Source: Aureibaculum flavum
GTDB taxonomy: Bacteria > Bacteroidota > Bacteroidia > Flavobacteriales > Flavobacteriaceae
Reading direction: 5' to 3'
Assembly: GCF_016406085.1 (NCBI RefSeq)
Contig: NZ_JAEHFJ010000006.1
Location: forward strand, 62,001 to 126,000
Length of the DNA stretch: 64,000 nucleotides
The notes beneath the pieces were generated by a model that ran no database searches, had not been told where the DNA came from, and saw only the letters and a program-made list of their open reading frames with translations. A program made the translations under genes and the position numbers. Of the stretch, positions 1-64,000 are shown piece after piece (positions within the stretch are counted from its first letter, which is position 1; each line of letters begins with the position of its first letter).

Positions 1-97
1 CATAGATGGCGGGCACTTAACACCTACCATGAAAATGAAACGAGCCATTATAAAAGAAATATATAAAGATTTATACGATAAGATATATAGTAATTAA
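1..97 (+). CDS. C-terminal end of an AMP-dependent synthetase/ligase (partial)
   Basis: The window opens inside a reading frame (first full codon at base 2) that ends at TAA 95-97. The 31 visible residues contain GGHLTPTMKMKR followed by a basic and aromatic tail. This resembles the C-terminal lid of long-chain acyl-CoA synthetases and related AMP-forming enzymes, where an LTPT-(L/M)K-(L/M)KR stretch carries the catalytic lysine. The rest lies upstream of the window, so neither length nor substrate can be judged. Assignment rests on this short motif only; an acyl-CoA ligase is the likeliest reading. Confidence 0.6.
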   Translation, partial: IDGGHLTPTMKMKRAIIKEIYKDLYDKIYSN

Positions 98-106
98 TAC
101 CTTTGT

Positions 107-157
107 CCTCACCCAAGATTATAGAAAACAATAATCTTGACCTCTCCGAAGGTGAGG
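107..157. terminator. Nested inverted repeat between the ligase gene and dnaX
   Basis: CAAGATTAT (114-122) and ATAATCTTG (131-139) form a perfect 9-bp stem with an 8-nt loop. It is enclosed by CCTCACC (107-113) and GGTGAGG (151-157), also perfect complements. Ten bases after the stop of the preceding gene, it probably acts as a terminator or mRNA 3' end. It lacks a clear U run, and the GC-rich outer arms are unusual for a simple terminator, so a dispersed palindromic element is the alternative. Confidence 0.5.
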
Positions 158-208
158 TAAAAAATTTGTTGGAATTTGAATTTTAAATTTTGATTTTTTA
201 AATTTTCT

Positions 209-1921
209 ATGGAACATTTTATAGTATCGGCACGTAAATATAGACCTCAGGTTTTTGATGATGTTGTGGGGCAAAAAGCCATTACAAATACGCTAGAAAA
301 TGCTATAAAAAACAACCATTTAGCACAAGCTTTGTTGTTTACAGGCCCCAGAGGAGTTGGAAAAACTACATGTGCAAGAATTCTAGCAAAAAGAATTAAT
401 CAAGCCAATGCAGAAACGATTGACCCTAATGAAGATTTTGCTTTTAACATCTTTGAATTAGATGCAGCTTCTAATAATTCGGTTGATGATATAAGGAATC
501 TTACAGATCAGGTTCGTATACCTCCACAAACAGGAAAATATAAAGTTTATATAATTGATGAGGTACACATGTTATCTCAAGCTGCGTTTAATGCATTTTT
601 AAAAACTTTAGAAGAGCCTCCTGCTCACGCTATATTTATTTTAGCAACCACAGAAAAACATAAAATTATTCCTACCATTTTATCAAGATGTCAAATATTT
701 GATTTTAAACGGATTGGTGTTGTTGATATCAAAGAATACCTACATAAAATAACCAAGGAAGAAAAAATTGAGGCAGATGATGATGCCCTGCATATTATCG
801 CTCAAAAAGCGGATGGAGCTTTACGTGATGCTCTTTCTATTTTTGACAGAGTCGTTAGTTTTTCTAATGATACTATTACAAGGCAGGCCGTTGCAGAAAA
901 CTTAAATGTATTAGATTATGATTCTTATTTTAAGATTACTGATTTAATTCTTGAAAATAATATACCTCAGGTATTAATTGCTTTTAATGAAATTTTAGCT
1001 CAAGGTTTTGAAGGTCATCATTTTATTGCTGGTTTAGCATCACATTATAGAGACCTACTTGTTGCAAAAGACAGTATAACTATTCCATTATTGGAAGTTG
1101 GTGAGTCTACAAAAAAACAATACGACGAACAAAGTAAGAAATGTGAAATATCCTTTTTACTTAAAGGGATTGATTTAGCCAATGACTGCGATTTAAAGTA
1201 CAAAAGCAGTAAAAATCAACGGCTGTTAGTGGAATTAACTTTAATGCAATTGGCATCCATCACTTTTCCGAATACGGACGAAAAAAAAAAGCATAAAAAC
1301 TACATAATTCCCGCCATACACTTTATAAGTACTTCTGTTGCTAAAAAAAATAAAGTGGCTCCAGTACTTTCTAAAAAGCCAACGGCTGTAGTTGAAAAAA
1401 CTAAAATTAAGGAAGCACAAAAGACACCTATAGAGAAACCAACGCTATCCACAAGAACAACAAGGCGTTCTTCTGCCCTATCTCTTAAAAGTATTCATAA
1501 AAAGAAAGAAACCGTTAAAAAAACGGATGATGAATTAGAAGATAATTCTAATAAACCAAGGGACGAATTTTCAGAAGCTGAATTCTTAGAATTTTGGAAG
1601 CAATATATTGAAGGATTAGAGAAAAAAGGCGTTCGTAACCTGGTCGCTATTTTAAAAGCGGATATTCCTAAAGTTAAAAAAAACAGCATTCAATTAGATA
1701 TGCCTAGTGCAATGATGAAAACCGAACTTTTAAAGGTAAAACCTAAATTAGTACGCTATTTTCGTGAAAAACTAAATAATTACGGCATTGATTTGGTGAT
1801 TAATATTAATGAAGATAATCAAAAAAAATTCGCCTATACGCCACAGGAGAAGTATAATAAATTATTGGAAAAGAACCAGGCTTTGGCATTACTAAAAAGT
1901 AAATTTAAACTCGATTTATAA
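209..1921 (+). CDS. dnaX: DNA polymerase III subunit gamma/tau
   Basis: Clamp-loader ATPase of the replicative polymerase, loading the beta clamp on primed DNA. The Walker A motif GPRGVGKTT is at residues 46-54, the DExH-type Walker B IIDEVH at 115-120, and a sensor SRC motif lies near 160. A lysine-rich linker follows (about 350-450), then a tau-like C-terminal region. The Cys4 zinc module that E. coli DnaX carries after Walker A is absent: residues 62-82 contain no cysteine. The 570-residue length fits the family. The ATG at 209 gives the usual N-terminal start before the KYRPQ box. The next gene follows 7 nt after the stop and is probably co-transcribed. No programmed-frameshift A-run followed by a strong hairpin was recognised. 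Confidence 0.95.
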   Translation: MEHFIVSARKYRPQVFDDVVGQKAITNTLENAIKNNHLAQALLFTGPRGVGKTTCARILAKRINQANAETIDPNEDFAFNIFELDAASNNSVDDIRNLTDQVRIPPQTGKYKVYIIDEVHMLSQAAFNAFLKTLEEPPAHAIFILATTEKHKIIPTILSRCQIFDFKRIGVVDIKEYLHKITKEEKIEADDDALHIIAQKADGALRDALSIFDRVVSFSNDTITRQAVAENLNVLDYDSYFKITDLILENNIPQVLIAFNEILAQGFEGHHFIAGLASHYRDLLVAKDSITIPLLEVGESTKKQYDEQSKKCEISFLLKGIDLANDCDLKYKSSKNQRLLVELTLMQLASITFPNTDEKKKHKNYIIPAIHFISTSVAKKNKVAPVLSKKPTAVVEKTKIKEAQKTPIEKPTLSTRTTRRSSALSLKSIHKKKETVKKTDDELEDNSNKPRDEFSEAEFLEFWKQYIEGLEKKGVRNLVAILKADIPKVKKNSIQLDMPSAMMKTELLKVKPKLVRYFREKLNNYGIDLVININEDNQKKFAYTPQEKYNKLLEKNQALALLKSKFKLDL

Positions 1922-1928
1922 CAAAACT

Positions 1929-2510
1929 ATGTTAGGACTTAAATTTGAAACAGAAACTTCATGGGCAGAAATTGCCAAAAATGATTTACAGCAAATATTA
2001 ACAGATCATGCATTTTTAGAGCAAAAAGCGGCTTCTAATGCGGTTTCTATTATCATAAATTACTCTGAAGAAACAGAATTAGTTTCGGCAATGAGTGAAA
2101 TTGCCATAGAAGAAATGCAACATTTTAAAATGGTGCATGATTTAATGACTGCAAGGGGGATGGTATTGGGCAGATCTCAATCAAATAACTATGCCAAAGA
2201 TTTACAAGGCTTTTTTGTAAAAACAAAGGACAGAAATGAAGCTTTAATTCAACGTTTATTAGTTGCAGCACTTATAGAAGCTAGAAGTTGTGAACGTTTT
2301 AAAGTGTTTTCAGAAAATTTGGAAGATCAAGAATTATCTGAATTTTATAAAGATTTAATGATTTCTGAGGCCAATCATTATACTTTGTTCTTAGGTTTTG
2401 CGAGAAAATATCAGGATAAAGATATTGTCAACAAGAAATGGGATCAATTATTAGCCTTTGAAGCAGAGTTGATGAAAGCAGGAGGTAAAACAGCAAAAGT
2501 ACATGGCTAG
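1929..2510 (+). CDS. miaE: MiaE-like tRNA 2-methylthio-N6-isopentenyladenosine hydroxylase
   Basis: A 193-residue ferritin-like four-helix protein. Non-haem di-iron ligands are visible as EExxH in IEEMQHF (about residues 61-67), an ALIEARSCERF helix (about 117-127) and SEANHY (about 147-152), each supplying Glu or His. MiaE hydroxylates the ms2i6A37 modification of tRNAs that read codons beginning with U, using O2. The gene starts 7 nt after dnaX, so co-expression is likely. Downstream is the tandem repeat block rather than another gene. Family assignment is confident; substrate specificity is by homology only. Confidence 0.85.
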   Translation: MLGLKFETETSWAEIAKNDLQQILTDHAFLEQKAASNAVSIIINYSEETELVSAMSEIAIEEMQHFKMVHDLMTARGMVLGRSQSNNYAKDLQGFFVKTKDRNEALIQRLLVAALIEARSCERFKVFSENLEDQELSEFYKDLMISEANHYTLFLGFARKYQDKDIVNKKWDQLLAFEAELMKAGGKTAKVHG

Positions 2511-2750
2511 AAAGCAACTCAAACGATTCAACTAACGATCTCAAATAATTTAAGAGGAACTAGAACAGTTATAATATTCAACAAATAAAATGAATTTGCG
2601 TATACCATTAATAGTTGCATTTCTAAGTCGCCTATTTGTTTTGTTCCAAAAAAGTATTTCCGAGATAAATACCTATCGTGAATAGTACTATAGACTTTAT
2701 GAAAACTGGTAGAAAATAATAAGAAATAAATTTTTGATTTTAAAATAGTA

Positions 2751-3180
2751 AGGAGAAAAGCTACTTGTAGTGTTAAGCTCATACTTAACCTTTCGCTTCT
2801 CTCCTTTCTCCCCTGAGTTAAACTCCTAAGAGTAATACTTTTATATTTTTTACTAATTCTACTTTTAATAGAAGGAGAAAAGCTACTTGTAGATTTGAAT
2901 CTTCATTCATAATTTTCACTTCTCTCCTTTCTCCCCTGAGTTAAACTCCTAAGAGTAATACTTTTATATTTTTTACTAATTCTATTTTTAATAGAAGGAG
3001 AAAAGCTACTTGTAGATTTGAATCTTCATTCATAATTTTCACTTCTCTCCTTTCTCCCCTGAGTTAAACTCCTAAGAGTAATATTTTTATATGTATACTA
3101 ACTTTAGTTTAATAGAAGGAGAAAAGTTACTTGTAGATATGAACTTTAATTCATAATTTTCACTCCTCTCCTTTCTCCCC
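2751..3180. repeat. Four tandem ~122-bp repeats with conserved nested hairpins
   Basis: Units start at 2751, 2873, 2996 and 3117 (periods 122, 123 and 121); the last one stops at 3180. Each begins AGGAGAAAAGCTACTTGTAG and carries a tail around CTTCTCTCCTTTCTCCCC about 45 bp later. Head AAGGAGAAAAG pairs with tail CTTCTCTCCTT (10 of 11 positions in units 1-3). Inside are a CTAC-TT-GTAG hairpin and a second hairpin whose sequence varies but whose pairing is kept: GTTAAG/CTTAAC at 2772-2789, TGAAT/ATTCA at 2896-2909 and 3019-3032, ATGAA/TTCAT at 3139-3154. Units are joined by spacers holding the palindrome GAGTTAAACTC. No convincing gene overlaps the block. Confidence 0.9.
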
Positions 3181-3444
3181 TAATTTTAGTATTCAGATAT
3201 TATAACGTCGTATTTTCGTTTCTATTATATATTAATTTTATAAAGCAAATGTATGTTCTCAGACCATACCAGTCAATAGTGTAAATGGGTGTTTTTAAAA
3301 ATCAAGGAAAATGGGTAGTTTTTAGGTTTTTACCTAACGCGTTGACATTCAATTATTTCAATCGTTTGTTTTGATGCTAAGGATGAACATTGTTATAAAT
3401 AAATTCAAAAATTATAGAAAAATAATTCTAAATATTTTCATCAT
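3181..3444. other. Gene-free stretch with an echo of the DUF4870 gene tail
   Basis: No coding region is supported. Bases 3307-3321 repeat the 15-mer at 3461-3475, which encodes NYPFS near the end of the DUF4870 gene. On the minus strand the copy reads KNYPFSL before running into unrelated codons, so it may be the remnant of a second DUF4870 copy. A small TAGGT-TTTT-ACCTA hairpin sits next to it (about 3324-3337). The rest is AT-rich sequence without further recognisable signals. Confidence 0.4.
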
Positions 3445-3780
3445 TTAAAGAATTTTTAGGGAAAATGGGTAGTTTGGGGGCTCATTATTACTTGCTTTTA
3501 TCGCATTTATTATTGGGAAAATAAAATAAAAGACACCAATTACTGCAAATCCAAGTAATCCTAGACCAAAAAATAGTATTAATGGAATACATATTAGCAT
3601 GTAAATTATCATACTTAACCGAAAATTGATAATTGATCTTCCATGTTCGTCCATAGTAAAAACTTTATCCTTATTTGTGATCCATATATATAACGGTACT
3701 AATAATCCTCCTACTAAAGTTACCAAATCTAAAAGTTGGCTTAAATGTGTAATTACAATTAATTGATTGTTTCGCTTCAT
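3445..3780 (-). CDS. DUF4870-type small membrane protein
   Basis: A 111-residue protein with three hydrophobic helices: about 14-33, 55-75 and 76-95. It carries the family signature of a helix, an acidic HGR turn (DEHGRSIINFRLS, about 44-56) and a C-terminal pair of helices. Function of the family is unknown; it is an integral membrane protein. The ATG at 3780 gives a short polar head before the first helix. It is transcribed away from mnmE, which starts 124 bp away on the other strand. Part of its 3' end is echoed downstream at 3307-3321. Confidence 0.8.
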   Translation of the reverse strand: MKRNNQLIVITHLSQLLDLVTLVGGLLVPLYIWITNKDKVFTMDEHGRSIINFRLSMIIYMLICIPLILFFGLGLLGFAVIGVFYFIFPIINAIKASNNEPPNYPFSLKIL

Positions 3781-3880
3781 AGGATGTGTTTTAGAGTGTT
3801 TGTTTTCTTATAAGACGCATTATTTTAGAAAATGTTACAAACATAGCTTTACTAAACACCCGTAAAACAAGAGAATTTGC

Positions 3881-3888
3881 TACTTTTG
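3881..3888 (+). promoter_or_regulatory. Promoter -7 box of mnmE (TACTTTTG)
   Basis: TACTTTTG matches the Bacteroidota -7 consensus TANNTTTG and lies 15 bp before the mnmE ATG. That would put the transcript start near 3894 and leave a leader of about 10 nt. A clear TTG box at -33 is not seen. Confidence 0.6.
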
Positions 3889-3903
3889 CATAGAAATTAA
3901 ATT

Positions 3904-5316
3904 ATGAATACACAAGATACAATTATTGCTTTAGCAACTCCTTCCGGTTCTGGTGCCATTGCCGTTATACGGTTATCAGGTAGTAATGCCATTTCTATTG
4001 CCAGTAGCTATTTTAAGTCTATTCATAATAAAAAATTATCCAATCAAAAGACACATACGATTCATTTGGGTAATATAATTGATGGTGAGCGTGTAATTGA
4101 TGAAGTTTTAATTTCTCTCTTTAAGAATCCTCAATCATATACTGGTGAAGATGTAGTTGAAATTTCTTGCCATGGCTCACTATATATCCAGCAAGAAATT
4201 ATGCAACTTTTTGTGAGTAATGGATGTAGAATAGCTGACCCTGGTGAATTTACTTTACGAGCTTTTTTGAACGGTAAATTAGACCTTAGCCAAGCGGAGG
4301 CTGTAGCTGACCTAATAGCTTCTGATTCCAAAGCTTCTCATCAAATTGCCATGCAACAGATGCGGGGTGGTTTTTCTAATGAAATTGAAAATCTGAGACA
4401 AGACCTTTTGAATTTTGCTTCTCTAATTGAATTGGAATTAGATTTTTCTGAAGAAGATGTTGAATTTGCAAATAGAGACGATTTCCAAAAATTGGTCACT
4501 AAAATCTCAACTGTCCTAAAAGCATTAATTGATTCGTTTGCTTTTGGTAATGTTCTAAAAAACGGTATTCCAGTTGCCATTATCGGAGAACCCAATGTAG
4601 GTAAGTCTACATTATTAAACACATTATTAAATGAGGAAAAAGCAATAGTAAGCTCTATTGCGGGTACAACTAGAGATGCCATTGAAGATGAATTAATTAT
4701 TGAAGGAGTAGCGTATCGCTTTATTGATACGGCCGGAATAAGAGATACCACTGATGAAATTGAGAGTATCGGAATTAAAAAAACTTTCGAAAAAACGGCA
4801 CAAGCTCAATTGATTATTTATTTATTTGACGCATCAATAATTAGAAGTAGACATGATGGTGAAATAACTGAATTATTGAATTTGATCAAACATGAAATTG
4901 AAAAGGTTTCCATAAAGTTTCCTGATAAAAAAATGTTGATAATTGCAAATAAATCTGATTTACTTTCCGAAAAAGAAATGGATCAGATTGAAAACCAAAT
5001 TCCTAATATCTTATTTCTTTCTGCAAAAGAAAACGAAGGTATTCATGAATTAAAAGATCAACTAACTGAATTATCTAATATTGGAGTCTTAAGTAATAAT
5101 CAGACCATTGTAAGTAATAGTCGCCACTTTGCCATATTAAACAAGGCCCTAATTGAAATTAAAAATGTTCAATTTGGAATTGACAACAGCATCAGTTCTG
5201 ATTTAATAGCTATCGATATCCGCCAAGCCCTACTCTATTTGGGTGAAATTACTGGAGCAGTAACTAATGAGGATTTGTTAGGTAATATTTTTGCTAACTT
5301 TTGTATTGGGAAGTAA
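3904..5316 (+). CDS. mnmE: tRNA uridine-5-carboxymethylaminomethyl modification GTPase MnmE
   Basis: With MnmG, MnmE forms the enzyme that adds the cmnm group to the wobble uridine of several tRNAs. The 470 residues show the N-terminal formyl-THF-binding domain (1-120, with TPSGSGAIAVIRLSG near the start), a helical domain, and an inserted G domain. G1 GEPNVGKST is at about 228-236, the G2 region SIAGTTRD follows, G3 DTAGIR is near 275 and G4 NKSD near 350. The chain ends in FCIGK, the conserved C-terminal Cys motif. The start is fixed by the TACTTTTG promoter just upstream. It is transcribed alone, with DUF4870 divergent and a long non-coding region downstream. Confidence 0.97.
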   Translation: MNTQDTIIALATPSGSGAIAVIRLSGSNAISIASSYFKSIHNKKLSNQKTHTIHLGNIIDGERVIDEVLISLFKNPQSYTGEDVVEISCHGSLYIQQEIMQLFVSNGCRIADPGEFTLRAFLNGKLDLSQAEAVADLIASDSKASHQIAMQQMRGGFSNEIENLRQDLLNFASLIELELDFSEEDVEFANRDDFQKLVTKISTVLKALIDSFAFGNVLKNGIPVAIIGEPNVGKSTLLNTLLNEEKAIVSSIAGTTRDAIEDELIIEGVAYRFIDTAGIRDTTDEIESIGIKKTFEKTAQAQLIIYLFDASIIRSRHDGEITELLNLIKHEIEKVSIKFPDKKMLIIANKSDLLSEKEMDQIENQIPNILFLSAKENEGIHELKDQLTELSNIGVLSNNQTIVSNSRHFAILNKALIEIKNVQFGIDNSISSDLIAIDIRQALLYLGEITGAVTNEDLLGNIFANFCIGK

Positions 5317-5340
5317 ATTACATCTTTTAGTTTTTACTTC
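5310..5340 (+). terminator. Possible terminator at the mnmE stop
   Basis: GAAGTAAA (5310-5317, overlapping the stop codon) pairs with TTTACTTC (5333-5340) over a 15-nt loop, followed by a T-rich run (TCTCTTTTTATT). The 8-bp stem is AT-rich and weak, so this is tentative. Confidence 0.35.
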
Positions 5341-5846
5341 ATCTCTTTTTATTGCGGAATACAAACCATTGCCCACATAATTAACTTTCTTTAATCTTAC
5401 GTTATTACGACAATATAACCTCTTTGGTACTACACATATTAATTTTGTTGCACAATGTTACTTCATAATGAAAATAGTCCTTTTATTAAATTTAATGTTA
5501 AGTTAATTTTATAATGGTTTGTGAACTTAACGTTATTACAATTCTCTTATAATTACCATCACTTTAAAAAAAATGTTATAATAATAAATAAAATTAGACT
5601 TAGAAATTACGTAAAACTAAAAATATAAACACCACTACTGCATACATTTAAAAACGTTTTGTTAAAAAATTAAAATTTATAAAATTCCATTTCTACGATT
5701 TTTATAGCATAATCTTTTTTAATCTTTCCAATAACTTAAATGTAATACTTCTCTAACAATAAGTTAACCCATTCGGTACTTTCTGGTTCTGTTTAAATAA
5801 TAATTTTGGGAATCAATTTTAACACTAAAACGTAAAATTTTTACTC
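5341..5846. other. Long AT-rich upstream region of the phosphodiester operon
   Basis: About 500 bp without a supportable gene. TTACGTTATTAC near 5398 and TTAACGTTATTAC near 5527 are two loosely similar copies of an ACGTTATTAC motif in direct orientation. A -7 box TAATTTTG (TANNTTTG) at 5801-5808 would start a transcript near 5815, about 30 nt before the lipoprotein gene at 5847. The length of the region leaves room for regulator binding, but no site can be named. Confidence 0.45.
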
Positions 5847-6719
5847 ATGTATAAGAAGTTACTCTATCTATTTTTTAGCATTTGTCTTTTTTCATGTGCA
5901 ACTACAAACGAGTCAAATGTTGTCACAGTACTAACTACAAAGGACGGCTCCAACATTCAAAAGATTCAAAGTATTAACTGGACTAAAAATAAGATTCACC
6001 CAAAAATCAGTTGGAATCACCATCAGTTTCAAGATCTTTTTTCTTCTATACAAAGTATAACCGTGGTAGAAATAAAAAGTCCAGGTAAAAGAATAAAAGC
6101 TGCAGTCGAATACGCTACATCTGGATTTATAAAAACAAGTGATTTTGCTAAAAGCTCAGAAGCATTGGTGGCTATAAACGGCTCCTTTTTCGACACCAAA
6201 AATGGAGGCTCAATTGTCTTTTTTAAGAAAAATGGATTAATTATTAATCAAACTAAAGAAGGTTTTACCCCGACAAGAGAATCAGTTGGATTTTCAATTA
6301 ACAAAAGCGAATCCATGGAAATTATAAAAAAACCAATTAATGGTTGGGCTGGTGCCACGGAAAAAACCATTTTAAGCTCTGGCCCATTACTTCGTTACCA
6401 TGATGTTAATGCCTCTCAAGAAAAAACCAAATTTAATACAAATAGACATCCTAGAACAGCCATTGGACGCACCCAAGATGGTCGAATATTAGCTGTTGTA
6501 GTTGATGGGCGTTCCTCGCAAGGGCAAGGAGTTTCAATAAAAGAATTAGCTCAACTGATGCACGCGTTGGGCTGTGTTGACGCTATGAATTTAGATGGAG
6601 GCGGATCTTCTACCGTATGGATAAAAAATAGTGGCATTGTAAATTTTCCAAGTGACAATAAAATGTATGATCACCAAGGTGAACGTGCTGTAGTAAATGC
6701 AATAATTTTTAAAGAATAA
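5847..6719 (+). CDS. Phosphodiester glycosidase (NAGPA-domain) lipoprotein
   Basis: A 290-residue lipoprotein with lipobox LFSC (Cys17), so probably anchored in an outer or inner membrane. It carries the NAGPA (N-acetylglucosamine-1-phosphodiester alpha-N-acetylglucosaminidase, DUF2233) fold: AINGSFFD near residue 112, GPLLRYH near 180, HPRTAIGRT near 205, VVVDGRSSQGQG near 222 and the hallmark LDGGGSST near 249-256. The mammalian family member removes GlcNAc from a sugar-phosphate diester. Bacterial members are linked to glycans or polymers with phosphodiester bonds. It opens an apparent operon with SusC, SusD and a PHP phosphodiesterase (32 bp to susC). The substrate is not known. Confidence 0.88.
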   Translation: MYKKLLYLFFSICLFSCATTNESNVVTVLTTKDGSNIQKIQSINWTKNKIHPKISWNHHQFQDLFSSIQSITVVEIKSPGKRIKAAVEYATSGFIKTSDFAKSSEALVAINGSFFDTKNGGSIVFFKKNGLIINQTKEGFTPTRESVGFSINKSESMEIIKKPINGWAGATEKTILSSGPLLRYHDVNASQEKTKFNTNRHPRTAIGRTQDGRILAVVVDGRSSQGQGVSIKELAQLMHALGCVDAMNLDGGGSSTVWIKNSGIVNFPSDNKMYDHQGERAVVNAIIFKE

Positions 6720-6751
6720 TAACTTTTAATACCCAAACCTAAATTAATATT

Positions 6752-9700
6752 ATGAACATTAGAAAATTACGAAGTGTATGGTTTTTAATTTACCTGTTGT
6801 ATTCAATCAACAGTTTTTCACAAGAAATAAAAATTGATGGAGAAATTAAAGATGAAGAAAACATAGCCATTCCCGGCGTTACTGTTTTAATAAAAGGCAC
6901 CAAAAAAGGGGCAGTTAGCGATTTTGATGGGAAATTTACGATTACAGTACCTGATGGCGAAAATAGTATTTTAGTTTTCTCATCTGTCGGTTATAAAACT
7001 CATGAATTAAAAATAGCAAATCAAGTAAATCTACAAGTCCGCCTGCTTGTAGATAATGAAAGTTTAGAAGAAGTAGTTGTTGTAGGGTATGGCACACAGA
7101 AAAAAGAAAACTTAACTGGTGCAACAAGTCAAATTGAAGCTAAAGATATTGCTTTAAGACCTTCATCCAATATTTCAACGGCATTACAAGGCTTATTACC
7201 AGGCTTAAATATTCAAGTAAATTCTGGAGATCCTTCTGCAACACCAGACATCAACATTAGAGGGTTCAACTCTATTAATGGAGGTAGTCCATTAGTCTTA
7301 ATAGATGGTATCGTAGGTGATATAACACGGGTTAATCCACAAGATATAAAAAGTGTTACCGTTTTAAAAGATGCTGCTTCAGCGGCAATATACGGAGCTA
7401 GAGGAGCCTTTGGGGTAATATTAATAACCACTAAGACAGGTAAGCCAGGAGAAATGAAGGTAGAATACACCAACAATTTTGCATGGACTACAACCACGAC
7501 GCGAACTGATTATATTTCTGACCCTTATGTATATGGTAAAACAATAGATGCCGCAATTTTCGGTTACAATGGAACTAGTTTCACCGGTTATAATGATGAT
7601 GATTGGGAGACCATTCAAGGAGTTGCCAATGGCACAATAGAACCATTTCATCAAGTGCAACCTAATGGAACTAATAAGTTTTTTTATAAAACAGATTGGT
7701 ATAATTATTTATTTAAAAAATGGCAACCTTCACAAAACCATAATGTTTCTATTTCCGGAGGAACAGAAAAATTACATGGATATTTGTCAGGAAGATTGTA
7801 TGATAGAGAGACCATAAACAATTTTCAAGATGGTGGATTGAAACAAAACAATATAAAGACAACGCTAACCTTTAAGCCAACAAGCTGGTTAGAGCTATCA
7901 AACAATGTTTTATTTAATCGTGAGCAAAATAAAGAGTATGGAGGCTTTAGAAGTGGGTATGGAGGTATTTGGAGTACTACAACTTGGTATGACTTAGCAG
8001 CTTTTTATCCAAATGAAATGGATGGGATTCCAACGGATATTGGAAGAAGTGGAAATGGTGGTCAAGGTGGACATGCAGCTATGGAAGCTGGTAATAATTA
8101 TCGCACTTTCAACTCAGAAGAATTTACCAATACATTTAGGGTCAAAATAACCCCAGCTAAAAATTTAGAACTAAATTTTGATTACAGTAATAGAATTTCT
8201 AATATTTCTAATAGTTACCGACTAAACGAATTTGAATATTTAGCATCTAGCCGTCTTACAATGCAAACAGCAGGATTAAATAGGTTGACTGAATATAGAA
8301 ATAGAAATTACTATAATGCTATGAATATATTCGGATCTTATTCAACATCAGTTGCAGAAGATCATAATTTTAAATTACTATTAGGTTATAATCAAGAGGA
8401 CTATGAAGCTGATAATGTAACTGCAGAACAGGGAGGTCTTTTGGTAAGAGATGAATCTAATCTTTCTTTTGGCACTGAATTGTTACGGGCAGATGGTTCT
8501 GCTCAACTTTGGGCCGTTCAAGGTTTTTTCGGACGATTTAACTACGATTATAAAAATAAATATTTGCTAGAAGTAAATGCTAGATACGACGGATCCTCAC
8601 GTTTTCCAAAAGATAGTAGATGGGGATTCTTTCCATCAATTTCTGCAGGATGGCAAATTAATCGTGAAGATTTTTGGGAACCACTTAGTAGCACTGTAAG
8701 CACAATTAAACTTAGAGCTTCTTATGGTGAACTAGGAAACCAAAGTATTGGTGTAAACACTTTTCAAAGTTTGATGGGAACAGGTCAAACAAGCTGGTTA
8801 AACAATGGTGATCGATTAAATTATGTAAGTGCTCCAGGGCCTTTACCAACAACCGTAAGTTGGGAGACTACAAAAAGTTTAGATTTTGGAATTGATCTTG
8901 GATTTTTTAATAATAAATTAAATGCTACGTTTGACTGGTACGAGAAAAACATTGAAGGAATGTACTTGCCAGGAACACCGTTACCAGCAGTATTTGGATC
9001 TTCAGAACCTAAAGAAAATTTAGCTTCTTTACGTAATAGAGGTTTTGAATTGAGCTTGAACTATAGAAATTCTTTTATTGTAGGAGGATCTCCGCTATCA
9101 TTAAGTGCAACAGCAACAGTTTCTAATTTTAAAGGAATTATTACAAAATACGAAAACCCTGAAGGTTTAATGAGCTCATACTGGGAAGGTCAAGAATTAG
9201 GTGTGATTTATGGTTATCAAACTGATGGTCAATTTCAATCTGATGAAGAAGCGTTGGCTTATCAGAATTCATTTGCAAATCCATCAGGTGACTTAAGTCA
9301 AGTTTATAGATACATTCTTAACATTGTTCAGAATAGTGAGTGGAATAAATTAAGAGCAGGTGATGTTAAATATCTAGATACAGATGGTGATGGAAGTATT
9401 GATCGTGGTAATTATACGTTAGACGATCATGGAGATTTAAAACCAATTGGTAATGCAATGCCAAAATTCCCATTCGGATTTAATATCAATGCTTCATGGA
9501 AGGGTCTTGATTTATCTATTGCAGGTGCTGGAGTTGGTAAACAAAATTGGTACCCAACTGGTGATATCTATTGGGGTCCATACCAAAGACCCTATTTAAC
9601 TTTAATAAGAAAGGATTTAGTAGACCAAGCATGGACAAGTGAAAGCCCAGGTCAGTATCCTCAAATCTATAGAGGCTACTCTTCTTTAGGAAGCGGTCGA

Positions 9701-10006
9701 TCACTCTACGAAATGAATGACCATTATCTTAAAAATATTGGATATTTAAGAATCAAGAACCTTACTTTAGGATATACTATACCTGAAAACCTAACCTCTA
9801 AATTTAATATTGACCGCCTGCGTTTCTATATTAGTGGAGAAAATATTCTTACCTGGAGATTTGGAGATTTAACAAAATACGTTGACCCTGAGCAAGCAGG
9901 ATCAGCTATAAACTATTCAAGCCCAGGTAGTGCTGTTGGTCGTGCTGATTTACGGTCTTATCCAATGGGAAAAACCTTCTCAATGGGCATAAACATATCC
10001 TTATAA
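6752..10006 (+). CDS. SusC/RagA-family TonB-linked outer membrane protein
   Basis: A 1084-residue TonB-dependent transporter that imports oligomers bound by its SusD partner. It has a signal peptide ending near SFSQ (residue 24), then a carboxypeptidase-regulatory-like domain (about 26-105: GVTVLIKGTKKGAVSDFDGKF). A TonB-box-like EEVVVVGYGTQKK (about 107-119) comes next, then the plug domain with NIRGFNSINGG and LKDAASAAIYGARGAFGVILITTK (about 160-230), and a beta-barrel to the C-terminus. Length and ending (SMGINISL) are normal. It lies 32 bp after the phosphodiester glycosidase and 26 bp before SusD. Specificity cannot be read from the protein. Confidence 0.95.
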   Translation: MNIRKLRSVWFLIYLLYSINSFSQEIKIDGEIKDEENIAIPGVTVLIKGTKKGAVSDFDGKFTITVPDGENSILVFSSVGYKTHELKIANQVNLQVRLLVDNESLEEVVVVGYGTQKKENLTGATSQIEAKDIALRPSSNISTALQGLLPGLNIQVNSGDPSATPDINIRGFNSINGGSPLVLIDGIVGDITRVNPQDIKSVTVLKDAASAAIYGARGAFGVILITTKTGKPGEMKVEYTNNFAWTTTTTRTDYISDPYVYGKTIDAAIFGYNGTSFTGYNDDDWETIQGVANGTIEPFHQVQPNGTNKFFYKTDWYNYLFKKWQPSQNHNVSISGGTEKLHGYLSGRLYDRETINNFQDGGLKQNNIKTTLTFKPTSWLELSNNVLFNREQNKEYGGFRSGYGGIWSTTTWYDLAAFYPNEMDGIPTDIGRSGNGGQGGHAAMEAGNNYRTFNSEEFTNTFRVKITPAKNLELNFDYSNRISNISNSYRLNEFEYLASSRLTMQTAGLNRLTEYRNRNYYNAMNIFGSYSTSVAEDHNFKLLLGYNQEDYEADNVTAEQGGLLVRDESNLSFGTELLRADGSAQLWAVQGFFGRFNYDYKNKYLLEVNARYDGSSRFPKDSRWGFFPSISAGWQINREDFWEPLSSTVSTIKLRASYGELGNQSIGVNTFQSLMGTGQTSWLNNGDRLNYVSAPGPLPTTVSWETTKSLDFGIDLGFFNNKLNATFDWYEKNIEGMYLPGTPLPAVFGSSEPKENLASLRNRGFELSLNYRNSFIVGGSPLSLSATATVSNFKGIITKYENPEGLMSSYWEGQELGVIYGYQTDGQFQSDEEALAYQNSFANPSGDLSQVYRYILNIVQNSEWNKLRAGDVKYLDTDGDGSIDRGNYTLDDHGDLKPIGNAMPKFPFGFNINASWKGLDLSIAGAGVGKQNWYPTGDIYWGPYQRPYLTLIRKDLVDQAWTSESPGQYPQIYRGYSSLGSGRSLYEMNDHYLKNIGYLRIKNLTLGYTIPENLTSKFNIDRLRFYISGENILTWRFGDLTKYVDPEQAGSAINYSSPGSAVGRADLRSYPMGKTFSMGINISL

Positions 10007-10032
10007 TTAATAAACATTTAAGCTTTTTAAAA

Positions 10033-11754
10033 ATGAAACATTTAACTTATTTATTGCTCATACTATTGACATTTTCAAGTTGTGAAGACTACTTAGAACG
10101 TGCTCCTAAAGATCAGGTTGATTCAGCGTTTTTCTTTAATTCAGCCAAAGACTTAGAAGTTGCAACTAACGATTTTTACTCAATGTTACCAGGTAAAGAA
10201 GTATATACTGATGATTCTTCTTCTGATAATGTAGTAACATTATCCACTGCTGATAGATTGAAAGGAACTAGAATTGTACCTACAAAAAGAGGAACTGGAG
10301 GGTGGTCATGGAGCAACTTACGTGATATCAATTTTTTTCTAGAGAATTATACAAAAGTTGATGATGAAGAGGCCCTGAAAGAATATGGTGGAATTGCGAG
10401 ATTTTTCAGAGCATTTTTCTACTTTGATAAAGTTAAAGATTTTGGTGATGTACCATGGTATAGTAAAGTATTAAATGCTGGAGATGAGGATTTATATAAA
10501 GCTCGAGATTCAAGAGAACTGGTTATGGATTCAATAATGGCTGATATTGATTATGCTATTGAAAACATTCCTGCTCAAGTTGAAGTAAGTAAAATTACCA
10601 AGTATACTGCACTAATTTTAAAAGCAAGAATTGCCTTGTTTGAAGGAACTTTTAGGAAATATCATAATTTAAGTGGTCATGCAGCCTTTTTAGAAGCCGC
10701 TGCTGATGCTTCTAAAAAATTGATAACCTCTGGTACATATTCTATTTATTCTATTGGAGGTCCTGAAGCTGCATACCGTAATTTATTTTCAAGAAATGAT
10801 CAAGATGCTACAGAAACTATTTTAGCAAGAGATTTTGATCGCGAAAAACAAACACATAATCTTGGCTACTTAATGACAGCTCCTACCAATGGAGCCTACG
10901 GACTTACCAAAGATTTAGTAAATAGCTATTTAATGTCTGATGGATCACCATTTACAAATAAACCAAACTATGGTACAATGCAATATTATCAAGAAATACA
11001 GAACAGAGATCCTAGGTTAACGCAAACCACCGCTGGACCTAATTTTATTGTTAATGGTGAAGGCTCGGTTGAGCCAGTGACACTTAATGGAACCACAACA
11101 GGTTATAGAATTATCAAAGGCTTGCCATCTAGAGATCAATGGAATGCCGCATTTTTTGATGTCGTAATTTTTAGATACGCTGAAGCTCTTTTAATTTATG
11201 CTGAGGCAAAAGCGGAATTAGGTACATTAACCCAAGAAGATTTAGATATTAGTGTAAATGTTTTAAGAGATCGTGTTAGTATGCCTCATTTAGTAATGGA
11301 AAATGCAAATACTAATCCAGATGCTTATCAAGATGCAATGTATACCAATGTTGATAATGGAGCCAATAAAGGAGTAATCTTAGAGATTAGAAGAGAAAGA
11401 AGAGTCGAATTGTTTAATGAAGGTCTGCGTTGGGACGATTTAATGAGGTGGAAAGAAGGAAAAAAAGTTGAACAACCCATGCTTGGATTATACTTTCCAA
11501 ATTTAGGATCTTTTGATTTTAATAATGATGGAACAGCAGATGTTTATGTACACAATGGAGATATTTCAGGTGCACCAACTGGGATAACTTCATATATTAA
11601 TGTGCAACAACGAACACTAACCAACGGTAATGAAGGTAATTTAAATCCGTTTAGTGAAGGAGGATCTTTTGATGAAAGTAGAGATTATTATTATCCAATT
11701 CCTTTAGAAGATTTGGCATTAAATGATAACTTAATTCAAAATCCGAATTGGTAA
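10033..11754 (+). CDS. SusD/RagB-family nutrient-binding outer membrane lipoprotein
   Basis: A 573-residue surface lipoprotein: lipobox FSSC with Cys17, followed by EDYLERAPKDQV, the usual SusD N-terminus. It has the TPR-like helical scaffold and the typical C-terminal RRERRVELFNEGLRWDDLMRWK segment (about residues 455-477) and ends DNLIQNPNW, as SusD proteins do. It forms the lid of the SusC transporter and captures substrate at the cell surface. It is immediately downstream of susC and 33 bp before the PHP gene, so all are likely co-transcribed. Confidence 0.95.
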   Translation: MKHLTYLLLILLTFSSCEDYLERAPKDQVDSAFFFNSAKDLEVATNDFYSMLPGKEVYTDDSSSDNVVTLSTADRLKGTRIVPTKRGTGGWSWSNLRDINFFLENYTKVDDEEALKEYGGIARFFRAFFYFDKVKDFGDVPWYSKVLNAGDEDLYKARDSRELVMDSIMADIDYAIENIPAQVEVSKITKYTALILKARIALFEGTFRKYHNLSGHAAFLEAAADASKKLITSGTYSIYSIGGPEAAYRNLFSRNDQDATETILARDFDREKQTHNLGYLMTAPTNGAYGLTKDLVNSYLMSDGSPFTNKPNYGTMQYYQEIQNRDPRLTQTTAGPNFIVNGEGSVEPVTLNGTTTGYRIIKGLPSRDQWNAAFFDVVIFRYAEALLIYAEAKAELGTLTQEDLDISVNVLRDRVSMPHLVMENANTNPDAYQDAMYTNVDNGANKGVILEIRRERRVELFNEGLRWDDLMRWKEGKKVEQPMLGLYFPNLGSFDFNNDGTADVYVHNGDISGAPTGITSYINVQQRTLTNGNEGNLNPFSEGGSFDESRDYYYPIPLEDLALNDNLIQNPNW

Positions 11755-11787
11755 ACTGTCGCACCAATTGTTGAAATCAATTAAATT

Positions 11788-12957
11788 ATGAAAATAAATA
11801 TTATTGTAGCCTTTTTTAGTACTTTGTTGGTTAGCGTAACATGTATTGCCCAAGAATTAAAGAGGAATAATCGTTTAAATATTCCAGATATTCCAGGCTA
11901 TATGACATTAAAAGCAGATTTTCATTTACATACGGTCTTTTCGGATGGACATGTTTGGCCTACTTTTAGAGTAAGAGAAGCTCAACAAAACGGCTTAGAT
12001 GTTATTTCATTAACTGAGCATATCGATTATGAAGGTTTTCCAAATGAATTGGCCTATAATCGAGAAAGAGCATTTGAAATTGCAGAAGCAGCAGCAGAAA
12101 ACACAGAAGTATTAGTAGTACGGGGAGTCGAAATTTCTCCCCGTGTTCCTCCTTACCATCACAATGCTCTTTTTCTTAAAAATGTTGATAAAATACCCTA
12201 TCAGTATATGAAAGACACACATAACACCTTTATTATGAAGGATAAAATTGAACGATCAGAATTGTTGGCACCGTTTTTAGAAGCACAACGTCAAGGTGGT
12301 TTTGTATTTTATAACCACCCCAGTTATAATTGGTGGGATAAAAAAGATACTCTTTTGTTTACAGATTTCCATCAAGAATTATTAGATAAAGAAATTTTGG
12401 CTGGTGTTGAGGTTTCAAATTCTGGTAGATATAACAAGATTGCCCATGAGTTTGCTGAAAAATATGATTTAACTATCATATGTAATTCAGATGAACATTA
12501 CGATATAGCTTCAAGGTATAAAGATAATCATAGACCGATGACTTTAGTGTTTGCCAAAGAGAAAACAGAGGCCGCAGTCGCCGAGGCACTTCGAAAAAAA
12601 CGAACATTGGCCTATTTTAGAGACTATTTAGTTGGACGTTTTCCAGAAGCTGATGCTTTTTTTAGAGCTTCAATTGAAATTATTCCAGAAAAAGGAAAAG
12701 GTAAAAACTCTCCTTTATTAAAAGTTCACATTAAAAATACTACACAAATACCTTATCGAGTTCAGTTGAAAACAGACTATTTAATAGAAGATTTACCCTT
12801 AGGCCAACTAATCATTCCTGCAAATGAAACTAAAACCATTATTCTAAATCCCATTTGGAAATACCCTAAAATTATCACTTTAGATTTTGTTGTTCAGAAT
12901 ATATTAGTTTCCCCAGAAGAGGCTCTTAAAACAACTATCACAGTTCCTATTGACTAA
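11788..12957 (+). CDS. Secreted PHP-domain phosphodiesterase (Sb-PDE-like)
   Basis: A 389-residue protein with a signal peptide (cleavage near CIAQE, residue 22). Its PHP-type trinuclear metal site is visible: DFHLHTVFSDG (His46, His48), LTEHIDYEG near 74, RGVEISP near 111, HHNALF near 121, FYNHPSYNWW near 172 and NSDEHYD near 231. The arrangement resembles the Sb-PDE family, named after a Sphingobium phosphodiesterase, rather than polymerase or histidinol-phosphatase PHP proteins. The last 100 residues form a probable beta-sandwich. As last gene of the SusC/D operon it plausibly hydrolyses phosphodiesters or phosphomonoesters released from the imported substrate in the periplasm. The substrate is inferred, not seen. 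Confidence 0.85.
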   Translation: MKINIIVAFFSTLLVSVTCIAQELKRNNRLNIPDIPGYMTLKADFHLHTVFSDGHVWPTFRVREAQQNGLDVISLTEHIDYEGFPNELAYNRERAFEIAEAAAENTEVLVVRGVEISPRVPPYHHNALFLKNVDKIPYQYMKDTHNTFIMKDKIERSELLAPFLEAQRQGGFVFYNHPSYNWWDKKDTLLFTDFHQELLDKEILAGVEVSNSGRYNKIAHEFAEKYDLTIICNSDEHYDIASRYKDNHRPMTLVFAKEKTEAAVAEALRKKRTLAYFRDYLVGRFPEADAFFRASIEIIPEKGKGKNSPLLKVHIKNTTQIPYRVQLKTDYLIEDLPLGQLIIPANETKTIILNPIWKYPKIITLDFVVQNILVSPEEALKTTITVPID

Positions 12958-13168
12958 AAAACTTAAATAAAAACAAAAATAACTATTATGGAATGAGTAA
13001 TAACTAGAATTAATATACATTAGCAACAGCAAAACCGTTGACATCCACTACTTCTTCACCACTACTACCCTATTCTTTAAAAGTTAATCTATATATATTC
13101 TAAAAATAAAACATAAAGAAATGATTGAATGTATTTTACCATGGTGTAAATTTATTTAATTGATAAAG

Positions 13169-13176
13169 TATCTTTG
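13169..13176 (+). promoter_or_regulatory. Promoter -7 box TATCTTTG
   Basis: A clean TANNTTTG box, 21 bp before ATG 13198. It overlaps a TTG codon (13174) that would otherwise extend the frame upstream, so it argues for the ATG start. Confidence 0.6.
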
Positions 13177-13197
13177 CAATTCAAACCTGATGCTACT

Positions 13198-13557
13198 ATG
13201 AATATTTCAAATCTTATAGGAACGTATAACATTATTGGAAGTAACCAAGATGATACTGATATTAATTACAAAGGAACACTAACTTTAAAACTTGATTCAG
13301 ATAACAGAATACAAGCAAAATGGTTAATTAATAACAACCAAGAACAAAATGGAACAGGTTTTTTTAAGGATAATATATTAGTAGTTAACTTTAATTATTT
13401 AGGAGAAAATAATATCATTTTTAAGGGTGTTGTAGTCTATAAATGCATATCGAAGGATATTTTGGAAGGGTTTTGGTCTGAAGAATTTGGAGATCCATTA
13501 TATCTCGGTGAAGAAAATTGCTTCAGAGTAAAAGATAAAAATGAACTCATAAACTAA
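13198..13557 (+). CDS. Small beta-rich protein of unknown function
   Basis: A 119-residue soluble protein without signal peptide or membrane segment. The pattern (NLIGTYNIIGSN, YKGTLTLKLDSDNRIQAKWLI, GTGFFKDNILVVNFNY, KGVVVYKC, LEGFWSEEFGDPLYLGEENCFRV) is an alternation of strands and turns like a small lipocalin/avidin-like barrel, but I do not recognise a named family. The frame extends upstream to TTG 13174, but that codon sits inside the -7 promoter box, so ATG 13198 is chosen. It is monocistronic and converges on the GH18 gene. Confidence 0.7.
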   Translation: MNISNLIGTYNIIGSNQDDTDINYKGTLTLKLDSDNRIQAKWLINNNQEQNGTGFFKDNILVVNFNYLGENNIIFKGVVVYKCISKDILEGFWSEEFGDPLYLGEENCFRVKDKNELIN

Positions 13558-13740
13558 AAAATTTCTATAAAATTTACTAAAAGCGAGATTAAATCTTTTT
13601 TGTAGTCAATAATTTTTAATATAATGAACAGCAATAAAAGATATTTTTTTAGAGGACTATCTTAAATTATATTTTTTGATTTATAAATTTTATGGTAGAT
13701 ATCAATTTTATGGATGGCTTGAGGTTTATCTAATAGCCTA

Positions 13741-14931
13741 TCATTTCTTTTTTGAAGTATCATAAATTGCTTTCAAAAGACTATTCTTCTCATCCGTATC
13801 ATTGCCCAATTCCCAAAACATAATTCCTCCCAAATTATTTTTTATAGCATATTCTGTTTTTAGTTTAACCGAAACGGTATCGTCATAAGAGATAAAAATA
13901 CTGTCCTTGGCACTAAACAGATAAGGTGCTTTCGCAATGGAATCCCAATATCTTTGATAATTACTGTTACTTTCAAATTGATTTCTAATTTGCATATAGG
14001 GACTCCATCCTATATATGACCCCGTATTGGTTTGATATAAGCCATTATTAGTAGGTGGTACTCCTTTCCAAGCCCTACCGTAAAAGGCAGCCCCAATAAC
14101 AATTTGTTCTGGTGAGATGCCATTTTCAAGGCAATAATCAATTATCTTCTCCGCTGATTGGGGCTCAAAGCTATAACCGTTCTTTTTCATTTCCTCATTT
14201 TTGGCATCAACAAATTTTCCATAAGGTGTAGCCTTCAAATCCACTGATTTGATCCAACCTAGAGCCGTGTGATGACCTGTAAAGGTGGACGTTGCAATAA
14301 TTTGATCATAGGTCATTACATTTATATAATCGACATATTTCATCACCTCCTTAATCTCTATATTTTTATAATAGTATTTCCATCCTGCGGAAGCAAAGGT
14401 TAAAGTCTGCTTATTATCTAAAGTATTCAAACCTTCCCTAAGTTCCTTCATTAAAAGCGTGAAATTTTCTTTGTCTTCAGGCCTAGCACCTGTATTAGCC
14501 GCAGGAATACCCGGATATTCCCAATCTATATCCAGGCCGTCCAATTTATATTTTGTTATAAATTGTACTACACTGCTTACAAATTTTTGCCGATTTTCCG
14601 CAGTGTGAGCCATGTCAGAAAACCCATCTGCCCCCCATCCTCCGCATGCAATCATTACTTTTAAGCTCGGGTGGTTCTTTTTCTCCGCTACCAATTGTTG
14701 AAGTTTAACTACCAAACCCTCATTACTAAATTTCATTTCACCATCAATTACTTTGGTGAAGGAGTATATAATATGCGTCAATTGATCTAATGGAAGTTGC
14801 TTGGGATTATTATACCATCTTGGGACATAGTAGGCTATAACAGCGATTGGGTCTTTTTGGCTATCATTGTTCCAATCCTTAGGAAGGATAAAAGCAATGA
14901 GTATAAAAAACAAATAACCGAAATATTTCAT
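13741..14931 (-). CDS. GH18 family glycosyl hydrolase (chitinase-like)
   Basis: A 396-residue secreted protein starting MKYFGYLFFILIAF, with the GH18 catalytic motif DGLDIDWE (residues 131-138; Glu138 is the general acid) and the preceding strand KVMIACGGWG. Further conserved pieces are INVMTYD and GAAFYGRAWKG, and the closing strand FWELGND. GH18 enzymes hydrolyse chitin or related beta-1,4-GlcNAc chains. The frame extends 15 codons further upstream, but a TAAATTTG promoter box at 14950-14957 lies inside that extension, so 14931 is the start. There is no carbohydrate-binding module and no SusC/D partner beside it, so it stands alone. Confidence 0.9.
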   Translation of the reverse strand: MKYFGYLFFILIAFILPKDWNNDSQKDPIAVIAYYVPRWYNNPKQLPLDQLTHIIYSFTKVIDGEMKFSNEGLVVKLQQLVAEKKNHPSLKVMIACGGWGADGFSDMAHTAENRQKFVSSVVQFITKYKLDGLDIDWEYPGIPAANTGARPEDKENFTLLMKELREGLNTLDNKQTLTFASAGWKYYYKNIEIKEVMKYVDYINVMTYDQIIATSTFTGHHTALGWIKSVDLKATPYGKFVDAKNEEMKKNGYSFEPQSAEKIIDYCLENGISPEQIVIGAAFYGRAWKGVPPTNNGLYQTNTGSYIGWSPYMQIRNQFESNSNYQRYWDSIAKAPYLFSAKDSIFISYDDTVSVKLKTEYAIKNNLGGIMFWELGNDTDEKNSLLKAIYDTSKKK

Positions 14932-14949
14932 TTTGAAAAATTTTGTAAA

Positions 14950-14957
14950 CAAATTTA
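14950..14957 (-). promoter_or_regulatory. Promoter -7 box of the GH18 gene (TAAATTTG)
   Basis: Read on the minus strand, TAAATTTG fits TANNTTTG, 18 bp upstream of ATG 14931. The transcript would start near 14944. Confidence 0.5.
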
Positions 14958-15156
14958 ACGAAAAAAAGAATATCAATAGTGGTATTATTCTTCCTTAAAG
15001 ACAGAATGAAAAACAATATCTTATATAAATAGCAAATAGTATTCTGCTATTCCCCCACCCCAAACACCACTACCTCAATGTTTATGGAAATAAAAAAAAT
15101 ATCGGTAAATAAATCTTTAAATTTATATTGAAAAAACCGAAATTTTATTGTTAAGA

Positions 15157-16851
15157 TTACATACTATAAAATTCAATCAAATTTGCTTCATAATATTGAT
15201 CCCCTAATTTGGTTAATAAATTACGAATCACATTACTGTCACCATCTATTGCCAACGCAGAATAACCTACATTATTCAATTTACCTAATCTTAAATCTAT
15301 AATATTAATATCTTTTGAAGATAAAGCAGAGAGCAAAATCAACAACACTCCAGGAGCATTTTTATGTTTGGTTAATATTACTTTTTCACTTAATGCCAAT
15401 TTTAATTCAACACCATCCATTTCTAATAAATAAACACCTTCTCTATAGTAATTTGGCAATCGGGCATTCTTTTTATAGGTTAAATTATGAAACAATTCAG
15501 CACTCGCACTTGTACCATTTACAAAGTCAATGGCACTTTGAATGTTTCCATTATCACTTTCAATCGATAAAAATGCCACTGCAGTACCATCATTATTTGA
15601 CTTTAATCGTGCCGTTTCAACGTTTATTCCTTCAGAGGCCAAAGTATTAAACAATGAAGAAATAACTCCGGGTTTATCTACATGTTCAGAAAACAATCCA
15701 TTTACAGGTAAATCTGCAGATATTGGAATTTCATTTGTAACCGTTATTGACTTTCCCCATTTACGTATTCGAATTGCATTGTAATCCCCCATTCCTGTAG
15801 AATTTTTATAGATGTCTACAAATTCTAAAAATGAGCCCCCAAAAGAAAAATCAGGAATAATTCTTCGATGGGCTATATCCAATCGTTGATTTAGCAATTC
15901 AATACCTTTATTTAATACCGTATATTTCACTTTTAAATCATGATCATCATAGATGGTACGATTCTCTGGAATTAATTTTGAATAACTAACATAGCTATTA
16001 TAACCTGCTTCTTGAATATATTCAAGACTCTCCTTAAAATTTAATGCGTAATAGCGAACATGATGCGTATCGGTTCCTACGCAAACTGGTATTTGAAGTT
16101 CATTTGCTCTTCTTAAGATACTCTGAATCGGATAAACACCTACTCCTTTAAATTTACCTGCCATATCTACATCTATTGAAAGATTCCGATCCGCAATCAA
16201 CTCTAATAGTGTTCTAACCTTATTTGCTAAAGGATGTGAACTCGTCTCAAAATTCAATAATGCTTCAGGCATATCAACATTCAGTTTTGGTAAATCTATA
16301 TGCCCAACAATTTGAATCATATCACCAAAACATTCAATCATTTGAATAGTTTCGTTAAAATAACCATCCCAATAGGCCTCCAGACTTCCTCTCATTTCCA
16401 ACAATTGGAGAGCTTCCTCTTTTGAACCATCATAAGGCAAACCTTCTGGTGCAAAATGTACTGAGCCAATAACATAATCAGCACCTTCTGCCTGAAATAT
16501 TTTTGAACGACTCCACTGCAATCCTAAATCAGCACCCATCCATTCTAGCTCAACACCGTATTTAATATTTATTTTACCTTCGTACTTTTTACGAAGACCC
16601 GCAATTCGTTTTGGATAATTTAAATATGATCTATTGCCACGAATAAACTTTACGTTTGTTTCTCTTTCCGCTATATATCTAAAATTTGTTAAGCGAGGAG
16701 AGTGTATTATAAAGGTAATACTCGGATGATTTGCTTCTATAGCTTTATCAACAACTTTTTCTAATTTATCAATACCATGTTTTACACGATCTTGTTCGGT
16801 TCCGGCATGAATACCATGTGTCTCCCAAATAAAGTCATTCAGTTTTTTCAT
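15157..16851 (-). CDS. PHP-domain (histidinol-phosphatase-like) protein with two C-terminal ACT domains
   Basis: A 564-residue cytosolic protein. Residues 1-300 resemble the HisK/HisJ-type PHP histidinol phosphatase: ETHGIHAG near 10, SITFIIHSPR near 45, KYGVELEWMG near 97, the hallmark DYVIGSVHF near 123-131, IVGHIDLPK near 181 and VCVGTDTHH near 256-264. Two ACT-like domains follow: about 385-455 (HVDKPGVISSLFNTLASEGINVETARL) and about 490-560 (HKNAPGVLLILLSALSSKDINIIDLRL). ACT domains usually bind amino acids as allosteric sensors. No his gene is nearby. It may be a regulated phosphoesterase in amino-acid metabolism; substrate and ligand are unknown. It is a single-gene unit. Confidence 0.75.
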   Translation of the reverse strand: MKKLNDFIWETHGIHAGTEQDRVKHGIDKLEKVVDKAIEANHPSITFIIHSPRLTNFRYIAERETNVKFIRGNRSYLNYPKRIAGLRKKYEGKINIKYGVELEWMGADLGLQWSRSKIFQAEGADYVIGSVHFAPEGLPYDGSKEEALQLLEMRGSLEAYWDGYFNETIQMIECFGDMIQIVGHIDLPKLNVDMPEALLNFETSSHPLANKVRTLLELIADRNLSIDVDMAGKFKGVGVYPIQSILRRANELQIPVCVGTDTHHVRYYALNFKESLEYIQEAGYNSYVSYSKLIPENRTIYDDHDLKVKYTVLNKGIELLNQRLDIAHRRIIPDFSFGGSFLEFVDIYKNSTGMGDYNAIRIRKWGKSITVTNEIPISADLPVNGLFSEHVDKPGVISSLFNTLASEGINVETARLKSNNDGTAVAFLSIESDNGNIQSAIDFVNGTSASAELFHNLTYKKNARLPNYYREGVYLLEMDGVELKLALSEKVILTKHKNAPGVLLILLSALSSKDINIIDLRLGKLNNVGYSALAIDGDSNVIRNLLTKLGDQYYEANLIEFYSM

Positions 16852-16885
16852 GTGTTTATTTTTATTTTTTTAGCGGACATCCCCT

Positions 16886-16910
16886 CCCGTCCCAACGCTT
16901 CGGGATCGGG
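16886..16910. repeat. GC-rich hairpin element
   Basis: CCCGTCCC (16886-16893) pairs with GGGATCGGG (16902-16910), one T bulged, around loop AACGCTTC. It is a conspicuous GC-rich island in an AT-rich intergenic region, directly upstream of the PHP-ACT gene. Its CTTCGGGATCGGG core resembles short GC-rich palindromes that I recall as scattered between genes in Flavobacteriia. Only one copy lies in this window, so the repeat status is inferred. Confidence 0.45.
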
Positions 16911-17491
16911 TTCGAGACTGTTCGCAAATAATCATTTCCTTAGGTGATAAAATTTTGAACATGCTCGTTTCATCAATCAATTGCTTTAAAATTTATTTAC
17001 TGACTTACAAAATTAACAATTGGTTTAGAATTAATGGCTAAAATATCATTTGTTTTGAATTTAATTCAATAGCGTATTTCAATAATTAGTCTTGAATAAA
17101 TATAATATGCCCATATAACACAAAAATAACTAAGGCTAAAACAATAGTTTCATAGAACCCTTAAACACATATTGTAAGGAACATAAATCTTATTTTAATG
17201 ACATTTAATAAAACAACATCCACAAAAAAAAAGCAACCAAAAATGTACTATTTCACTACTACTCTACTCATGAATACCCTTTTACTTAAAACGTTATTAA
17301 GATGTGTATTACAAAGTAATGCTATTTATTATTGTAAAGATGTAATCTAATAAAGAGTGAATTAGTAGTAAGAAAAATTGGAATTAAATACTTACGAAAC
17401 TTAAGTTATATAAACGACTCATAAAATAATAACTAAATAGAATATTTATTTTTTTAACAAAATTTTTAACTACTCCTAATTCTAGTTATTA
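16911..17491. other. Divergent intergenic region, no gene seen
   Basis: About 580 bp of AT-rich sequence between the divergent PHP-ACT gene and the metal island. No frame of convincing length or composition and no tRNA or strong hairpin was recognised, other than the GC-rich element at its left end and the promoter at its right end. Confidence 0.5.
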
Positions 17492-17499
17492 TACCTTTG
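17492..17499 (+). promoter_or_regulatory. Promoter -7 box heading the metal-resistance island (TACCTTTG)
   Basis: TACCTTTG matches TANNTTTG and ends 8 bp before the ATG of the first island gene, implying an almost leaderless transcript. No clear TTG at -33 and no palindromic operator overlaps it. Confidence 0.55.
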
Positions 17500-17507
17500 C
17501 ATTACTG

Positions 17508-17924
17508 ATGAAACAACTATTTTTCAAAATATCATCCTTTTTAATGGCAATTGTAGTTTTGTTCTCTACGATGTCATTTAGTATTGAAACGCACTATTGT
17601 GGAGATACTATGGTTGATACCGCTATCTTTCATAAGTTGGAAACATGTGGAATGGAAATGAAAAAATCTACCGATTCTTCAGATTGCAACGTTACCATAA
17701 AAGATTGTTGCACTGATGAACAAATAAGTATTGAAGGACAAGATGAACTAAATATAACATTTGATACTTTAGCTTTTGACCAACAACTTTTTTTAACCTC
17801 ATTTGTTTTTTCTTACAATACCCTTTTTAACAGTTTAGAAGAAAATGCAGCTTTATACAGAGATTACATTACTCCACTCGTCATAAGGCAAATTTACAAG
17901 CTTGACGAGACGTACATAATTTGA
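17508..17924 (+). CDS. HYC-type secreted cysteine protein (HYC_CC_PP-like)
   Basis: A 138-residue protein with a signal peptide (MKQLFFKISSFLMAIVVLFS). After it comes the signature ETHYCGD (HYC, about 26-30), a CGMEMKK stretch, DCNVTIKDCCTDEQ (CC pair, near 66-67) and a C-terminal YITPLVIRQIYKLDETYII. This is the HYC_CC_PP family pattern, although the final PP is replaced by TP. Cys, His and Met in a small exported protein immediately before CusA suggest a periplasmic copper or metal chaperone/sensor, but no function is established. It starts the metal island under the TACCTTTG promoter and is separated from cusA by 107 bp. Confidence 0.75.
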   Translation: MKQLFFKISSFLMAIVVLFSTMSFSIETHYCGDTMVDTAIFHKLETCGMEMKKSTDSSDCNVTIKDCCTDEQISIEGQDELNITFDTLAFDQQLFLTSFVFSYNTLFNSLEENAALYRDYITPLVIRQIYKLDETYII

Positions 17925-18031
17925 TTTTTAAACAACAGACTTTTTTATCCAGTGGATGCTTTCCATTAGGATAATTCCTTGTATTCGGTGTTTTCTTAAC
18001 ACCATTGTCTAATTGTTTAATTTTCAAGCCA

Positions 18032-21000
18032 ATGCTAAATAAAAGCATAAAATTTCTAATAGAAAACAAACTTGTTGCAGTATTAATGCTCGTTCTATTT
18101 ATAGGATGGGGTACAGTTAATGCTCCTTTTAATTGGGATACTGGTTTTTTACCAAGTAAACCCGTAGCTGTTGACGCCATACCCGATATTGGAGAAAATC
18201 AACAAATCGTTTTTACAAAATGGGATGGTCGTTCTCCTCAAGATATCGAAGACCAAATTACGTATCCATTAACCAGTTCACTTCTAGGAATTCCAGGCGT
18301 AAAAACGGTTCGTAGTTCCTCTATGTTTGGGTTTTCAAGTATCTATATCATTTTTGAAGAGGAAATAGAATTTTATTGGAGTCGAAGTAGAATTCTCGAA
18401 AAATTAAACTCATTACCCAGTGGTTTATTACCTGATGGTGTTAATCCTGCTTTGGGGCCTGACGCCACAGGTTTAGGACAAATATTTTGGTACACACTAG
18501 AAGGTCGAGATGAAAAAGGTAATGTAACTGGAGGTTGGGATTTACAAGAATTACGAAGTATTCAAGATTACTACGTAAAGTATGCGTTGTCATCTGCAAG
18601 TGGTGTATCAGAAGTAGCCTCTATTGGTGGTTACGTTCAGGAATATCAAATAGATGTAAATCCCGAATTGATGCGTCAGTACAAAATCGAGTTGAATCAA
18701 GTTGTAAAGGCGGTTAAGGAGAGCAACAGAGATATTGGTGCACAAACATTGGAAATTAATAAAGCCGAATACTTGGTACGCGGTTTAGGATATGTTAAGT
18801 CTATTGCAGATATAGAAAATGCAGTGGTTACCTCTGAAGATTTTACTTCAATCAAAATCAAAGACCTTGGCAATGTGTCTTTAGGTCCAGCCGCACGAAG
18901 AGGTATATTAGACAAAGAAGGTGCTGAAGTAGTAGGTGCAGTTGTAGTAGCTCGTTATGGGGCTAATCCGATGGAAGTAATCAATAATGTAAAAGAAAAA
19001 ATAAATGAATTGAGTGCTGGATTACCTTCAAAAGTATTGGCAGATGGAAGAACGTCTCAAGTAACCATCGTCCCTTTCTATGACAGAACAGAGCTCATAC
19101 AAGAAACGTTGGGAACACTTAACGAAGCTTTGACATTGGAAATATTGATAACAATTTTAGTCATTATTATTATGGTTTTTAATCTTCGTGCATCTATCCT
19201 GATATCCGGACTTTTACCCGTCGCTGTTTTAATGGTGTTTATTGCAATGAAATTTTTTGGAGTAGATGCTAATATTGTGGCGTTATCAGGTATCGCTATT
19301 GCAATTGGTACCATGGTCGATGTAGGTGTTATACTATCTGAAAATATTATCAGGCACTTGGACGAAGATGATGGAAAACTACCGATAAACACGGTTGTTT
19401 ATAATGCTACTGCGGAGGTATCTGGAGCAATTGTTACGGCAGTAATGACCACCATTATTAGTTTTATTCCCGTCTTTACAATGATTGGTGCAGAAGGTAA
19501 ATTATTTAGACCATTGGCATTTACAAAAACCTTTGCATTAACGGCATCTATAATCGTGGCGTTGTTCTTAATCCCTCCTTTCGCAGCCTTTTTGTTTAGA
19601 AAGAAGCGTATAAAAAAGACGTCTGGATTTGTAATCAATGGGCTCTTAATTGCATTTGGTATCACAACCATTTTCTTTGGATATTGGTTAGGGGTAATCC
19701 TAATTGCATTTGGTATTACTACGCTATTGAAATTACAAGATAAGTTGACAGAAAAACGGGCCAATTTCATTAACATTGGTATATCAGTTTTCGCAATTTT
19801 AATCCTTTTAGCCGAATATTGGCGACCTTTAGGTGTTGATAGAAGCATGCTATGGAATCTTGTCTTTGTTGGATTAATCTGTTTTGGGCTAATAGGTGTC
19901 TTTATCTTATTCAGACACTATTATACACTGATTTTAAGATGGGCTTTAGCCAATAAAATACTATTCTTATCTATACCAACGCTCATTGTAATCGCTGGTA
20001 TTTTTATTATGAAAAACACAGGAAAAGAGTTTATGCCTTCTTTAAATGAAGGATCATTCTTATTAATGCCAACTTCTATGCCACACGCAGGAGTGGAAGA
20101 AAACAAACGGATTTTACAACAATTGGATATGGCCGTGGCCAGTATTCCTGAAATCAAAACAGTTGTTGGTAAATCAGGGAGAACAGAATCTGCATTAGAC
20201 CCAGCCCCCTTATCCATGTATGAAAATGTTATTCAGTATAAATCAGAATATATATTGAATGAAAAAGGAAAAAGGCAACGTTACAAAGTGAATGATGAAG
20301 GTTTTTTTGAAAGTAGAAATGGTAGTTTGATTGAAAATCCAAATAAAGCGGTTGGTTCTAAAGTCGTTGAAAATGCTCGAAAGGCTGGTGAAAAAGTTTT
20401 AATAACAGTAGACGAATCATCTAAAAACCTAATTGTTGATGATGATGGCGAATTTTTCAGAAACTGGCGACCAGAAATAAAATCACCTGACGATATATGG
20501 AAAGAGATCGTAAAAGTTACTAAGTTACCAGGAGTTACATCCGCACCTAAATTACAACCCATTGAAACCCGATTGGTAATGCTCCAGACAGGTATGCGTG
20601 CACCCATGGGCATTAAGGTAAAAGGACAAGATTTAAAACAAATTGAAGCTTTTGGAATTCAATTAGAAACAATTTTGAAACAAGCTGAGGGTGTTAAAAC
20701 CGAAGCTGTTTTTGCAGATAGAATCGTAGGAAAACCCTATTTATTAATTGATATAAACAGAGAAAAACTTGCACGATATGGGGTAACGATTGAAGAAGTA
20801 CAGAATGTACTTAAAGTAGCCGTAGGCGGAATGGTATTAACACAAACCGTTGAAGGTCGCGAACGTTATGGGGTTCGTGTTCGCTATCCGAGGGAATTGC
20901 GAGAAAACCCGAACGATTTAAAAAAGATTTACATTCCTGTTGAAAAAGGTAACCCCGTGCCATTAAGCGAATTGGCCACCATTCGATACGAACAAGGACC

Positions 21001-21808
21001 GCAAGTCATTAAAAGTGAAGATACCTTTTTAGTGGGTTATGTATTGTTTGACAAATTAGATGGTTTTGCAGAAGTTAATGTAGTTGAAAATGCCCAATCT
21101 TTGATTCAGGAGAAAATAGATTCAGGTGCATTGATCGTTCCTAAGGGTATCAACTATCAATTTACAGGTACCTATGAAAATCAATTACGAGCAGAGAAAA
21201 CCTTAGCTGTAGTAGTGCCATTAGCGTTGGCCATTATATTCTTGATTTTATATTTCCAATTTAGGTCAGTAGCCACATCATTAATGGTTTTTACGGGAAT
21301 TGCCGTAGCCTTTGCTGGTGGATTTATAATGATTTGGTTATACGGTCAAAATTGGTTTTTAAACTTCAGTTTTTTCGGAGAAAATTTACGAGAATTATTT
21401 CAAATGCACACCATTAATTTGAGCGTTGCCGTATGGGTTGGTTTTATCGCCTTGTTCGGTATTGCCACAGATGACGGTGTGGTAATGGCAACCTATTTAA
21501 CCCAAACCTTTGATAGAAATACACCTGATACAAAACATGAAATAAGAGCCTCAGTAGTTGAAGCTGGTGTAAAACGTATTCGGCCCTGTTTGATGACCAC
21601 GGCAACGACTATATTGGCATTATTGCCCGTTTTAACATCAACCGGACGAGGAAGTGATATTATGATACCTATGGCAATTCCGAGTTTTGGCGGTATGCTC
21701 ATTGCATTAATAACCTTATTTGTTGTTCCTGTTCTTTATAGTTGGAAACAAGAATTTTTATTAGAAAAAAGAGTAAAGAATATTGATAGTAGAGAGAATA
21801 GAATATAG
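18032..21808 (+). CDS. cusA: CusA/CzcA-family heavy-metal efflux RND transporter
   Basis: Inner-membrane proton-driven pump of a tripartite efflux system. The 1258 residues are longer than the ~1040 of E. coli CusA. An extra hydrophobic block (about 530-640, several membrane segments, with LIAFGITT occurring twice) and an insertion before the second porter region (about 740-820) account for this. Family marks: QIVFTKWDGRSPQDIEDQITYPL near 65, GTMVDVGVILSEN near 430, GKEFMPSLNEGSFLLMPT near 670, ATDDGVVMATYL near 1150 and RIRPCLMTTATT near 1188. The frame opens at TTG 18005, but ATG 18032 gives the usual MLNKSIKFLIENK start. Copper is suggested by the neighbouring copA and HMBD proteins; a CzcA-type specificity is possible. 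Confidence 0.93.
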   Translation: MLNKSIKFLIENKLVAVLMLVLFIGWGTVNAPFNWDTGFLPSKPVAVDAIPDIGENQQIVFTKWDGRSPQDIEDQITYPLTSSLLGIPGVKTVRSSSMFGFSSIYIIFEEEIEFYWSRSRILEKLNSLPSGLLPDGVNPALGPDATGLGQIFWYTLEGRDEKGNVTGGWDLQELRSIQDYYVKYALSSASGVSEVASIGGYVQEYQIDVNPELMRQYKIELNQVVKAVKESNRDIGAQTLEINKAEYLVRGLGYVKSIADIENAVVTSEDFTSIKIKDLGNVSLGPAARRGILDKEGAEVVGAVVVARYGANPMEVINNVKEKINELSAGLPSKVLADGRTSQVTIVPFYDRTELIQETLGTLNEALTLEILITILVIIIMVFNLRASILISGLLPVAVLMVFIAMKFFGVDANIVALSGIAIAIGTMVDVGVILSENIIRHLDEDDGKLPINTVVYNATAEVSGAIVTAVMTTIISFIPVFTMIGAEGKLFRPLAFTKTFALTASIIVALFLIPPFAAFLFRKKRIKKTSGFVINGLLIAFGITTIFFGYWLGVILIAFGITTLLKLQDKLTEKRANFINIGISVFAILILLAEYWRPLGVDRSMLWNLVFVGLICFGLIGVFILFRHYYTLILRWALANKILFLSIPTLIVIAGIFIMKNTGKEFMPSLNEGSFLLMPTSMPHAGVEENKRILQQLDMAVASIPEIKTVVGKSGRTESALDPAPLSMYENVIQYKSEYILNEKGKRQRYKVNDEGFFESRNGSLIENPNKAVGSKVVENARKAGEKVLITVDESSKNLIVDDDGEFFRNWRPEIKSPDDIWKEIVKVTKLPGVTSAPKLQPIETRLVMLQTGMRAPMGIKVKGQDLKQIEAFGIQLETILKQAEGVKTEAVFADRIVGKPYLLIDINREKLARYGVTIEEVQNVLKVAVGGMVLTQTVEGRERYGVRVRYPRELRENPNDLKKIYIPVEKGNPVPLSELATIRYEQGPQVIKSEDTFLVGYVLFDKLDGFAEVNVVENAQSLIQEKIDSGALIVPKGINYQFTGTYENQLRAEKTLAVVVPLALAIIFLILYFQFRSVATSLMVFTGIAVAFAGGFIMIWLYGQNWFLNFSFFGENLRELFQMHTINLSVAVWVGFIALFGIATDDGVVMATYLTQTFDRNTPDTKHEIRASVVEAGVKRIRPCLMTTATTILALLPVLTSTGRGSDIMIPMAIPSFGGMLIALITLFVVPVLYSWKQEFLLEKRVKNIDSRENRI

Positions 21809-21824
21809 ACTAAAAAAAATGACA

Positions 21825-23066
21825 ATGAAAAACTATAATATGCAAATCGTTCTGAAATCAGTATTTCTACTTTGTTCTATATTCTTTGTTCTTAAAGGAA
21901 ATGCACAACAGTTGGAATTACTTATTGATGACGCATTAAAAAACAGTCCTGAAATCCAAAAATTCGAATTGCAATATGGCATTGCTTCTGAAAAAATAAA
22001 TGAAGTTAACGCGATTCCAAATGCTGAATTTTCCGTTGGTTATTTTGTTAGTGAGCCAGAAACGAGAACAGGTGCACAACGTTTCAAAGTGTCTGCCAAA
22101 CAAATGATGCCTTGGTTTGGCTCAATTACGGCAAGGGGAAATTATGTAAGCTCTTTGGCCGATGCTAAATATGAGGATATTGTAATTGCTAAAAGAAAAT
22201 TAGTCGCCTCTGTTTCGCAATCCTATTACAATTTGTATGCTAATAGGGCAAAGCAAAAAGTGTTGATGCAAAATATTGAATTGCTCGAAACTTACGAAAC
22301 GTTGGCTTTGACTTCTGTTGAAGTAGGCAAAGCGTCAGCAGTAGACGTATTGCGATTACAAATGCGTCAAAATGAGTTAGAACAACTTAAAGAAGTATTG
22401 GTACAACAATATTTAGGGGAGCAAACAGCACTCAATAAATTGTTGAACCGTGATAAAGATATTGTAGTGAATGTGGTTGAAGAACTAACTATTCCATCTG
22501 AAACCGACTTAATCAATACAGAAAATTTATCCCTACATCCCGAATTGATTAAATATGACAAACTCTACCAATCGTTTGAGCAGTCCGAGCTATTAAATCA
22601 GAAGGAAAGCCTTCCTATGATTGGTTTTGGGTTGGATTATGTGAATGTTGACAAAAGACCAAATATGGATTTTAGCGATAACGGAAAAGATATAGTAATG
22701 CCAATGGTGTCGGTATCAATACCAATCTTTAACAAAAAGTATAAATCTCAAACCAAACAAAACGAATTACAACAGCAGGAAATAACTTCACAAAAACAGG
22801 AACGATTGAACAAACTGGAAACCGTTTTGGATAAAGCCGTGAACGATAGAATTTCTGCAAGAATCAGTTACAAAACGCAAACGAAGAATTTGAAACAAGC
22901 TAATGATGCCGAAGAAATATTAATTAGAAGTTATGAAACAGGAACGATTGATTTTAATGACGTACTAGACATTCAGGAATTGCAATTGAAGTTTGAAATG
23001 AACCAGATTGAATCTGTTAAAACCTATTATGTGCAATCAACGATAATTAATTATTTAACGGGTTAA
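21825..23066 (+). CDS. TolC-family outer membrane efflux protein (CusC role)
   Basis: A 413-residue outer-membrane channel with signal peptide (SVFLLCSIFFVLKGNAQQ). It shows the duplicated alpha-helical barrel pattern of TolC proteins: long amphipathic helices at about 60-200 (SVSQSYYNLYANRAKQKVL) and 280-400 (NDRISARISYKTQTKNLKQA), ending in a VYYVQ/INYL-like strand. It begins 16 bp after the cusA stop. An in-frame TTG inside cusA and ATG 21819 are alternative starts; 21825 leaves a standard signal peptide. It would form the outer pore for CusA and the downstream CusB-like adaptor. Confidence 0.88.
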   Translation: MKNYNMQIVLKSVFLLCSIFFVLKGNAQQLELLIDDALKNSPEIQKFELQYGIASEKINEVNAIPNAEFSVGYFVSEPETRTGAQRFKVSAKQMMPWFGSITARGNYVSSLADAKYEDIVIAKRKLVASVSQSYYNLYANRAKQKVLMQNIELLETYETLALTSVEVGKASAVDVLRLQMRQNELEQLKEVLVQQYLGEQTALNKLLNRDKDIVVNVVEELTIPSETDLINTENLSLHPELIKYDKLYQSFEQSELLNQKESLPMIGFGLDYVNVDKRPNMDFSDNGKDIVMPMVSVSIPIFNKKYKSQTKQNELQQQEITSQKQERLNKLETVLDKAVNDRISARISYKTQTKNLKQANDAEEILIRSYETGTIDFNDVLDIQELQLKFEMNQIESVKTYYVQSTIINYLTG

Positions 23067-23107
23067 AACATTTTTTAAACAAGTTAAAGAAATTGTAAAA
23101 ATCAAAC

Positions 23108-23119
23108 TTACTTAAGTAA
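23108..23119. promoter_or_regulatory. 12-bp perfect palindrome TTACTTAAGTAA
   Basis: A perfect palindrome in the 87-bp gap between the TolC and DUF302 genes. It could be an operator or a weak internal promoter region within the metal island. No second copy was noticed, so a role is only a suggestion. Confidence 0.25.
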
Positions 23120-23153
23120 AAATCAAATTATTAATTCTAAAAATTAAAAAATT

Positions 23154-23540
23154 ATGAACTACTATTTTAACAAAACAATCAAAGGTACTTTTGAAGACGT
23201 TATCGATAAAGTTACTAAAGGATTGAAAGATGAAGGTTTTGGTATACTCACAGAAATTGATATAAAAGAAACCTTAAAGAAAAAACTGGATGTAAACTTT
23301 AGAAAGTATAGGATTCTCGGAGCTTGTAACCCTCCCTATGCACATAAAGCGTTGCAAGCAGAAGATAAAATTGGAACCATGTTGCCCTGCAATGTTATTG
23401 TACAGGAAATTGAAGAAGGAGTTATTGAGGTAGCCGCAATAAACCCAATGGTATCAATGCAGGCCGTAAAAAATGAAAAATTGAACGCTGTAGCCAATGA
23501 AATAACTTCGATGCTGGAAAATGTAATTGAAAAATTATAA
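23154..23540 (+). CDS. DUF302 protein
   Basis: A 128-residue soluble protein of the DUF302 fold. It shows an early KGTFEDVIDKVTKGLKDEGFGILTEIDI, then RILGACNPPYAHKALQAEDKIGTMLPCNVIVQE, where the conserved Cys-Asn-Pro and LPCNV cysteines lie (about 59 and 82), and an EVAAINPMVSMQAV stretch. The family often accompanies copper or thiol-stress genes; its biochemical activity is unknown. No export signal is visible, so it is probably cytosolic. It lies mid-island between tolC and the DUF3347 gene and is likely co-transcribed. Confidence 0.85.
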   Translation: MNYYFNKTIKGTFEDVIDKVTKGLKDEGFGILTEIDIKETLKKKLDVNFRKYRILGACNPPYAHKALQAEDKIGTMLPCNVIVQEIEEGVIEVAAINPMVSMQAVKNEKLNAVANEITSMLENVIEKL

Positions 23541-23590
23541 GGCTTTAAAAAAAAGGATAAATAACAAATCATAAACTTAAATCAAATAAA

Positions 23591-24184
23591 ATGAACTTTT
23601 CGAAGAAAAATCACGAACTCAGAAACAACAATAAAAATGTTGTGAGTAAAAAAGTAAAATTAACAATACCAATTATGGTGATGGTTTTTGTATGCCTAAC
23701 AGTAATATCTTGTAAAGACAATAAAAAGGAAAACTCAGCTGATACGATGCACTCTGAAATGAACCATGACACAGAGCAAAGTGTAAAAGCAAACTTTAAC
23801 GATGAAAAAACGGCATCAGTATATCAGCATTATATTCATATTAAGACTGCCTTGGTAAATTCAAATGCTGCCGAAGCACATTCTGGTGCGAAGATTTTAA
23901 TTGAAAATACAGATAATGCTGCATTGAAAACTGCGGTTTCAATGATTGCGGATTCTGATGATATCGAAACCCAACGAAAAGCATTTTCCGATGTAACTGC
24001 TCAAATAGAACCGCTCTTAAAAGAGGCATTGTCATCTGGAAAAATATATAAACAATTTTGCCCAATGGCATTTGATAATACTGGAGGATATTGGCTATCT
24101 AATAATAATGAAATACAAAATCCATATTATGGTAAAAAGATGCTTAAATGTGGAAAGGTTACAGAAACCATTGAAAAACTATAA
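23591..24184 (+). CDS. DUF3347 lipoprotein
   Basis: A 197-residue probable lipoprotein: hydrophobic stretch VKLTIPIMVMVFVCLTVISC with Cys at about 41, then a polar, Met/His-containing linker (DTMHSEMNHDTEQS). The DUF3347 domain covers about 65-197: helix YQHYIHIKTALVNSNAAEAH, then YKQFCPMAFDNTGGYWLS and NPYYGKKMLKCGKV. The spaced Cys-Pro-Met, Met and Cys suggest periplasmic copper binding. The same domain is fused to the CusB-like protein downstream and is present as a relic at 31025. The start at 23591 leaves an unusually long charged head before the signal; a later start is possible. Confidence 0.82.
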   Translation: MNFSKKNHELRNNNKNVVSKKVKLTIPIMVMVFVCLTVISCKDNKKENSADTMHSEMNHDTEQSVKANFNDEKTASVYQHYIHIKTALVNSNAAEAHSGAKILIENTDNAALKTAVSMIADSDDIETQRKAFSDVTAQIEPLLKEALSSGKIYKQFCPMAFDNTGGYWLSNNNEIQNPYYGKKMLKCGKVTETIEKL

Positions 24185-24239
24185 AGTAAATGGTAAAACC
24201 ATAGTTTGACTCTATTATTATATTAAAACTTAAAACAAA

Positions 24240-26750
24240 ATGAAACATACTTATCACATACATGGAATGACGTGCAACGGTTGTCGTAGTCACGTTGAAG
24301 AAACACTTTCAAAAGTAATAGGAGTTTCAAAAGCTGCCGTTAATTTAGAAAAGGCAGAAGCAACTATTGAAATGGAATCACATATTCCGATTGAAAAATT
24401 TCAAAAGGCTTTAAAAAATGATGGAGGTAGTTATAGTATCCATAAGTTAGGGGAACAACATCACATGAATGAAGAAAAAGATGTATTACCAAAAGGAAAG
24501 GGTACAGGAACGTTTTATTGCCCCATGCATTGCGAAGGCGAAAAAACCTATGACAAAGCAGGCGACTGCCCTGTCTGTGGAATGGATTTAGTGGAAGAAC
24601 AAAATCTATCAGCGACAATAACAGAGCAATGGACCTGCCCAATGCATCCAGAAATTGTAAAAGATGAAGCGGGCTCATGCCCTATCTGCGGAATGGATTT
24701 AGTACCTATGCAACCCGACCAATCGGCAGAAGAAAAAACCTATCATAAACTATTAAAAAAGTTTAAGATTGCAGTGGTATTTACATTGCCAATTTTTTTA
24801 ATGGCAATGAGTGAAATGCTTACGAACAATCCGTTATATGATATAATGGAGCAAAAATATTGGAATTGGATTCAGTTTGGATTCTCTATCCCAGTTGTTT
24901 TTTATGCTACATGGATGTTTTTTGAACGTGCCTATAAAAGTATAAAAACGTGGAACCTCAATATGTTCACACTCATTGGTATTGGTGCAGGAGTGGCTTG
25001 GTTATTTAGTGTGTTTGGTATGCTTTTTCCAGATCTTTTTCCGAGTCAATTCAAAACGGAATCTGGTGCGGTACATGTGTATTTTGAAGCAGCTACCGTC
25101 ATTCTAACTCTGGTTCTTTTAGGACAACTTTTGGAAGCAAGAGCACATAGCAAAACCAATTCAGCGGTAAAAGAGTTACTAAAATTAGCACCTAACAAAG
25201 CATCAAAAATAGTTGATGGAGAAGAAATTGAAGTAAGCATTGACGCCATAAAATTAAGTGATATTCTGAAAGTAAAACCTGGAGACAAAATTCCTGTGGA
25301 TGGTGTAATAACTGAAGGAAATACTACTATTGACGAGTCTATGATTTCTGGCGAACCTATTCCGGTAAATAAATCAGAAGGTGATAAAGTAAATAGTGGA
25401 ACAATTAACGGTAACCAATCTTTTTTAATGCAAGCGGAAAGAGTAGGCAGTGACACCTTACTTTCTCAGATTATTCAAATGGTTAATAATGCGAGTCGAA
25501 GTCGTGCACCCATTCAAAATTTAGCAGATAAGGTGTCTGGATACTTCGTGCCGGTTGTGGTAATAATTTCTTTATTAACTTTTACTGTCTGGGCTATTTG
25601 GGGACCAGAACCTGTTTATGTTTATGCGTTTGTAAATGCCATTGCCGTATTAATAATTGCATGTCCCTGTGCATTAGGATTGGCGACTCCAATGTCCGTA
25701 ATGGTTGGTGTGGGTAAAGGAGCTCAAAACGGCGTATTGATTAAAAATGCTGAAGCTCTTGAAAGACTCGACAAAGTAGATACATTAATCATTGATAAAA
25801 CAGGAACAATTACCGAAGGAAAACCGACCGTTGAAAAAATAGGTGCGTTCAATAACAATTTGAGTGAAACTGAAATACTTCAATATATAGTGTCATTAAA
25901 TAGTAATAGTGAACACCCATTAGCAGAGGCTACCGTTAAATATGGTAAAGAGCAAAATACTAGTCCTGAAGCTTCTGGTTTTAAATCAGATGGGTTTAGT
26001 GCAGTAACTGGTAAAGGTGTTGAAGCCACTATTAAAGATAAAAAAGTAGCATTAGGTAATCCTAAAATGATGGAATATGCCAACGCAGAGATAACCTCAA
26101 AAATGAAAGCAGAAGCTGAAACTTATCAAAAACAGGGAAAAACGGTTTCTTATTTATCGATAGATAAGATAGTTGTTGGTTATGTAGTCATAGGTGATAA
26201 AATAAAAAAAACTAGTGCAAAGTCAATTGCGGACCTTCAAGGAAGAGATATTGCAGTAATTATGCTTACAGGCGACAATCACGATACAGCACAAGCTGTA
26301 GCAACAGCACTCAACCTTACCGATTTTAAAGCAAGTATGCTACCTGAAGACAAACTTAAAGTGGTAGAGCAATTGCAAAAAGAAGGTAAAATAGTTGCTA
26401 TGGCGGGTGATGGTATTAATGATGCACCAGCCTTGGCAAAAAGTGATGTTGGTATTGCCATGGGCACGGGTACAGATGTGGCTATTGAAAGTGCAATGAT
26501 CACCTTGGTTAAAGGCGATTTACATGGAATCGTTAAGGCCAGAAATTTAAGTCACGCCGTTATGAAAAACATAAAGCAAAATCTGTTTTTTGCACTTATA
26601 TATAATACAATAGGCATACCTATTGCAGCAGGAGTTTTATTTCCGTTTTTTGGAATCTTATTATCACCGATGATTGCGGCTTTAGCAATGAGTTTTAGCT
26701 CAGTTTCTGTCATAGCGAATGCGTTACGATTAAGAACAATTAATGTTTAA
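24240..26750 (+). CDS. copA: Copper-translocating P1B-type ATPase
   Basis: An 836-residue metal ATPase exporting Cu(I) across the inner membrane. Domains: HMA with GMTCNGC (residues 9-15), then two tandem heavy-metal-binding modules of CPMH...CPxCGMDL type (Cys94/110/113 and Cys133/147/150). A helical membrane region with the actuator SGEP loop follows, then the transport motif ACPCALGLATP (CPC, about 475) and the phosphorylation site DKTGTITEGKP (about 519). Nucleotide-binding HP (EHPLAEA) and GDGINDAPALAKSD come later, and two final membrane helices. CPC plus HMA and neighbouring Cus proteins point to copper or silver. It lies in the middle of the island. Confidence 0.95.
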   Translation: MKHTYHIHGMTCNGCRSHVEETLSKVIGVSKAAVNLEKAEATIEMESHIPIEKFQKALKNDGGSYSIHKLGEQHHMNEEKDVLPKGKGTGTFYCPMHCEGEKTYDKAGDCPVCGMDLVEEQNLSATITEQWTCPMHPEIVKDEAGSCPICGMDLVPMQPDQSAEEKTYHKLLKKFKIAVVFTLPIFLMAMSEMLTNNPLYDIMEQKYWNWIQFGFSIPVVFYATWMFFERAYKSIKTWNLNMFTLIGIGAGVAWLFSVFGMLFPDLFPSQFKTESGAVHVYFEAATVILTLVLLGQLLEARAHSKTNSAVKELLKLAPNKASKIVDGEEIEVSIDAIKLSDILKVKPGDKIPVDGVITEGNTTIDESMISGEPIPVNKSEGDKVNSGTINGNQSFLMQAERVGSDTLLSQIIQMVNNASRSRAPIQNLADKVSGYFVPVVVIISLLTFTVWAIWGPEPVYVYAFVNAIAVLIIACPCALGLATPMSVMVGVGKGAQNGVLIKNAEALERLDKVDTLIIDKTGTITEGKPTVEKIGAFNNNLSETEILQYIVSLNSNSEHPLAEATVKYGKEQNTSPEASGFKSDGFSAVTGKGVEATIKDKKVALGNPKMMEYANAEITSKMKAEAETYQKQGKTVSYLSIDKIVVGYVVIGDKIKKTSAKSIADLQGRDIAVIMLTGDNHDTAQAVATALNLTDFKASMLPEDKLKVVEQLQKEGKIVAMAGDGINDAPALAKSDVGIAMGTGTDVAIESAMITLVKGDLHGIVKARNLSHAVMKNIKQNLFFALIYNTIGIPIAAGVLFPFFGILLSPMIAALAMSFSSVSVIANALRLRTINV

Positions 26751-26768
26751 CTACTAAATCAAATTCGA

Positions 26769-27248
26769 ATGGAAAATTCAAAACAAAAATCAAATACAAA
26801 TTACACCACATTCTTTTTTATGTTGGGTGGTTCATTTATAGCAATGTATATGACAATGTACTTAAATACTTATTCAATAGACCATGTGTATTTTAGTTTA
26901 ACTCGATTTTATATGACCTGTTTAGGAATTTCAGCAATGGCAGTGATAATGCTGCTCTTTATGCTGAAAATGTATAAAAACAAAAAGAAGAACCTAGCTA
27001 TTCTTGTTGGAAGTTTTGTATTGTTTGTTGGTGCATTAGGTTTGGTCAGAGCACAAAGCCCCATTGTAGGAGATATCTTTTGGATGAAAGCAATGATTCC
27101 TCATCATTCAATTGCCATCTTAACAAGTGAAAGAGCAGATATACAAGACCCAGAAGTGAAACAATTGGCAGAGAACATAATTAAAGCTCAACGAAAAGAA
27201 ATTGAGGAAATGAAAGCAATGATAAAACGATTAGAAAACAATAAATAG
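26769..27248 (+). CDS. DUF305-domain membrane protein
   Basis: A 159-residue protein with three hydrophobic segments in the N-terminal half (about 14-30, 45-65 and 74-92). They are followed by a short helical DUF305 module: FWMKAMIPHHSIAILTSERADI with the conserved MIPHH (near 110), then KQLAENIIKAQRKEIEEMKAMIKRLE. The Met and His residues resemble the putative metal site of DUF305 (ferritin-like) proteins found in copper resistance loci. It starts 18 bp after copA and ends one base before cusB, so co-translation is likely. The function of the family is not established. Confidence 0.85.
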   Translation: MENSKQKSNTNYTTFFFMLGGSFIAMYMTMYLNTYSIDHVYFSLTRFYMTCLGISAMAVIMLLFMLKMYKNKKKNLAILVGSFVLFVGALGLVRAQSPIVGDIFWMKAMIPHHSIAILTSERADIQDPEVKQLAENIIKAQRKEIEEMKAMIKRLENNK

Positions 27249-27249
27249 A

Positions 27250-29022
27250 ATGAAAAAATATGCAATTTATATCGGGATATTGGTCACAGGGCTACTATTG
27301 GGATGGGTCATTTTTGGTAATTCGTCCAATAAGGAAACGGAGCATAATCATAACGAAGTAGCAGAAGCCAATCAAATGTGGACCTGTTCAATGCACCCAC
27401 AAATTATGAAATCAGAACCAGGCGATTGCCCGATTTGTGGCATGGAATTAATTCCTGCCGAAAGTGGTGCGGATGGTCTGCTGGCAGACCAATTTAAGCT
27501 CACTGAAAACGCAATGGCCTTGGCTAATGTTCAGACTTCCATTGTTGGCAATGGTAAAGTGAACGATAATACTATAAAATTATCTGGGAAAATTGTTGAA
27601 AATGAAGAATCTAACGCAGTCCAAGTAAGCTACTTTTCAGGAAGGATTGAACGGTTGAATGTGAGTTTTACTGGAGAAGAAATTCGTAAAGGGCAATTAT
27701 TGGCCACCATTTATTCGCCTGAATTATATGCTGCTCAACAAGAGTTGTTGACAGCATCTTCTTTAAAAGAATCTCAACCTGCTTTGTATAAAGCTGTAAG
27801 AAATAAATTGAAACTCTGGAAACTTTCTGAAAGTCAAATCAACAACATTGAAACATCAGGTAAAGTTTTAGAAAATTTTCCTGTTTATGCGACTGTTTCA
27901 GGTACGGTATCAGAAAAGTTGGTTGAGCAAGGAGAATCTATAAAACAAGGACAACCACTATTAAAAATAGCCAATCTCAATACAGTATGGGCAAATTTCG
28001 ATGTCTATGAAAATCAGATTTCTTTATTCAAAAAAGGACAAGAAGTAACCATAATAACGAATGCCCATTCCGATAAGAAATTCAAAGGTATAGTTTCATT
28101 CATAGACCCTATATTAAATACAAAAACAAGAACCATAAAATTAAGAGTCGTACTAAATAATACAAATAATGCCTTTAAACCAGGAATGTTTGTTGAAGGT
28201 AAAGTTGAGGGAACTACTTCCTCAAAAAAGGAAATTTTAAATATTCCATCCACAGCTGTTTTATGGACTGGAGAACGATCGGTTGTTTATGTAAAAACAA
28301 ATCCTAACCAACCCATTTTTGAAATGAGAGAAATAAAATTAGGCATTTCAATAGGAGATAACTATGAAGTGTTAAGTGGATTGGAGAATGGTGAAGAAAT
28401 AGTCACCAATGGAACTTTTACAATTGATGCCGCAGCACAATTAAAGGGTAAAAAGTCAATGATGAATAAAGAAGGTGGAAAAATAACTAGTGGACATGAA
28501 GGGCATATAGGAAAAGAAACTTCAAACACCGATAAAAAAACTGACCATTCTGAAATGAATGAACGAATTAAAGTGTCTATAAAATTCCAAGAACAATTAA
28601 AAAGTGTTTATGAAAACTACATAAATCTAAAAGATGCATTGGTCAATGATGACTCTAAAAAGGCAAAAGAAGCAGCCACGACTGTTGTTAATAGCTTGGG
28701 GGATATTAACATGAAATTGTTATCTGATAAAAATTCCCATAGTGATTGGATGAAGTTAGAAAGTGAAATTAAGACGGTAGCGAATTCCATTGCCTCTGAA
28801 ACAGAAATCAATAAGCAAAGAAGTCATTTTGAACAATTATCTTTACACTTAATAAGTGCTGTTGAATCATTTGGCGTTAACGAAAAAGTGTATCGACAAT
28901 TCTGCCCAATGGCAGATAATAATAAAGGTTCGTATTGGTTAAGTAAAGAAGAAAAAGTATTGAATCCTTACTTCGGTAAAGTAATGCATAACTGCGGTAA
29001 TGTAACTAATGTTATAGAATAA
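27250..29022 (+). CDS. cusB: CusB-type RND periplasmic adaptor with C-terminal DUF3347 domain
   Basis: A 590-residue membrane-fusion protein linking CusA and the outer channel. An N-terminal membrane anchor (about 5-22) is followed by a heavy-metal-binding module WTCSMHPQIMKSEPGDCPICGMEL (Cys46, Cys60, Cys63). The barrel-sandwich/hairpin region comes next (RIERLNVSFTGEEIRKGQLLATIYSPEL), then beta-barrel strands (DPILNTKTRTIKLRV, KPGMFVEGKV). A His/Met-rich linker (GHEGHIGKE) joins a C-terminal DUF3347 domain (about 440-590, CPMADNNKGSYWLS). The fusion places an extra putative copper site on the adaptor. Its stop overlaps the next start by one base. Confidence 0.92.
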   Translation: MKKYAIYIGILVTGLLLGWVIFGNSSNKETEHNHNEVAEANQMWTCSMHPQIMKSEPGDCPICGMELIPAESGADGLLADQFKLTENAMALANVQTSIVGNGKVNDNTIKLSGKIVENEESNAVQVSYFSGRIERLNVSFTGEEIRKGQLLATIYSPELYAAQQELLTASSLKESQPALYKAVRNKLKLWKLSESQINNIETSGKVLENFPVYATVSGTVSEKLVEQGESIKQGQPLLKIANLNTVWANFDVYENQISLFKKGQEVTIITNAHSDKKFKGIVSFIDPILNTKTRTIKLRVVLNNTNNAFKPGMFVEGKVEGTTSSKKEILNIPSTAVLWTGERSVVYVKTNPNQPIFEMREIKLGISIGDNYEVLSGLENGEEIVTNGTFTIDAAAQLKGKKSMMNKEGGKITSGHEGHIGKETSNTDKKTDHSEMNERIKVSIKFQEQLKSVYENYINLKDALVNDDSKKAKEAATTVVNSLGDINMKLLSDKNSHSDWMKLESEIKTVANSIASETEINKQRSHFEQLSLHLISAVESFGVNEKVYRQFCPMADNNKGSYWLSKEEKVLNPYFGKVMHNCGNVTNVIE

Positions 29023-30980
29023 TGAGAAAAAAGAAAATCAATTTAAGAGATTTAAAAACCAGTTCTGAAAAAGAACATAGTCACGATGATGGTCATAATC
29101 ATAGCAGTCCAGAGGAAGTTTTCAAATTTAAAACCTATTTGCCTGCCATTTTCAGTTTTGTAATCTTGATTATTGGAATAGCTATGGATTTCTTTGATGT
29201 ATCATTTTTTAAAGATTGGGTGCGTATTATTTGGTATGTAGTAGCATATCTTCCCGTAGGTTTTCCAGTAATAAACGAAGGTTGGAAAAGTATAAAAAAT
29301 GGCCATTTTTTTACGGAATTTCTCTTAATGTCCATTGCCACAATAGGTGCATTTGCCATAGGCGAATATCCCGAAGGTGTTGCTGTAATGTTATTCTATG
29401 CTGTTGGAGAGTTATTTCAAAACGCCGCAGTCAACCAAGCAAAGTCAAACATCAAAGCATTGCTAGATGTGAGGCCGAATGAAGCTTTGGTATATCGCAA
29501 CAGTAATTATATTTCTGTAAATCCAGAAACGGTTGAGATTGGCGAAAAAGTACAAGTACGAGTTGGAGAAAAAATCCCATTGGATGGTATTTTACTTTCT
29601 AAAAAAGGCTCATTCAATACAGCTGCCTTAACAGGCGAAAGTAAACCAGATACCATTGCAAAAGGTGAAGAAGTTTTTGCGGGAAGTATTAATTTGGATG
29701 GAGTCATAGAAATTGAAACGACCAAGGAGTTTAAGGACAGTTCTATTGCCCGAATTCTAGATATGGTGCAAAATGCCACTGCACGAAAATCAAAAACAGA
29801 ATTGTTTATTAGGAAATTTGCACGTATTTACACACCTATTGTTGTATTCTTGGCGATTGGTGTTACCTTAATACCTTACTTTTTTGTAGAAGATTATGAA
29901 TTTAAAGATTGGTTGTATCGAGCATTGATTTTCTTGGTTATTTCTTGTCCTTGTGCCTTAGTAATATCTATACCCTTGGGCTACTTTGGTGGATTGGGGG
30001 CAGCTTCAAAAAATGGTATTCTATTTAAAGGAGCTTCTTTTCTAGATGCAATGACCAAAATAAATACCCTAGTTATGGATAAAACGGGAACCGTTACTAA
30101 AGGTGTATTTAAAATCAAAGAGATTAAAGCGATTGGTTGGGATGAAAAAGAGTTTATGAAATACCTCATGGCCATGGAAGAGCAATCTACACATCCTATT
30201 GCCAAAGCAATCTTGGAATACAAAGCTGAAGGAGAAGATTTTGAAGCGACCGAAGTATCAGAAATAGCGGGAAAAGGTTTAAAAGGAACAGTAAATGGTA
30301 AAGGCGTACTGGTCGGTAACGAAGCCTTAATGACGGCTAATACTATAGAAATTTTAGCGGAAACAGAAACAATTGTAGAATCAATTGTTTTAGTAGCAAT
30401 TGATTCTACATTTGCTGGCTATGTGGTTATTGCAGATGAATTAAAAGAAGATGTAAAAGAAACTATTATCAATCTACATAAAGTTGGTATTACCAATATT
30501 ATAATGCTTTCTGGAGATAAAGATTCTATTACACAAAAAGTAGCATCCGAATTAAATATTCAAAAAGCCAAAGGAGGTTTGTTACCAGAAGACAAACTAA
30601 ATGAAGTGGAATCTTTAAAACGAAATCAAAAAAATAAGATAGCCTTTATCGGAGATGGTATTAATGACGCACCAGTTTTAGCAGCTAGTGATGTTGGCAT
30701 TGCAATGGGAGGTCTAGGAAGCGATGTTGCCATAGAAACCGCAGATGTGATTATTCAGACAGACCAACCATCAAAAGTAGTAAAAGCCATTAAAATAAGT
30801 CGCTCCACTCGAAAAATCGTGTGGCAAAATATAATACTTGCATTTGGTGTTAAGATAGTTGTTTTAATATTAGGGGCAGGTGGACTGGCTACAATGTGGG
30901 AAGCAGTATTCGCAGATGTTGGAGTGGCTTTGTTAGCAATATTAAATGCCGTGAGATTGCAAAGAATGGAATGGAAATGA
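29022..30980 (+). CDS. Heavy-metal P1B-type ATPase (Zn/Cd/Co-like)
   Basis: A 652-residue P-type ATPase without an HMA domain; instead the N-terminus has a histidine cluster (EHSHDDGHNHSS, about 18-29), usual for zinc or cadmium exporters. Motifs: TGES actuator loop (ALTGESKPD, near 203), SCPCALVISIPLG (CPC, about 309), DKTGTVTKGVF (about 353), STHPIAKA and GDGINDAPVLAASD, with the terminal-helix signature GDVGVALLAILNAVRLQ-like segment at the end. The CPC followed by ALVISIP is closer to ZntA/CadA than to CopA. Its ATG overlaps the cusB stop. It is flanked on both sides by DUF3347-coding sequence: intact upstream, decayed downstream. Confidence 0.92.
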   Translation: MRKKKINLRDLKTSSEKEHSHDDGHNHSSPEEVFKFKTYLPAIFSFVILIIGIAMDFFDVSFFKDWVRIIWYVVAYLPVGFPVINEGWKSIKNGHFFTEFLLMSIATIGAFAIGEYPEGVAVMLFYAVGELFQNAAVNQAKSNIKALLDVRPNEALVYRNSNYISVNPETVEIGEKVQVRVGEKIPLDGILLSKKGSFNTAALTGESKPDTIAKGEEVFAGSINLDGVIEIETTKEFKDSSIARILDMVQNATARKSKTELFIRKFARIYTPIVVFLAIGVTLIPYFFVEDYEFKDWLYRALIFLVISCPCALVISIPLGYFGGLGAASKNGILFKGASFLDAMTKINTLVMDKTGTVTKGVFKIKEIKAIGWDEKEFMKYLMAMEEQSTHPIAKAILEYKAEGEDFEATEVSEIAGKGLKGTVNGKGVLVGNEALMTANTIEILAETETIVESIVLVAIDSTFAGYVVIADELKEDVKETIINLHKVGITNIIMLSGDKDSITQKVASELNIQKAKGGLLPEDKLNEVESLKRNQKNKIAFIGDGINDAPVLAASDVGIAMGGLGSDVAIETADVIIQTDQPSKVVKAIKISRSTRKIVWQNIILAFGVKIVVLILGAGGLATMWEAVFADVGVALLAILNAVRLQRMEWK

Positions 30981-31024
30981 AATTGTTTAAAATCAACAGT
31001 CTCTATAAATTCAATAGCCCGTAA

Positions 31025-31245
31025 ACAGAAACAAAAGAGCAAAGAAGTAATTTTGAACAATTATCGTCACACTTAATAAGAGCCGTTGAATCATTTGGTC
31101 TTAATCAAAAAGTGTATCATCAATTCTGACCAAGGCAAATGATGAAAAAGGAGCCTATTGGTGAAGCAAAGAAGAAAAAGTATTGAATCCTTACTTCGGT
31201 AAAAAAATGCATAACTGCGGTATTGTAACTCGTATCATAGAATGA
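31025..31245 (+). pseudogene. Decayed copy of the DUF3347 tail of cusB
   Basis: By eye this segment aligns base for base with the end of cusB (about 28803-29022), with long exact runs such as AGTATTGAATCCTTACTTCG shared by both. The conserved Cys codon of FCPM has become TGA (CAATTCTGACC), a second TGA follows TATTGG, and the frame is disrupted. No start or upstream part is left. It indicates that a second cusB/DUF3347 gene, or a recombination duplicate, once followed the zinc ATPase gene. Confidence 0.9.
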
Positions 31246-31462
31246 TAATTTAATAACAAATTTACGATAAAATCAGACTAAATTTTTACTAAAGGAAAAC
31301 AATAGGATACCTTCTTTTGGCAACTAATCACCTAAAAATAAATAATGTTTTCAGAGTTTTTAAGATAATGTATCTTTACATAATCATTCTTATTCTTGAT
31401 TGGGTACTATCTCTTTTTGAAGGATAATAAGTTTCAATTTATTTTAAAAAATAATTGATAGG

Positions 31463-32641
31463 CTAATTCTGCATCGTATTGTATTCTTTTTCGGTTACCT
31501 CATTACCTTTAGAATCAAAAAAGTAAGGCTTATCATTTAGTTTCATTTTCACATATGTATTACTAAAATAATAAGTATCTGCTTCATCATAAATTATAGG
31601 GATAACAATTTCCCCATTTGCGTTTATAAATCCGATTTTATCTTTCACTTCTACCCTAGCTAATCCGTTTTCAAAACCAGTAACACCATCATAATGTAAT
31701 GGAATTACAAGTACTCCGGTTCCATTTATAAATCCATATTTATTTTTAATTTTCACGATTGCTCTATTTCCTAAAAATGGATGGACCTCATCATAACCAA
31801 CAGGCGTAAATACTTTTTTATTTTCTAAATTGATAAAGTATTCATCTTGATTCCAACTCTTTTCTACTAAAAACAAACCATTGCTTGAGGCCGTATGTTG
31901 GGCATAAGAATATTCAATTGGTATTATCACTTTTCCGTAGTAATCAACAAATCCATACTTATCCTCTTTTTTTACTCTAAAAAGTCCATTTTTATAAGCA
32001 AGCACTTCGTCGTATATCATTGGAACCACTATGTTACCCAAACTATCAATTACACCGTGCATACTATGGCGTTTATTTTTAATAGTATTATGAGTTAATG
32101 GTTGCTTATATCCATAAGCTAAACCCTTGCTAAAACTAGACAGATCTATATATTCACAAGGAATAATTGATTCTCCTTTACGATTTATATAACCGTAAAA
32201 TTCGTTCTTTTCAACTTTAATCAATCCATTTTTATCATCCAATCTGCCAAGCTCATCATATTTTGTAGTTGTAATTTTAACACCATTAAAGTCATAAACT
32301 TCCCATTGCTCATCTTTTTTTAGTCTGAACAGTTTTTGTTCTTCCCACATTTGAGCTTCATCATAAATGGGTTTGACAATTTCTTCTCCTTTGGTATTGA
32401 TATACCCTTGATTTAATAGATAACTATAATCATCTTCTTCAATTCTTATTTCTGCTACATGAGCAATGCCATATTCAAAATCTGAAACATAAGCATAGTT
32501 ATAGTTGGTTAACTCTTTTCCATCGTTACTAAGCAAGGCATATTTACCATTGTCATCCTTTTTAAAATAAGACAACGTATCTTTTTGGGCGAAACAATTT
32601 AAGGTAATACCAATAAGAAATAGAATAAGTGTTTCTTTCAT
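31463..32641 (-). CDS. WG-repeat protein
   Basis: A 392-residue secreted protein with signal peptide (MKETLILFLIGITLNCFAQ) made almost wholly of WG-type repeats. The pattern is G(L/I)xxVxxxxxYGFINxxGxxVIPxxYD, repeated about nine times (for example RVKKEDKYGFVDYYGKVIIPIEY and VEVKDKIGFINANGEIVIPIIYDE). Such repeats form beta-structured scaffolds; function is unknown, often surface or periplasmic. It is a lone gene, with a broken membrane-protein gene upstream on the same strand. Confidence 0.85.
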   Translation of the reverse strand: MKETLILFLIGITLNCFAQKDTLSYFKKDDNGKYALLSNDGKELTNYNYAYVSDFEYGIAHVAEIRIEEDDYSYLLNQGYINTKGEEIVKPIYDEAQMWEEQKLFRLKKDEQWEVYDFNGVKITTTKYDELGRLDDKNGLIKVEKNEFYGYINRKGESIIPCEYIDLSSFSKGLAYGYKQPLTHNTIKNKRHSMHGVIDSLGNIVVPMIYDEVLAYKNGLFRVKKEDKYGFVDYYGKVIIPIEYSYAQHTASSNGLFLVEKSWNQDEYFINLENKKVFTPVGYDEVHPFLGNRAIVKIKNKYGFINGTGVLVIPLHYDGVTGFENGLARVEVKDKIGFINANGEIVIPIIYDEADTYYFSNTYVKMKLNDKPYFFDSKGNEVTEKEYNTMQN

Positions 32642-32704
32642 TTTTATAGGTTTTAATAACTAGAAATAGTTTAATGTAATATGATATAAAAAATGTATTT
32701 ACAT

Positions 32705-32970
32705 TTAAATCTGATAACGAAAATCTTTTAATGAATCACTAACATAACTGTTGACAATTACTTGTCCATCAATAATAGCCCATATTAATGGTGCAAATAC
32801 AAAAAAAAGATACTATATTTTACTATTTTATTTGACACCTCTTTGGTAAAAAAGATTATAAGGTATACAACTAAATAATAAACAAAAAGAATTCCAGAAC
32901 CAATACCTAGTATCTGCATCCATGTCCCCATAACTAGCATAACTATTGTTACTTTTAATAATATGCCCAT
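32705..32970 (-). pseudogene. Small membrane protein gene interrupted in a T8 run
   Basis: From ATG 32970 the minus strand encodes a hydrophobic protein (KVTIVMLVMGTW, LFVYYLVVYLIIFFTKE) that stops after 61 residues, just past eight consecutive T (32801-32808 on the plus strand as A). With one more T the frame would continue through FVFAPLIWAIIDGQVIVNS to a stop at 32705-32707, giving about 88 residues. The in-frame continuation looks protein-like, so this is a frameshift, a slippage-prone switch, or a sequencing error. No family is recognised. Confidence 0.55.
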
Positions 32971-33120
32971 AATTATTAAGATTATTCTTATTTTAATAAG
33001 CTACTGCCATTCATAAGGTAATACTTATTATTTATCAAAAGTAGACGTAATCTATTTCTAACCAAATTATCAATGTTTATTTGTTGGGTTAATTTATATT
33101 TACATGATTACAAGAACAAA

Positions 33121-33143
33121 AAAAACCACTAAAAGTGGTTTTT
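33121..33143. terminator. Terminator after the YwqK-like gene
   Basis: AAAAACCACT (33121-33130) and AGTGGTTTTT (33134-33143) form a perfect 10-bp stem with a 3-nt loop. The A and T tracts make it work on either strand; here it follows the stop of the minus-strand gene at 33167. Confidence 0.85.
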
Positions 33144-33166
33144 ATGTAAGCGTCTGATCTCATGAA

Positions 33167-34456
33167 TTATTTTTTCATTTTCTTATGTATTTGTTCAATA
33201 AGTTCTGTTGTAGAACTATAGGTGTCATCATTTTTTTTGGCAATTCTAATGGCTTCTTTTGCCAAAATTAAAGCTTGCTTATAATTGCCAGTTTTAAATA
33301 ATAAGGCAGCATAGGTATCCGTATTAAAATAATCTTTATCTAGCTCTATAGAACGCTTAACCATCTTAATTCCTTTTTGTAGTATAGCTGCATCTGTTTC
33401 ATTCTCATAGATATCCCAAGCCATATTATTAAGTTCAAATGCATCATTCCAGTCAATTTCTTCACCATTAACAAATTCTATGGTTGAAACTAATTTATTA
33501 TTAGCATCATATTCTTTTATGGTTCCTTTACCCGCTTTCAATGTTCCTTTATCCAAGGTTTTTCCATTTTCATCAAAGTAGGATATTACTTCAACAATTT
33601 TACCTGCTTTCCATAATTGGACCCTTTTTATTTGGCCATTATCATAATAAGAAGTCCATTTTCCATATTTCCTATCATTTAAATAATTACCTATTTCAAT
33701 AACGTTACCACTCTCATTATAAAATTTCCATTCACCATTTCGATTATTTCTATAATAATTTACACTTTCTACTGTAGCATCACTTGCAGCTTCAACAGCA
33801 TCACCTGCGGCTTCAGCAACCGTCTCAATAGCACCTTCTTCTACTTCAACATATTCTATTATTTCTTCCTCTTCAGTCTGTTCAATCTGATTAGAAGCAT
33901 CAATAACCGCATCTTCTCTTACAACTGTATTACTATTTTCATCATTGTTTTCCCATTTGCTTATTCTGACATCTTCCTTATAGTTTTCAATCTTAAATAA
34001 TTGCCCAGATTCAGTATAGTAATTCCATTGACCATGCTTTTTTCCATGTGAATAATTACCTTCTAGTTTTTCCTGCCAATTGTCATATTGTTGTTTCCAA
34101 GGACCATCCTTTTTTCCATTATCATCAAATCCTCCTGAAACCATAAGTCTACCATTATCATAATATATTTCATTTCTATATATTATCCCACTATAATACC
34201 TTGTCACTTTCTTAGTTGTACCATCATAATAATACTCCTTCCAAGTTCCTATTTTTTTTCCATTTTCATAAGATCCATATTCTTTAAGTTCTCCATTTTC
34301 ATAAAAGGTTTTATAAGTTCCTGTTTTCTCACCATTATCATCAAGAATAATTGTAGTTTTTACATTGCCATTATCCCAATAGGTTTGTTCTTCTTGTGCA
34401 TTTAAACTCATAGCCAAGCAACCCAAAATAATAATTAAGATTCCGTTTTTTTTCAT
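33167..34456 (-). CDS. YwqK/MORN-like repeat protein with C-terminal TPR
   Basis: A 429-residue exported protein (signal peptide ending LNAQEE near 21). Repeats of the type G.W..YY.NG.L....Y..GKK.G.W run over residues 20-175 and again from about 235-330 (NGEWKFYNESGNVIEIGNYLNDRKYGKW). A low-complexity acidic Ala/Glu/Val segment (about 190-230) separates them. A C-terminal TPR-like unit (about 345-429, DTYAALLFKTGNYKQALILAKEAIRIAKK) ends the protein. Databases often call this repeat an antitoxin YwqK family, but no toxin gene adjoins it, so an envelope or scaffold role is equally possible. Confidence 0.8.
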   Translation of the reverse strand: MKKNGILIIILGCLAMSLNAQEEQTYWDNGNVKTTIILDDNGEKTGTYKTFYENGELKEYGSYENGKKIGTWKEYYYDGTTKKVTRYYSGIIYRNEIYYDNGRLMVSGGFDDNGKKDGPWKQQYDNWQEKLEGNYSHGKKHGQWNYYTESGQLFKIENYKEDVRISKWENNDENSNTVVREDAVIDASNQIEQTEEEEIIEYVEVEEGAIETVAEAAGDAVEAASDATVESVNYYRNNRNGEWKFYNESGNVIEIGNYLNDRKYGKWTSYYDNGQIKRVQLWKAGKIVEVISYFDENGKTLDKGTLKAGKGTIKEYDANNKLVSTIEFVNGEEIDWNDAFELNNMAWDIYENETDAAILQKGIKMVKRSIELDKDYFNTDTYAALLFKTGNYKQALILAKEAIRIAKKNDDTYSSTTELIEQIHKKMKK

Positions 34457-34680
34457 TTTTCGATTTGATTACGTTTTAATAACCTTTTTGTAAGGTGATT
34501 ATTGTTTTAATAGAAGGTGAAATTAGTTAATGCTTATCAACTGTCAAGTAGTAAATGTATATTTGTTTGTATTGAGTCTATAATCGTTTTAAGCCAGTTG
34601 TATATAAGAACTTCTTTTTTTATAATTAAGGTCTATGATCGCCAATTTTCAATGACTTAACTTATGTGATTTTTTAAAAG

Positions 34681-34905
34681 TTATGATTTAATCAATAATG
34701 AATCAATAAAATAATGTTTACTATCTAAAAAGTGCTTATTAATTCTAAAACCACTTTGTTCAGCAAGATGATCTAATTCAACTAAACTATATTTTTTTGA
34801 TAATTCTGTCCATATCAATTCATCATTAGAAAAATTAAAACGCTTATTTAACTTTTTAAGCAGTACTTGTAGATCACCTCCGTCTTTTGCAAATGTATTA
34901 TTCAT
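34681..34905 (-). pseudogene. C-terminal remnant of an EgtD-like histidine methyltransferase
   Basis: A 74-codon frame whose last ~55 residues read like the C-terminus of L-histidine N-alpha-methyltransferase (EgtD): IWTELSKKYSLVELDHLAEQSGF, then LDSKHYFIDSL. The SAM-binding part is absent, so it cannot be an active methyltransferase. ATG 34903-34905 overlaps the stop region of the upstream FAD gene (GATGAATAA), so it may still be translated by coupling. It may be a pseudogene or a re-used small protein. It belongs with the EgtB relic at 36379. Confidence 0.65.
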
Positions 34906-36265
34906 CTATAGCTTTTAGTTTTTCTAAAGTGGTTGGTATTAGTTCTGAAATGGTAGGATGCAATACCACAGAATCTCTTATTAATGTATAGGTTTTTTTA
35001 GCATACATCACGTTTAAAATACTGGTAACAACTTCGTCTCCGCCTGTTCCTAAAACACAAGCACCAATAATTTGATCAGTATCTGCGTCTACCAAAATAC
35101 TCATAAAACCATAGGTTTCCGCTTTTTCTTTGGCCCTAGCAATTCTAGACATTTCGCGTTTGCCTTCCAATACATTTATTCCTTTAGATAATGCTTCTGC
35201 TTTTGTCATTCCACAACGACCTAAAGGTGGATCTACAAATAATCCATATGTAGAAATTCTATCAGAAATTTTTCTTCTTTTATCAGCAAATAAATAATTT
35301 TCAACGATTTGATAGTCATTATATGCCGTATGTGTAAAAGCTCCTTTTCCGTTACAATCTCCTAATGCAAAAATGCCTTTTACATTGGTTTCGCAATAGT
35401 CGTTTACATTTACAAACCCCCTTTCATTTACGGAAATAGTTGTGTTTTCTATCTTTACAATGTCAGTATTAGGTTTTCTACCTATGGCTAACAACAAATG
35501 AGATCCTGAAACTTCAATATCATCATTTATTTTTAAAGAAACTTGATTACCATTATATGAAGGTGTTATCTTTTTTGCATTAAAAACAAATTCAATACCA
35601 TCAGCTTTTAAAAACTTTAGAATTTCATCGCTAATAGCGATATCTTCTCTACTTATTATACGCTCACCGCGTTCTATAATAGTTACTTTACTTCCAAAAC
35701 GCTTAAATATCTGTCCAAATTCCAATCCTATATAACTTCCACCAACAATAATAAGGTGCTTTGGAAGCTCTTTTAAGTTTAAAACAGAGACATTGGTTAA
35801 GTGCGGAATGTCTTTATATTCATCAGGGACAAATGCTCTTCCACCGATATTAATAAAAATTTCATCAGCTGTTAAAATTTCATCATTTACACTTACTTCA
35901 TTATCGGAGATAAAATGAGCTTCCCCTTGAAAGAAATGAATATGTTTATTATTTTCAATGGCACTATGTATACCTTGCACTGACTTTGCGATTAAGGCAT
36001 CTTTTCTATCTTTTATGGCATTCATATTGGCTTTAAAAGAGCCTTCAAAATCTACACCAACATCATTACTATGTTTAATATCCCACATTCTCCGGGCACT
36101 GGCCACATAGGTTTTAGTTGGGGTACAACCCACATTTAGACAGGTACCTCCAACTTGTGTTTTTTCTATAAATGCTACTTTCTTACCTTTTGATGCTAAT
36201 GAAAAAAGCAATGGTGTACCCGCTTGACCCGAGCCTATAATAATACTATCAAATTTTTGTTTCAT
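34898..36265 (-). CDS. FAD-dependent pyridine nucleotide-disulfide oxidoreductase (mercuric-reductase-like)
   Basis: A 455-residue flavoprotein of the dihydrolipoamide dehydrogenase/glutathione reductase class. It has the FAD motif IIIGSGQAG (8-16) and the redox pair GGTCLNVGCTPTKT with Cys42 and Cys47. A second Rossmann motif IIVGGSYIGLEFGQIF lies near 172, then FALGDCNGKGAFTH near 298, and a dimerisation domain ending HPTISELIPTTLEKL. The active-site variant CTPTKT (instead of CIPSK) is that of the mercuric-reductase-like 'FAD-containing oxidoreductase' group. The C-terminal CC pair of MerA is absent, so mercury is unlikely. It lies between EgtB and EgtD relics, hinting at a former thiol/disulfide role; the true substrate is unknown. 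Confidence 0.88.
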   Translation of the reverse strand: MKQKFDSIIIGSGQAGTPLLFSLASKGKKVAFIEKTQVGGTCLNVGCTPTKTYVASARRMWDIKHSNDVGVDFEGSFKANMNAIKDRKDALIAKSVQGIHSAIENNKHIHFFQGEAHFISDNEVSVNDEILTADEIFINIGGRAFVPDEYKDIPHLTNVSVLNLKELPKHLIIVGGSYIGLEFGQIFKRFGSKVTIIERGERIISREDIAISDEILKFLKADGIEFVFNAKKITPSYNGNQVSLKINDDIEVSGSHLLLAIGRKPNTDIVKIENTTISVNERGFVNVNDYCETNVKGIFALGDCNGKGAFTHTAYNDYQIVENYLFADKRRKISDRISTYGLFVDPPLGRCGMTKAEALSKGINVLEGKREMSRIARAKEKAETYGFMSILVDADTDQIIGACVLGTGGDEVVTSILNVMYAKKTYTLIRDSVVLHPTISELIPTTLEKLKAIDE

Positions 36266-36378
36266 ATTTTAATTTTATATTGTGCTATTTTAAAGTTGAA
36301 ATAGCTTAACGTTAGACGAGCCTTATACCAGAAAACACCCATTGTAAAACAGAATGAAAAAAGTTTCTATTTGTCTTT

Positions 36379-36585
36379 CTACTGTGGTTTTTTTGGTGTT
36401 ACTATGCAGGCTCCTCGAAATACTTGCAAATTCACCATAAATTTTCCGTTATACTCACCTAAAGCACCATCTGCTTTAGTGAAATTTGGATATGGTTGGT
36501 AAACACTGGCGGTCTACCCCAAAAGTTATCCTTAATTTAATTGGTCAGCTGCTATATCCTATTTAAATTCCGTTGGTAAACGCAT
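36379..36585 (-). pseudogene. Relic of egtB (ergothioneine sulfoxide synthase), C-terminal part
   Basis: Read on the minus strand from 36585, one frame gives MRLPTEFK, then, after several stops, TASVYQPYPNFTKADG and ALGEYNGKFMVNLQVFRGA, ending at TAG 36379-36381. RLPTE, Y.PYP.F, GEYNGKFM and VxRG are landmarks of the EgtB C-terminal FGE-sulfatase-like domain. In-frame TAG/TAA codons replace positions where the family usually has tryptophan (after RLPTEFK, before the TAS segment). Both the beginning and the end of the gene are missing. It is clearly non-functional. Confidence 0.8.
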
Positions 36586-36668
36586 TTTTTTTTAAGAATA
36601 CAAAGGCATAACCTTTGTAAAAATCGTATACATTACCGGTTAATTAGGGTTAAATATTTTCCAATCCA

Positions 36669-36950
36669 TTAAATTGTGACAACTACATCTTTCCAAAAAG
36701 CAACGTGATTTTTTATTTGTTTTGCAGCTTCCGAAGGAGTTTTGTAATACCAACCAGCATCCTTTGATACTTTACCATTAACCTCTATGTCGTAATAGGA
36801 TGCTAGACCTTTCCAAGGACATGTACTTTCATGTGAACTTTCTTTAAAATATTGAATATTTAAACTCTCTAATGGAAAATAGTGGTTGCCTTCTAATTCT
36901 ATAGTGTTATTACTCTCAGCTATTATACTATTATTAAATATTGCTTTCAT
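36669..36950 (-). CDS. DUF427 protein
   Basis: A 93-residue protein of the DUF427 fold: MKAIFNNSIIAES, then EGNHYFPLESLN, the conserved STCPWKGLASYYDI (Cys at about 44), GWYYKTPSEAAKQI, and a final NHVAFWKDVVV. The family is small and soluble with no proven activity. It probably led the old ergothioneine-related operon, 84 bp upstream of the EgtB relic. The initiating ATG at 36950 is the only sensible start. Its promoter region is shared with the divergent sigma factor gene. Confidence 0.88.
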   Translation of the reverse strand: MKAIFNNSIIAESNNTIELEGNHYFPLESLNIQYFKESSHESTCPWKGLASYYDIEVNGKVSKDAGWYYKTPSEAAKQIKNHVAFWKDVVVTI

Positions 36951-37244
36951 ATTATGTATCGATTTAAATTTTAAATGGCCTTCTATAAATCTATTATAGA
37001 AAGTTTATTTTGACTTTTATCTTTGGTTTATAAAGCATTCCATTTTACGTAATAGTTGCTGTATCAATTCATATTCCAACAGTTTCATTTAATAATGAAT
37101 AGCATTGAATCTTTTAAAAATAACTAATTATAATTAATAAACATAATTTAGTTTATTTTCAGTCATCAATTTGCATTAATGTATTCCCGCATTATTTCAG
37201 ATATATAGGTTTATAATACAAATTTTTGAAAGGTTTTAAAATAG
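36951..37244. other. Divergent intergenic region between DUF427 and sigma factor genes
   Basis: Nearly 300 bp without a gene. TTCTATA (36981-36987) and TATAGAA (36995-37001) form a perfect 7-bp inverted repeat with a 7-nt spacer, 31 bp upstream of the DUF427 start, which could be an operator. The rest is featureless AT-rich sequence up to the sigma-gene promoter. Confidence 0.4.
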
Positions 37245-37252
37245 TATATTTG
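37245..37252 (+). promoter_or_regulatory. Promoter -7 box of the ECF sigma gene (TATATTTG)
   Basis: TATATTTG matches TANNTTTG, with TTTTTG at 37223-37228 as a possible -33 element 16 bp upstream. The transcript would start near 37258, about 24 nt before ATG 37282. Confidence 0.6.
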
Positions 37253-37281
37253 ATTTATTATAATTACGGACTTAAATTTTC

Positions 37282-37863
37282 ATGGAAGATAATAAAGGTG
37301 ATACATCAGTTGTATTTGAGAACTGGGTCAATGAGTTTAGTGATGCTCTTTACTCATGGGCATTATACAAGACTTCCTCTAAAGAAACAGCAGAAGATTT
37401 AGTTCAAGACACCTTTGTGTCTGCTTTTCACAACATAGATAGTTTTAAAAGACAAAGCCAACCAAAAACTTGGTTATTTTCTATTCTGAATAATAAAATC
37501 ATTGATTATTATCGTAAAAACGCGAAAATTAAAAAGCACGAATTTAAGCTCTCCGAAAAGGCAGGGTTTCAATTATCTGATAATTTATTTAATGAAACTA
37601 ATGGCTGGAAAACTAGAGAAATAGCCCCTATTTGGGATCAAGAAGAGGAATTATTAGACAACCCAGAATTTAATGGTGTTATGGCTGCTTGTATTGATAA
37701 TTTACCAGAAAAATGGAAAACCGCTATCACTTCAAAGTATTTAACAGATAAAAAGGCGAAAGAAATTTGTCAGGATTTAGGCATTACTGTGTCGAATTAT
37801 TGGCAGATTGTGCATAGAGCTAAACTTTTACTAAAAGAATGTTTAGAAACAAATTGGGTCTGA
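37282..37863 (+). CDS. ECF-type RNA polymerase sigma factor
   Basis: A 193-residue sigma-70 family protein with region 2 (about 15-85: YSWALYKTSSKETAEDLVQDTFVSAFHNIDSF, then PKTWLFSILNNKIIDYYRK) and region 4 (about 135-190: LPEKWKTAITSKYLTDKKAKEICQDLGI, TVSNYWQIVHRAKLLLKECLE). The helix-turn-helix with SNYWQIVHRAK is typical of Bacteroidota ECF factors. The next gene, 14 bp downstream, encodes a small HxxxCxxC protein, a usual anti-sigma arrangement. Likely targets include the following OB-fold and YceI genes, but no shared promoter was identified. Confidence 0.92.
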   Translation: MEDNKGDTSVVFENWVNEFSDALYSWALYKTSSKETAEDLVQDTFVSAFHNIDSFKRQSQPKTWLFSILNNKIIDYYRKNAKIKKHEFKLSEKAGFQLSDNLFNETNGWKTREIAPIWDQEEELLDNPEFNGVMAACIDNLPEKWKTAITSKYLTDKKAKEICQDLGITVSNYWQIVHRAKLLLKECLETNWV

Positions 37864-37877
37864 AAAGAAGTAATAAA

Positions 37878-38156
37878 ATGAAAAAAATACTACAAAAAAT
37901 AATGAATAAATTAATTAACTCATGTAAAAAGACTACTGAGCTAATAGATAAAGAAGCTATTTCTAAATTAACTTTAACAGAAAAAGCACAATTACAACTG
38001 CACAAGTCTATGTGTAAAACATGTGATGCATATGCACATCGTTCAAAATTTTTAGACAATGCTATTGGTAAATTATTTAACCATAACGCTCCACATAATA
38101 AGACGAAACTTTCCGATGATAGCAAGTCTAAAATTCTTGAAAAACTAAAAAAATAA
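37878..38156 (+). CDS. Small zinc-finger anti-sigma candidate
   Basis: A 92-residue cytosolic protein containing HKSMCKTCDAY, an HxxxCxxC zinc motif (His42, Cys46, Cys49) of the anti-sigma (zf-HC2-like) type. Helices flank it (TEKAQLQL before; DDSKSKILEKLKK at the end). It lacks a membrane segment, so it would be a soluble redox- or metal-sensitive anti-sigma factor. An upstream ATG inside the sigma gene (37839) is possible, but the A-rich leader before ATG 37878 fits better. Confidence 0.78.
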   Translation: MKKILQKIMNKLINSCKKTTELIDKEAISKLTLTEKAQLQLHKSMCKTCDAYAHRSKFLDNAIGKLFNHNAPHNKTKLSDDSKSKILEKLKK

Positions 38157-38232
38157 TAATTTTTAATATTTTTTTGTCAGGAAATAAAAACTCTGAGTCT
38201 ATTCTTTTGTAAACCAAAAAATAGATAATAAA

Positions 38233-38700
38233 ATGAGTATCACAAAAAAAATAGTTCTAGGTCTCGGTATCGTTATTATAATCATTGGCATTATTGGAGC
38301 CATGATGTTTTTTAAGCCCCAAAGAGATGTACAAAACACCAAAACAGATTTCAGTTATCAGGCAAGTGAAATCGTAAATGAATACCTTACGGATTCCAAT
38401 AATGCAAACAATAAATATTTAGACGAAGAAGGCAATTCTAAAGTTTTAGAAATAGAAGGTCTTGTTGCTAAAATCTCTGAAGACTTCAATAATCAAAAAG
38501 TAATCCTATTAAAATCTGCAACGGATAAAGCCGGTGTAAGCTGCACTTTTACAAAAGACACCAACGAGCATACATTAAATATTAAAACTGGTGATAAAAT
38601 AACCGTAAAAGGTGTGATTCGATCTGGAGCCGCATTTGATGCTGATTTAGATATGTATGAAAACGTAATCCTAGAAAAATGTGATATTATTTCTAAATAG
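38233..38700 (+). CDS. Membrane-anchored OB-fold protein (tRNA_anti-like)
   Basis: A 155-residue protein with one N-terminal membrane anchor (IVLGLGIVIIIIGIIGAMMFF, about 7-27) and an extracytoplasmic OB-fold (about 68-150). The signature is KVLEIEGLVAKISEDFNNQKVILLKSA, then GDKITVKGVIRSGAAFDADLDMYENVILEKC. The tRNA_anti-like family has no known function outside its fold. It lies between the sigma/anti-sigma pair and yceI, with small gaps, so a shared envelope-stress unit is likely. Confidence 0.8.
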   Translation: MSITKKIVLGLGIVIIIIGIIGAMMFFKPQRDVQNTKTDFSYQASEIVNEYLTDSNNANNKYLDEEGNSKVLEIEGLVAKISEDFNNQKVILLKSATDKAGVSCTFTKDTNEHTLNIKTGDKITVKGVIRSGAAFDADLDMYENVILEKCDIISK

Positions 38701-38746
38701 ACAAGTAAATAAAAAGTATAACTATAATCATTAAATTTTAAAATAA

Positions 38747-39292
38747 ATGAAAAAATCATTCTTAACAATCGTAGCATTAGTAGCAATTACAGTAAGTTCA
38801 TTTGCTCAAAAACAAGTAAGTTCAAAGACGCATCTAAAATTTTTCTCTACAACACCAGCAGAGGATATTGAAGCTAACAATTACAAAGCTATAAGTACAT
38901 TAGATACGAGTACAGGAGATCTTGTATTTTCAGTACCTATGCAAAGTTTTGAATTTGAAAAAGCACTGATGCAAGAGCATTTTAACAGTAAAAAATTTTT
39001 AAATACAAAAGCAAATCCTAAAGCAAAATTAAAAGCAAAACTTGTTAATCTTGACAATGTTAAATTTAACACTGATGGCTCTTATACTGCAAATGTGGAA
39101 GGTGATTTAACCATAAATGGTGTTACTAAACCCATAAATGAGAAAGTAACTTTTAAGATAGAGGGAGGTAAAATTAATCTTACTTCTAAATTCAATCTAA
39201 CGTTGGCAGATTATGAAGTGGCTTTCAAAAAAGGAAAACCTTCAACAAATATTGCTAAAACCGTAGAAGTAACTGTTGAAGCAAATTTTTAG
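38747..39292 (+). CDS. YceI-family periplasmic protein
   Basis: A 181-residue exported protein with signal peptide (MKKSFLTIVALVAITVSSFAQ) and the YceI lipocalin-like barrel: THLKFFSTTPAEDIEANN, LVFSVPMQSFEFEKALMQEHFN, VEGDLTINGVTKPINEKV and SKFNLTLADYEV. YceI proteins bind isoprenoid or other lipophilic ligands. It follows the OB-fold gene by 46 bp and ends before a strong terminator, closing the sigma-factor operon. Confidence 0.92.
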   Translation: MKKSFLTIVALVAITVSSFAQKQVSSKTHLKFFSTTPAEDIEANNYKAISTLDTSTGDLVFSVPMQSFEFEKALMQEHFNSKKFLNTKANPKAKLKAKLVNLDNVKFNTDGSYTANVEGDLTINGVTKPINEKVTFKIEGGKINLTSKFNLTLADYEVAFKKGKPSTNIAKTVEVTVEANF

Positions 39293-39341
39293 TTTTTGAT
39301 TTTGAGTTTTTAGAAAGGAGGCATTGCAACCTTTCTTGTAT

Positions 39342-39370
39342 ATACCAGTGAATACTATTTTCACTGGTAT
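39342..39370 (+). terminator. Strong intrinsic terminator after yceI
   Basis: ATACCAGTGAA (39342-39352) and TTCACTGGTAT (39360-39370) form a perfect 11-bp stem with a 7-nt loop, followed by TTTTTC. A smaller GAAAGG/CCTTTC hairpin precedes it (39314-39335). Confidence 0.88.
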
Positions 39371-39470
39371 TTTTCTATGAACTTAAGTATCGATTCAGCG
39401 TATTTTAAAAGCATTCTTTCTTTAAAAAACTGGACTCAAAACCAATTTGAAACTTTCTATAAATTGAAGT

Positions 39471-39974
39471 ATGAAAATCTTTTGTCAAGAAAATCTAAAC
39501 GAAATAAAAAAGGTATTGCATCAATTAACAAATGAGCAATATAACGTTCCTTCCTGCACTTTATTTGGAGCCACTATTGGGCAACATGTGAGACATATTT
39601 TAGAGTTTTACCAAAGCCTTTTATCAGGTGTAAAAACGAATACAATTAATTACGACAGCCGTAAGAGAAATGTTTTAATTGAAACAGACACGCATTATGC
39701 TATTCAAATAATTGACAGTATAAATGATGGTTTAAAAACTATTAACGCTGATAAGTTACTCATTCTTGAAGGCGATTTTTGTGCGAAAGAAGGAAAAAAA
39801 ATAAAAATACAGACTTCTCTTTTAAGAGAATTAGCTTACTGTTTAGAGCATAGCATACATCATCAAGCACTAATTAAAGTTGGGTTGTTAGAACTAAATA
39901 GCATCTCCCTAATTGAAGACACTTTTGGATTAGCACCAGCAACATTAAGATATAGAAAACAATGTAAAAAGTAA
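39471..39974 (+). CDS. DinB-family protein
   Basis: A 167-residue four-helix-bundle protein. The metal-binding histidine triad of DinB/YfiT-like proteins is visible as IGQHVRHILEFYQ (His48, His51-type helix) and CLEHSIHHQALIK (about 124-136). Members are thiol-dependent transferases or of unknown function. It is a single gene after the yceI terminator. A cleaner ATG further in is not available, so 39471 is used. Confidence 0.82.
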   Translation: MKIFCQENLNEIKKVLHQLTNEQYNVPSCTLFGATIGQHVRHILEFYQSLLSGVKTNTINYDSRKRNVLIETDTHYAIQIIDSINDGLKTINADKLLILEGDFCAKEGKKIKIQTSLLRELAYCLEHSIHHQALIKVGLLELNSISLIEDTFGLAPATLRYRKQCKK

Positions 39975-40075
39975 CATTTCGATTATTGGAATGTCGAGTA
40001 AATGCAACTCTTATTTCTCGCGTTTCTTTTTTTAAAATTTTATTTCTTATCAATTACCAGTTCTTTAGTATCCTT

Positions 40076-40960
40076 TTAAATTTTAAAACGTATTCCAGTT
40101 TTGAAATAGTAAAAGTTATTCTTATTGACCGTAGTTACCGTATTATGTTTTTTGTCTTTTAATTTGGCACTACTACTAATGATATTGGCAAGGTTTGCAT
40201 AGAGTTCCAGATGTTTTGTGAGTTTGTATTCATATCTAAAACCAGCAATGATAATAGACATGTTTGCCTTATTTGCAATATCTTCATCATTCACTAAAAG
40301 TCCATCTTGAATATTGGCTGTAAACCCGTCCAATTCAGCAACCATTTTAAATCTAGATTTTTCAGAAAAATGGTATTGTAAGTTCGATTTAGGGACCCCT
40401 AAATTATAAGACCACTTGGGATGAAATTTTCGATAATAACTAATAAATGGAAGTGGAAAGGGAATTCCCCTATTTTCTGAATAGGATACACCGAGAATCA
40501 ACCGATAAGGTTTAGACACAGTACTATCCTTTCTTTTGTCATTAATAAAAACTAAATCACCTGAGAATACTGCATCTTCAAAGGTTAGTTTCTTTACCAA
40601 ATTCGAGCTATAACCTGTTGATAACCGAGCTCCAATACGCCAATTATCATTCATCTTGTAGGTATAACCAATGTTTATATCTAGCAATTGGAAGTCATCA
40701 ATTGCATCGATATCAAAATTAGTAACTCGTTTATCAAAAGACAATTCTATTTTACTGTAGTCCAACCCTACCAATAAAAAACTATCCTCATTTAGTTTTA
40801 TAGGATAATTGAACAAACCTCTAAAGCGATCGTAACCAACATCTGAATTACCTATAGGTAGTCTTGTATAATCTATTTTAGCAAGGTTAGACAATTGTGC
40901 AGAACAAAACATTGTACCCATTAAAAAAATGATTACAATTTTAAATAAATTTTGTCTCAT
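40076..40960 (-). CDS. DUF6268-type outer-membrane beta-barrel protein
   Basis: A 294-residue exported protein (signal peptide ending FCSAQ) with alternating amphipathic strands throughout, such as DDFQLLDINIGYTYKMNDNWRIGARLSTGYS and AGFRYEYKLTKHLELYANLANII. The terminal strand FYYFKTGIRFKI ends in an aromatic-x-hydrophobic pattern of outer-membrane barrels. Function is unknown. It has its own upstream region (about 200 bp from the MoxR operon end, same strand). Confidence 0.78.
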   Translation of the reverse strand: MRQNLFKIVIIFLMGTMFCSAQLSNLAKIDYTRLPIGNSDVGYDRFRGLFNYPIKLNEDSFLLVGLDYSKIELSFDKRVTNFDIDAIDDFQLLDINIGYTYKMNDNWRIGARLSTGYSSNLVKKLTFEDAVFSGDLVFINDKRKDSTVSKPYRLILGVSYSENRGIPFPLPFISYYRKFHPKWSYNLGVPKSNLQYHFSEKSRFKMVAELDGFTANIQDGLLVNDEDIANKANMSIIIAGFRYEYKLTKHLELYANLANIISSSAKLKDKKHNTVTTVNKNNFYYFKTGIRFKI

Positions 40961-41158
40961 ATATAATTTTTCAAGTAGCTGTTTTACAGGGTTTATTAAG
41001 TTTCGAAAAGAAGAAATTATATTTTTTTAACGGAATATAGGAATTGCAGCTACACAATTTCACAAGTAATTAATATCTGAATAGCCGTTAACCGTTTATA
41101 TAACTTTAGAAATCTCACTATTAATTATAGTATTTGCTCTAGTAAATTAAAAAAGTAA

Positions 41159-42112
41159 TTAAAACAGCTCCTTTATAATTTGCTCTTCTGTAATACCTTC
41201 TGCTTCTGCCTTATAATTTTTCACGATTCTATGGCGTAAAATAGCTTCTGCAACCGCTTGAACATCTTCAATATCAGGTGAGAATTTACCATGAATGGCT
41301 GCATACCCTTTTGCTGCAATTATTAAGTTTTGTGAAGCTCTTGGGCCAGCTCCCCAATCAATATAATCATTTACAATTTGTGCTGCTTTTGTAGAATTAG
41401 GTCGTGTTTTAGAAACCAAACTTACCGCATATTCTATTACATTGTCAGCAACAGGAATACGTCTTATTAAATGTTGTAAATTCAAAATTTCTTGAGCCGA
41501 AAAAATAGGGTTAATAACTTTAACCTCATCGTTTGTAGTGCTTTTTACAATATCAACCTCTTCTTGATAGGTAGGATAATCTAAAAATATAGAAAACATA
41601 AACCTATCCAATTGTGCTTCAGGCAATGGATAGGTCCCTTCTTGTTCTATTGGGTTTTGCGTTGCCAATACAAAAAATGGAGCATCTAACTTATATTGAT
41701 GACCCGCTACCGTAACTGACTTTTCTTGCATTGCCTCTAATAAAGCGGCTTGTGTCTTAGGTGGAGTTCTATTAATTTCATCAGCTAAGACGATATTAGA
41801 AAAAATCGGTCCTTTTATAAATTTAAAATGTCTATTTTCATCTAATATCTCACTACCAATAATATCAGAAGGCATTAAATCTGGCGTAAATTGAATCCGC
41901 TTAAAATCTAAGCCTAAAGTTTGTGAAATAGTGTTTACCAATAAAGTTTTAGCTAAGCCTGGAACTCCAATTAGTAAAGAGTGACCTCCACATAAAACGG
42001 AAAGCAATACATGATCTATTGCATCGTGTTGGCCAATAATAATTTTACCAACCTCTTGTTGAAGTTCTTTATACTTAATTACTAAATTTTCGACTGCTGC
42101 TACGTCAGACAT
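41159..42112 (-). CDS. MoxR-family AAA+ ATPase
   Basis: A 317-residue ATPase with Walker A GVPGLAKT (near 45), Walker B LADEINRTPPKTQAALLEAMQE (near 107), sensor ATQNPIEQEGTYPLPEAQLDRFMF and an RHRI arginine-finger region near the end. MoxR proteins act as chaperone-like ATPases with VWA-domain partners, which are not present here. A TTG at 42118 precedes ATG 42112, which is taken as the start. It lies 54 bp downstream of a PpiC-type foldase, probably in one operon with three foldase genes, suggesting a role in envelope protein maturation. Confidence 0.92.
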   Translation of the reverse strand: MSDVAAVENLVIKYKELQQEVGKIIIGQHDAIDHVLLSVLCGGHSLLIGVPGLAKTLLVNTISQTLGLDFKRIQFTPDLMPSDIIGSEILDENRHFKFIKGPIFSNIVLADEINRTPPKTQAALLEAMQEKSVTVAGHQYKLDAPFFVLATQNPIEQEGTYPLPEAQLDRFMFSIFLDYPTYQEEVDIVKSTTNDEVKVINPIFSAQEILNLQHLIRRIPVADNVIEYAVSLVSKTRPNSTKAAQIVNDYIDWGAGPRASQNLIIAAKGYAAIHGKFSPDIEDVQAVAEAILRHRIVKNYKAEAEGITEEQIIKELF

Positions 42113-42166
42113 TGACAACTATTTAATGGTTTAATTTATACTACTAATGCATTATGAATTTACTGA

Positions 42167-43540
42167 CTATTGAGGACTTTCTTTTTTCCAATTGTTTTTA
42201 AAATCACAATTGCTATAGTCCTTATTTATTTTAATATAAGTATCTCCTATTTTATCTTTAGTCCATTTAGCAATGGTTTCTTCTTTTTTCTTTTGTAAAG
42301 CTAACCCTTGTATTTTAACATAATCCTTAACTAAATCAGCCGTATGTGCATCGGTTTTAGATTTCATTAAGATTATTTTAAACATTTCTTTTCCTTCTCT
42401 AGTTCTATCTAAAAACACATCGGTTACGTCTCCTTTTTTTAAGGTGCTAACACGGGCATACAGTGTAGGATCCATTCTTGTTAAATCAAACTTAGAGTCA
42501 TTCGTTTCAGGATTCATTAACAACCCTTTGTTCGCTTTTGTTTCTTTTTCTTCAGAATATTTTACAACCGCATCATCGTACGAAATCTTTAGTTTTAAGA
42601 TTTCTGTTCTAATATTTTCTAAAGAATCTTTTACTTTTTCTTTCTGCTCATTCGTAACTTCTGGTTGCATTAATAAGTGTCTGGCATCGCGTTGTTTCCC
42701 CTTTACCTTTTCCACTTGTAAAATATGATATCCAAAATCAGATTTAAAAGGCTCAGACATTTCACCTTCATCTAAACTAAACGCAGCTTCTTTAAATTCA
42801 GTTACAAATTGACTTTCTCTTGTAATTGTATACAAACCACTATTTTCAGTTACACCAGGATCTTCTGAATACAAAATAGCTTTCATTTTAAAGTTACTAC
42901 CATTTTCAACATCCTTTTTAATTTCCTTAAGTTTATCAATTACTCTTTCAACTTCCTCTTTAGATGGTTCTGCATACATTACAATTTGTTGTAACTCAAT
43001 TTCTGCACCAATTTCAGGCAAATTATTTTCGTCTTCTAAACTTTTATAGTAATTCCGAACTTCTTCTGGAGTAACATCAACTTCTTCTGTCAATTGACGT
43101 TGCATTTTCTGAACCATCAAAGCTTCTTTTTCAACTTCATTAAATTCTTTTCTAAGATCAGCCATATCATTAAATCCATAATAATTATAGACTTTTTCTT
43201 CAGAGCCTAATTGTTGTAAGAAATAAGCAATTTTTTGTTCTACATTTTGGTTTATTTCCGCTTCTGTAACAACAACACTATCAATTACTGCATGGTGAGA
43301 CAACAATTTTCTTTCCATAATTTGCTCTAGCATTTCACAGTCAGATATATCTACCTTACCTTCACTTTGCTGTTCAAATTCTAATTTATAAGCAGCAATT
43401 TCAGATTCTAATACAATGTTTTTTCCAACAACAGTAGCAACACCATCTAATTTTACTCTTTTTTGAGTTTGAGTAGAATCCTGTGCTTGCGTGGTAAATG
43501 TAAATCCTAATAATATAAGTACTATAAACTTTTTTAACAT
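42167..43540 (-). CDS. Periplasmic PpiC/SurA-type peptidyl-prolyl isomerase
   Basis: A 457-residue exported protein (MLKKFIVLILLGFTFTTQAQ). It has an N-terminal SurA-like chaperone region (EQIMERKLLSHHAVIDSVVVTEAEINQNV), then a parvulin domain at about 160-265: GAEIELQQIVM, SEDPGVTENSGLYTI, and FKSDFGYHILQVEKVKGKQ. A more degenerate second parvulin-like segment follows (about 270-370). It assists folding of outer-membrane proteins. The frame opens 12 codons earlier, but that would overlap the previous gene; ATG 43540 lies just 1 nt after its stop. Confidence 0.9.
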   Translation of the reverse strand: MLKKFIVLILLGFTFTTQAQDSTQTQKRVKLDGVATVVGKNIVLESEIAAYKLEFEQQSEGKVDISDCEMLEQIMERKLLSHHAVIDSVVVTEAEINQNVEQKIAYFLQQLGSEEKVYNYYGFNDMADLRKEFNEVEKEALMVQKMQRQLTEEVDVTPEEVRNYYKSLEDENNLPEIGAEIELQQIVMYAEPSKEEVERVIDKLKEIKKDVENGSNFKMKAILYSEDPGVTENSGLYTITRESQFVTEFKEAAFSLDEGEMSEPFKSDFGYHILQVEKVKGKQRDARHLLMQPEVTNEQKEKVKDSLENIRTEILKLKISYDDAVVKYSEEKETKANKGLLMNPETNDSKFDLTRMDPTLYARVSTLKKGDVTDVFLDRTREGKEMFKIILMKSKTDAHTADLVKDYVKIQGLALQKKKEETIAKWTKDKIGDTYIKINKDYSNCDFKNNWKKESPQ

Positions 43541-43541
43541 A

Positions 43542-44381
43542 TTAATATATTTGAAATTCTTTATTTTTAATGGCATCTTCCGTTAATGTTTCTTCAATTT
43601 TCTTTAATAACTCAAGCTTACGCTTGTGCAATATCATTTGTTTTATGGTAGGTATGGCATAACTCATTGGAGCCGTATCATTCCGCAATAATACATCTTT
43701 AATTTTAACTAGGTAAACCCCTGTTGAATCTTCTTTATGAATAAATTTATTTTTCTTCAAAAAATCATTTTTATCATAACTTTTAAGGAATGACGCATTC
43801 TTTAAAACATCGTCATATTTTATCCAAATAGAATCATTTAAATTATGAGATTTTAATTGTAATTCTTGGTTCATTATTTTAATATCAGAATCGTGTTTAT
43901 CATCTTTAAATAATGAAATAAACTCCTTTGCATTATTAATCTTTTCATCAAAAAAGATATACCTAAACTTTATAAGAGCTTCATTCAATTTAAAAATCTC
44001 TGTATTATCTCCATAAAATTTTTCGATATCCTCTTCAGTAACTAGCGTATCTAATTCTTGTTTTACTACTGCTTCTTTATATTTATTGATCAATAAATCC
44101 TGGTGATATTGATTTACCAATGTGTTAATGTGCTCTTTCTCTTCGTGAAGATTAATTTTAGCTTTTTGAACCAACAATTGTTCTCTAGCCCACTTATTTA
44201 TATAATTTTTCACAAAAATTAAACTATCTTCTTGTGAAATATTATCAGGCAGTATTTCATTAATATCTTTTTCATATAAAACATTTTCATATACTTTAGC
44301 TACAGGATTTCCTTCATTTTCAGATCGTTTACACGAAAAAATGGCTAAAACTACAATTATATATATGATTCTATAATTCAA
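43542..44381 (-). CDS. Lipoprotein of the SurA/PpiC chaperone group, lacking a clear parvulin core
   Basis: A 279-residue lipoprotein (lipobox IFSC, Cys17). The N-terminal half resembles SurA-type chaperone helices (YINKWAREQLLVQKAKINL, DIEKFYGDNTEIFKLNEALIKFRYIFF). A C-terminal part (VYLVKIKDVLLRNDTAPMSYAIPTIKQMIL) is like that of PpiC proteins, but I see no complete parvulin catalytic region. It is sandwiched with 1-nt gaps between two PpiC genes, so it probably works with them in outer-membrane protein biogenesis, perhaps as a chaperone without isomerase activity. Confidence 0.75.
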   Translation of the reverse strand: MNYRIIYIIVVLAIFSCKRSENEGNPVAKVYENVLYEKDINEILPDNISQEDSLIFVKNYINKWAREQLLVQKAKINLHEEKEHINTLVNQYHQDLLINKYKEAVVKQELDTLVTEEDIEKFYGDNTEIFKLNEALIKFRYIFFDEKINNAKEFISLFKDDKHDSDIKIMNQELQLKSHNLNDSIWIKYDDVLKNASFLKSYDKNDFLKKNKFIHKEDSTGVYLVKIKDVLLRNDTAPMSYAIPTIKQMILHKRKLELLKKIEETLTEDAIKNKEFQIY

Positions 44382-44382
44382 A

Positions 44383-46281
44383 TTAATTTTGATTTTGCTT
44401 CATCATTTTTTTTAAAAGCTTTTTATTAACTTTTACTGGATATTGTTTTTTTAATTCTACAATCCAATCTTTTTCTAGCTGTTCTTGAAAATCATTAATT
44501 ACCAATCCACGAGCCTTTTTAAATTGCATCGGTTCTGATGGTAATATTTTTATCGTTTTAACGACCACAAAGTTATTCGTATTTTCTTCATAAACATCAG
44601 AAACTCCTATAGAATCTAAAGAAAATTTCTTAGGGAATTTTTTGTGATTTTCTTCTAAAATTCCTTTTGTAAAAATAACATGTATAATAGGGTCTTCATT
44701 TACTACTGCTTTTATCTCATCAAGACTTTTACCAGAAGCAAGCATGCTTTGAACTTCATCAGCCTTTTCTTTAACCGTACATGATGCTAAAATAACATCT
44801 CCTCTTTTCTTTAAAACATATTTATCTGAATGTTCATTAAAATACTGTTGCAACGCAACCGTATCTTTTTCTGCTTTTTTCCATACTTTGTCTTGCAAAA
44901 GCTCAAAAAGTAATAAGCCATCTTTATACTCTTGCATCGTAAACGCAAAGTCTACTTCTGTTTTTTCTAAATTGGCCTTAAAATAATCCAATACTTTTAA
45001 TTCTATAAAGCTATTGTAAATCTCTTTTTGATTTGTGTTTTTCCCATTACTATAAGCCACCAATTCAGATACTTTCGTTGCTTCCCCATTAATTGTAAAA
45101 AGTTCTTTATCTAACATTTTATTGAGCTCAAGCGTATTGTTTTTCAAGAACAGTTGTTGCAATTCTTCATCCTTATTTATCGTATAAGAATTCATTAGTT
45201 TTTTTACGACTGACTTTCCTGCTCTTTGAGAACGCTCGTTCTTTTCAATTTTCTGAACCAACTCCGTTCTTCTACTTTCTAAATCTGTAATAGGATGTTT
45301 CTTTATTAATTTTACAATATGCCATCCATAAACCGTTTTAAAAGGTTGGGAAACATCATTAACTTCCTTTAAAGAAAATGCCACATCAGAAAATGACTTG
45401 ATCATTCTATTGGCACTAAATTTTGGCAATGCACCTCCATTTAAAGCTGATGTTTTATCGTCGGAATGTAAATTCGCTAAAAAATGGAATGGACTTCCTT
45501 GCTTTACCTTAGCATATACCTCTTCAATTTTAGTTTTGGCATATAATGAATCTGTCGGATTTTCCTTTATCATAATATGAGCTACTTCTACCTCGCCTTG
45601 TGATGCTCTTTTATCATTGACTCTTACAATATGATAACCAAATTGGGTTCTAAACGGCATTGAAACCTTATCTACCACAGTATTATATGCAGCATTTTCA
45701 AAGTCATAAACCATATCAAAAACAGTGAAATACCCTAAATTACCTCCATTTTGCTGTGCTGAAGGATCTTCAGAATATTCTTTCGCAATGTCCTCAAAGG
45801 GTTGCCCATTTACAACTTTTAATCTCACTTCAATTATTTTCTTATATGCTTTTAAAGTATCCGCAGGTGATGCCTTTTTAGGAACTCCTACCAATATATG
45901 ACTGGCATTAATTTCTAACTGACTTCTTTCAAATGCCTCTTGTACTAAAGCTTCTGTAATTTTACTATCCGTTAAGTATGGAATAATTAATTGCTCTCGA
46001 TAAGAATTTAACTCCTTTTTAAATGACGCTACCGTATCGTACTTAAGGTCATAAGCTTGTTTTAGTTTCAGCTTATAGTTCACATATAAATCTAAATATT
46101 CTTCGATAGATTTTTTATTTTCTTCGGCAACAATATCTCTGTTTTTATTAAAAACTCGCGTAAATTCGTCCTTATAAACAGGTTCATTTGCTACAGTAAA
46201 AAGTATATCTTTTTTGCTTTGTGCCCCAATGTAAAAAGAGTTTACAAAGAAAAGACAAATCAATAGGTTCTTTAAATTCAT
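44383..46281 (-). CDS. Periplasmic peptidyl-prolyl isomerase with two PpiC domains
   Basis: A 632-residue exported protein (signal peptide ending FYIGAQS) and first gene of the foldase operon. Two tandem parvulin domains are clear: about 125-225 (INASHILVGVPKKASPADTLKAY ... GGNLGYFTVFDMVYDFENAAYN ... FGYHIVRVND) and about 228-335 (VEVAHIMIKENPTDSLYAK ... GGALPKFSANRMIKSF ... YGWHIVKLI). A long C-terminal chaperone-like region follows. It probably catalyses prolyl isomerisation and holds outer-membrane clients. Confidence 0.92.
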   Translation of the reverse strand: MNLKNLLICLFFVNSFYIGAQSKKDILFTVANEPVYKDEFTRVFNKNRDIVAEENKKSIEEYLDLYVNYKLKLKQAYDLKYDTVASFKKELNSYREQLIIPYLTDSKITEALVQEAFERSQLEINASHILVGVPKKASPADTLKAYKKIIEVRLKVVNGQPFEDIAKEYSEDPSAQQNGGNLGYFTVFDMVYDFENAAYNTVVDKVSMPFRTQFGYHIVRVNDKRASQGEVEVAHIMIKENPTDSLYAKTKIEEVYAKVKQGSPFHFLANLHSDDKTSALNGGALPKFSANRMIKSFSDVAFSLKEVNDVSQPFKTVYGWHIVKLIKKHPITDLESRRTELVQKIEKNERSQRAGKSVVKKLMNSYTINKDEELQQLFLKNNTLELNKMLDKELFTINGEATKVSELVAYSNGKNTNQKEIYNSFIELKVLDYFKANLEKTEVDFAFTMQEYKDGLLLFELLQDKVWKKAEKDTVALQQYFNEHSDKYVLKKRGDVILASCTVKEKADEVQSMLASGKSLDEIKAVVNEDPIIHVIFTKGILEENHKKFPKKFSLDSIGVSDVYEENTNNFVVVKTIKILPSEPMQFKKARGLVINDFQEQLEKDWIVELKKQYPVKVNKKLLKKMMKQNQN

Positions 46282-46361
46282 AAAAAGTTTAATGTTGTAA
46301 ATTCTGATTGTTTAGAACGCCCAAAAATATTTTATATTTATATATAATCCTGTTAAAAATA

Positions 46362-46643
46362 TCACAAAGATATAACGCCTTCTACTTTGGCCACTTCTTT
46401 ATATTTTTCTATAATTGCATCTGCATTAGCCATTTGAACTAAAATGGATAAACTGACATATTTACCCGTTTTCGAAGTTTTCTTCTCAATTACAGCTCCT
46501 GTATGATCAAATATTACTTCTATTTCTAACATCTTACTATCGTCTGCAGGGATAATAAATTTATACAAATATTTTGTAGGAAACTCAGTAGTTTCCTCTA
46601 ATCTATGCTTTAATTTTTTATAAAATTCAATTTGTTCGCTCAT
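46362..46643 (-). CDS. DUF493 (YbeD-like) protein
   Basis: A 93-residue small protein: FPTKYLYKFIIPADDSKMLEIEVIF, then SKTGKYVSLSILVQMANADAIIEKYKEVAKVEGVISL. This beta-alpha-beta ACT-like layout is the DUF493/YbeD fold, thought to be regulatory. ATG 46643 (MSEQIEFYKKL) is preferred over an in-frame start nine codons upstream. It is transcribed divergently from the next gene and lies 80 bp before the foldase operon on the same strand. Confidence 0.8.
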   Translation of the reverse strand: MSEQIEFYKKLKHRLEETTEFPTKYLYKFIIPADDSKMLEIEVIFDHTGAVIEKKTSKTGKYVSLSILVQMANADAIIEKYKEVAKVEGVISL

Positions 46644-46752
46644 CACTTTTTTTTGTAAGATATATGGCAATTAATGTACCATAACGAGTTGTCATTATAT
46701 AAAATGATCAATCACTGACAAAAATACAGATAAAATTTAGTTTCTTTGTTAT

Positions 46753-47313
46753 ATGACAAGCAATCTAAAAACTTCTCCAAAAAAAATTGTAATCACAGGA
46801 GGCCCTGGAACAGGTAAAACTACTTTAATAAACGAATTAGAGCGTAGAAATCTTATCTGTATCCCTGAAATATCGAGACAAATCACTTTGGAAGCAAGGA
46901 CTAACGGTATTGAATATTTGTTTTTAAATGATCCTTTATTGTTTAGTAAACTACTGTTAGAAGGAAGAGAAAATCAATATTTAGATGCTTTAAAATTAGA
47001 TGCTGATATTATCTTTTTCGATAGAGGTATTCCAGACATTCACGCCTATATGAATCATACGGAGACTCAATTTCCTCATATATATATTCAAAAAAGTAAA
47101 AAATACAAATATGATAGTGTGTTTTTATTACCACCATGGAAAGAAATTTACACCACTGATGATGAACGTTACGAAAGTTTTGAAATGGCCACCGATTTGT
47201 ACCAACATTTAAAACATGCCTATACCGAATTAGGATATAACATCATAGAAGTACCTGTAGGCGATATAGATTTAAGAGTTGATTTTATTCTAGACAATGT
47301 GAAACCTAACTAA
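46753..47313 (+). CDS. NadR/AAA_28-like ATP-binding protein
   Basis: A 186-residue P-loop protein: KIVITGGPGTGKTTLINELERR (Walker A, about 12-26), CIPEISRQI near 36, FFDRGIPDIHAYM near 89 (DRG Walker-B-like) and VFLLPPWKEIYTTDDERYES near 121. This is the AAA_28 group, like the kinase-type domain of NadR, and may be a nucleotide or small-molecule kinase. TTTCTTTG just before the ATG is a near match to the -7 promoter. Its stop overlaps the recQ start (TAATGG). Confidence 0.8.
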   Translation: MTSNLKTSPKKIVITGGPGTGKTTLINELERRNLICIPEISRQITLEARTNGIEYLFLNDPLLFSKLLLEGRENQYLDALKLDADIIFFDRGIPDIHAYMNHTETQFPHIYIQKSKKYKYDSVFLLPPWKEIYTTDDERYESFEMATDLYQHLKHAYTELGYNIIEVPVGDIDLRVDFILDNVKPN

Positions 47314-49208
47314 TGGAAACTGCAAGAACGCTGCTGAATACCTACTGGGGCTATCCCAACTTTAGAGCTTCGCAAGAACAAATTATTAACACCATTTTAG
47401 AGGGTAAAAATGTAGTTGCCATTTTGCCAACCGGTGGTGGTAAATCTATCTGTTATCAAATACCTGCATTATTAAAAAAAGGAGTTTGCTTAGTTGTATC
47501 GCCTCTAATTGCATTAATGAATGACCAAGTAAGCAATCTAAAAGAAAAAGGCATAAAAGCTATTGCTATCACTTCTAATCTAAATCAAGAACAGGCTATA
47601 CAAGCATTTGATAATTTACAATTTGGTAATTATAAATTCTTATATGTTTCACCAGAAAAGTTACAATCTGATTTTATTCAAGAAAAACTAAAACAATTAG
47701 ATATTAACCTAATTGCTGTTGATGAGGCTCATTGTATCTCAGAGTGGGGACATGATTTTAGACCTGCCTATTTAAAAATACCTGCAATTAAAGAATTAGG
47801 TATTGATGCTCCAATACTTGCTTTAACCGCCACAGCGACGCGTCGAGTTTTAGACGATTTAATGAAAAATTTAGAAATAGAAGATGCTACTGTTTTTAAA
47901 CAATCATTGGTTCGAAAAAAATTAGCTCTAAAAATATCTAGACATGAAGATGTTTATTTTGAGATAAAAAAGTTACTTAAAAAGACTAACAGCACCACCA
48001 TAATTTATGTAAATAGCCGACGACGCGTACAAGATTTTAGCAATCATTTAAACAAAAACAATTTTAAAAGCTCGTATTATCATGCGGGATTATCGAATGA
48101 AGAAAAGCAACGTTCTTTTGATAATTGGATGGAAGAAAAAACACCAATAATGGTAGCTACCAATGCTTTTGGAATGGGTATAGACAAAGATAATGTTGCA
48201 TTAATTATCCATGTCGATTTACCTTTTAGTTTAGAAAACTACATGCAAGAAGCTGGTAGAGCAGGTAGAGATGGTAATGACGCCAGCTCCATTCTTTTTG
48301 CGAATGATCACACTATCAATAACCTAAAAAATCAGTATCAAAAAGGTGTGGTTACACCTGAATTTGCAAAAGATATTTACAATCATTTAAATCAATATTT
48401 TTACATTGCATTTGGAGAAAGACCAGAACATCAATTTGAATTTGACCTTGCTACATTTTGCCATACTTACAAAACGAATATATTAAAAACATACAACGCT
48501 TTAAAATTATTAGAACGAGAACAAGTACTTTTATTTAACGAAGGTTTTAACAAACAATCTATGTTAAAATTTATAATGCCTCCAAACCGTGTTTTAGATT
48601 ATGCGGAGCGAACCAACAATAATCTTGTTAAAATAATTTTGAGAACGCACGGCGGTATTTTTGATAATTTTATAAAAATAAATGAATCTGTTTTATCCAA
48701 AAAATTGGAGACACAAGTCTCTACAATTAAAGGCATGTTAATAAAACTAGAGAAAGATGGTTTGCTCAATTATAAAAACAATAAAAATACAAGTGAATTA
48801 CAGTTTTTAGTTCCAAGAGAAGATAACAGAACTATTAATGCCATTTCTAAAGACATTAATCAATATAATAATATAAAATTAGAAAAGATTAATGCCATTA
48901 TTGATTACGCTGAAAATGATACTATTTGTAGAAGTAAATTGCTACTCAATTATTTTGATGAAAAATTAGAGGTAAACTGTGGTATATGCGATGTTTGCTT
49001 AGCGAACAATTTTAGAGCAACAACCAACACCAATTTATCAAATCAAATTTTAGAGCTATTAAGGGTAAAGAAACAGTTGTCTAGTAAAGAAATTGCTATC
49101 CTTTTAAATGTCCCCTCTTCTACCCTAATAAAGAGCCTACAAAACCTATTGGATACTGATAAAATAACTATAAATTCGCAAAATAAATTAGAACTAGTAC
49201 CAAAATGA
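47313..49208 (+). CDS. recQ: RecQ-family ATP-dependent DNA helicase
   Basis: A 631-residue superfamily 2 helicase: Q motif region YPNFRASQEQII, Walker A LPTGGGKSICYQ (near 39), DEAH box AVDEAHCISEWGHDFRP (near 138), SAT-like TATATRR, and motifs V/VI ATNAFGMGIDKDNV and QEAGRAGRDG. The RecQ zinc-binding cysteines are in CRSKLLLNYF and CGICDVC (near 530-555). It ends with a short helix-turn-helix-like segment (SSKEIAILLNV) and lacks an HRDC domain, so it is the shorter RecQ type. It participates in recombination and fork repair. Overlaps both neighbours by a few bases, so is translationally coupled. Confidence 0.93.
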   Translation: METARTLLNTYWGYPNFRASQEQIINTILEGKNVVAILPTGGGKSICYQIPALLKKGVCLVVSPLIALMNDQVSNLKEKGIKAIAITSNLNQEQAIQAFDNLQFGNYKFLYVSPEKLQSDFIQEKLKQLDINLIAVDEAHCISEWGHDFRPAYLKIPAIKELGIDAPILALTATATRRVLDDLMKNLEIEDATVFKQSLVRKKLALKISRHEDVYFEIKKLLKKTNSTTIIYVNSRRRVQDFSNHLNKNNFKSSYYHAGLSNEEKQRSFDNWMEEKTPIMVATNAFGMGIDKDNVALIIHVDLPFSLENYMQEAGRAGRDGNDASSILFANDHTINNLKNQYQKGVVTPEFAKDIYNHLNQYFYIAFGERPEHQFEFDLATFCHTYKTNILKTYNALKLLEREQVLLFNEGFNKQSMLKFIMPPNRVLDYAERTNNNLVKIILRTHGGIFDNFIKINESVLSKKLETQVSTIKGMLIKLEKDGLLNYKNNKNTSELQFLVPREDNRTINAISKDINQYNNIKLEKINAIIDYAENDTICRSKLLLNYFDEKLEVNCGICDVCLANNFRATTNTNLSNQILELLRVKKQLSSKEIAILLNVPSSTLIKSLQNLLDTDKITINSQNKLELVPK

Positions 49209-50158
49209 CTGATGTTAGAATAGTATTTATGGGCACACCCGATTTTGCTGTGGGTGTATTAAAAGCCTTAATAGAAAACGATTATAATGTAGTAGGTGTA
49301 ATTACCGCACCTGACAGACCGTCTGGTAGAGGCAGAAAATTAAATCAATCTGCCGTAAAAAAATATGCATTAGAGCAAGACCTCCCCATTTTACAACCCA
49401 CCAATTTAAAAAATGAGTTCTTTCTGTCAGAACTAAAAGAACTTAATGCCAATTTACAAATTGTAGTAGCTTTTAGAATGTTACCTAAGGTAGTATGGCA
49501 AATGCCAGAAATAGGCACTTTTAACTTGCATGCATCTTTATTACCAAACTATAGAGGAGCTGCACCTATTAATTGGGCAATAATTAATGGTGAAACAACA
49601 ACGGGTGTAACTACTTTTTTTATTGATGATAAAATTGATACGGGTGCTATACTATTAAAGGACGAGATTTCAATTGATAAAAATGATACCGCTGGAACTT
49701 TGCACGATAAGTTAATGGAATTGGGTAGTGGACTTGTAGTAAAAACTGTAAAACTGATTGAAGAAGGTAAAGTTAAAACCACACCACAACATCAATTTGA
49801 TGAGGATGAATTAAAAGACGCCCCAAAGATTTTTAAAGACACTTGTCAAATAGATTGGAACTTATCATTGGATGAGGTCTATAATAAGATTAGAGGCTTA
49901 AATCCTTATCCTGGTGCTTGGACAGTTCTTACTAATAATGAGGAAACTTTTGAAATGAAGATTTTTAATGTAAAAAAGGAAAAAGAACAGCACCTCCATG
50001 CTATAGGAAAATTAGTTGTTGGTAAATCAGAATTGAAGGTTGCCTTAAATAATGGATACCTAATTATTGAAGAGTTACAATTACCAGGTAAACGTAAAAT
50101 GAAAGTTAGCGACTTACTCAATGGGTATAAATTTGACCAAAATGCACGTGTTCAATAA
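49205..50158 (+). CDS. fmt: Methionyl-tRNA formyltransferase
   Basis: A 317-residue enzyme that formylates initiator Met-tRNA using 10-formyl-THF. Motifs: VFMGTPDFAV (N-terminal), VITAPDRPSGRGRKL near 37, the catalytic NLHASLLPNYRGAAPINWAIINGE (Asn, His and later Asp; about 110-133), TGVTTFFIDDKIDTGAIL, and the C-terminal RNA-binding domain starting near 210 (LSLDEVYNKIRGLNPYPGAW). ATG overlaps the recQ stop (ATGA). Length matches family. Confidence 0.97.
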   Translation: MTDVRIVFMGTPDFAVGVLKALIENDYNVVGVITAPDRPSGRGRKLNQSAVKKYALEQDLPILQPTNLKNEFFLSELKELNANLQIVVAFRMLPKVVWQMPEIGTFNLHASLLPNYRGAAPINWAIINGETTTGVTTFFIDDKIDTGAILLKDEISIDKNDTAGTLHDKLMELGSGLVVKTVKLIEEGKVKTTPQHQFDEDELKDAPKIFKDTCQIDWNLSLDEVYNKIRGLNPYPGAWTVLTNNEETFEMKIFNVKKEKEQHLHAIGKLVVGKSELKVALNNGYLIIEELQLPGKRKMKVSDLLNGYKFDQNARVQ

Positions 50159-50231
50159 TATTGTGTAGGTTAAGCTAGATTAACAAAAAATTAACATGAA
50201 TGCCTATTATCAGTGACCTTGCGTTAAAAAG

Positions 50232-50248
50232 ACGAGTTAAAAACTCGT
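50232..50248. terminator. Small hairpin downstream of fmt
   Basis: ACGAGTT (50232-50238) and AACTCGT (50242-50248) form a perfect 7-bp stem with loop AAA. There is no following U tract, so it may protect an mRNA end rather than terminate alone. Confidence 0.4.
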
Positions 50249-50306
50249 GGTTATTAACAATTGACCCCGTTTTATTAACAAAATAAGACTTTTTCATAGG
50301 TAAAAC

Positions 50307-50336
50307 TTGCGTTAACCCTTATAAAATCTATATTTG
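50307..50336 (+). promoter_or_regulatory. Complete Bacteroidota-type promoter of the HU gene
   Basis: TTG at 50307-50309 (-33 box) and TATATTTG at 50329-50336 (-7 box), spaced by 19 bp, match the known TTTG...TANNTTTG arrangement. The transcript would start near 50342 and have a leader of about 45 nt. It is the best promoter in the window. Confidence 0.8.
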
Positions 50337-50386
50337 TTCAGCTTAAACAAGCAATTAATTATTAATCAATTTTAAATTTAAAAATT

Positions 50387-50659
50387 ATGAACAAATCAGA
50401 ATTAGTAGAATCTATGGCTGCAGACGCAGGAATTTCAAAAGCAGCTGCAAAAAAAGCATTAGATTCAGTTATGGGTAATGTAGAACAAACTTTAAAGAAA
50501 GGCGGAAGAGTTTCTTTAGTAGGTTTTGGTTCTTGGTCAGTTTCTAAAAGAGCTGCTAGAGATGGAAGAAATCCTCAAACTGGAAAAACTATAAAAATTG
50601 CTGCTAAAAATGTAGTGAAATTTAAGCCAGGTGCTGAATTAAAAAGTTCTGTAAACTAA
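50387..50659 (+). CDS. HU-family nucleoid protein
   Basis: A 90-residue DNA-bending protein: MNKSELVESMAADAGISKAAAKKALDSVM helix pair, then the beta-arm VSLVGFGSWSVSKRAARDGRNPQTGKTIKIAAKNVVKFKPGAELKSSVN. The arm motif GRNPQTG and the PGxEL end are diagnostic. It is strongly promoted and terminated, transcribed alone. HU versus IHF subunits cannot be separated from sequence alone, but a homodimeric HU is expected. Confidence 0.95.
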   Translation: MNKSELVESMAADAGISKAAAKKALDSVMGNVEQTLKKGGRVSLVGFGSWSVSKRAARDGRNPQTGKTIKIAAKNVVKFKPGAELKSSVN

Positions 50660-50684
50660 TTTTAGTTCACACAAAAACGTAAAG

Positions 50685-50715
50685 GCTCTCATTTTTCAAT
50701 GAGAGCTTTTTTTTT
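50685..50715 (+). terminator. Intrinsic terminator of the HU gene
   Basis: GCTCTCATT (50685-50693) and AATGAGAGC (50698-50706) form a perfect 9-bp stem with a 4-nt loop (TTTC), followed by nine T residues. Confidence 0.93.
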
Positions 50716-50907
50716 ATATCAATTTCTTCATATTTTTTTCTACCTTGACTTTCGGTAATCTATATTGCTATAGATTACACAATCACCTAAAGTAACTTTT
50801 TTTTCAAAAAAATATCTTCCTTATTTTTTGTCATCCATTAATATTGGCAACTCACACCAATTTAAATCTAATAATAATTACTATATTAGTGGGTAATTAA
50901 ATAACTT

Positions 50908-51465
50908 ATGGGACAAACAGAATTAACAAAAGGCAAATTGCTTATTGCGGAACCCTCAATTTTAAACGATACCTCATTTAATAGATCTGTAATATTATTA
51001 TCTGAACACAACGATCAAGGTTCAATTGGTTTTATAATTAATAAGCCTTCACAGTATGTATTAGGCGATTTATTACCAGAAATAGATTCTGATCTAACCA
51101 TTTATAAAGGTGGCCCCGTTTCTGAAGAAAATTTATATTTTGTGCATCGCGTACCACATTTAATTCCTGATAGTATTGAAATAACAGATGGTATTTTTTG
51201 GGGAGGTGATTTTGAAGTTGTACAAGAATTATTAGAAAAAGACGAGCTTGATAAAGAGGATATCCGCTTTTTTCTGGGGTATTCAGGATGGAGTAAAGAT
51301 CAATTACAAGACGAATTAGAAACTACTTCATGGATCGTTATAGAAAACCAATATCAAAATATATTTGGAATTTCTGACCAATCTTTCTGGAAAGATCAAT
51401 TGATGAAATTTGGTGGCGAGTACAAACTATGGGCAAATGCTCCTGAGAATCCGAGTTTGAATTAA
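50908..51465 (+). CDS. YqgE/AlgH-family protein
   Basis: A 185-residue soluble protein of the UPF0301 family: KGKLLIAEPSILNDTSFNRSVILLSEH, then GSIGFIINKPS, IYKGGPVSEENLYFVHR, WGGDFE, FFLGYSGWSKDQLQDEL and FWKDQLMKFGGEYKLWANAPENPSLN. These are the standard landmarks of YqgE. No biochemical activity is firmly established. Single gene; an AT-rich region on both sides. Confidence 0.93.
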   Translation: MGQTELTKGKLLIAEPSILNDTSFNRSVILLSEHNDQGSIGFIINKPSQYVLGDLLPEIDSDLTIYKGGPVSEENLYFVHRVPHLIPDSIEITDGIFWGGDFEVVQELLEKDELDKEDIRFFLGYSGWSKDQLQDELETTSWIVIENQYQNIFGISDQSFWKDQLMKFGGEYKLWANAPENPSLN

Positions 51466-51570
51466 AATTTATGTAATTGCTATAATGATTATAAATGCAA
51501 TGTTTTTATACAATAGGTTTGTGCAACATTTGTCATAACCAACGAAAATTATGAAATTTAAACTTAATTT

Positions 51571-51639
51571 ATGAAAATGGAATTCGCAAGAATGATTATA
51601 ATCATGTTTGGATTTCTTATAATTGTAACTGGTTTATAA
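51571..51639 (+). CDS. Possible 22-residue hydrophobic micropeptide
   Basis: In the 371-bp gap between yqgE and the dipeptidase (otherwise empty) an ATG at 51571 opens a 22-codon frame, MKMEFARM followed by IIIMFGFLIIVTGL: a short basic/acidic head and a single membrane helix. A TAGGTTTG box (TANNTTTG) at 51514-51521 could drive it. Frames this short arise by chance, so it is only a candidate. Confidence 0.3.
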   Translation: MKMEFARMIIIMFGFLIIVTGL

Positions 51640-51836
51640 TGTTTTTTAATCCCCAAAAAGTAAGATTTATATTAAGAAAATTACTTATTTGCGACCTCTA
51701 AAACCCTTTCAAGTTAAAAGTACGTTGAGATTAACCTTCTATCCAGTTTATATTATTAACTTCTAAGAATAATAAGGTAACAATTCTAGGCCTAACCAAT
51801 TACCGTAATGTTAACCACAATCTTGAAATTATACAT

Positions 51837-53030
51837 ATGAGATATTTAATAGTTTTATTTTTTGTTTTTGCCTCTTGTAAAAAATCCCCTGAAAACAAAA
51901 CGGAACCCAAATCACTGGCAGAAATTCATAACCAAGCCATTTTTGTTGATACGCACAATGACATTCTGCTTCATACCATGGAAAAAAGTTTTCTAATTGA
52001 TGATGACCTAACAGGAAAAACACATAGTGATTTGAACAGAATGAAACAAGGTGGTTTAGATGTTCAATTTTTCTCCGTGTGGAGTGATGGCAATCAATTA
52101 AACCCATATAAATATGCCAATGCACAAATAGACAGTTTAGATGCCGTAATTAAAAGAAATCCGACTAAAATAGTTAAGGTTGCCAATACCGAAGAACTAT
52201 TAAAAGTTGTGCAGCAGCATAAAATAGCAGCACTCATTGGTTTAGAAGGTGGTCATCAATTTGAAAATGATATAGATAAGTTAGATACACTTTTCAATCG
52301 TGGTGTACGCTATATAACCCTTACTTGGAACAACTCTACACCTTGGGCAACAAGTGCCTCTGATGAAACAAAAAAAGAGGGTACACTTAATTCGGAAGGT
52401 GAAAAAGGATTGACTAAATTTGGAAAACAAATTGTCAATAAAATGAACACATTAGGTATCATGGTTGATATTTCACATGTTGGAGAGCAAACCTTTTGGG
52501 ATGTAATTGCTACTACTACAAAACCTATTATAGCCTCGCATAGTTCTGTTTATAATATCTGTCCTCATCCTAGAAACTTAAATGACGATCAAATAAAGGC
52601 CATTGCTAAAAATGGTGGTGTTATTCAGATTAATTTCAATTCTGGCTTTATAGATGCTACCGTTGCAAAAAAGGAAGAAAAATTTCTCATAAAACATAAA
52701 ACTGAAATAGATTCTTTGAAGCAATTAGGTATAAACCCTTATTTAGCGGAAGAATCAATGTATTCTAAATATCGTCTAGAAACTGAAGAATTAAAAGCTC
52801 CGTTTCATTTAGTTATTGATCATATTGAATACATCATAAAATTAGTTGGTGTTGATTATGTCGGTATCGGTTCTGATTTTGATGGAATTGTTTTACCTCC
52901 TAAACAATTAAATGACGTTACAACATATCCATTAATTACAAAAGCATTAATAGAAAGAGGGTATAGCGAAAAAGATATTGATAAAATACTTGGAGGTAAT
53001 ATCTTAAGAGTATTAAAAGCAAATGAATAA
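51837..53030 (+). CDS. M19-family membrane dipeptidase lipoprotein
   Basis: A 397-residue lipoprotein (lipobox FASC, Cys14) and zinc dipeptidase of the renal-dipeptidase family. Metal ligands: FVDTHNDIL (HxD, near 38), ALIGLEGGHQFE (Glu, near 138), VDISHVGEQTFWD (His, near 211), IASHSSVYNICPHPRNL (His, near 230), and GIGSDFDGI (Asp, near 342). It would hydrolyse dipeptides, including D-amino-acid ones, in the periplasm or at the surface. An isolated gene. Confidence 0.93.
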   Translation: MRYLIVLFFVFASCKKSPENKTEPKSLAEIHNQAIFVDTHNDILLHTMEKSFLIDDDLTGKTHSDLNRMKQGGLDVQFFSVWSDGNQLNPYKYANAQIDSLDAVIKRNPTKIVKVANTEELLKVVQQHKIAALIGLEGGHQFENDIDKLDTLFNRGVRYITLTWNNSTPWATSASDETKKEGTLNSEGEKGLTKFGKQIVNKMNTLGIMVDISHVGEQTFWDVIATTTKPIIASHSSVYNICPHPRNLNDDQIKAIAKNGGVIQINFNSGFIDATVAKKEEKFLIKHKTEIDSLKQLGINPYLAEESMYSKYRLETEELKAPFHLVIDHIEYIIKLVGVDYVGIGSDFDGIVLPPKQLNDVTTYPLITKALIERGYSEKDIDKILGGNILRVLKANE

Positions 53031-53121
53031 AAAGAATATGACTTCTTACCTATTTTCAAACTTGAAAACGCAAATATCCTTAACTCATGTCTAGTTAAAA
53101 TGTAGTTATTTTAAATTGTAT

Positions 53122-53280
53122 ATGAATTACACTAAGAACCTAACAGTTATTGCAGCGTTCATCATTATGCCTACTTTAAAAAATCAGCTCCAAATATTTA
53201 TGGGATTACAGTCAACACAATTTAACATAATTTTTATATTTTATTTGGTAAAAGAACTAAATTTGTACCCTCTTATTTAA
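53122..53280 (+). CDS. Possible 52-residue protein upstream of the micropeptide pair
   Basis: ATG 53122 opens a 52-codon frame: MNYTKNLTVIAAFIIMPTL, and a later aliphatic segment (FNIIFIFYLVKELNLYPLI). It overlaps the -7 promoter box for the next peptide. No homology is recognised and base composition is similar to non-coding flanks; it may be spurious. Confidence 0.2.
   Translation: MNYTKNLTVIAAFIIMPTLKNQLQIFMGLQSTQFNIIFIFYLVKELNLYPLI
53258..53265 (+). promoter_or_regulatory. Promoter -7 box TAAATTTG before the 29-residue peptide
   Basis: TAAATTTG fits TANNTTTG and would start a transcript near 53271, 23 nt before the ATG at 53294. No convincing -33 box is at the usual spacing. Confidence 0.45.
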
Positions 53281-53293
53281 GATAAAAAGAATA

Positions 53294-53383
53294 ATGAGTA
53301 TAAGACATCAAATTTTTATTTGTCTAACTGTGTTTACAATGATTGCAATTAATAACATACTTTCTAAAGTTCAAATAGTTTAA
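53294..53383 (+). CDS. 29-residue hydrophobic peptide fused end-to-start with the next gene
   Basis: The frame encodes MSIRHQIFICLTVFTMIAIN and nine more residues, a single membrane helix with a basic head. Its stop TAA (53381-53383) touches the ATG of the next gene (53384), so the two are probably translationally coupled. A -7 box lies just upstream. It is a plausible leader or small membrane peptide, but no homologue is known to me. Confidence 0.4.
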   Translation: MSIRHQIFICLTVFTMIAINNILSKVQIV

Positions 53384-53758
53384 ATGAAAAGGTGGAATCA
53401 AATACTTAGCGTAGTTCTACTTATTTCAGTGTACTGTTTTGGTATTTATGTTCCTGCAAAAACATCTTTATCTTCAGTCACACAAACGGTTGAACAAAAT
53501 AGTGAGCAAAAGGAATTTTCATCTACCGTTTCTAATGTTCTTTACCCGCATACGCAACAATTCGATAATTTATTTTCTGAATTCACAGAATTTACATCGC
53601 CTATTTTCAAATTGGGTAATGAAGTTTTTTGGGCAATTTTCCGTTCAAATGAAATACTGCTTAATGCAAAATTTAAACAGTATAAAAGTCACTTAAAAAC
53701 ACAACTGATCAGATCTAGAAAGACTGATCTCATATTTCCTTTCCATAATTTTTGGTAA
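53384..53758 (+). CDS. Exported protein of unknown function
   Basis: A 124-residue protein with an N-terminal signal or anchor (MKRWNQILSVVLLISVYCFGIYVP) followed by a polar Ser/Thr/Gln/Glu segment, then FSEFTEFTSPIFKLGNEVFWAIFRSNEILLNAKFKQYK, ending in a basic stretch and PFHNFW. The W-terminated aromatic end is reminiscent of small uncharacterised flavobacterial exported proteins. No enzymatic motif. It directly abuts the 29-residue peptide upstream. Confidence 0.6.
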   Translation: MKRWNQILSVVLLISVYCFGIYVPAKTSLSSVTQTVEQNSEQKEFSSTVSNVLYPHTQQFDNLFSEFTEFTSPIFKLGNEVFWAIFRSNEILLNAKFKQYKSHLKTQLIRSRKTDLIFPFHNFW

Positions 53759-53867
53759 TTTTTTTTCGTTTAAACTACCTCTTGCGTAGTTGTATTTAAC
53801 GTATTGATATGTTGTGATTTATCACTTCATACAAAAATTATTATATCAAAATTTAAAAAAACATACA

Positions 53868-54347
53868 ATGGATTTAGGAACAACCATTATAGGAAGTGTA
53901 AGTGTTGCAATATGTGCAATGCCTTTTGTAATAACAAATAGAAGTAAAAAGAAAAAAGTAAAACAATTATTAATATCACTTAAAGACCTTGCGGCAGCAC
54001 ATAGCTCTGAAATAACGGAACATGATATTTTCAAATACTACGCCATTGGCATAGACGCGACTAAAAACTCCGTTTCTTTTATACTAAAAACTGAGGACGA
54101 TGAGCAATCCTATTTTATTAACCTCTCTTCGATTAAAAAATGTGAAATCGTTAAAGTGGGTAGTTCAGGTGCTCATTCCGATAAGGATATTGACAAACTT
54201 GACTTAAAACTTACTTCAGTTGAAAAAAATAAACCTGATATTATGTTAGAGTTTTATAATGCTGAAGTTAGCTATCAATTGAGTGAAGAGTTACAATCAA
54301 TAGAGAAATGGAATAAAATAATTAATAATCTGCTGAACAGTAAATAA
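53868..54347 (+). CDS. Membrane-anchored protein of unknown function
   Basis: A 159-residue protein starting MDLGTTIIGSVSVAICAMPFV: an N-terminal membrane segment, a basic NRSKKKKVK boundary (cytoplasmic positive), then a soluble alpha/beta domain (YYAIGIDATKNSVSFILKTEDDEQSYFINLSSIKKCEIV). The frame opens at an earlier TTG (53814) but the ATG 53868 gives the better N-terminus. No family recognised. Single gene before the SMR locus. Confidence 0.65.
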   Translation: MDLGTTIIGSVSVAICAMPFVITNRSKKKKVKQLLISLKDLAAAHSSEITEHDIFKYYAIGIDATKNSVSFILKTEDDEQSYFINLSSIKKCEIVKVGSSGAHSDKDIDKLDLKLTSVEKNKPDIMLEFYNAEVSYQLSEELQSIEKWNKIINNLLNSK

Positions 54348-54368
54348 TAAAGCTCATCAGAAAATAAT

Positions 54369-54475
54369 ATGTATAAGCAATAGCTGAAATCAATTATAGA
54401 AAAGTAAGCTTACTTTAGTTAACTTTACCCTATCATTAAAAGGTTAGAAATGGAGAGCCGCTATTGCTTATATAT
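54369..54475. repeat. 107-bp element with 16-bp inverted ends upstream of the SMR gene
   Basis: TATAAGCAATAGC (54372-54384) and GCTATTGCTTATA (54460-54472) are perfect 13-bp complements, extending to 16 bp with one G-T pair (54369-54384 with 54460-54475). About 75 bp separate the arms, containing the 16-bp palindrome AAAGTAAGCTTACTTT (about 54400-54415). It ends 45 bp before the SMR start. It could be a MITE-like element, an RNA control structure of the exporter mRNA, or a processed hairpin; none of the guanidine riboswitch signature strings is recognised. Confidence 0.6.
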
Positions 54476-54520
54476 TAAAACAACTTGAAATAATTACATT
54501 AGATACGTAACAAATTAAAA

Positions 54521-54847
54521 ATGAATTGGATTATATTAATCATTGCCGGCCTATTTGAAGTTGCTTTTGCCGCATGTCTCGGAAAAGCAAAAGAAGCCAC
54601 AGGTACAGAAGTAACGTATTGGTATATTGGTTTTTTAGTTTGTTTATCAGTAAGTATGTTTTTACTACTAAAAGCAACTCAAGAACTACCTATAGGAACT
54701 GCCTATGCCGTTTGGACAGGTATTGGTGCCGTTGGAACTGTACTGTTAGGCATTATAATTTTTAAAGAACCGGCTACCTTCTGGCGATTATTTTTTATTT
54801 CAACATTAATAATTTCAATTGTAGGACTAAAACTAGTTTCAAATTAA
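54521..54847 (+). CDS. SMR-family exporter (Gdx/SugE-like)
   Basis: A 108-residue protein with four transmembrane helices, acting as a dimeric proton antiporter. The essential Glu13 lies in helix 1 (IIAGLFEVAFAACLGKAKEATG). The Gdx-type segment GTAYAVWTGIGAVGTVLLGI (about 59-78) distinguishes it from EmrE and suggests guanidinium or small-cation export. It is alone in its transcript; the inverted repeat just upstream is the obvious regulatory candidate. Specificity is by homology. Confidence 0.9.
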   Translation: MNWIILIIAGLFEVAFAACLGKAKEATGTEVTYWYIGFLVCLSVSMFLLLKATQELPIGTAYAVWTGIGAVGTVLLGIIIFKEPATFWRLFFISTLIISIVGLKLVSN

Positions 54848-54891
54848 AACTAATTGTAGTAAAAAAACACCTCTAATTTTCTATTCAATAA

Positions 54892-56697
54892 TTATTTATT
54901 ATTTTTAGTACCCAACCATTTTTTTCTATTCTCTTGTACCTTATTACTTACTTTTTCTTGCAAATTGGTACTATAATCTTTATTGGAATTAAAAGTAAAC
55001 GTAGTTTCTTTTTGCTTACCTAAACGTTTATAAATTAATTTTACAGTTTGATTAGGTTGAAACTGCCCAAAATATGTTGCATCTTTTGTTTCCGAATCTA
55101 TAACCATTCCATCCATTGAAATAAATTCGTCATCAATTGCCAAACCAGCGTTGTAGGCAGCACTACCTTCTGTAGGATTTGAAGCAACTTTAAAATTTCT
55201 TATTCTCACTCCTAAATCTAATTGATTCGTCATAGTCTGTTCAAAATTTACACCTACAGTTGCTAACAACGTTTTATACGCTGGCATTTTACTCTCGAAA
55301 ATATAATTTGAGAAAAAATCTGTGGCAAATGAGGCTCCTGCATAATTAGTCAGTACATTTTGTAAATCTCTAACCGTATATGGTATTTCATTGCTGCCAT
55401 GTGTTTTCCATAATAGTTTCATAAAATCATCTAGATTTTTGTCAGCATCTAAATCTCTCAAAGATAAATCAAGAGCTAAGCCCAACACACTTCCATACGT
55501 ATAATAGCTAATAAAAGTATTTTCTCTATTTACAGGATCTACAGATGTGGCTGCATCTACGAAAGGAGCTTGATAACTCATTTCAATGGGATTAAAATAT
55601 TTCCGTGCAGGCGAATTCCATACATAATTAATTCCACCAGATAAACCTTCAACATATTTTTTCTCCGTCATTAATCCCGCTCTACATAATATTAAATTGG
55701 TGTAATAACTTGTAAATCCTTCTGCAAACCAAAGCTCACCAGACATATTAGCATCTGTATAATCAAACGGTTCTAAGGTTTGTGGTCTAATCCGTTCTAC
55801 ATTCCAGCAATGAAAAAATTCGTGAGATACGGTACCAATATTTCTTTCCATTCCGCCTGCAGCCAAACTTCTTGTACTGGTTACAATTGTAGAATTTCTA
55901 TGTTCCATACCATCACCAGAGGCATTTGGAATATAACATGCTAAAAAAGTGTATTCTCCAAAATCATAATCAGGTAATTCTCCAAAGACTTTTTGTTGCT
56001 CTAAAACTACTTTTTTTACTTTTTCAAAATAAGTGTCAAGTTCTGCCTCTGTTCCGTTATGGTGTAATGCAAAATTTATTTTTAATTCTTTTGACCCATT
56101 TTGTACCATAAAACTTCTAACAGAATGGTTGCTAATTTCGGTGGGACTATCCATAAAGTAATCTAAGTTTGGAGCATAAAAAGTATTATTATCCAAGCCT
56201 TTTAACTGTGTAGCCACTTTCCATTTTAAATCTTTACGAACATCAAATTTCACCTTAATAGGTCTATGTTCATAATCGAGAGCATACATAAATGTAGCGG
56301 GAATGTTCAAATGAGCATGCGTTTCGTCAATCTGACTGTACGTGCCATCTCCCCTATTTCCAAATAGTGTGTAGGTTACTTTTACGGTTCCATCATGACT
56401 AACAATGTTCCATTGATGTGGATCGGAACGTGTAACTGATAAGGCAGTACCTTTACTATCTACCGCTTTAACATTGTAAACATTTTTTGCAAATTCATGC
56501 ACTGCATACCTACCTGGTGATGTTCTACTCATTCGCAATTGCAACATTTTATTTTCAAGATTGGAAAACACAGCAGTTATTTGTGCCTCATGTTGTTCAG
56601 CCTTATCGAAGGATATGGAATATTCATTTGATGTTTGACTGAAGCCAGTAAATGATAAAAATACAGTTAGTAAAACGATCAGAATTCTATTTTTCAT
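54892..56697 (-). CDS. M61-family aminopeptidase with PDZ domain
   Basis: A 601-residue exported protein (signal peptide ending FTGFSQ). The zinc motif HEFFHCWNVERIRP lies at residues 292-305 (His292, Glu293, His296) with the third ligand in ELWFAEGFTSYYTN (near 325). A PDZ-like domain is near 490-580 (DLGVRIRNFKV, SAAYNAGLAIDDEFISMDG). Glycyl aminopeptidases of this family cleave N-terminal Gly/Ala residues; it likely works in the periplasm. Convergent with the SMR gene, 44 bp apart. Confidence 0.9.
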   Translation of the reverse strand: MKNRILIVLLTVFLSFTGFSQTSNEYSISFDKAEQHEAQITAVFSNLENKMLQLRMSRTSPGRYAVHEFAKNVYNVKAVDSKGTALSVTRSDPHQWNIVSHDGTVKVTYTLFGNRGDGTYSQIDETHAHLNIPATFMYALDYEHRPIKVKFDVRKDLKWKVATQLKGLDNNTFYAPNLDYFMDSPTEISNHSVRSFMVQNGSKELKINFALHHNGTEAELDTYFEKVKKVVLEQQKVFGELPDYDFGEYTFLACYIPNASGDGMEHRNSTIVTSTRSLAAGGMERNIGTVSHEFFHCWNVERIRPQTLEPFDYTDANMSGELWFAEGFTSYYTNLILCRAGLMTEKKYVEGLSGGINYVWNSPARKYFNPIEMSYQAPFVDAATSVDPVNRENTFISYYTYGSVLGLALDLSLRDLDADKNLDDFMKLLWKTHGSNEIPYTVRDLQNVLTNYAGASFATDFFSNYIFESKMPAYKTLLATVGVNFEQTMTNQLDLGVRIRNFKVASNPTEGSAAYNAGLAIDDEFISMDGMVIDSETKDATYFGQFQPNQTVKLIYKRLGKQKETTFTFNSNKDYSTNLQEKVSNKVQENRKKWLGTKNNK

Positions 56698-56753
56698 TTT
56701 TGTTATTTAATTAAAATTTTAAGTAGATAATTATGTATTGTTTATGTTAAGCT

Positions 56754-57467
56754 CTAACTAATTAAATTACCATCAGCATCCCATTTGGCTAATTCACCTC
56801 GTTTAGATTGATCAACACATTTTGCCAACCATTCGGCATCATATTCAAACCCATGTGCCTTTAACACATCCTCAGGAACACCATCCCAAACATTTGGCGT
56901 ATTTCCTTTATAGCCTAAGTCTTTTATTCCCATTTCAGTAGTGTAGTATCCCGTTAGGGTTAAATTTCGCATACTGGTAAAGAATTTTTCTCCTTGTTTA
57001 TGTTCCGGCTTTGTTTTTTTGGGATAGGCAATTAAATCGCAAATGGCGAGTTGTTCCTCAGTTGAACACAATTTGAATTCCTTTCCATTTTTTTTATTGC
57101 TATAACTATCTAGCCACATGATACCTCCTCGTATAGGTACTTGATGATACGGCATGTCTTTCATTATGAATTCAATAAATCCCGGTACATTCGCATCGGT
57201 TGCAGATCCAAAATCATCATTCTTTGGCAAAATGATATCACAAATAACAGCTACAGTTTCTAACTCGTGTTCATTAAAAAATACTTCTTCATGAAGCCTT
57301 TTATCTCTAGCTTTCTCTTTTGGAGTACGTCCGTAGAAAGGTGTATTCTCCGCTTCAGGTAATGCAACTGATGTACTATCTGCTTTAGGAGCACAGCCTT
57401 GTACGGTTAATCCTACAGCAACAGAACCCAGTAATAACGACTTAATAGTATCTCTTCTGTTCATCAT
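56754..57467 (-). CDS. Gluconate 2-dehydrogenase subunit-3-like protein
   Basis: A 237-residue exported protein. The N-terminus MMNRRDTIKSLLLGSVAVGL resembles a twin-arginine signal (RR followed by a hydrophobic segment) and has a lipobox-like QGC. The body has FNEHELETVAVICDIILPKND, CDLIAYPKKTKPEHKQGEKFF, LTLTGYYTTEMGIKDLGYKGN and PNVWDGVPEDVLKAHGF, all typical of the small partner of GMC-type dehydrogenases. It starts 1 nt downstream of the GMC stop, so the two form a complex. Confidence 0.9.
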   Translation of the reverse strand: MMNRRDTIKSLLLGSVAVGLTVQGCAPKADSTSVALPEAENTPFYGRTPKEKARDKRLHEEVFFNEHELETVAVICDIILPKNDDFGSATDANVPGFIEFIMKDMPYHQVPIRGGIMWLDSYSNKKNGKEFKLCSTEEQLAICDLIAYPKKTKPEHKQGEKFFTSMRNLTLTGYYTTEMGIKDLGYKGNTPNVWDGVPEDVLKAHGFEYDAEWLAKCVDQSKRGELAKWDADGNLIS

Positions 57468-57468
57468 A

Positions 57469-59190
57469 CTATATATTTTGTTTATTTAATTGATCAACTA
57501 TATAATCACATGTTCTCCATGATAAAGCTAAAATGGTCCATGTTGGATTTTTATCTGCCTGTGAAACAAAGGGTCCGCCATCAACTATAAAAACATTATC
57601 AACATCATGCAATTGCATATATTTATTGGTCACTGATTTTTTAGGATCATTCCCCATACGGGTTGTACCTACTTCGTGAATAATCTGACCCGGTTTTAAT
57701 AAGCCATAATCTCTATCTGCACCAGGTCTTTCTCCACTAATCACTTTCCCTCCCATTCCATCTATAATCTCATCAAAAGTTTCAACCATATGTTTGGCCT
57801 GTAACTTTTCGTGTTGCGACCAAGTATAATTAAATCGTAAAACGGGTATACCCCATTCATCTACCATATCAGGATCAATTTCACAATAATTATCTTCTCG
57901 TGCAATACATTCTCCTCTACCCGCCATGCCGACAATTGAGCCGTAAAAACGTTTAACATCATCGCGTAAGGCATTGCCATAACCCCCTATTTCTCCTCCA
58001 ATATATTCATTAAGATTGTTGGCGTTGAAACCAAATCCATATGATGGCATACCTAAACCTCCCCAAACTTCAACATGATACCCTCTCGGAAAATCTAACT
58101 TTTTATCATTACCCCACCAAGGTGAATATACATGTAAACCACCAACGCCATCTTCATTATATATTTTTCTATTCATTAATTCTGGCACAAAGCCCACACG
58201 GTCAGCCCCAGTAGAATCATGAAGGTATTTACCTACCATTCCGCTACTATTACCTAAGCCATTTTGATGTGTTTTACTTTTTGAATTCAATAAAATTCTT
58301 GCTGTACTACATGCAGAAGCTGCTAAAACAACTATTTTAGCATTAAGTTGATATTCCTTTCTATCTTTTTTATCGATATAAATGACGCCCGTAGCTTTAC
58401 CACTATCATTTGTAACCACTTCTCTAACCATAGCATCTGTAAACAAGGTTATTTGTCCACCCGATTTTTGAGCTGGAAAAATAAGACATGATCCCGATGA
58501 AAAATCGGCATAAACACTACAACTTCGGCTACATTGGCTGCAGTAAAAACAGATTCCTCTATCTTCATTTATTTTTTTGGTAAGAATAGAAAGTCTTGAG
58601 GGAATAACAGGAATACCCATTTTTTCGGCACCCTTTTTATAATACATTTCATGCAATCTAGGTTTCGGAGCTGGCAAGAAAAATCCATCTGGCTCATTCG
58701 CAATACCTTCTTTACTGCCAAAGACACCAATTAATTTATCAACCTTATCATAATATGGTTTTACATCTTCATATGAAATCGGCCAGTCATCACCTAAACC
58801 ATCATGACTTCTTCGTTTAAAATCTAAAGGACCGAATCGTAAAGATATGCGTCCCCAATGATTGGTTCTTCCACCTAACATCCTAGACCGAAACCATTCA
58901 AATTCAGTTCCATTTTTTCTAGTGTAAGGTTCTCCTTCAATTTCCCATCCACCATAAGCGGCATCAAATTCACCAAAAGCTCTTGTAGTCCCTGCTCCTC
59001 TTCGCGGTGATTCATAGGGCCACTTTAGTTGATTCTTTTGTTCTGCATCTGCCGGATCAAAATGTGGACCTGCCTCAACAACCGCTATATTTAGACCTGC
59101 TTCTGATAGTATTTTTGTCGCCATTCCTCCTCCAGCACCAGACCCTACAATAATTACATCAAACTCTTTGGGTGATTTTTTTATTTGCAT
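57469..59190 (-). CDS. GMC-family oxidoreductase with a cysteine cluster
   Basis: A 573-residue flavoenzyme. FAD motif VIIVGSGAGGGMATKILS is at 12-29, GMC signature pieces follow (GGWEIEGEPYTRKNGTEFEWFRSRMLGGRTNHWG), and the C-terminal active-site region has HEVGTTRMGNDPKK and PFVSQADKNPTWTILALSWRTCDYI. An unusual CFYCSQCSRSC cluster (about 215-225) may bind an Fe-S cluster, as in some bacterial glucoside 3-dehydrogenases. It probably oxidises a sugar or polyol in the periplasm; electrons pass through the subunit-3-like partner. No signal peptide is visible, so it may be carried out by its Tat-signal partner. Confidence 0.9.
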   Translation of the reverse strand: MQIKKSPKEFDVIIVGSGAGGGMATKILSEAGLNIAVVEAGPHFDPADAEQKNQLKWPYESPRRGAGTTRAFGEFDAAYGGWEIEGEPYTRKNGTEFEWFRSRMLGGRTNHWGRISLRFGPLDFKRRSHDGLGDDWPISYEDVKPYYDKVDKLIGVFGSKEGIANEPDGFFLPAPKPRLHEMYYKKGAEKMGIPVIPSRLSILTKKINEDRGICFYCSQCSRSCSVYADFSSGSCLIFPAQKSGGQITLFTDAMVREVVTNDSGKATGVIYIDKKDRKEYQLNAKIVVLAASACSTARILLNSKSKTHQNGLGNSSGMVGKYLHDSTGADRVGFVPELMNRKIYNEDGVGGLHVYSPWWGNDKKLDFPRGYHVEVWGGLGMPSYGFGFNANNLNEYIGGEIGGYGNALRDDVKRFYGSIVGMAGRGECIAREDNYCEIDPDMVDEWGIPVLRFNYTWSQHEKLQAKHMVETFDEIIDGMGGKVISGERPGADRDYGLLKPGQIIHEVGTTRMGNDPKKSVTNKYMQLHDVDNVFIVDGGPFVSQADKNPTWTILALSWRTCDYIVDQLNKQNI

Positions 59191-59321
59191 ATATGATGAT
59201 TGATTTTCATTAAATTGACTTAAATAGTTCGCTATAATGCAAAGAATTTAAGTCAGTTCTTCAAATATAAGTAATCTAACTAACATATTATTTTACCTTA
59301 ACAATAATATATTTATTAATT

Positions 59322-59349
59322 AGTTCTATTATTGCAAAATAATAGAACT
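59322..59349 (+). promoter_or_regulatory. 12-bp perfect inverted repeat with GCAA loop ending 2 nt before a start codon
   Basis: AGTTCTATTATT (59322-59333) and AATAATAGAACT (59338-59349) are perfect complements around the tetraloop GCAA, a GNRA-type loop. ATG of the GlmU-like gene is at 59352. The core TATTATTG within it differs by one base from the -7 box consensus TANNTTTG, so the repeat may be an operator over the promoter, or, if transcribed, an RNA hairpin blocking the start codon. Confidence 0.7.
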
Positions 59350-59351
59350 CA

Positions 59352-60533
59352 ATGAACTACATCTTATTTGACGGAAATGTACGCAACAATTTATTGCCAT
59401 TTACCTATACACGACCCGTTGCCGATATTAGAATTGGTATTTTAACCATTAGAGAAAAATGGGAAAAACACTTAGGTCTGACGACCACCACATTAACCGA
59501 AGACTATTTAGAAGAAAAATATCCAATGGTTGAAATGGAAACAAATGTAATGCTAAATGCTTCATTTTTACCTACCGAACAATTGGTTGAAATGGTACAA
59601 ACATTACAAGAAAATCAGGCAATCTATTATAAGGATGAAATTGTTGCCTTTTTTACAACTGAAACGCAAGAAGAAGTTGATTTTGATGCTTATGAAGCCA
59701 TTATCTATAATGAAGAATTGCTTCAATTAAAATGTGTAAGTGATATTTTTTCATTGAATGAAAAAGCAATTCAAAGTGATTTTCACCTCGTTACTAATGG
59801 TAGAAAATCAGAGCCTATACCTGACACCGTAAATTGTATTAATAAAGAAAATATTTTTCTTGAAGAAGGTGTAGAAATAAATTTTGTTACGTTAAACGCA
59901 TCAAGCGGCCCTATATATATTGGAAAAGATGCTAGTATTTGGGAGGGCTCTACAGTAAGAGGACCATTGGCTCTGTGCAATAATGCCGTTATAAAAATGG
60001 GAACAAAGGTTTATGGAGCTACCACTTTGGGTCCGTTTAGTAAAGTGGGCGGTGAATTAAGTAATGTGGTTATTTTTGGATATTCAAGTAAAGGTCACGA
60101 CGGTTATTTAGGCAATTCTGTAATTGGGGAGTGGTGTAATCTAGGTGCGGATACTAACAATTCAAATTTAAAAAATAATTATGCACACGTTAAATTATGG
60201 GATTATGAAACTGATCGCTTTGAAAGCACAGGTTTACAATTTTGTGGCTTAATGATGGGCGACCATTCTAAATGTGGAATTAATACGATGTTTAATACGG
60301 GTACGGTAGTTGGTGTTAGTGCCAATGTATATGGTAGTAATTTCCCTAGAAACTTTATTCCTTCTTTTTCATGGGGTGGTGCCTCTGGTTTTACTGAGTA
60401 TAGAATGAATAGAGTTAATGACGTAGCAAAAATGGTAATGCTTAGAAAGCATGTCATATATACGGAACAAGATCAAAGGATATTACAATGTGTTTTTGAA
60501 CTCTCTCAAAAGTACAGAAAACAACATCATTAA
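59352..60533 (+). CDS. GlmU-like putative sugar-phosphate nucleotidyltransferase/acyltransferase
   Basis: A 393-residue protein with an N-terminal half of nucleotidyltransferase remnant type (YILFDGNVRNNLLPFTYTRPVADIRIGILTIREKW) and a C-terminal left-handed beta-helix (about 170-350: INFVTLNASSGPIYIGKDASIWEGSTVRGPLALCNNAVIKMG). No intact glycine-rich pyrophosphorylase signature is visible, so the N-terminal part may be inactive. Annotated in Bacteroidota as a GlmU family protein. Its start is overlapped by the 12-bp hairpin, suggesting tight control of translation or transcription. Confidence 0.82.
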   Translation: MNYILFDGNVRNNLLPFTYTRPVADIRIGILTIREKWEKHLGLTTTTLTEDYLEEKYPMVEMETNVMLNASFLPTEQLVEMVQTLQENQAIYYKDEIVAFFTTETQEEVDFDAYEAIIYNEELLQLKCVSDIFSLNEKAIQSDFHLVTNGRKSEPIPDTVNCINKENIFLEEGVEINFVTLNASSGPIYIGKDASIWEGSTVRGPLALCNNAVIKMGTKVYGATTLGPFSKVGGELSNVVIFGYSSKGHDGYLGNSVIGEWCNLGADTNNSNLKNNYAHVKLWDYETDRFESTGLQFCGLMMGDHSKCGINTMFNTGTVVGVSANVYGSNFPRNFIPSFSWGGASGFTEYRMNRVNDVAKMVMLRKHVIYTEQDQRILQCVFELSQKYRKQHH

Positions 60534-60680
60534 ATTTCATTAAAAACATCTCGTTTAATATCAATTTTTACCGTAAAATCTTCTTCAACTCGTATTCGAA
60601 ATTGGATAAATAGTCTTTTTTTTAATTTTTTCTATTTTTTTTTAGATTTACTTCCTATTTCACTTATTTACTTTTAAACT

Positions 60681-60778
60681 ACTGTACTACAAATACTTAA
60701 CCCTAACTCAAAAGAATGAAACTTGTAGTAAAACAGTAAATAATCCATAAAACAGTACTATTTATTGCATAGTACTGT
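60681..60778. promoter_or_regulatory. Cluster of ACAGTACT-type inverted repeats upstream of the micropeptide array
   Basis: ACAGTACTAT (60752-60761) and ATAGTACTGT (60769-60778) are a perfect 10-bp inverted repeat with a 7-bp spacer. About 60 bp upstream ACTGTACTAC (60681-60690) pairs with GTAGT...ACAGT (60725-60737, 3-bp bulge). Four half-sites of the same form suggest a repressor-binding region or overlapping RNA hairpins. It lies 56 bp upstream of the first micropeptide start. Confidence 0.55.
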
Positions 60779-60833
60779 AACAAAATATTAATTATCTCGT
60801 CTACTAAGTATAAATGAATATAAAATTTATAAA

Positions 60834-60941
60834 ATGAGTCCTGAAGTTTGGGATAGAAAAACAAGAAAAATTAAATTTAAAAACAACAATTATGAAAACT
60901 ACAAAAAATCGAACAAAATTAACTTTTGGAAACACTTCTAG
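60834..60941 (+). CDS. Micropeptide 0: diverged first member or overlapping frame
   Basis: A 35-codon frame starting MSPEVWDRKTRKIKFKNN and ending with FWKHF. Its N-terminal part (SPEVWDRKTRK) parallels SSRVWNNNRR of the later copies at both DNA and peptide level, but the frame then runs over the start of micropeptide A in another frame. It may be a decayed or fused first repeat unit. Confidence 0.35.
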   Translation: MSPEVWDRKTRKIKFKNNNYENYKKSNKINFWKHF

Positions 60942-60975
60942 CCGAGTTTGGAATAACAACAGACGCTATAGCTAA
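60892..60975 (+). CDS. Micropeptide A, 27 residues
   Basis: ATG 60892 after an A-rich leader; MKTTKNRTKLTFGNTSS, then RVWNNNRRYS. The peptide is strongly basic, with one Trp and an Asn/Arg-rich end. No membrane helix, signal or double-Gly leader. It is 113 bp before an almost identical copy B. Too short for ordinary gene finders; family unknown. Confidence 0.6.
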   Translation: MKTTKNRTKLTFGNTSSRVWNNNRRYS

Positions 60976-61004
60976 TAAAAAAATTAAATCTAAAAACAAC
61001 AATT

Positions 61005-61088
61005 ATGAAAACTACAAAAAATCGAACAAAATTAACAATTGGAAATACTTCTAGCCGAGTTTGGAATAACAACAGACGCTACAGATAG
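61005..61088 (+). CDS. Micropeptide B, 27 residues
   Basis: Second tandem copy, preceded by the same 20-bp leader as A. It differs from A in five sense codons, of which three changes are silent and two conservative-looking (F to I, final S to R), plus a changed stop. This favours a translated, selected peptide over a plain DNA repeat. Same C-terminal RVWNNNRRY motif. Confidence 0.6.
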   Translation: MKTTKNRTKLTIGNTSSRVWNNNRRYR

Positions 61089-61120
61089 AAAAAAAAACTA
61101 ACCTTTAAAAACTATAAATT

Positions 61121-61231
61121 ATGAACACAATAAGCAAAACAATAACTGAATCAGGAATAAATACACTTTTACCTTCTACTAAAATTAGAAAAAAAACACT
61201 TTGGACTAACTATAGACACTACAATTTCTAA
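61121..61231 (+). CDS. Micropeptide C, 36 residues, diverged
   Basis: ATG 61121 after an ACTATAAATT leader; starts MNTISKTITESGINTLLPS and ends KTLWTNYRHYNF. The last part keeps the L/V-W-x-N-x-R-x-Y pattern of A and B, while the N-terminal half is unrelated, so a diverged paralogue is likely. It ends 31 bp before the terminator at 61263, so all the frames may be on one transcript. Confidence 0.5.
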   Translation: MNTISKTITESGINTLLPSTKIRKKTLWTNYRHYNF

Positions 61232-61262
61232 TAGCGTATGAAAAATGTTCAAACAAACAGCT

Positions 61263-61292
61263 AAAAGATAAGCCATAACTGACTTATCTTTT
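61263..61292. terminator. Bidirectional terminator between the micropeptides and yidD
   Basis: AAAAGATAAG (61263-61272) and CTTATCTTTT (61283-61292) form a perfect 10-bp stem with a 10-nt loop and A/T tracts on both sides. It ends the plus-strand micropeptide unit and the minus-strand cysS-yidD unit. Confidence 0.85.
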
Positions 61293-61304
61293 TTGTTTTT
61301 AACC

Positions 61305-61541
61305 TTATTTCTCTTTCTTATCTGGCACCGGATCATAACCACTTCTACCCCATGGATGGCAACTAAATATTCTCTTTATTGATAACCATCCTCCTTTAAA
61401 AAGTCCATGTTTTTGCAAAGCCTCCACTGTATAATGAGAGCACGTTGGTGTAAATCTACAACTTGCCGGTGTATAAGGTGAAATGACAGTTTGATAAAAC
61501 CTAACAAGTAAAATAAACGGATATGTAAGTATTTTTTTAAT
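61305..61541 (-). CDS. yidD: YidD membrane protein insertion efficiency factor
   Basis: A 78-residue protein recognised by [19 protein letters not shown], then [20 protein letters not shown] and [17 protein letters not shown]. These are the YidD landmarks, including the conserved cysteines. The frame has a TAG codon three codons before an ATT at 61539-61541 (which would give MKKILTYP, the usual YidD start) and no ATG, GTG or TTG until about residue 37. Thus initiation seems to use ATT. It lies 10 bp after the cysS stop on the same strand. YidD assists YidC-dependent membrane insertion. Confidence 0.88.
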
Positions 61542-61551
61542 CTGATACTAT

Positions 61552-63027
61552 TTAAATTGCAAAAGTTGTTCCGTCTTTTCCATCCTTTAACTGGACACCA
61601 GCAGCTGCCAATTGATCTCTTATTTGATCAGACAATGCCCAATCTTTATTAATCCGAGCTTCATTACGCATATCAATCAATAATTCTACAACATTACTCA
61701 ATTTTTCTGAACTATCCGTTGAAGTAACATTTTCTAGACCTAAGACATCAAAAATAAATGTATTAAAAGTAGCCTTAAATGTTTTTAAATCATTAGATGA
61801 TAAAGTCTCTTTTTTCTCCACTAACAAATTTATAGTTTTTACACCTTCAAATAAATTTGCGATTAAAATGGGACTATTAAAATCGTCATTCATGGCATTA
61901 TAACAACTCTGAATCCATTCAGAAATATCTATTGAAGACGCATTACTTTCTTGTATATTATCTAATAAATTAACTGCATTCATTAAACGATAATACCCTT
62001 TTTCAGATGCCACTAAAGCGTCATTTGAAAAATCTAAGATACTTCTATAATGTGCTTGTAACATAAAAAAGCGTGCTACAGTAGCAGGAAAAGGCTTACT
62101 TAAAATAGCATTATTACCGGTAATTATTTCTTCAGGTAAGATATAATTACCGGTTGATTTTGCCATTTTTTTGCCATTCAAAATCAACATATTTCCATGC
62201 ATCCAATACTTAACAGGAGTTATATTATTGTGAGCTTGAGCTTGTGCTATTTCACATTCATGATGTGGGAACTTTAAATCCATTCCTCCTCCATGAATAT
62301 CAAATTGTTCGCCCAAATACTTTGTACTCATAGCGGTACATTCTAAATGCCATCCGGGAAAGCCATCACTCCATGGAGAAGGCCAACGCATAATATGCTC
62401 TGGTTGAGCCTTTTTCCACAAGGCAAAATCTTGAGGGTTTCTCTTTTCAGACTGTCCATCTAAAACACGGGTGTTATGAATGGCATCTTCAATATTTCTT
62501 CCACTTAAGATACCATAATGTTCTTTCTCATTATACTTTAAAACATCAAAATATACAGAACCATTCACTTCGTATGCTAAGCCATTATCAATTATACTTT
62601 TTATAATCTCTATCTGTTCAATGATATGCCCCGTAGCGGTCGGTTCAATATTTGGTGGTAATAAATTGAATTTTCTCAATACATTATGAAAATCAACAGT
62701 GTAACGCTGAACAACTTCCATAGGCTCAATCTCTTCCAGACGTGCTTTTTTTGCAATTCTATCTTCACCAACATCAGCATCATTTTCTAAATGCCCAGCA
62801 TCCGTAATATTTCTTACATAACGAACTTTATACCCTAAATGTTTAAAATAACGATATACTAAATCGAAAGACATAAAGGTTCTAACATTACCTAAATGCA
62901 CATTGCTATATACCGTAGGTCCGCAAACATACATACCAATATAACCTTCGTTTATTGAAACAAAATCCTCTTTCTGATTAGAAAGTGAATTATAAATCTT
63001 TACTTTTTGTTGTTTATACAACTCCAT
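61552..63027 (-). CDS. cysS: Cysteinyl-tRNA synthetase
   Basis: A 491-residue class I synthetase: zinc Cys and HIGH-like motif in [24 protein letters not shown] (near 28-50), zinc ligands in [10 protein letters not shown] (near 225) and [12 protein letters not shown] (near 250), and the KMSKS variant [11 protein letters not shown] (near 285). A C-terminal DALR-type helical bundle ends the chain. Length fits. yidD follows. A structured inverted-repeat element lies upstream, 48 bp before the start codon. Confidence 0.97.
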
Positions 63028-63074
63028 AAAATATGCTCTTTTTTAGAAGCTCTAAAGGTAACAACATTTTAAAT

Positions 63075-63237
63075 AGTGGCAGGTTAGAAATAGACAAAAA
63101 TTAAAACCAATTCTTTTGATCCTATTTTTATTCATTTCTTGTGGGCTGATGCTTAGGCATCTCCTAAATAAAAAAATAAAACTATCCTCAAAAATTTATT
63201 GAGTTTGTAAAAATCTGTTTATTTCTGACCTGCCACT
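63075..63237. repeat. 163-bp element with 22-bp inverted ends upstream of cysS
   Basis: AGTGGCAGGTTAGAAATAGA (part of 63075-63096) is complementary to 63216-63237 with only two non-Watson-Crick positions, both of which are G-U pairs in RNA. Inside are GATGC-TTAG-GCATC (63148-63161) and CTCAA-AAATTTA-TTGAG (about 63187-63203). The nested stems look like a structured RNA or a small MITE; target duplications are not evident. It lies between the end of a minus gene and cysS, thus in the possible cysS leader. Confidence 0.6.
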
Positions 63238-63248
63238 GTGTACTAAAA

Positions 63249-63277
63249 AACCACTAAATTTATGAAATTTAGTGGTT
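63249..63277. terminator. Terminator downstream of the partial gene
   Basis: AACCACTAAATTT (63249-63261) and AAATTTAGTGGTT (63265-63277) form a perfect 13-bp stem with a 3-nt loop, preceded by A residues that give a U tract in minus-strand RNA. It ends the gene that stops at 63301. Confidence 0.9.
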
Positions 63278-63300
63278 CAAATGAGTTAGTAATTTAAAAA

Positions 63301-64000
63301 CTAGTTTAAGAAACTTAACGTGCCATATTTTACATTCATTTTGAATTTCGCATCCTTTGGAGCCTTAATAATTATCGTTCTTTTTACTTTTACTTTTTCT
63401 CTGTCTCCTAAAACACCAATTATAATATTTCTTTTTTCATTAGCTTCAGCTACATTTACTCGCAATTTACCATTAATAACAACTTGATCTTTTCTTTCTT
63501 TAGCTTGTTGTTTTCTAAGTTCAATTTGCTTTTTTATCAACTCTTTACGTTGTTCTACATGTTTCTTTTGTTGCTCTGCCATTTTTTCCAGTTCAACCTT
63601 TAATACTGCTGAATGTTCTTTTGTATTTTCAGCATCTTTTTCCCAATTTACTTTATTTTTTTCTAATTTTTTTTCCATTTCTTTTTGCCATTCTTTTAAA
63701 TAGCCTTTGTCCTCTTTATATTTTTTATAATCAAATTTGGGCAACTTCTCCTGAAAATGAAAATCAAAATCTAACACTACAGGTAATTCAGGCGATTCTG
63801 GAAAAACCATAATATCATTATTTAATTCTATTAGATTATCTAAGTTTACCTCAGGGAAATTATAATCATAGTCTTCATTGAACCTTCCTTTCACAATAAT
63901 TCTGTTATTACTATTAATATTATCAGATGAAAAAAAGTAATTTGCTCCGCCATTCGATTTTGAGGAAATTTCCACTTCACTTTTATTTCCAACTGCATTG
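63301..64000 (-). CDS. Coiled-coil protein with putative adhesin-type C-terminus (5' end outside window)
   Basis: The frame runs open to the window edge (codons upstream of a GTG at 63975 are sense), so the gene continues beyond 64000. The visible 233 codons contain a charged Lys/Glu-rich coiled coil (about 80-160 from the GTG: KEWQKEMEKKLEKNK, KKHVEQRKELIKKQI). The end, KVKRTIIIKAPKDAKFKMNVKYGTLSFLN, resembles the repeat end of DUF4097-type putative adhesins. The role is unknown. A clear terminator follows. Confidence 0.65.
   Translation of the reverse strand, partial: NAVGNKSEVEISSKSNGGANYFFSSDNINSNNRIIVKGRFNEDYDYNFPEVNLDNLIELNNDIMVFPESPELPVVLDFDFHFQEKLPKFDYKKYKEDKGYLKEWQKEMEKKLEKNKVNWEKDAENTKEHSAVLKVELEKMAEQQKKHVEQRKELIKKQIELRKQQAKERKDQVVINGKLRVNVAEANEKRNIIIGVLGDREKVKVKRTIIIKAPKDAKFKMNVKYGTLSFLN

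Follow-up and report, generated by a model that had tools for sequence, protein, structure and literature searches.

Loci that combine SusCD pairs with phosphodiesterases instead of carbohydrate-active enzymes (CAZymes) have already been described. One survey, in which phosphodiesterases were detected through the families PF00149 and PF01663 only, arrived at 576 such loci without CAZymes and suggested nucleic acids as a target (Lapebie 2019, PMC6499787); they belong to the same class of locus as the operon described here. In Flavobacterium johnsoniae, the Pi-induced SusCD complexes referred to as PusCD are co-localized with phosphodiesterases and phosphatases, and polygalacturonase-like lipoproteins are found in further Pi-induced clusters; PusD was reported to be polyphyletic (Lidbury 2021, PMC8115612). 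The main text of the latter paper contains no mention of NAGPA, PF09992, or PHP, and no paper with both "phosphodiester glycosidase" and "polysaccharide utilization" was found in the literature searched. The presence of NAGPA or PHP in loci of this kind appears to be new. The original prediction of a polysaccharide utilization locus (PUL) type outside the usual CAZy-based catalogue was correct with respect to the catalogue, but the class itself had been published (PMC6499787, PMC8115612).

The operon is located in a 64,000-nucleotide stretch of the Aureibaculum flavum genome (the window; contig NZ_JAEHFJ010000006.1, positions 62,001 to 126,000), immediately downstream of mnmE (Table 1). The predicted layout of four closely spaced genes on the same strand was confirmed in its exact coordinates, strand, and families, with intergenic gaps of 32, 26, and 33 bp in the list of open reading frames (ORFs). 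No GH, PL, or CE domains were detected by Pfam in the four operon genes, which bears out the predicted absence of a glycoside hydrolase; the nearest GH gene, of the GH18 family, is found at positions 13741-14976 on the opposite strand, with a separate small ORF between it and the operon. Of the features that mark a PUL, the operon has the adjacent susC and susD genes and lacks the CAZyme (GH, PL, or CE) gene. Judged by family assignment only, it would count as one of the "phosphate utilization systems" (PUS), i.e., SusCD with phosphodiesterase or phosphatase genes and no CAZyme.

Table 1. Features of the operon and its left flank (coordinates within the window)
Feature	Position	Strand	Details
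mnmE (trmE), bordering the variable region on the left with its 3' end	3904-5316	+	Pfam TrmE_N/MnmE_helical
Presumed promoter region of the operon, no ORF	5317-5846	.	530-bp leader
NAGPA-domain lipoprotein, predicted sugar-1-phosphodiester glycosidase	5847-6719	+	290 aa; PF09992, E 1.1e-39
SusC-like TonB-dependent transporter, without STN domain	6752-10006	+	1084 aa; TIGR04056, 823 bits
SusD-like ligand-binding lipoprotein	10033-11754	+	573 aa; PF07980; lineage placement on the SusD tree
Secreted PHP metallohydrolase with C-terminal DUF5001 Ig-like domain	11788-12957	+	389 aa; PF02811 + PF16392

Like the PUS of F. johnsoniae, the window operon has SusCD adjoining (predicted) phosphodiesterases or phosphatases rather than CAZymes. 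However, the PUS enzymes are of the PF00149, PF16670, and PhoA types, whereas those of the window are NAGPA and PHP, and induction by phosphate depletion, shown for PUS, is only putative for the window operon. No sigma factor gene was found beside the operon in the ORF list, and a promoter scan upstream of it returned promoter-like matches that were no more common than in shuffled sequences. The SusD protein matches the SusD_RagB domain (148 bits in Pfam). Lipoboxes were recognized, by eye and with a regular expression, in the NAGPA and SusD proteins, while the PHP protein carries a plain signal peptide.

The NAGPA protein scores 136.8 bits against PF09992 (cut-off 25), and the closest folds to its AlphaFold2 model (pLDDT 88) are those of BACOVA_00430 (PDB 3ohg) and the vertebrate mannose-6-phosphate uncovering enzymes, with E values down to 5e-18. 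It retains the motifs NG, RTA, VDG, NxDGGGS, PSD, and R that 27 bacterial relatives share with the vertebrate enzymes. This protein is therefore predicted to have the uncovering-enzyme fold with all the invariant motifs and, putatively, the corresponding activity. It shares the domain, fold, and motifs with the uncovering enzyme and BACOVA_00430 (DUF2233), but the identity in fold alignments is only ∼18 to 24%, and it is a bacterial lipoprotein encoded inside a SusCD operon.

The assignment of the fourth gene product to the PHP superfamily relies on the Pfam profile (32.1 bits, cut-off 26.4) and on the metal-binding motifs HxH, TEH, E, NHP, and DxH, which are intact in comparison with the closest solved relative, PDB 3e38 (E 1.7e-55); a hydrolytic activity can be predicted on the same grounds. 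The similarity to 3e38 extends over both domains (PHP and the DUF5001-type Ig-like domain, the latter scoring 50 bits in Pfam). With the CehA/McbA model NF038032 the protein scored 60 bits, below the curated cut-off of 80. Its earlier description as a secreted PHP phosphodiesterase holds for the family and the signal peptide, but the word "phosphodiesterase" was a family guess, as 3e38 itself is uncharacterized and the CehA/McbA match is sub-threshold.

Among 249 genomes of the family that includes A. flavum, the closest second case of the operon was detected in Galbibacter marinus (contig NZ_AMSG01000022.1, where locus L038 is contained in L044), with identities to the window proteins of 69% for SusC, 70% for SusD, 61% for PHP, and 51% for NAGPA. 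Its genes are arranged as a divergent ECF sigma factor, SusC, SusD, an AP_endonuc_2 TIM barrel, a GxDLY/SGNH hydrolase, PHP, and NAGPA. A chance neighborhood would not be expected to recur in a second genus with all four families present but rearranged. Wider searches covered NAGPA in 395 Bacteroidota genomes and SusD in 251 genomes of a second family (f3). In Bacteroidota, NAGPA genes of this subfamily are mostly found away from SusCD loci, and f3 contributed 24 further loci with SusD proteins 59 to 67% identical to that of the window. Typical f3 loci encode, in this order, an ECF sigma factor, an anti-sigma factor, SusC, SusD, a TIM barrel, a BACON/beta-helix lipoprotein, a DUF218 protein, and NAGPA; EEP, GDPD, SGNH, or multidomain NAGPA proteins are present in variant loci. 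The best NCBIfam match of the relatives' TIM barrel was the CbiR phosphodiesterase, but its score of 38 bits falls short of the cut-off (105), so this protein can be assigned only to the AP_endonuc_2 superfamily. Both f3 SusC proteins scanned contain an STN domain, which Pfam does not list in the SusC proteins of the window and Galbibacter. The ECF sigma/anti-sigma genes and the STN-bearing SusC of f3 suggest ligand induction rather than control by phosphate starvation.

According to its predicted structure, the 564-aa beta-helix lipoprotein encoded in the f3 loci consists of a BACON domain and a right-handed beta-helix. The closest fold is that of the pectate lyase Pel9A (Z score of 29 over 334 residues, 3.1 Å), followed by alginate lyases/epimerases, rhamnogalacturonan lyase, and phage tailspikes. 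Such a PL9-like fold in a predicted structure does not by itself show function. This protein is comparable to the polygalacturonase-like lipoproteins of the Pi-induced clusters.

For a test of conservation, the 26 loci with the most similar SusD (those of the window and G. marinus and the 24 from f3) were treated as one lineage; 40 further SusD loci, drawn from A. flavum, Galbibacter, and one f3 genome, served as controls. NAGPA is encoded near SusD in 22 of the 26 lineage loci and in 1 of the 40 control loci (Fisher test, 1.7e-12), a P value that overstates independence because a single family supplied 24 of these 26 loci. The NAGPA gene of the window, being upstream of SusC, was entered manually; among the 25 other genomes with orthologous SusCD, 21 have a NAGPA gene nearby. 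At least one of the NAGPA, EEP, GDPD, Metallophos, and PHP families is found in 24 lineage loci (the exceptions being L099 and L110), in 14 of the 22 loci of a sister lineage, and in 4 of the controls. The Pfam tally of the lineage operon genes is headed by NAGPA (24), AP_endonuc_2 (16), DUF218 (16), and GDSL (7), with EEP (3), PHP (2), and GDPD (1) among the rarer families; a single GHL10 is the only glycosidase-like entry among the 25 most frequent families, as opposed to GH16 (6), GH88 (3), and also GH10, GH20, GH3, GH43, and others in the control loci.

On a SusD tree of 88 loci, the 26 lineage loci form one branch (support 100), which is adjoined by the 22 sister loci (support 83). The window and Galbibacter form a pair (support 99) within a group of 21 rows whose other members are all f3 loci, and NAGPA presence, mapped on this tree as a label, requires only 5 changes. 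The sister loci carry other phosphoesterases (EEP, GDPD, or calcineurin-like); SusCD-EEP arrangements are seen there, and one locus has two GDPD genes and an MFS transporter that by eye resembles GlpT. EEP or GDPD alone was rejected as a marker, being not enriched in the core lineage. PHP was likewise rejected as a conserved core gene, since it occurs only in the window and Galbibacter loci. The ∼40%-identical single-copy PHP homologs of the family that were examined are encoded beside housekeeping genes rather than adjacent to the SusCD operon of their genome, and a genome-wide scan with two short PHP patterns matched Galbibacter alone, although these patterns do not bound the distribution of the protein. 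The conserved core is SusCD plus NAGPA; the expected co-occurrence of four families was thus observed for SusC, SusD, and NAGPA but not for the full set. A different combination is seen in locus L040 (genome G006) of the window's family, where NAGPA is also part of a SusCD operon, but the SusCD pair is unrelated and is accompanied by the amino-sugar glycoside hydrolases GH20 and GH109.

The 95% DNA identity between the window and two congeners ends at positions 5315-5317, the stop codon of mnmE, the product of which is 97% identical in the same two genomes. Beyond mnmE, both congeners carry integrase-bearing elements instead; in the one whose element start was scanned with Pfam, genes for a tyrosine integrase, HTH, VapE, toprim, and relaxase proteins were found. 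In this genus, mobile elements thus have a hot spot of insertion at the 3' end of mnmE, and because the operon begins there, it was probably acquired horizontally. A SusD of high identity was found in only 1 of 17 congeners, the window genome itself; direct repeats (att) of the mnmE end were not found within the window.

Since this SusCD lineage accompanies phosphodiester enzymes across many species, the operon is probably a variant of PUS rather than an ordinary sugar-degrading locus. The reading that we favor, and consider reasonably likely, is a horizontally acquired, phosphodiester-directed SusCD utilization operon, a NAGPA-type relative of PUS. The predicted phosphodiester-directed, GH-free character of the operon draws support from the co-occurrence of NAGPA and from the phosphoesterases of the sister lineage. 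In the proposed mechanism, SusD would capture and SusC would import a ligand with a sugar held by a 1-phosphodiester, such as a phosphoglycan fragment or a glycosyl-phospho-compound; the NAGPA lipoprotein, at the outer-membrane surface or facing the periplasm, would cut the sugar from the phosphate; and the periplasmic PHP enzyme could next attack the remaining phosphoester, allowing uptake of sugar and phosphate. The activities, the order of the steps, the substrate, and the regulation are all putative. Teichoic acid, phosphomannan, and phosphorylated exopolysaccharide, named as substrates in the original prediction, are candidates, as is a gain of carbon, phosphate, or both. A more far-reaching proposal, put forward here only tentatively, is that of a distinct mobile SusCD lineage for sugar-1-phosphodiester glycans. 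NAGPA would take the place of glycoside hydrolases as its key enzyme, and in many members the polymer would be opened by the PL9-like beta-helix lipoprotein, so that glycans would be degraded by a route that the CAZy-based catalogue does not cover.

A rather unlikely alternative is that no polymeric glycan is involved and that the operon serves, as proposed for PusCD1, in the general scavenging of phosphorus from small phosphodiesters (glycerophosphodiesters, nucleotide sugars, lipid head groups). In that case, lysis would supply the nucleotide sugars or glycosyl-phosphates that NAGPA cleaves. Such a function would be consistent with the GDPD, EEP, and calcineurin-like phosphoesterases beside the sister SusCDs, with locus L083, where one NAGPA gene adjoins GDPD and EEP genes, with the induction of PUS loci by Pi depletion (PMC8115612), and with the ability of the uncovering enzyme to hydrolyze UDP-GlcNAc as well (PMC12024695). 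However, the polysaccharide-lyase-like lipoprotein in lineage members points to a polymer, and the ECF/anti-sigma control in the relatives also argues against scavenging.

It is improbable that the operon is an ordinary glycan locus for an unusual polysaccharide, in which NAGPA and PHP would attack bonds without phosphate, as a glycosidase or an esterase, and depolymerases would be encoded elsewhere. Bacterial NAGPA proteins are largely uncharacterized, non-phosphate hydrolases occur among PHP/CehA-like proteins, and the relatives encode SGNH hydrolases and a PL9-like fold, all of which would fit such a locus. It would also fit that CAZyme-free loci are common: 14,713 of 30,951 susCD loci are without CAZymes, sulfatases, or peptidases (PMC6499787). 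However, several unrelated phosphoesterase folds recur beside the SusCDs of this lineage and of its sister, which argues against an ordinary glycan locus. Recycling or remodeling of the cell's own envelope glycans (e.g., phospholipid-linked polysaccharide) could be suspected from the DUF218 (ElyC-type) proteins in many of the relatives' operons, as ElyC affects the phosphoglyceride-linked enterobacterial common antigen (PMC8609368). Nevertheless, the window operon is devoid of DUF218, and its TonB-dependent SusCD importer and patchy, mobile distribution fit nutrition, which makes an envelope function highly improbable.

About 26 orthologous operons are available in the lineage for addressing the questions of substrate, regulation, and carbon versus phosphate supply. 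If the phosphodiester-directed reading is true, CAZy-based PUL prediction would miss NAGPA-type loci, and bacteria would have a nutritional role for a family otherwise known mostly from the lysosomal targeting pathway of humans.

The 3' end of mnmE (window position 5316) is an insertion hot spot, occupied by the operon in the window and by integrase-bearing elements in two close relatives (L173 and L174). In two other genomes, an mnmE-like gene, unrelated in detail to the copy in the window, adjoins a SusCD-PHP locus and a NAGPA gene, respectively. The tandem repeat located between miaE and mnmE has related repeats in congeners. Another PHP-domain protein encoded in the window carries ACT domains similar to the C-termini of phosphoglycerate dehydrogenase; it is kept, at 94%, in the congener G119.

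Features and their coordinates
Feature	Coordinates
Tandem repeat, 123 bp, 3.6 copies	window 2744-3181
HisJ-like PHP-ACT fusion protein	window 15157-16851
SusCD-PHP locus next to mnmE-like gene	L054:100-10474
NAGPA gene next to mnmE-like gene	L075:9720-12062
BACON/beta-helix lipoprotein	L073:6703-8394
NAGPA gene broken by in-frame stops	G000:C1:789822-790561 (L042)
1397-aa protein with C-terminal NAGPA domain	L041:4564-8757
Two ORFs in place of one NAGPA gene	L101:10900-11772

The broken NAGPA gene (L042) lies near genes for a 3-keto-disaccharide hydrolase, a sulfatase, and a Gfo/Idh protein; in G119 (locus L039), an intact NAGPA gene adjoins the same serine-hydrolase and glutamate-synthase genes. 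The split gene of L101 has either undergone a frameshift recently or been misassembled. In the window's genome, the NAGPA domain of the 1397-aa protein follows an N-terminal part that looks, by eye, glycosyltransferase-like.

Most NAGPA-containing operons of f3, the second family, also encode an uncharacterised lipoprotein (the L073 protein and 17 relatives) that combines BACON with a PL9-like beta-helix and is a candidate new depolymerase or glycan-binding protein. The compact SusC-SusD-EEP operons of four Galbibacter genomes (L058-L061), accompanied by ECF/anti-sigma genes, constitute a further SusCD locus of the phosphoesterase type. Two other SusCD loci (L129 and L130; SusD identity 43-45%), which carry GDPD genes along with an apparently GlpT-like MFS transporter, are candidate glycerophosphodiester utilisation loci.
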